From Euplotes aediculatus (lineage: Eukaryota > Ciliophora > Spirotrichea > Euplotida > Euplotidae): a DNA stretch of 23,834 bases. The translations under genes and the position numbers were made by a program. This document shows, piece after piece, positions 1 through 23,834 of this stretch. The stretch's first letter is position 1, and every line of letters begins with the position of its first letter. Under the pieces are notes generated by a model that made no database searches, had not been told where the DNA came from, and saw only the letters and a program-made list of their open reading frames with translations. The DNA lies in contig JAQGFW010015562.1 of the NCBI GenBank assembly GCA_030463445.1, forward strand, positions 1 to 23,834. Direction: 5' to 3'.

Positions 1-69
1 ACGTATTTTAAAATAAGCAAGACGATTCACTTTTCAATCATTTGCTTATTCATTTTCAAGCAAACAAAA

Positions 70-85
70 AGATCAGAGCTGATCT
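70..85 (-). terminator. Hairpin and T-run just after the gene A stop
   Basis: Read on the minus strand, 7-bp arms (AGATCAG / CTGATCT around a 2-base centre) are followed at once by TTTTTG. The structure starts 8 nt beyond the TAA stop of gene A. It looks like a 3' UTR or transcript-end structure. Eukaryotic polymerase II does not use bacterial-type terminators, so a role in 3' end formation is only an inference. Confidence 0.3.
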
Positions 86-93
86 CAGTTTCC

Positions 94-3000
94 TTAAAAA
101 ACTAGCTTCTTAAATTCAAACTTCGTGATGAGTCTCAAGATTGCAGCAACAAGTTGTTTCTGGTGAGTTTCAAGCACAACATCTCTTTCGTATCACTCGT
201 TATCTACAAATATATTGTGATTACGTAAGAATCCCTCACCAAAGAATGTTTGTGCATCGCCAGGTGCGAAATCAAAAGCATTAGGTATTGCATAGATATC
301 AATATCTTTAAGAAGCCAAGCCAGTAAAGACCCAATTATAGTTTGTAGCTCGTCTCTTTTGTCCATTTTATGGCTGCAATTTGACAATAGCGTTATTGAT
401 TCGGTTACAAATCTTATTTGGCTAATATTGTTTAAATCAGTTATCTTGTTAAGTTGCTTGTAAATTGATGTCTTGATCTCAAAGATTTTAGATTCGTCAA
501 CTGTCTTTAATTGAATGTTTGGATTTATGTAGCATGATCTGAGCAATCAAATTACAACTTCTAACAAATGAAACGACTTATCATTTACATCCAGAACTGC
601 AATGAGAGAATTAAAATCATACTTTTGTTGGATTTTTTGAATTATGTCTTGATCTTGAGAGAAGCACAGAGCAGCATCAACGAGCATATCTCAAAGCGCG
701 AACTTACTATTTGAATCTTGCTTAAATAGATCGTTATCACTGTCGATCTTATTTCTAAAACATTGTTGAACATCAGTCGAAGGGAATAGGACTGTTTTGT
801 TATTATTCTGATTGTCATCTAAATGTTGCTAATTATTTAAAGAGACTTACTATTTACTTCAGCTGTAGCCTCATCTAAAATATTTATGTATTTCTCCAAA
901 TAGACATCAGCTAATGTTTGTATATCAATCAGATCAAAATACTGCTCTATCCTTTGATTGAAAATAATTATTGCGAGAGCAGAGTTGATAGTCTGATCTG
1001 AAGCTATGTGTTTGGCACATTCCAAAAAGTTATCAATTTGTTCTCCAACTATTAGCTATAACACATAAGTTAGAGAATGACTTCAATTTAAATATTAATG
1101 ACTGCGCTAACAAAATGCACAGAATTATTGAGCTTAAAATCAAATAGGCCAAAACAGATTTCTAACTAAAATTAAATTAATCAGTAGGAACTGGAAATAT
1201 GCATTTAGATAGATAATTTGTATATTATTGTTATATTTATTGTTCATTTTAGAGAATTCAGTATTAAAATCTAATTAATTTTATTCGCGATTTTGAATAA
1301 GTTAATTTAGATTTAAGTTTATATAATCTTAATTTATTAAAATATAAAGAATAAATTACAAGTAAATTTTGTATGATGCTGGATAATGGAATAGAAATTA
1401 AAGAGTTAATAAATATCGCTTATACCACTTTTAAGCAACTCTTTGATATTTTGAAGTTGAAAATAAATATTCTAAGATAAACAATATTGAAGCAGCTGAG
1501 TTAACCAAATCAATTCTTAATATTTCAAATAGGTTTTTATTAAAGAATTTAATATTTGTTTTGATATTTCTGCCAAATATTTCTGCAATTAGAAATGAAT
1601 TTTTTATCTTTAAAATTTAGGTCTGAATTAAAAATGATTATATTATCCAGAAAAATACAATTAGTAATTGCAATATACAAGTAAAATCAATTGAGAGAAG
1701 TCCATATCAAATAGTATCACTCAGGGTTAATTTTTTCTAACAAAGATAAGTTCATTTATATTAAAATTTTATGAAAATCTATGCAATAAATTGTATTAAT
1801 TTGCTAATAGACTTATAAAAAAAACTAAAAATAAGTGTTAAAGGATCACTAATTCAAACTTTATAATTTGATTAATTCTAAAATTCATAAAGTGAAATGT
1901 AAATTACAAAAAATGTTTATTCTTCATCAAATAATAAACAGAAAGATTCATTACACAGCTTAATGATAATTAAATTTGTTTTACCTTAACGTTCATTTGC
2001 CTGAATCAGGTATGTTTTGGCATAACCTTTATTTTCAAGTGTTTATCAACCAAATTCTGATAAAATACAGATATGTATTCGTTTTGATATCAATACTCAA
2101 TGTCTGGATTGTAAAACCTATCAACGAATATGCTCAAGGACTGGTCTGAATAGTAGTTGATTGCTATATAAATGGTTAGACTCTCAAATATCAAAACATA
2201 ATTTATATTAAATATAAAATGAACTTGATTTATCCCATTTGAAATATCAAATCAATTTGGAACACTTCACTTGGATCAAATATAGGGTACTGTAATTAAT
2301 CAAACTTATTTTAGTAGTATAACTACCTCAAGGCAGATTGTTATGCTCTCCTGAAAGTTATGATTTAAGGAATTTAAGCTGAGCATTACAATTGCCAGTA
2401 GGCTGAATCAGTGGTATTTATACGTCTTTATTTTTATTACATTTTATTTAATACATGTCAATAAAATTAAATAAATAACGAGTACGTCTTTAGATTGACA
2501 ATTAACTATTGATCATAAGATCCTTAGGTTTGCAAAAGAAATAGCTTTCGTGATGTCCAAATATATGGCTTTTCAAAGCAAATAAATGTTTGGTTAAACT
2601 TATTATTTTATATACTATAGCTAACAATCAATTACCTAAACAAAAAGTTTTTCCTGAAAATGAGCTGACATTGCAAATGGACAACAAAAATTTTCAAATT
2701 TTACTATACGGAAGAATATTAAAAAAATATTGTATATTTCAGTTCGAGTACAATTGATGAAGGTGTATTTAATTACTAGTAGTTGTGCGCTTTGAAGCTG
2801 ACTCAAATCTAAATCTGATATAGCAACGAAACAGAATGCAATATCATCTAGATATCATTTAATAATTAGATTATAATTTAGGTTTAAGATAGCTTTAAAT
2901 GATAAATAAGAAAAAACAGATAAAACTTAATTATAAAAGTAAACATAATATTAAAATTTGAACTAAATTTTATTAATTGAGCATAGTTTTTAACATTATG

Positions 3001-6000
3001 CTAAAATAATATTATTTAATATTACAAGGTATTCCTTTATCTATTTTTGTTTTAAGTTATAATATCAATTAATATTGAATATAATCGTAAACATTTTTAA
3101 TCTAAATCATCTCAAATATTTCAAACACAATCGTTGATTGTTTACATATAATATTTATTATAATTTATTTTACTTTAACCTCATAAAGCAATTTAAAATG
3201 TTATTATTCAACTTTAAATAAATTGTTTATTTACTGCTTTCTAATAATTTTCCTTTTCTGATCAAAAGTATACTTTAATAAAAGGTGAATATAAGTGGCT
3301 CAAAAGATAATACTGATTTTTCTATTTACAAGAGCCAAAGTATGAGAATTTGTGAGAATCTTTATTCTCCCTTACATGCTTGAGTAACAAGAATATAACA
3401 GTGGCTAACAATTGCAGTACGTCACTTTAAGTTTCACTTACCATTCATGCTTAGAAAGAAATACCAAAAATCAAATCTCTTTTGGAAAGAAATTGGTCCT
3501 ATCCCTTCAAATTCATTAAGTATCTCATTGATTCGATTATTCTTTCAGTACTCTTCAATGTACTGGTAAATTAGTTGATAGACATTGCTTAGGTTCTTGT
3601 CGAATCTTGCTTGGAACTAAATCGAGTTTATATCAAATTGGAATTATTTAGCCAGTACACAAAGAAATCTCGTTTAAGATTTACATTATTAAATTTTAAT
3701 AATTTTAAGCTTTATTTTACTTATTTCAAAATATAGATAAATTTATAAATTTTAACGCAAGCTAGCTCAATAATTATTAGTTTTGTTAAATTTTAATAAT
3801 ATCTTTGAAGCAATCTCTGATTGATTATATGCATATTATAATAATCAAAGTAAATTTCTTAAATAAATTATAGCTTAAATGTTAATATTTTTAAATTGAA
3901 AATACAAAATTAACTGTTTGAATGATAAAAGAATTGTATTTGAACTTATTTTATTTTAAACATTAATTTATTTCTATTTCAAATCAAAATAACAAGATAT
4001 CCTTTTGAACTATCCATTTCATTAATATGATTATTCTTTATAAATAAAATATATTGTAACTAATATAGATTTCTTTAAAATGTCTAATAGTTTAGCATTA
4101 GCAATTTTAACTAATTTTAAATTCAAAAGTTTGTATTTAAAACTTTATTCAAGTAAAGAATGAGTATCCTAGAAGTGATAAATAATCTACCAAACACATT
4201 ACTATTTAATTAACTTCTATTAAACTAAAAAATTGATATATATTTAAATAGTTTTCACTATAAGTTTAGCTTTAAATTATGCGCTTCTCTTAAAGCCAAC
4301 ATTATGATCGAAATTCTATAATTTAATCTGCTCATTTATTGAATTAGATTTTATAAAAGAAATTAAAGTGAATTGTGTAATTTATTAAATGACAAATTTA
4401 TTTTATACTTTGCACTCTTTTTAAGCAAATAAAAAAATAAATGCAACTATTTATTTCATTTCTATCTTCAGACAATATAAAATGTAACTAATATTGAAAT
4501 TCTCCTCCTTGATAGTGTTTATGGTAGAATTATTGTAATTTTAAATCTGCAATTTATCTTAATAAATGATTGAGGTGTCTATTTGTAGTCATTAATAGTA
4601 TTTGAGTAAAAACCAAAGCGCAGTCTGTTAAAGAATGTGCTTGTCTTGTAGCAATCCTTTAAATCAGCAAATTATGTGGCACTTTTTAAAACATTTCTTT
4701 ACCTTCCAATCTAATATATTATTTTCATTTATCTTTCAAATGTTGATGTCTTTATTATTCCTATATTCTCTCCAACTCCCTGCCAATACACGAATACAAT
4801 CTTCATAAGCAGTACTCATCATACTGTCAATTCTGACTAATTCATCTTGTGTATAGTATTGTTCGAGTGAGTGGAGTGAAAAGAGGTAGTCTTGGGAGTG
4901 GAGCTGATCGTATTCTCAGGCCTATACAAAAGAAAATAATACAACATATCATCACACATTCAATATACTGCTTAAAGTAATCAATTACTAGTTGCAGCAG
5001 AGCTAATATTTAAAATTTAAATTCTATCTTTTGGATGACACAAAAGTCTAGAAATTGCATCAATTAAAGGCTATAAGGATGTGATATTGAAGAGTCAATT
5101 TTATTCATTACTGTTAGGTTTGCAATATACTCAAATAATGAGTGTAAAAATGCTAGAATTGCTAGGCAAGGGAATAAGGCTAAAAATATATTTTGAAATC
5201 GATCCTCCCTCAAAGAAAAGAAGTTTGAAATTTACGGAAATATGATTTATTAACTTTCTCTCAATTTTTAATTAAAGATATTTTCGATTTTAATATTACT
5301 TATTATATATTGAATAATAAAAATTTAGAATATCAAATTAATTTTTAATGTAAAGTTTATTTTAATTTACTTAAATTGAAAATTTTTTAATTTAAAATAT
5401 TATCAAGTTATCGAATTAAAATAATTTAAATATTAATTATCAACAATTATATAATATATTTTGTTCAAATAAATCATCTCCTTGTCTTTTTTATTCAGAA
5501 GATAATTTTAATTAATATTAAAAGCTTTTGAGTAATATGATTTTAAAATTAAATATAATCTATGATTAATGAATCTTTTTTTAGCATTTACTTAAAATTT
5601 CTTATTGATTTTTTTGTTTAAATTGAATATCAAATATTCAAATTGCTAAGTTATAACTAACTTGATCTAATATTTAAAAACTGAGTATACTTTGATACCT
5701 GATATTTAAAACTACAATATTTTTATTACTTTGATTGGTTCTTTATAACTAATCAAAATGTTTCAAAAATCTTAGTAGTATCAGTCACTTACTCTCAATT
5801 CTGGCATCAATCCATCCACGCATAGTTTAAGATACTTATTTGGATCTCTATATTAAAAATTGATGTTATCAAATAATATGCAATGAATAGTTGGTAGTGC
5901 AATTAATAATAAATATGTGGTATCAAATGCACACAATTCAGCTTGAATAACTGATACCTGTCAACAATTATCTTGAACTGAGTGCTCTCAAGCAGTTCTT

Positions 6001-6244
6001 TGCTTTCAGATTCCAGTTCGATATCGAAATTATATCTCTTGCCAACTCCAATTATTTTTAATGTTTGGTCGTCTTCTCAAAAGTAAATACAATTTTTTCT
6101 AAATTTTCCTTTCTTCATTTCGAATCAAATTTTCGAATGCTGTTTGTAAAACCTAATTCTTGTAATATAGTTGTGTGGCGGAATTAAATGGAAGTGATCG
6201 AAGGCAGCAACCTGCAAGCTTCTGGGAGTGAGTTCAGACTCAGT
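94..6244 (-). CDS. Gene A: large unrecognised protein, nine exons (5' end missing)
   Basis: Exons on the minus strand are 6244-5958, 5847-5793, 4921-4703, 3616-3442, 2614-2507, 2350-2327, 2289-1985, 1055-858 and 828-94, ending in TAA at 96-94. Every intron starts GT and ends AG and all phases agree, giving 701 codons in frame with no TAA or TAG. About 14 in-frame TGA codons are read as Trp (for example NE-W-YERD, EY-W-KNN). The last exon alone is 245 codons. The N-terminal ~115 residues look beta-rich (IPPHNYITRIRFYK). The rest is helical, with repeat-like leucine-rich helices such as FHLLEVVIWLLRSCYINPN near residue 550, so an armadillo- or RIH-like solenoid is possible. I do not recognise the family. 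The first exon is unresolved: an acceptor TATAG precedes residue 1, and candidate upstream coding lies at about 6285-6400 but gives no clean ATG under this code. Exon 2350-2327 (24 nt) rests only on good splice sites and matching phase. Confidence 0.8.
829..857 (-). other. 29-nt intron of gene A
   Basis: Begins GTAAAT and ends AATTAG. It contains in-frame stops and its removal joins two clearly coding frames in phase 0 (TAE | QHLDDNQ). It is one of the best-supported short introns in the window and anchors the intron model used for the other genes. Confidence 0.75.
1056..1984 (-). other. 929-nt intron of gene A
   Basis: Donor GTAAAA follows KVMPKHT-W-FRQMNVK and acceptor TTATAG precedes LIVGEQIDNF, both phase 0. 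The interior is mostly A/T runs. A short coding-like stretch at about 1060-1170 on the same strand would need TAA and TAG to be sense and was not accepted. No terminal inverted repeats or TA-TA duplication were seen at its ends. Confidence 0.6.
2351..2506 (-). other. 156-nt intron of gene A
   Basis: Donor GTTAAT follows DLMIN at phase 1 and acceptor CTTTCAG leads into the 24-nt exon. An alternative open frame crosses 2330-2420 (helical-looking, LLAIVMLSLNSLNHNF), but its acceptors do not match the phase of the preceding exon. The region could still hold an alternative exon. Confidence 0.45.
2615..3441 (-). other. 827-nt intron of gene A
   Basis: Canonical donor GTAAGTG follows FFLSMN at phase 1 and acceptor CTATAG precedes YKIISLTK, also phase 1. 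The interior is extremely AT-rich. A less AT-rich patch at 3361-3430 carries a second GTAAGG donor-like site, but any exon there (49 nt) would break the phase, so it was not called. Confidence 0.65.
3617..4702 (-). other. 1086-nt intron of gene A
   Basis: Donor GTAAAG follows NNILDWK and acceptor GATTTAG precedes FQARFDKN, both phase 0. The interior is long A/T runs with no open frame worth calling. A patch at 4600-4680 (minus strand) is somewhat richer in G and C but shows no phase-compatible exon. Confidence 0.65.
4922..5792 (-). other. 871-nt intron of gene A
   Basis: Donor GTAAGTGACTG follows LMPELR and acceptor TTTTGTATAG precedes A-W-EYDQLHSQ, both phase 0. A TACTAAG branch-site-like string lies within the first 25 nt, which is close enough to the donor to look like the remains of a much shorter intron. 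The rest is low complexity. Confidence 0.65.
5848..5957 (-). other. 110-nt intron of gene A
   Basis: Donor GTATCAG splits an Arg codon (phase 2) after FKIIVD and acceptor TTTAATATAG restores it before DPNKYLKLC. The exact codon reconstruction makes this a strong junction. A TA-bounded excision at the same place would instead leave an in-frame TAG, so splicing is the better reading. Confidence 0.7.
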
Positions 6245-8709
6245 CTATAATCAAAATTAGTTGGTGCAGTTTACTATAACTAACCACAGGCTTAACTTTT
6301 AATGCACTTCACAAATACTTTATTTAGTGATAATCCATTGCAACTCCAAATTAAAATATTAGTTAGATTTTTAAATATTCGGGCAAATTTGATTCAAAAT
6401 TTTTGAATTTATATATAGCATTTATTTGGTTAAAGAAAACTTATTTTAATATTTACATGGCAAATAAAATATTAACGAAGATGGAGGACTTGAATTACTT
6501 ATTCAAATTCTTGCTTATTATTTAACAAACATGCTCATTTTTTATTTAGCATTAATTTTACATTTATATATTTTTTATTATGATCTAAATAAAATGTTTA
6601 TTTTATTTAAAAGTTTGTTGAAGAAAATTTGAATATTAATCAAATCTGATTTTGAATAATGGACTACAAAAAGTGCACTTGATTTTAAATAAACTGATAT
6701 TTTTTGTTTTAAAATAGTTTGAATTAAGAGTATTTTTAATTCAAAATAGAATACTTGATTATTTTTGGTATTCAACAAAACTTTAAAAAATAACAAGTTT
6801 TGAATTTTGAAACTATACTTTATCTTATTAAAATTTTAACTATTTAAAATTTTCAACAAATATTATGTTTTTTGTTTTATAAACTATATTTTTCATTAAG
6901 TTTTAAAACTTTTGTTTAAATCAAATAGGCTTTAATTATCTTTTATTTTAGAGAATAAACTTCTGATTTTAATAATTTAATTTTTAATGAATAATAATAA
7001 AATGAAGTACTACCTTGTTTAAGATAAATAGTACAAAATGGAGAGAGAAAGATAAGAAGATAGTATTAAGAATAAATAAAGATATTATGTAATAAAAAAT
7101 ATAGTGATTTAAATTTTTAATAAAACTATATAAATTAAATATTTATATGAACAATTAATGCATAATAACTGAATCATGCTACTGTAAAACCTTTTGTTTA
7201 ACCCTCAAAATTAATGAAATTTTAATCAAAAAAATTTTACATTTATTTTTTATAAAACAACTTTATGAAGCCTTCAACATTAACTTTATTTTCATGTTTT
7301 TCCTCAAAATTTATGAGGGTTTCGATCTTTTTTTTAATTTAATTACATAAATTATTTTAAATCTCCATTCTCTAACTTTTTAGAAGTACAGACTTATGAA
7401 GTTCCGTTTAAAGAGCATAAATTAATTCATTTTATTTATATTGATTTCGAACAATTATTATTAATTCTATCAACTCTTTCTTCAATTGCTTTATATTTTC
7501 TTTTACTCTTTATTAGCAATGCATTGAGAGATGATGCAATTAATATAAAATTTTTTTGTAACTTTTATACAACATTATATTTTTTAATTTTACTAATTAT
7601 TAAAATTAACCAAAGTCATTTTAATCAAAAACATCCAAACTCAATAAGCTTATTATTTATTTTTATTAGTAAAAATTCTTACTCCAAATGCTAATAATAA
7701 ATTGGTTTCCTCTAAAACCAAATCAAATTTTTTAGCTGTTATATTAGCCCTCTTAAATTTCGAAAAGTAATAGATTTTCGGGGGAATTAGCCAAATGATT
7801 TCGGTATTTAAATACACCACCTTAAAATGTAATATTTTTACATAACCTATGAATGTTATAAAATATAGATTTATACGTTATTTTGATTACGATAATTTTA
7901 TATGAATAACTATATTTTAATATTGATTATTATGGCATTTTAATAAAGTTTGACTAACTGCAAATTCAATATTACATTCTCTCAAATCTATTTTTCTATA
8001 ATATATTCATTATTTTTGAATCACTGAGTTTTAACCATTTTTGCAATTGTCATTCAAAAAATGATTGACAAGCACCCGTTCTTGTTTCAGAGTTTAAGGG
8101 AGAATGGCACAAATGATTTTCTGCAAACTTAGCAGATGATTTTTATTTATGTATAATAACACTAATTCCCTTTATAAATTAAAGTATTATCTCCGTTGTA
8201 ATTAGTAAATATATATTGTATATTTTATTAGAGTTGACTATTGCATGCCTACTTTATTTAATTGTTTTTAAAATAAAACTGCTAAGTATCTTATAATATT
8301 ATAAGACTGTAATGTTGCGTAAAGATACTTTTAAATATTAGTTTTCCTGAATATAAAATATGATTATATACAAATGAAAGACTAATCAAATTATCGTTAA
8401 ATTTTCATTCACAAATTAATTAATTTTATACTTAATCAAAATGCATAGTTTTGTTTGTTTAATAAGTAGAAGAAATATTGCAATCATAATAAATCTATAT
8501 CAAAATACAGATTTTACAAGTGAAAACTCATTAACCAAGAGCAATAAAATCTTTTATGAGAGATATTAACAAAAACATGTAAATACTGTCCCATTATTAA
8601 AAGTTTTAGTATTTATTAGCATCTACTTAGCATATGTGGTTACTTTTCATGTAAATATTGGCAGTTTTTATGAATGCTAAAAATTTATCCAGCCTAACTG
8701 CAAGTTAAG
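6245..8709. other. AT-rich spacer, no supported gene
   Basis: The first ~150 bases probably hold the 5' exon and leader of gene A: 6285-6338 begins with ATG on the minus strand but has an in-frame TAA, and another frame ends at a GTATTT donor near 6314. Beyond that are long A/T homopolymer-like runs with frequent stops in all frames. A 72-codon minus-strand frame at 6578-6796 is the composition expected by chance (Phe, Leu, Lys, Asn, Ile). The promoter of gene A must lie here, but no element is recognisable. Confidence 0.5.
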
Positions 8710-8942
8710 CTTTAGTGCTTTGTTGTTTACCACAAAAGGACCTTGGAGTTGAAGCCTTTGTTCACGTTTGCACTTCCCTCCTAAACCCCAGAGGAGGTAT
8801 AGACGTGAGCAAGCACATTATAATTAATTTAACGATGTCTCAAATGTTAGTGTTGCCTCAAGTATATGGACGCTGTCTCAGATGCGTGGATGATGTTTCA
8901 AGTCAAACGGATGTTGTCTCAAAGCAACTGATACTACTCTAA
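8710..8942. other. GC-richer island, probable exon(s), strand unresolved
   Basis: This patch is clearly less AT-rich than its flanks. On the plus strand a frame is open from an acceptor-like TTTAG at about 8714 to TAA at 8942, with donor-like GTATAG and GTGAGC near 8798-8806. On the minus strand GGTTTAG and GTGGTAAAC make an equally good acceptor and donor, enclosing a short frame containing EGSANVNKGFNSK. At this base composition I cannot choose. It could be the 5' exon of the plus-strand gene that starts near 9023. Confidence 0.35.
8836..8934. repeat. Degenerate ~20-bp tandem repeat, five copies
   Basis: The core TG(T/C)(C/T)TCA(A/G) starts at 8836, 8854, 8874, 8894 and 8915, giving spacings of 18, 20, 20 and 21 bases. 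Purine-rich GGA or GGAT often precedes the next core. The period is not a multiple of three, so it is not a protein repeat. It may be a decayed minisatellite or a cluster of binding sites. It sits at the 3' side of the GC-richer island. Confidence 0.5.
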
Positions 8943-9022
8943 TATTCTTCTTGTTATAAATTAAACTTTAGAAAAAATGAAGAGTTTGGTGTCAATTTTT
9001 AAAAATACTACCTTAAATATAG

Positions 9023-9444
9023 TGAATTTGATTTGAAAATGCTCAGGCCTCTTTGTGTCAAATATTTTTAGAAGTCATAGAACAAGCAAGCTTAAAAGAT
9101 GAAACGGAATCAGTTGAGAAAACATGTCAAGCATCATTTAAAATACCTCAGGACATGCTTCCGCAAATTACTTTTCCAAGTAATGCAAATACTCAAAAGA
9201 ATATAAAATTTGTAATCACAAATGAGTTTATTCGGAATGTTTGCAAAAGGTTGAAAGGTAATTGCAAAATTGGAGATACTCTCATATTAATTTTTATGTA
9301 TGCACTGATATAAAGAACAGGAAAAGCAAGACTACTAAAGTTTGAGGTGGAAAGAATCATGAGTACCAACAAGAAAGGATAGAGAGGAAATTTAAAGCAA
9401 ATCAAATATCTGTGGATTTCTATAATGAAATAAAAACTGTGAAA
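9023..9444 (+). CDS. Partial unrecognised gene, two exon candidates
   Basis: The first exon starts after a TATAG acceptor at 9022 and is open through a charged stretch (ASLKDETESVEKTCQASFK) to a GTAATT donor at 9258. The second, 9316-9444, reads KTTKV-W-GGKNHEYQQERI and on to a GTAATC donor, with TGA as Trp. The coding strand is purine-rich, as in gene A. The exact junction is unresolved: donor AAAG|GTAATT is phase 1, whereas acceptor ATAAAG| at 9315 is phase 0. An earlier donor at TTT|GTAATC would fit but discards plausible coding. No family is recognised. A frameshifted continuation at 9450-9490 also looks protein-like. The minus-strand frame at 9193-9486 is its shadow. Confidence 0.4.
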
Positions 9445-10033
9445 GTAATCTAATTCTGAAAGGAAAATATGGAAAACTAAAATCATCGTAAATCAATAAA
9501 TTATTTTTCATTTTATGTATTATGATTCATAATATACATAATTTTAAGAAGTTCAAAATTATTTTTTAAAGGACATTTGGAAAATTTTAATATGAATCCT
9601 AAGGATTTGAAAGAAAACCTTTAAATGAAAAGGGTAATTGATATAATGAAGATAATGAAGAGTTATTTGCAGATATTTTTGGTTAAGTAAAATATTCGAA
9701 GAAAAGTAAACACTTAAAAATGAACCAAACTTAATAAAGAAATCAAAGAAGAGAAAATTATTTAATTAATAATCTTTCAAATAACAAATTGCTGAATTTT
9801 ATCAATAAAAATGGATTTAATAAATCAAATAAACAAATTAATCAAGATTAGAATTGAAAAACTTGAAAATAAATAATAGTAAAACTAATCTCTATTATTT
9901 TATATTTTACTGATGTATGTCTCATATTTTAATTATTAGGCCAATACAAAATGTCTGATTTCAATGATTAATTAAATTCCTTAAAATTTTACATCAGAAG
10001 AGAATATAATTTAATTTAAGATTAATTTAATGA

Positions 10034-10267
10034 ATGCATTCAAAATTAAAGATATTAAATCCTTTGTTATTCTTCAGTTCGATGAACTCTGATAAAAATA
10101 ATGCACAAAATATCAAGAGATACTATCCAAAAATCTTTGATTATATTCCTGAATACAAGGAGAACCCAGAGTATATGCCTCAAAAGAAATATATGTGGAA
10201 GATATTTAGCATAAAATATTCATCTTGACAAATAAATATTTCATTCGAGAAAAAACTGAGAAAGTAA
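10034..10267 (+). CDS. Small hypothetical ORF, 77 aa
   Basis: ATG at 10034 directly follows TAA and TGA and the frame runs to TAA at 10265-10267, with one TGA (10229-10231) read as Trp. The middle (KRYYPKIFDYIPEYKENPEY) is rich in aromatics and charges, unlike chance AT-rich frames. It may be a stand-alone gene or the next exon of the gene at 9023. In the latter case GTATAT or GTGGAA donors within it could lead to either of two overlapping downstream frames that end near 10380-10419. One of these contains ATG TCA GAA GAA (MSEELFNQFSSAYYFSYKS), the other NELLRCQKNCSISLAQH. Function unknown. Confidence 0.4.
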
Positions 10268-10419
10268 ATGAATTATTGAGATGTCAGAAGAATTGTTCAA
10301 TCAGTTTAGCTCAGCATACTATTTTTCATACAAAAGTTTTGTTTATGGTCTTTGAATCAAAGATGCTTGGCAATATCATAAAGGAAGAAAGAAGTAGTGA
10401 AAAGAATTTATTATATTAG

Positions 10420-11149
10420 AGTAAATTGAAGAAAGAAAAAATATAAATAAAACAACCAAAGCATTATTAAAATAAAAATAAGAGATAGCACAGAGGTTAC
10501 AATCTAAAGTTACGAAAAAGATGAATAAAATAAAAATGATAGACATGAAGAAAATAAAAGCGAAAAAATAAAATTATATAAAATAATAAATTAATATAAG
10601 CTATTTCAGTTTCTAATTTAGAATTCTGCAAATCAAAATTAAATTTTATATTGATATTTTTTTCTTAACTTTGTTTATTTATATAGTATAAAGGCAAGAA
10701 ATAGAATATCAGCAGCGTAATTTATTATAATGAAATTTGATTAGATTCTACTGATATACTTGATAAACATTTAACTAAATATTTATTTCATGAAGATTCG
10801 TCATAACATTTCATTATTATGTTGAACTTTAAATAGTGCCATATTTAAACATAATTGATCTAATCGATATTTATAATAAATAAACTATAATTAAAAATAC
10901 TAAAGTCAACTTAAAACTTTAAGATTAATGTAAAATGTGTATATTTTATTGAATATTAAAAATAAAATATTGATCAAATATTATCAAATTGTGTAAATTT
11001 GCATATAATTTAGTAAATTATATTTAATAACTTTAATTGCTTAATATAAAATCAAACATCGTTTGTATAAGAATTGATTGTTTTGCTTGCTTTATTAAAT
11101 ATTAGATTCTAAAGATTCTATACTCGATGATTTTATAGCATTAGTTTCC
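10420..11149. other. AT-rich spacer between convergent genes
   Basis: Contains a purine-rich run at 10420-10570 (plus strand, Lys/Glu-like codons), probably the 3' UTR of the plus-strand gene, then plain A/T-rich sequence. The plus-strand gene and gene B converge on this gap. No polyadenylation signal can be told from the background. Confidence 0.4.
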
Positions 11150-12743
11150 TTAAATCAAATAAAAACCTGATCGGATAATAATTGAACAAAAATGAAAGTA
11201 TTCTAAATGGAGCCTGTCTCATTTATAAAATACTGAGTAAAGGTGACGCTTGGGTGTCAAATATATTTGTGCTTTTGCAAAGACGGCCTGAGTTCGGTAA
11301 TCAGACCATTCAATTATTATTCTGGCCTTTTTATTAAAATGTGGAAATGGTATTATACAAGGAAAGATGTATATTAAAAGAGGAGTGTTTTACCCATTTT
11401 AACTAAGTTTTATATTCAATATGTATTCATCAAAATATTACCTGACCGCGATTTTCTTGACTTCTTACGAATCAAAATTCGTTTTTTAAGTAATACTTTT
11501 GTCCAACTCACAATATGTAATTTCTATATAATGATAATTTAGACTAGCAATCGAAGATATCTTCGATTGAATTTATTCAACTAAAGATTTTTAACTTAAT
11601 AAGTATATTATTTAAAGTATACTTTTTAAATAAAATTAGAAACCATATCTCAATTGTTTCGTTATCCATAATTTCTAATTTTAGCTAACTAAGTAGAAAT
11701 TAATATTTAAATAATGTAGGATTATTTAATATAACAAATAATATTAAAAAAATAAATGACATTAAAAATTCAATTTAATACTTATTAAGATAATCGTAAC
11801 CACTACAAGTTATAATTATAATTTGTTAAAATCTAATTTAAATTTAATGATCAATAATGCTTACTTGTCGTATCTTACTTTATATGGATTTGATAATTCA
11901 TTCTTTTTTACAATTTGAACTAATAATTAAAATATAAGTGAATTACATTAAATATGAAAATGAGTGATACTTAACTATGGTAAAATTAAGAGCACAAATA
12001 GAAAATATATAAGTCAATAATAATCTTTTGTATTTATAACCTTTCATCATATCCTTATTTTTAACTGATGTCAAAACAAGCGAACATTGTTGAGTAGCAT
12101 CCTTTGTATTGTATATCCTTGACCCCCATGCCAAGTAATATCTGGTATTGTTTAAATAAGTAAAGAGTGTGTATTCTGTGTGAGTGTCTACGGGTTTGCT
12201 AATTTTTAGTTCAGTTTTCTCTCCGAAATACAGCACAACTGGGTCATCAATATTTTTAACCTCACTAATCTCTGAGTTAAGAAATGCAAGTCAATCAACT
12301 AAATCTATTTCTTTAATACTATTGTATGTTAATGCTCTACTTTGATCTTTCCAGTATAAAATAAAAGGGAGGTTGGGTTTGAATTTATGGGTGAGGGAGT
12401 GTCTGCCAAAAGAATAATCATCTTGCTGTTCCTCCACCGTCTTCATGTAATCTTCTTTCTTAAAATCTTTGAAGTATTCATGATTTGAGAAACAATTGAT
12501 ATTTTTAAAAAGGTCTAAGGTAGTTTGACTATGTCCTGGAGGTCTTATTTCGAAATTATTAAAAGATTGCTTTACTGAACCATATTGTGGGCGCCAATAA
12601 CTATAAGGAATGAATAGCAGGAAGTTTGGAATCGAAAAGGATGGTGAATTGAAGCAACACAAATTTGAAATGCATGCTTTTTTAACAAGCAGTTTAATTA
12701 TGGATCGTAAACGCTATCTAATTAGCAAAAATTTAATTCAACA
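11150..12743 (-). CDS. Gene B: unrecognised protein, about 300 aa plus a missing start
   Basis: Minus-strand exons are 12713-12041 (224 codons, no TAA/TAG), 11919-11865 and 11321-11150 (stop TAA at 11152-11150), totalling exactly 300 codons. Introns are 12040-11920 (GTTATA...TATTAG, phase 1) and 11864-11322 (GTAAGC...GGCCAG, phase 2). A 29-nt intron (12742-12714, GTTGAA...GATAG) links to an upstream exon ending FPNYPKDHF whose own start was not found. TGA is read as Trp at about residues 142 (DLVD-W-LAFLNSE) and 277 (VFYK-W-DRLHLEYF). Recognisable stretches include YWRPQYGSVKQSF, an acidic KKEDYMKTVEEQQDDYSFG, and the C-terminal IIIEWSDYRTQAVFAKAQ. There is no clear transmembrane segment. No family is recognised. 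Confidence 0.65.
11322..11864 (-). other. 543-nt intron of gene B
   Basis: Donor GTAAGC follows NPYKVRYDK at phase 2 and acceptor GGCCAG restores the codon before IIEWSDYR. It contains a perfect 22-bp palindrome at 11548-11569. An upstream stretch 11330-11400 stays open in the frame of the last exon, so the acceptor could lie a little further 5'. A less AT-rich patch at 11455-11490 shows GTAATA and GTAAGA donor-like strings and may hide another exon. Confidence 0.5.
11548..11569. repeat. Perfect 22-bp palindrome
   Basis: The 11-base arm CAATCGAAGAT is followed directly by its exact complement ATCTTCGATTG, with no loop. It lies in an intron of gene B within very AT-rich sequence, so a perfect 22-bp palindrome with eight G or C bases is unlikely by chance. 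It could be a dimeric protein-binding site or a small mobile-element remnant. Confidence 0.75.
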
Positions 12744-14040
12744 AAGTGATCTTTTGGATAATTAGGAAATGCTTTAAAAATAAATGTTTTTGTATTAAAT
12801 AAGAGAATATATAAATGAGTTTTTTACTTATTGTATTTGAAATATTAAAAAATAAAAAATATTTAGATATTGGTGATTAATAGAGTATTTTTTAATGTTA
12901 ATTATTCTGTCGAGAATACAGAAAGTTAAAGATGATTACTTGTGTATTTATAATAGTTTGTTGCATATATATTTAAGTTAGAACCTTTAAATTAGTAATG
13001 TCTATAATAGAGAAAATTTAAATCAATATAACAATTCTTTGAGAACTTTACAAATTTTTCTCCAGAGGAACAGTAATTATTATAAATTTAAATATATATT
13101 TCTAATGCACTATTATTAAATTAACATGAGATATAATACATTCTAACTTTTTATTAAAATAAAATTTAATTATGGCTTGACTAACTAACTTCATAATTTT
13201 AAAATACAATTTTATTTTTATAAACACTTTATCATATGTTTATGCAAATATATAATAAATAGTTAAACAAACTTTTTATATAAATAAATCAAAAAAGATT
13301 TGTATCCAAACTGATTTTGTATATTTAATTCAGCAAAGATTTATTATAGTTTAAATCAAAACTCTCAGTTAAAAAAGGAGTTATTTTTGTTTAATTTTTA
13401 TTTTCAAGTTATTGATTACAACAAAATTTATTGTTTAAAGATAATAAGAGGTTAATATTTATATTCAAGCAAAGTCCTTTTACTATTTTTAAGAACTAAT
13501 ATTTCAAGAGAAATTAAGATATTTATATTAACATTTACTTAGCTATTTATTTTATATGTGATTATGAATATAATAAATACTGATATTTTATTAAATTGAA
13601 ATAACTTTCATTTATCTTCGAGCAACGACCCTAAATGATGCATTTTCAGGTAAAAAAACATTATAGTTGATAAAAACAGGAAATATGCAAATATAAAATT
13701 AAAAAATAATAAAGATAAAAATTCTTAATAAATAAAAAATAAAATACAGTCCAGTTTTGAAAATATTTAAATAAATTATACTTTGTACTAAGATAATCAA
13801 AATCTCTTCATTTTGAATAATTAATTTTTGAACTTCAAATAAAAGCACAAAATGTAAAATGATTATTTCTTTAGTTCTTGAAATATTTTATGCTAAAATT
13901 GTTTAAAATATAATATTCTCAGAAGAATTTTATTTTTAAATTTGTTGCTTCAAACTAAAAAATGAAATTGATTGAATTCTAAAAAATCAATAAGAGAACT
14001 TTCATTTCATATTAAAGCAATAATACTAAATGAATGTTAG
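12744..14040. other. AT-rich spacer upstream of gene B
   Basis: The first ~40 bases continue as coding of the upstream exon of gene B (minus strand, to about 12775, acceptor TTTAAAG possible). The remainder is A/T-rich with stops in every frame and no islands of higher G+C. It should contain the gene B promoter and the 3' region of gene C. Confidence 0.4.
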
Positions 14041-14360
14041 CTAGAATCAATTAGCATTCAACTTTATGTATTGTCTATTGATAAATAACATAAGATATGT
14101 GAAATCAAAGACACATGAATAACTATTATTAGTTCATCTGCTCTTTAACTTTCAGATCGTGCTTTATATCGAATACAAATAGACATCGCACTTACAATTT
14201 ACTGTCAAGACTTGCATACAGGCTGAAATGTTCTGCATAATTTTTTGGATCTTTGCGCTATATGAAAAATGAAACTGAGACTGCATCAACTATGCAAGTT
14301 TAAATCAACAATACTCAACAGTTAAACATGAAAAGTCTCCATTTCTCCAGCAATGCTCAT
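14041..14360 (-). CDS. Gene C: small hypothetical protein, 71 aa, three exons
   Basis: ATG at 14360 opens exon 14360-14328 (MSIAGEMETFH). A GTTTAA...CATATAG intron leads to exon 14257-14196 (KDPKNYAEHFSLYASLDSK), then a 34-nt GTAAGT...ATAAAG intron leads to exon 14161-14041 ending in TAG. Exon lengths sum to exactly 72 codons and all phases fit. Two or three TGA codons in the last exon are read as Trp. The middle exon is the strongest part: less AT-rich, with textbook acceptor and donor. The last exon is weaker, and the gene may continue differently. RKDPKNY loosely recalls RDPNKY in gene A, also just before a GTAAGT donor, but homology is not established. Confidence 0.45.
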
Positions 14361-17317
14361 TTAGTTAGATTTTTATTGAGACTTTGAATTTCTAAAATTT
14401 ATTTTTGCAGAATAAGTTTTAATAATAAATAATTAAGACTTATCCACGCAGAAATATTGCTGTATAATTTATTTGTGCAATCATTCGATCATTTTTAAAA
14501 AGACTATGCATTTAATTTTTAAATTTTTTTTAAAATATATAAGGAAAACTTTTAAAATGTAACGGCATTAAAACTAAAAATATTGTTTAAGTAACTAAAA
14601 TACAAAATATTATAAAGATAAGGTTTGAAATTAGTTAGCAATAAAAGCCGCATAGTATTGATATAGCTTGTCTAAATATTTAATATTGAGATAAAATAAT
14701 TTTAAATAAAGTTAGACAAAATTACTAAAATAAATACTTAAAAAATAGCAAATGTACATGAGAAGGATAAATTACTTTTAAATTTAAAATTTTAGATACA
14801 AGTCAAAAAACTTAAATGATCCTATTTTTAGTCTCTCTTACTTTTTGAATCTGAATACCAGTTATTTAAATAAAGAGATTATAATAGAAATCTCTTATTA
14901 GCTGAACACAAAATATTTATTTTTAGTTAAAGCATTTGGAGCTGTCAATCTCAATTAAAACTTTAAAAAGACCTTGTGTTTATTAAAGATTACAAACTCT
15001 GAAATTTAAAAAGTCAACAAATTCATAAAGATAAATTAGTATTCGTTGAATCTTTTATAGTCTCAGTTTCTTAGACACAAGTATAAGCAAAGATAGTTTG
15101 CTTTCTAAATATTAAAATTATGGTCCATAATAAAGACTCATTAAATACAATTATTAGAATTAAGCATTTCAGATACATCTCTATCCACACAAGTATATAA
15201 GATTTTCATTATAATAAAGAGGACTCGTTAGTTTAAATTCAATGATTTGCAAGCAACATCATTTGGAAATAACATAATTGAATCTAACAGCAGAAAAGAA
15301 ACAAAGTACTCATCAATTAATTAGAATCAATTCAAACTAAATCGCCAAGTATTAAAGAGGAAATCAAACTTCTTAATAAAGAAATTATCTTTCATTCTTT
15401 TAGACATTCTGACGAAGTTCCTTTCTGTTTTTAAAATTATTATTCTAATGAGAAACTTTAATTTGATCAAAACTAATTTATTATATATTGATTAAATAAG
15501 AATGATCTAAAAATAAAGTTGTTAAACTGAGAATTTTAGTTCCTTCATGAACTCTTTATAAAATAAATATAAAAAAATATATATTTCAGAGATCCAACTA
15601 AAAAATACTAGATTATTAATTTATGATAATAATGCTTAAATTAGTAATTTTAAAGATTTTATTGGAGTCATTTATTATCCAATTAATGACTCTATGCTAT
15701 CAAAACTAATAAATTTAAATTTACAATCAACTTTTATTGAAGTTTAATTAGAATAAAATACAAATTTAAGTTACAAAAGTTAAAGTCAAGATTCATTAGT
15801 TTTGATCAAAATAGAGTGAAAACATTAAGACAACTTTTATCATAAAATTTCGTACGAAGTTTATGTATACAATTTATTTTCTTAATTGTAAATGAAACCT
15901 CTATTAGTCGACATGTAAGATCTAATTATTCACTGAATTAAATGGAAAATCAAAAATGGTTCTAAATAGTCTTTTTACAGGAATATAAAATCTAATTTTC
16001 CGATATTTGCTCTTATAAATAATTGATTATTTTTTTATTAAAAATAGAACAATTAATTGGTAAAATTTTCAATTTATCTTAGATATATTTGCAAATGCTA
16101 TCAGATAATAAGATTTAGAATATAAAAAGTATTATAAGCTAAACTAATTTTTTTGATTTGCATCAATTCAGTTTTTCTTTGAAATCTTAAAGAGAAATTG
16201 AAAATAAATAAATTGAACGAATATTTGATAAAATATAAAACAAATCATTACTTCAATTATCTAATTTTTACAATAAAATCAAATACAATTTTCAATTTGT
16301 CCAAAATAATGTATTCTTTGTTAGAAATTTGAATTTATCAAGCTTATTACAAATTTTATAAAAATTAAAGTCAATTGTATTAAAAGTTCATCATTAATTC
16401 GATTTATTTAGCTTCTAAAGGAATTTTACAGTAGAGTTGATCATAAAGAGAGAAGTCTATTTTATTCATCGTCGCAATCTTTTGTCTTATTTACATTTAT
16501 TTTTAAAGTAGAAATTAAAAAATCATTTGTATCAAGATAAGAACTTTAAGTTTATTCTATTTTAATTAATTTGGTTCAATACTTTCCTAACTAACAACAT
16601 CAAGCTGATAGTCCAAAAATGAATCTCATTAGAACAAATTGGACTCTTGTCCGTCAGAGCAGACTTTCTTATTCTTCGGTGTGTCAAAATTATATAAATT
16701 AATATAAGTTTAGTTAAATTAACTATTTTCGATTTAAATGGTTAGAATTTGCAAAATTTTAGTTAAATTAGAATTATTGATTATCAAAATTAAACCAGTT
16801 TGAAAGAAAGCGAGTATAGGTTTTATTATGGATACAATATAACTATGTGTTTACCACATATTCACTTACTTTCTAGATATATTTTAATATAAACTAATAT
16901 ATTGAAAAGCTCAAAAAACTTTGTAATTTAATTCCACTTTTAGTGAATTATTTGATAAACTAGTAGCAAGTTTATTTAAAATTGAAGTATCGAAAACATT
17001 AGATAATTAAGATTGATAATTTTAATATTTTCGGTATTCTAAAGTAACATATGCTTTCCAAACTGATCAAAACAATAATGAAACTGATTTCATAATATCA
17101 AGAACAAAATTTTAACAGATAATTTTGAAAATATTATTTTTAGTTACCCTCTATTATTAAAAATAATATTACAAAGACAATGTTTATAATATAATCTTTA
17201 ATTCATTTTCTTAATTAAACCTTACCTAAAATTATAGTTTTTTATCTTAAAACAATTGTTTTAATAAAACGAATGATAATGTTTAAAATTTGTCGTATTT
17301 AAACTTTAAACAGCAAT
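14361..17317. other. Long AT-rich region with isolated exon candidates
   Basis: Mostly A/T-rich with dense stops. Two patches look different. At 15232-15324 (+) an acceptor TTAG is followed by a purine-rich frame (NDLQATSFGNNIIESNSRK) ending in TAG. The opposite strand at 15400-15200 can also be read as an ATG-started frame with a 29-nt intron, so strand is unsure. At 16570-16700 a less AT-rich patch is open on both strands. The minus reading TPKNKKVCSDGQESNLF ends in TAA and could be a last exon, perhaps of gene D. None reaches the standard of a gene call. Confidence 0.4.
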
Positions 17318-17969
17318 CTAAAAGTCTAAAGTCACAAGAAATAGATTTGGTTGAATATCCTTAGAAATATTGCTTACATTTTCATAGAATATCAAGGTTA
17401 TGCTGATTTCATCATAGTAATTTAAGTAATTTTCCTGTAATGACTTATATTCTTCCTCTTCCATCTTTTTTACTTCTTCAAAAATATTTTTAATATTTTG
17501 TTCATATCTGTAATTAGCCTCCAATTCATCTATAATGTCTTTTTTGTCGATGACAGGGACGTATTGAGGAGGAGGTTCATATAAATCCTGTTCCAAATCG
17601 TGTTCAGTTATTTCCTCATTTGAATTGCTGCTGTAATCGCTTTGACTCTGTCTGCCAGTACTTGGTGAATAGTTTCTCTAAACAGAGGTAGTTGGACAAT
17701 TGCTTACTCCTGATTCACGATCATTTGCTTTTATTCTTAGTCTGCCTGTAGCCGAACTGTCTCGATTTCGAAGTCTATAAAAGTTTTGGTTTAATCAAAT
17801 TAAGCTCTGTTGCTGCCTCCAATTTGGATCTTAAAGCTTGGATGTGTAATTAGAAAATTTAATTGCTTTCAAACTTCGGATGCTTGGATTATAGTCACAC
17901 AACAATTCACTACAACTGTTACTTTTTTGCGGTGGCGCTTGGATTCAAGTTTTCGAAACTTGAATACAT
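17318..17969 (-). CDS. Gene D: acidic, coiled-coil-like hypothetical protein, 157 aa
   Basis: Exons are 17969-17923 (ATG, MYSSFENLNPSATAKK), 17774-17708 and 17677-17318 (stop TAG at 17320-17318), totalling 158 codons in phase. Introns are 17922-17775 (GTAACA...TTTATAG, 148 nt, phase 2) and 17707-17678 (GTAAGC...GTTTAG, 30 nt, phase 0). Residues ~25-75 are Ser/Arg/Asn-rich and look disordered. EPPPQYVPVIDKKD follows, then a Glu/Lys-rich helix (IFEEVKKMEEEEYKSLQEN) likely to form a coiled coil. A GTAAGC within the last exon (after LIFYEN) could be a donor, making the protein longer. The 148-nt first intron stays open in one frame across most of its length, so the 5' part is less sure. Function unknown. 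A scaffold or cytoskeletal role is only a guess. Confidence 0.55.
17943..17965. repeat. 10-bp inverted repeat with 3-base loop in gene D
   Basis: Arms ATTCAAGTTT and AAACTTGAAT flank TCG. GGATTC at 17941 and GAATCC at 17988 add an outer inverted pair. The structure overlaps the first codons of gene D (SSFENLN), so a stable hairpin would form near the start of its mRNA. It may be coincidental codon choice. Confidence 0.5.
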
Positions 17970-19312
17970 TTTACACAAGTTAATTTCGAATCCAAATTAA
18001 ACTAAGAGACGGCAGTTGAGTAAAATGTATTCAATATTTTATTTTGTTATAAAGATTGAAAATAAAGCAAAATGCTAATTTGTATTGTCCATTAATAATA
18101 GTACTTTCATATTGATATATTATATATAACAGAATTTTATAGAATCAAGAAATTTTAAAAATGAAAAGATCTATCTTGACTTTGAAGGCAAAGTAATGAC
18201 AACATTAATTTTTTTTATTTTAAGCCTCTTCAAATAAATTTCAAAATATCTAAATATAGATTACAATTAAATTATGAAAATAAAAATTACATTTATATAC
18301 TAATAAAATAAAATCGATGGAGATTTTTTCAAGTCAACAGTAATATGTTCTAAATTTTAAGCAGAGACAAGGCAATAGAATATATTGAAGTAAAGGGCTC
18401 AAGCTAAAGCAGATTATTTTAAAACGAGTTGAGGTGCTGAAAAGATCATTTTGACCATTAGTGTGCATTAACTTTTTTAATTTTTTATAATTTAATATTT
18501 TATTATGTTTTAGGTAATTTAAAATGCATTTTATTGAAGATCTGATAAAATGATAAGTCAATGATATTATCAATCAGATAAGAAATAGATTCTATAAATA
18601 CTATTCGTGTTTGAATTCAAAACTATATATCTGATTTAACATACATAACTTTATTAGATTTAAATCTAGGTATAGAATTAATATACTTCTGCATCCAGGA
18701 ATTAGCAACACTCAGAAGGGATTCTAATATCATCAAAATATGAGAATAAGTTCGATTTAAAGAAAACCAATAATCACAATATAATTAAATTACTAATAAA
18801 AGTTTCAATTAATTCATTGCGTCCCTATCATTTAAATTCAAATGAAAAGGGTATCTATTGATATCAATAACTCCGAACTAGCATCATTTTGAGAGCTTAT
18901 TCTGGTTCCAAAAATTTTTTATTTAATTTTTTCGAATTTGTAAATTTTGAAATTCAAATCGATAATAATTTTATTATTTTTAATAGCTTTTTTTAATTGA
19001 TCGGCATATTCCTTATCTTTTTTAATTATTCAAAAATCAATAAAATCTTCCTATTTCCTCTACAGAGTTTTTGTGTACTAAACTGACTTAACACAGTTTC
19101 AGAACTCTGAAACAAAAATAAATTTGATGTGACCTCAAATTCAAAATTTTTCTTTGTTATTGTACTTTATAATGTGTCTGAATTGACTTCAAAGCGAAAG
19201 ATTTAAAGTGTTTATCAGCAAAGTACTCACGAGTGATTATTATAAGCAAAGTTTAGTTATATTTTAAATCCAGACTCTGTCTGGTAGCTAATCTTAATTC
19301 TTGAATTTTAGA
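17970..19312. other. Spacer with one purine-rich candidate
   Basis: At 18350-18480 the plus strand is purine-rich and open (NRIY-W-SKGLKLKQIILKRV), with a TTTAAG acceptor-like site at its start. The opposite strand carries a 79-codon frame (18334-18573) started by TTG. Neither has phase support. A GTTTCAG/CTGAAAC inverted repeat with a 4-base loop lies near 19096-19113. The rest is A/T-rich. Confidence 0.35.
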
Positions 19313-20058
19313 ATGAATTGCGAATATCGATTTTACTCTTGTAAAGCTAATTATATTATTAACCCAAATCCTGAAGTATGTTGAACTTAAATGGAGCTAA
19401 CTAACTGCTTTTGGCCGACTAAATATAAATTGGTGTTCTTTATGTAGCTAGGAAGATATAAATAACTCGTGATGAAGCATCTGTATATTTTTTTGTTCAT
19501 CGATACCTTCCGTTTTAAATGCGAGGAATTTATTATTTTTCTGATTAGCAAAACTTATAGTTTCTTTATGTTGAGTTACAAATTTAAATGTAAATTACAT
19601 GTTGGTCTGAAATCATACAAATATGAGAATTTTGTCAGACATGTATTACAATATTTCCAATCATGTTGCAAAAATCTAATTAATTAGGTAGCTATTTAAA
19701 TCGATACTATAATTGAGCTATCAAATACTTTACGAATTTATCTCAAGTTAAATGATTCAAAATCGAAACCAATATTTAAATCTGTTCCAAGAAAATCTAT
19801 AATCTAAAATTATTTATTAAGAAGGAAAGAAATTCCAAAATAAGCAAACAAATATAGCTAGTTATACAAAAATGAGAATTCTCATTCTCCATTTACTCTA
19901 GATTTTAATAGAGAGTGAAAATCACTTTTCATTTTTGATATGAGATTGTTGTGCAAAAGAACTTCTCTGAAGTAAATGGAATTATATGGAAGCTGAAAAT
20001 ATGACTGAATTCCTCGGACATTTTAATTAATTTGAGATCAACAAAAGATCGCAATTAA
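19313..20058 (+). CDS. Gene E: hypothetical protein, 115 aa, three exons
   Basis: ATG at 19313 opens MNCEYRFYSCKANYIINPNP, spliced at GTATGT (19376). Exon 2 is 19452-19589, with hydrophobic segments around NLLFF-W-LAKLIVSLC-W-V that may be membrane-spanning, spliced at GTAAAT. Exon 3 is 19912-20058 (VKITFHF-W-YEIVVQKNFSE onward) and ends in TAA. All junctions are phase 0 and the total is exactly 116 codons. Several TGA codons are read as Trp, at a density higher than in gene A, which weakens exon 2. A competing frame in exon 2 starts with ATG at about 19472 and runs 70 codons. Exon 3 is the best-supported part. Confidence 0.4.
19871..19886. repeat. Perfect 16-bp palindrome
   Basis: AATGAGAA is followed directly by its complement TTCTCATT, centred on an EcoRI-type GAATTC core. 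It lies in the second intron of gene E, about 25 bases before the acceptor of exon 3. A role in folding of the intron end is possible but unproven. Confidence 0.65.
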
Positions 20059-21610
20059 TATATTACTATTGACAATAATTAAGTGACTGAGATTATAAAA
20101 CATCTTTCAGCATGCTTAAGAAAAGAAGAAAGAATCAATTGATTTTCAAGAAATTTAAAAATAAGTGCAAGATAAATATATTCTGAATTTAACATAGACA
20201 CAAATTCATTACTTCAAGTTTTGTGTAAATTTAAGTTAGGAGATATTTACTAGAATAAATAAAAAATAGAAAAGCATATCGGCATCTGAAGACTTAACTG
20301 AGGAATACTAAGGAAATATCTGATGTTTGTAAAGAATGCAGAAAACCTTTTTTAAAGATGTCAAAAGTTTCGTAAAAGATACACTAAAAATAAATCTTTC
20401 ATAGAACTTTATTTGAAGATATTCTCAGAAATAGCTTGAATCTGAGCTTATAAAAGAAAATAGTGCCCTCTATCCAATGATAATGAGAGACAAGCAATAT
20501 CTAAATGTGTATTTGCTATCAAAATTATAAAAATATTAGATATATTCTCAATATATATTGATTTTTTCTCTCAAGAAACACAAATACATCATATTCTTGG
20601 CTTGAAAAAGAAAAGTAAGAAAAGCAATATTTACTTAATAAAATCAATCCTCAATCACTGTCATTATATTAGACAATCTAATTTTTGCTTCGGCTGAACA
20701 GGAAAGTGCTAATAGAGAACTATAAAAGGTGTTTTTAATTAAAATTTGAATTAAACTTGATTTAGATGATTATTTTTGAAGTTGGCTTGTCCACATTAAC
20801 AATATCCGACATATCATTCTCTTTCTATGAAGAAATAAATTAAAAAAGAAAGACTTAATCTAGTGTCTATTTTAGTATATTCTTCTGAGTTAGTTTCAGT
20901 GGAGAAAAACATTTATTTGCTCAAGAAGATTATGTTGCAAAAGATTCACATGGTAATGACTAATTATGGTACTCCGAATTCAAAAAGCTAATCTAAAATT
21001 TATGAATTGTAAATCAAATGCAGCAGTTGCAAATATATGAAGTAGTTTGGTATTGAATTAAGCATTTTAGTAGATCATATTAGTGATTTTATTTACATTT
21101 TTTGATAAATTATTAAGCACTAATATTTTGAATTTAATTGACTTCTCTTTGTGCTTTGCATCAAATTGAAAGAAGTAATAATTAATTAGAAGCAAGCCAT
21201 AGTTTTCAAAACTATACTAAATATCATTAAATCTCATTTTGCATAAAAAATACAGACACTATTATTCTTTATGGATGTTAAAATCGAAATTTAGGAGAAA
21301 AACAAATAAAATCGAATTTCTTCTTCCTCGTCCATATCGATTTTCATATTCATAAAAACTGTAATACATACATCCTTGACATAAAAAATCTCAGATGTTC
21401 AAAATATAGATGCCTAATACTCAGTAATTCTATATTATCGACCTCAACATAAGCTCTTTCTATCTTTTATTCAGACAAAGTACTCTTAGAAATCCAAATA
21501 TATCTGATTATCTAGAACCTTGGCAACCGAGTGTTCCGTTCTGAATTCCTAGTACTTTCACTCATAACAACGAATGACGTTAATAACACTCTCTCGTGCT
21601 TATCTAACTA
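20059..21610. other. Mixed region, probable unresolved plus-strand gene
   Basis: The plus strand is purine-rich at 20100-20500 and has several protein-like pieces. One reads ISDVCKECRKPFLKMSK into a GTAAAA donor near 20371, with a CxxC pair. Another, about 20466-20697, is open for some 75 codons (NERQAISKCVFAIKIIKILD). A third lies at 20840-20990 (SSELVSVEKNIYLLKKIML). I could not chain them with matching splice phases. The reverse strand in 20640-21300 also gives protein-like frames, so strand is not settled. No transposase signature was confirmed. Confidence 0.35.
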
Positions 21611-22995
21611 CTATTCATCTTCTATGATTCGAGTTAAATTGGAATTGAAAATTTTCAGCCACATAGAAGAATTAAACTTCTTTTAATTGAACAAACACTG
21701 ACTTCCCAAGTACTCTCTAGCCTGCAACCAACAACTTCTCCAAATATAAAACGATCAGCTGATGTACGATGTGTCAGCTCCGCAGACCTCGCAGTGCTCC
21801 CACCCTTTTGAGGATTAAGGCAAACAGTTTTATAATATCTTTATACTAGTTTTAGAATTATACTTATAGATTTTGGAATTGCGAGGGATGAAACAAACAA
21901 CCAAAATTTGTAACTAAACTCGTCTGTCTCGTTGGGAATAAAAGTGCTCTCATTTAGCAATTAATGATGTTGTGCTTACGAATAGAATTGGTTATTTTCA
22001 TCTTCATCATTTATGCTGGATTCATTTATTCTTGCTTCTGATGTTCTATTGCTGTTTCTATCGTCTTGACTCGTTTGATTGCCTCCCGGTGATTTGACTA
22101 TACAGTGTTAGATACTTTTCATTTAGGGATAAAGCATCAAAACTTTTGGCTTCAGTTTTAAATTACAGACTTATCTGTAAATCTGAGCAAATTTCAACGG
22201 TTGAGTTTCAATGGTGATCTTAAAGTCGTTAATTAACTAAAAAATGCAAACAATAATTTAAGAATTCGACTTAGAAATTAATTATTTGTAGTTCTAAAAA
22301 CTTATTAAGTTTCACATAATACAATAATATTTAATTGTTGGTCACTTAATATCTCTTTTTAGGTTTATAAATGTTGAACAAGTAAAGCATTAGCAATATG
22401 AAAATGGTACTTTATAAATAAATGTAGATTACTTATGATAACATACTCTTTTTCAAAAATACATTTAGTTGTTATAATTATTCTTTTCTTGATAATTATC
22501 TCTCTTTATTGATTTATTATTAGAATATAAAAATTTTGCTATTAAAAGTGCTTGAGGCTTTCAGTTTAAAGTATAAATATCAACCATCCAAAATGAGAAC
22601 CTTGATATTTTCTTATGACAAAATTTTATTTATGAACTTGTAAGAAATAAATTTAATGAATCGTTCATTATTTCAATGGGTGTTTCTTGATAAAAAGACA
22701 AAATTTATATCTGAGTTAAGGACTCAAATACTACTCGAATATAAGTTAACTAATTAAAGTTTTCTTTAACTCAATAATTTAAGCAAATTCTCAGTATCAT
22801 AAGATTATAGTATTTACTTGCAAAAATCAAAGCTGAGCATCGTAAATCAAAATTAGCATAGTTAAAAAGTCATTGTCCATCTCTCTACCTAGTGTTCTGT
22901 GAAATAGAAAATGATTTAGTTTATCTATATTTTAATCTCTCCTCTAAACTAATCACAAATAAATACCCAGTTTGTGTTAGCCAATTCTCAATAGT
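21611..22995 (-). CDS. Gene F: hypothetical membrane-associated protein, at least eight small exons
   Basis: Exons in order are 22995-22967, 22896-22818, 22236 to about 22174, 22097-21980, 21946-21847, 21804-21703 and 21679-21611 (TAG stop). Introns include 33 nt (21979-21947, GTAAGC...GAGAG), 42 nt (GTATAA...AAAAG) and 23 nt (21702-21680, GTCAGT...AAAAG). Exon 2 holds a hydrophobic stretch (FLTMLILIYDAQL-W-FLQ). Exon 4 is Asn/Ser/Asp/Glu-rich and probably disordered (NSNRTSEARINESSINDED). Exon 5 has a second hydrophobic stretch (KFWLFVSSLAIPKS). The C-terminus is KFNSSMWLKIFNSNLTRIIE. One junction fails: exon 22236-22174 meets TAA without a GT donor in phase. The 5' start is uncertain: ATG at 23135 opens MSKQAGSRLFINQNLLIH and is a likely first exon, but its GTTAAA donor is one phase off. 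Function unknown. Confidence 0.45.
22237..22817 (-). other. 581-nt intron of gene F
   Basis: Donor GTAAAT follows L-W-FLQ and acceptor TTTTTTAG precedes LINDFKITIE, both phase 0. The interior is A/T-rich with no candidate exon. It is another long intron in a gene whose other introns are mostly under 100 nt. Confidence 0.5.
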
Positions 22996-23834
22996 CTATG
23001 TTGCAAGTTTATAACGTATTATTTAGTCCTTTCTTTTTGATGAATTTAAAATTTTTAACTAATTTTCCGTATTTTTGCATTATGTATGAGCAGATTTTGA
23101 TTTATAAAAAGTCGACTGCCAGCTTGTTTTGACATGTTAGTTTGCTAAAACTCAGCCGTGGTTGGAAGGAACTGAGTGGCAGGACTTACTGTGTATGAAG
23201 TTTAGATGAAGTAAATTAATGCTCCATTCATTAATGAAGTTGATTAAATTTTACTTCAAAAGTTAAGTAACTTAAATAGAGAGTTGATGCTAAAATATTT
23301 CAACAAAATTAGTTAATCAATGTTTTAATCTGTTAGATCCGATTAATGAAACCTATCCTTATTTCAAAAACAGAAACAAATCAACTGGCTTTAAAATTGA
23401 AATAACTATTTGTCTTTAAGTATAAATGCTAAACTTTAAATTTGAAAAATAGGTAAAAATTCTTTTTTCTTTAATCTATACTGAGAAAATATTAGTGAAA
23501 ATGATACATATTGACTTTAAAGTGATAATAAGAGATTATATTATACTCAAAATCTCAATAGCTAAATGGTTAACGAAAAGAAAGTTTTTTATATTGACTC
23601 AGTAAGGGGTCTTTGAAGCATAAAATTTTCAGATATTTATGAAGAATTTCATACTCTCAAAATTTTCTCACTTTAATGTATGTCAATGTGCTTACAAAAT
23701 TTTGAGAGAAAAAAGACTCTATTTTTACATTTGCTTTCCAGCTAAATTTTTCATATTGCATGCAGTTTAAGATTTGAAAATTGGTATTATGACAGCTTTC
23801 ATAATTAGAGAACTTAAGCATCTTATTCAAAATA
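22996..23834. other. 5' region of gene F and AT-rich flank
   Basis: A probable first exon of gene F (minus strand) starts with ATG at 23135. The less AT-rich stretch 23135-23210 upstream of it may be leader, with a GTAAGTCC donor-like site near 23190 suggesting an intron in the 5' UTR. Beyond 23230 the sequence is A/T-rich with no supported coding. Confidence 0.35.
23654..23708. repeat. 13-bp perfect inverted repeat, 29-base spacer
   Basis: Left arm CTCTCAAAATTTT (23654-23666) and right arm AAAATTTTGAGAG (23696-23708) match exactly. There is no coding nearby. It could be the ends of a very short element or a hairpin. A TTTATGAAG-type sequence flanks the left arm without a clear target duplication. 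Confidence 0.6.

What the first reader, a model, noticed from the sequence alone, without database searches (positions are those of the whole stretch)
94..12743. TGA is a sense codon, most likely Trp, with TAA and TAG kept as stops
Seen: in the ~700 codons of gene A there are about 14 in-frame TGA, no TAA or TAG, only about four TGG, and roughly 45 Gln all written CAA or CAG. Gene B adds two TGA in 300 codons. If TAA/TAG were Gln, as in many ciliates, dozens would be expected. Known: TGA=Trp occurs in Blepharisma and some colpodeans, and TGA=Cys in Euplotes. Inference: the predominance of TGA over TGG and aromatic neighbours favour Trp, but Cys is not excluded.
Basis: partly seen in the sequence, partly recalled or inferred. 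Interest (0 to 1): 0.75.

Follow-up and report, generated by a model that had tools for sequence, protein, structure and literature searches.

The report
Stop codon TGA used as sense
In this stretch of nuclear DNA from an unidentified microbial eukaryote, the triplet TGA, normally a stop signal, is read as an amino acid (tryptophan or cysteine, which cannot yet be told apart) while TAA and TAG still end proteins; this kind of code is already known from a few ciliates.

Summary
The core observation holds. Gene A (minus strand, about 6320-94) is a multi-exon eukaryotic gene. Its well-supported exons hold 613 codons with 10 in-frame TGA, no TAA and no TAG (about 28 TAA/TAG expected). A fuller model with seven phase-compatible GT-AG introns gives 669 codons and 14 TGA, but four of those TGAs depend on uncertain exon edges. 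Gene B adds one TGA, not two. An unbiased test that allows introns and tries five stop sets singles out {TAA, TAG} for gene A (z 8; the other sets z 0.4-3.8). In-frame TAA and TAG in gene C fall inside GT-AG introns. The terminators seen are TAA, TAA and TAG.

The preference for Trp is not supported. The excess of TGA over TGG only matches the A:G ratio of other codons, the aromatic-neighbour argument fails calibration, and composition favours either residue depending on the assumed background. No homologue was found (Pfam, PDB), there is no tRNA in the window, and no genome is held. I put Trp at about 0.50 and Cys (the Euplotes code) at about 0.45. Blepharisma is a poor match (15-16 bp introns; 29-1152 bp here). 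Either reading is a code type already known in ciliates; the lineage is unidentified.

The parts
94..828 (-). gene A, last exon (244 codons + TAA stop at 96-94); TGA codons at 693-691, 549-547, 195-193
   Evidence: open to TAA/TAG; 0 of 20,000 shuffles open; coding score 74 against the intron model
829..857 (-). gene A intron, 29 nt (GTAAAT...TTAG), phase 0
858..1055 (-). gene A exon, 66 codons, no TGA
1056..1984 (-). gene A long intron, 929 nt (GTAAAA...TATAG), phase 0
1985..2163 (-). gene A exon (NYYSDQ...NVK); TGA at 2092-2090 and 2008-2006
2164..2225 (-). either 62-nt AT-rich intron (18% GC, GTTCAT...TATAG) or in-frame coding; unresolved
2226..2289 (-). gene A exon block of uncertain frame; TGA at 2278, 2269, 2254 counted only in one of the models
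   Evidence: competing frame YPIFDPSEVFQIDLIFQMG scores better (5.8 against 2.2)
2290..3441 (-). gene A long intron, 1152 nt (GTAAGT...TACAG) in the full model; donor uncertain
3442..3616 (-). gene A exon; TGA at 3547-3545
3617..4702 (-). gene A long intron, 1086 nt (GTAAAG...TTTAG), phase 0
4703..4921 (-). gene A exon, 73 codons; TGA at 4918-4916 and 4738-4736
4922..5792 (-). gene A long intron, 871 nt (GTAAGT...TATAG), phase 0
5793..5847 (-). gene A exon (DPNKYLKLCVDGLMPELR)
5848..5957 (-). gene A intron, 110 nt (AG|GTATCA...TATAG), phase 2
5958..6244 (-). gene A exon, 95 codons; TGA at 6127-6125 and 6079-6077
6245..6284 (-). gene A intron, 40 nt (GTTAGT...TATAG), phase 0
6285..6320 (-). partial 5' exon of gene A, left edge and start codon not found; TGA at 6311-6309 uncertain
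11943..12713 (-). gene B main open frame (secure 12695-12054), TAA at the end; single TGA at 12293-12291; 3 TGG
   Evidence: open frame z 9.7 with TGA sense, 8.4 with the standard code
17318..17972 (-). gene C, ends in TAG (17320-17318); in-frame TAA (about 17833) and TAG (about 17680) each lie at the 3' end of a GT-AG intron (45 nt, and 30 nt GTAAGC...TTTAG), so both can still be stops
   Evidence: sequence read directly

Best explanation
The window is nuclear DNA of a microbial eukaryote in which the release factor no longer ends translation at UGA and a tRNA reads UGA as an ordinary amino acid, while UAA and UAG remain the stops. Shown here: spliced genes with in-frame TGA, no in-frame TAA/TAG, and TAA or TAG as terminators. 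Inferred: that an altered eRF1 and a UGA-reading tRNA (tRNA-Trp reading UGA, or tRNA-Cys with anticodon UCA) do this. The amino acid is not decided: Trp about 0.50, Cys about 0.45, anything else about 0.05. The source is most likely a ciliate, and then the germline (micronuclear) genome rather than the compact macronucleus, because genes are few and four introns of gene A are 0.9-1.15 kb.
For: Gene A: 10 secure TGA (up to 14) and 0 TAA/TAG where 28 were expected. TGA-sense is the only stop set that gives a spliced frame far above its shuffles on this strand: z 8.1, real 1477 against a shuffle maximum of 699; the other four sets z 0.4-3.8; opposite strand 0.9; non-coding controls about 0. Seven GT-AG introns in the full model are phase-compatible, mostly with GTAAG/GTAAA donors and TAG or CAG acceptors. 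Exons are 32-36% GC against 20-27% in introns, like the 31.3/23.3% reported for Euplotes octocarinatus (PMC4759687). GC around TGA codons is close to that around other codons, so TGAs do not mark hidden introns. Terminators of genes A, B and C are TAA, TAA and TAG.
Against: Nearly all the weight lies on one gene; gene B adds one TGA, and the gene C tail has none. There is no RNA evidence for any intron, and no homologue to fix a residue at any TGA. TGA codons are as easily coverable by a chance GT-AG pair as other codons (11 of 14 against 517 of 654), so single TGAs could be spliced out, though not all of them plausibly. No tRNA, rRNA or other taxonomic marker is in the window, and motif counts for Euplotes IES ends and chromosome-breakage sites are at chance.
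Confidence: 0.88

Rival explanations
1. TGA is tryptophan (the Blepharisma/Colpoda type of code): a tRNA-Trp reads UGA, by a UCA anticodon or a modified near-cognate CCA tRNA.
For: TGA makes up 0.61-0.71 of TGR codons, equal to the A-ending share (0.61-0.64) of other NNR codons in the same exons. Trp is the usual amino acid in UGA readthrough and near-cognate reading (PMC4967479). Blepharisma and Colpoda are reported to use UGA=Trp (PMC2633312). Total Cys stays at 1.3-1.6% of residues.
Against: Trp would reach 2.3% in gene A, high for most proteins. Blepharisma itself does not fit by intron length or by frequency of UGA. Context scores do not single out Trp.
Confidence: 0.5
2. TGA is cysteine (Euplotid nuclear code, table 10) and the window is Euplotes-like germline DNA.
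For: Euplotes uses UGA=Cys with UAA/UAG stops (PMC4759687, PMC9797194, PMC2633312). Exon and intron GC match E. octocarinatus. Two places could be read as Euplotes-style +1 shifts at a TAA (gene A about 2232, gene C about 17924). Cys would be 2.9% and Trp 0.7% in gene A, close to usual.
Against: Average intron length in E. focardii is 69 bp with 1.8 introns per gene (PMC8455672), whereas gene A has seven, four of them 0.9-1.15 kb. Motifs of E. crassus IES ends (TATRGCR, recalled) and of the chromosome-breakage site (HATTGAAAHH, recalled) are not enriched. TGA would be 11 of 24 Cys codons. Both +1 shift readings have other explanations.
Confidence: 0.45
3. Standard code, with the TGA codons lying in unrecognised short introns or in a decayed gene.
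For: Short introns of 29-110 nt exist here and do hold in-frame stops in gene C. GT-AG pairs that could remove a TGA are common by chance.
Against: A decayed gene would also hold TAA and TAG: about 28 expected, 0 seen. The intron-aware scan under the standard code gives 451 against 1477 nt under TGA-sense. GC around the TGAs is exonic (0.31 against 0.33).
Confidence: 0.06
4. All three stops are sense, read in a context-dependent way (Condylostoma/karyorelict type).
For: Gene C's frame runs through one TAA and one TAG.
Against: Gene A writes all 39 Gln as CAA/CAG and has no TAA/TAG. Both stops in gene C fall at the acceptor ends of good GT-AG introns whose removal keeps the frame. The TAR-sense scan gives z 0.4 for gene A.
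Confidence: 0.03

Closest known systems
Euplotid nuclear code (NCBI table 10; UGA = Cys, UAA/UAG stop)
   Same: Same sense/stop partition of the three codons; similar exon and intron GC; short GT-AG introns present.
   Different: Residue at TGA not established; four introns near 1 kb and low gene density, unlike Euplotes nanochromosomes; no Euplotes marker found.
Blepharisma / Colpoda nuclear code (UGA = Trp, UAA/UAG stop)
   Same: Same sense/stop partition; TGA:TGG ratio as expected for synonymous Trp codons.
   Different: B. stoltei introns are predominantly 15-16 bp and its macronuclear genome is gene-dense; B. japonicum uses UGA at 0.059%. Here introns are 29-1152 nt and TGA is above 1% of codons. 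Colpoda gene structure could not be compared.
Condylostoma / karyorelict codes (all three codons sense, stop by context)
   Same: UGA is sense.
   Different: TAA and TAG are absent from 827 secure codons here and serve as terminators.
Code 4 of mycoplasmas, reduced symbionts and mitochondria (UGA = Trp)
   Same: UGA sense, UAA/UAG stop.
   Different: Those genomes are gene-dense without spliceosomal introns; here genes are sparse and split by GT-AG introns, and no organellar or bacterial family was found.

Membership tests
UGA-sense / UAR-stop nuclear codes (common to both readings) | TGA inside coding sequence, TAA and TAG absent from it | tested here: met
   11 TGA, 0 TAA, 0 TAG in 827 secure codons; 39 TAA/TAG expected
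UGA-sense / UAR-stop nuclear codes (common to both readings) | Genes end in TAA or TAG, not TGA | tested here: met
   Genes A, B, C end in TAA, TAA, TAG; only three genes
Euplotid nuclear code (table 10) | TGA aligns with conserved Cys, or TGA sites are Cys by peptide | not testable with these tools
   No homologue in Pfam or PDB
Euplotid nuclear code (table 10) | tRNA-Cys with UCA anticodon in the genome | not testable with these tools
   No tRNA in the window; no whole genome held
Euplotid nuclear code (table 10) | Organism is Euplotes | tested here: inconclusive
   GC fits; IES-end and breakage motifs at chance; long introns atypical
Blepharisma/Colpoda nuclear code (UGA=Trp) | TGA aligns with conserved Trp | not testable with these tools
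   No homologue found
Blepharisma/Colpoda nuclear code (UGA=Trp) | TGA:TGG ratio follows the A:G ratio of other NNR codons | tested here: met
   0.61-0.71 against 0.61-0.64; not exclusive to Trp
Blepharisma (the organism) | Introns of 15-16 bp | tested here: not met
   Introns of 29, 40, 110 and 871-1152 nt against PMC9942806
Condylostoma/karyorelict code | TAA and TAG used as Gln inside genes | tested here: not met
   0 TAA/TAG among 827 codons; 46 Gln all CAA/CAG
Bacterial or organellar code 4 | Gene-dense genome without spliceosomal introns | tested here: not met
   Few genes in 23.8 kb, GT-AG introns down to 29 nt, no bacterial or organellar family

The most novel reading that the evidence does not exclude
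The window comes from a lineage outside Euplotes, Blepharisma and Colpoda, possibly not a ciliate at all, that independently reassigned UGA alone (to Trp) while keeping UAA and UAG as stops, in an AT-rich, intron-rich, gene-poor nuclear genome.
Probability: 0.25. Interest if true: 0.6.

Novelty: new member of a known kind. Interest (0 to 1): 0.38.

Why it matters
A confirmed UGA-only reassignment in a sparse, intron-rich genome would add a data point on how single stop codons are captured, and would warn that automatic gene calls on such contigs are wrong. If the contig is ciliate germline DNA, kilobase introns of this kind would bear on how eliminated sequences hide in introns. As it stands, both possible codes are already described in ciliates.

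Tried and rejected
Pfam scans of single open frames, of spliced models with X at TGA, and of the whole window in six frames with stops masked: no family. PDB phmmer of genes A and B: only insignificant hits (PEX3 E 0.058; others 0.7 or more). AlphaFold without an alignment for two exons of gene A: mean pLDDT 46.5 and 44.5, too low to search. Relatives of genes A and B in viral contigs and an exact probe in viral contigs and genome contigs: nothing; metagenome contigs were not available. Trp/Cys context classifier built from bacterial loci: held-out AUC 0.62, but the two proteins have a general offset and TGA sites lie at it (z -0.34), so no verdict. Long introns as DNA-eliminated segments: direct repeats near the ends found only a 13-mer in one intron, and removing a TA-bounded block from the one junction tried by hand breaks the reading frame, so they were kept as spliceosomal introns. 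Possible paralogy of genes C and D: not supported by tblastn within the window.

Full report
What was checked. The finding says that TGA is a sense codon, most likely Trp, in two minus-strand genes between 94 and 12743, with TAA and TAG kept as stops. I rebuilt the genes from the sequence, tested the code without assuming it, and then tried to identify the amino acid and the organism.

Gene A. On the minus strand, blocks open to TAA/TAG line up at 6244-5958, 5847-5793, 4921-4703, 3616-3442, 2163-1985, 1055-858 and 828-94. Between them lie GT-AG introns of 110, 871, 1086, 929 and 29 nt, with a 40-nt intron before the first block and one uncertain long junction at 3441-2164. In the full model all seven introns are phase-compatible, and the spliced frame has 669 codons followed by TAA. 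Four of the 14 TGA are not secure. One is in the partial first exon. Three are in the block 2289-2226, where a different frame (YPIFDPSEVFQIDLIFQMG) scores better as coding and the following 62 nt (18% GC) look like an intron. The secure set is ten TGA in 613 codons, against 28.4 TAA+TAG and 5.1 TGA expected from position-specific base composition.

Gene B. The frame 12713-11943 is open to TAA/TAG and holds one TGA (12293-12291), three TGG and six TGT/TGC.

Its frame seems to run through a TAA and a TAG, but each is at the 3' end of a GT-AG intron (45 and 30 nt) whose removal keeps the frame. So these two codons need not be sense, and gene C itself ends in TAG.

Unbiased code test. A dynamic programme looked for the longest spliced open frame (GTA donors, TAG/CAG acceptors, a penalty per intron) under five stop sets and compared it with dinucleotide-preserving shuffles. 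For gene A the real value under TGA-sense is 1477 against 448 +/- 126 (maximum 699; z 8.1). The standard code gives 451 (z 3.8), TAG-sense z 2.0, TAA-sense z 1.2 and TAR-sense z 0.4. The opposite strand (z 0.9) and two non-coding stretches (z 0 or below) show nothing under TGA-sense. Gene B is a long open frame under both the standard code (z 8.4) and TGA-sense (z 9.7), so it adds little. Gene C does not favour TGA-sense (z 1.7, against 4.5 for the standard code and 6.6 for TAG-sense); its secure last exon holds no TGA. The claim therefore rests mainly on gene A.

Are the TGAs hidden in introns? GC around TGA codons is 0.314 against 0.331 around other codons, while introns are 0.20-0.27. Chance GT-AG pairs could cover most codons, TGA or not, so single sites cannot be cleared, but the joint pattern of many TGA and no TAA/TAG has no such explanation.

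Trp or Cys? Three indirect tests disagree or are silent. First, TGA is 0.61-0.71 of TGR codons, equal to the A-ending share of other NNR codons (0.61-0.64): just what synonymous Trp codons would show, but 11 TGA among 24 Cys codons is also possible. Second, composition: ln(Trp:Cys) runs from -4.4 to +4.4 as the assumed background frequencies change. Third, a context classifier from 3128 Trp and 2663 Cys sites of bacterial proteins (held-out AUC 0.62) first seemed to favour Trp, but residues of every type in these two proteins score above zero, and TGA sites sit at the mean (z -0.34). No homologue exists in Pfam or PDB, and there is no tRNA or Rfam family in the window.

Which organism? No genome is held, and the window is not in viral contigs or genome contigs. 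Blepharisma stoltei is gene-dense with introns of predominantly 15-16 bp (PMC9942806), and B. japonicum uses UGA at only 0.059% (PMC4967479), so Blepharisma is a poor match. Euplotes has the same sense/stop partition with UGA=Cys (PMC9797194, PMC4759687) and exon/intron GC of 31.3/23.3% in E. octocarinatus, close to that here. But mean intron length in E. focardii is 69 bp (PMC8455672), whereas four introns of gene A are about 1 kb. Sparse genes and long introns would fit a ciliate germline (micronuclear) contig, in which eliminated DNA may sit in introns, or a non-ciliate protist; this step is inference. Motifs recalled for E. crassus IES ends and chromosome breakage are at chance level. Two places can be read as Euplotes-like +1 shifts at TAA (gene A about 2232 and gene C about 17924), but each has other explanations and they are only leads.

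Verdict. The reassignment of TGA to sense, with TAA/TAG as stops, is well supported (confidence 0.88). The amino acid is open: Trp about 0.50, Cys about 0.45. Both are known code types, so this is a new member of a known kind from an unidentified lineage.

Noticed in passing
window 2289-2164 (minus): A better-scoring frame (YPIFDPSEVFQIDLIFQMG) ends at a TAA (about 2232) and could rejoin the downstream exon of gene A by a +1 shift at that TAA plus a 62-nt AT-rich intron, as in Euplotes shifty stops.
   Followed up: partly
window 17972-17924 (minus): The only ATG seen just upstream of gene C opens a 16-codon frame ending in AAG TAA, and the long gene C frame is exactly +1 to it; another possible shifty stop, or an unrecognised intron.
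   Followed up: partly
window 5792-4922, 4702-3617, 3441-2290, 1984-1056 (minus): Intron sizes of gene A are bimodal: 29-110 nt and about 0.9-1.15 kb. The 871-nt intron has a 13-bp direct repeat (TTTTAAATATTAG) near both ends. Possibly introns enlarged by germline-limited DNA.
   Followed up: partly
window 8650-8950 (+): GC-rich island (up to 0.43) with degenerate repeats of TGTCTCAA-like units spaced about 22-25 bp; no protein or RNA family.
   Followed up: no
window 21265-22200 (minus): Another GC-rich stretch that looks like a multi-exon gene on the minus strand, with blocks such as SPGGNQTSQDDRNSNRTSEARINESSINDEDENNQFYS; the code scan was not informative there.
   Followed up: partly
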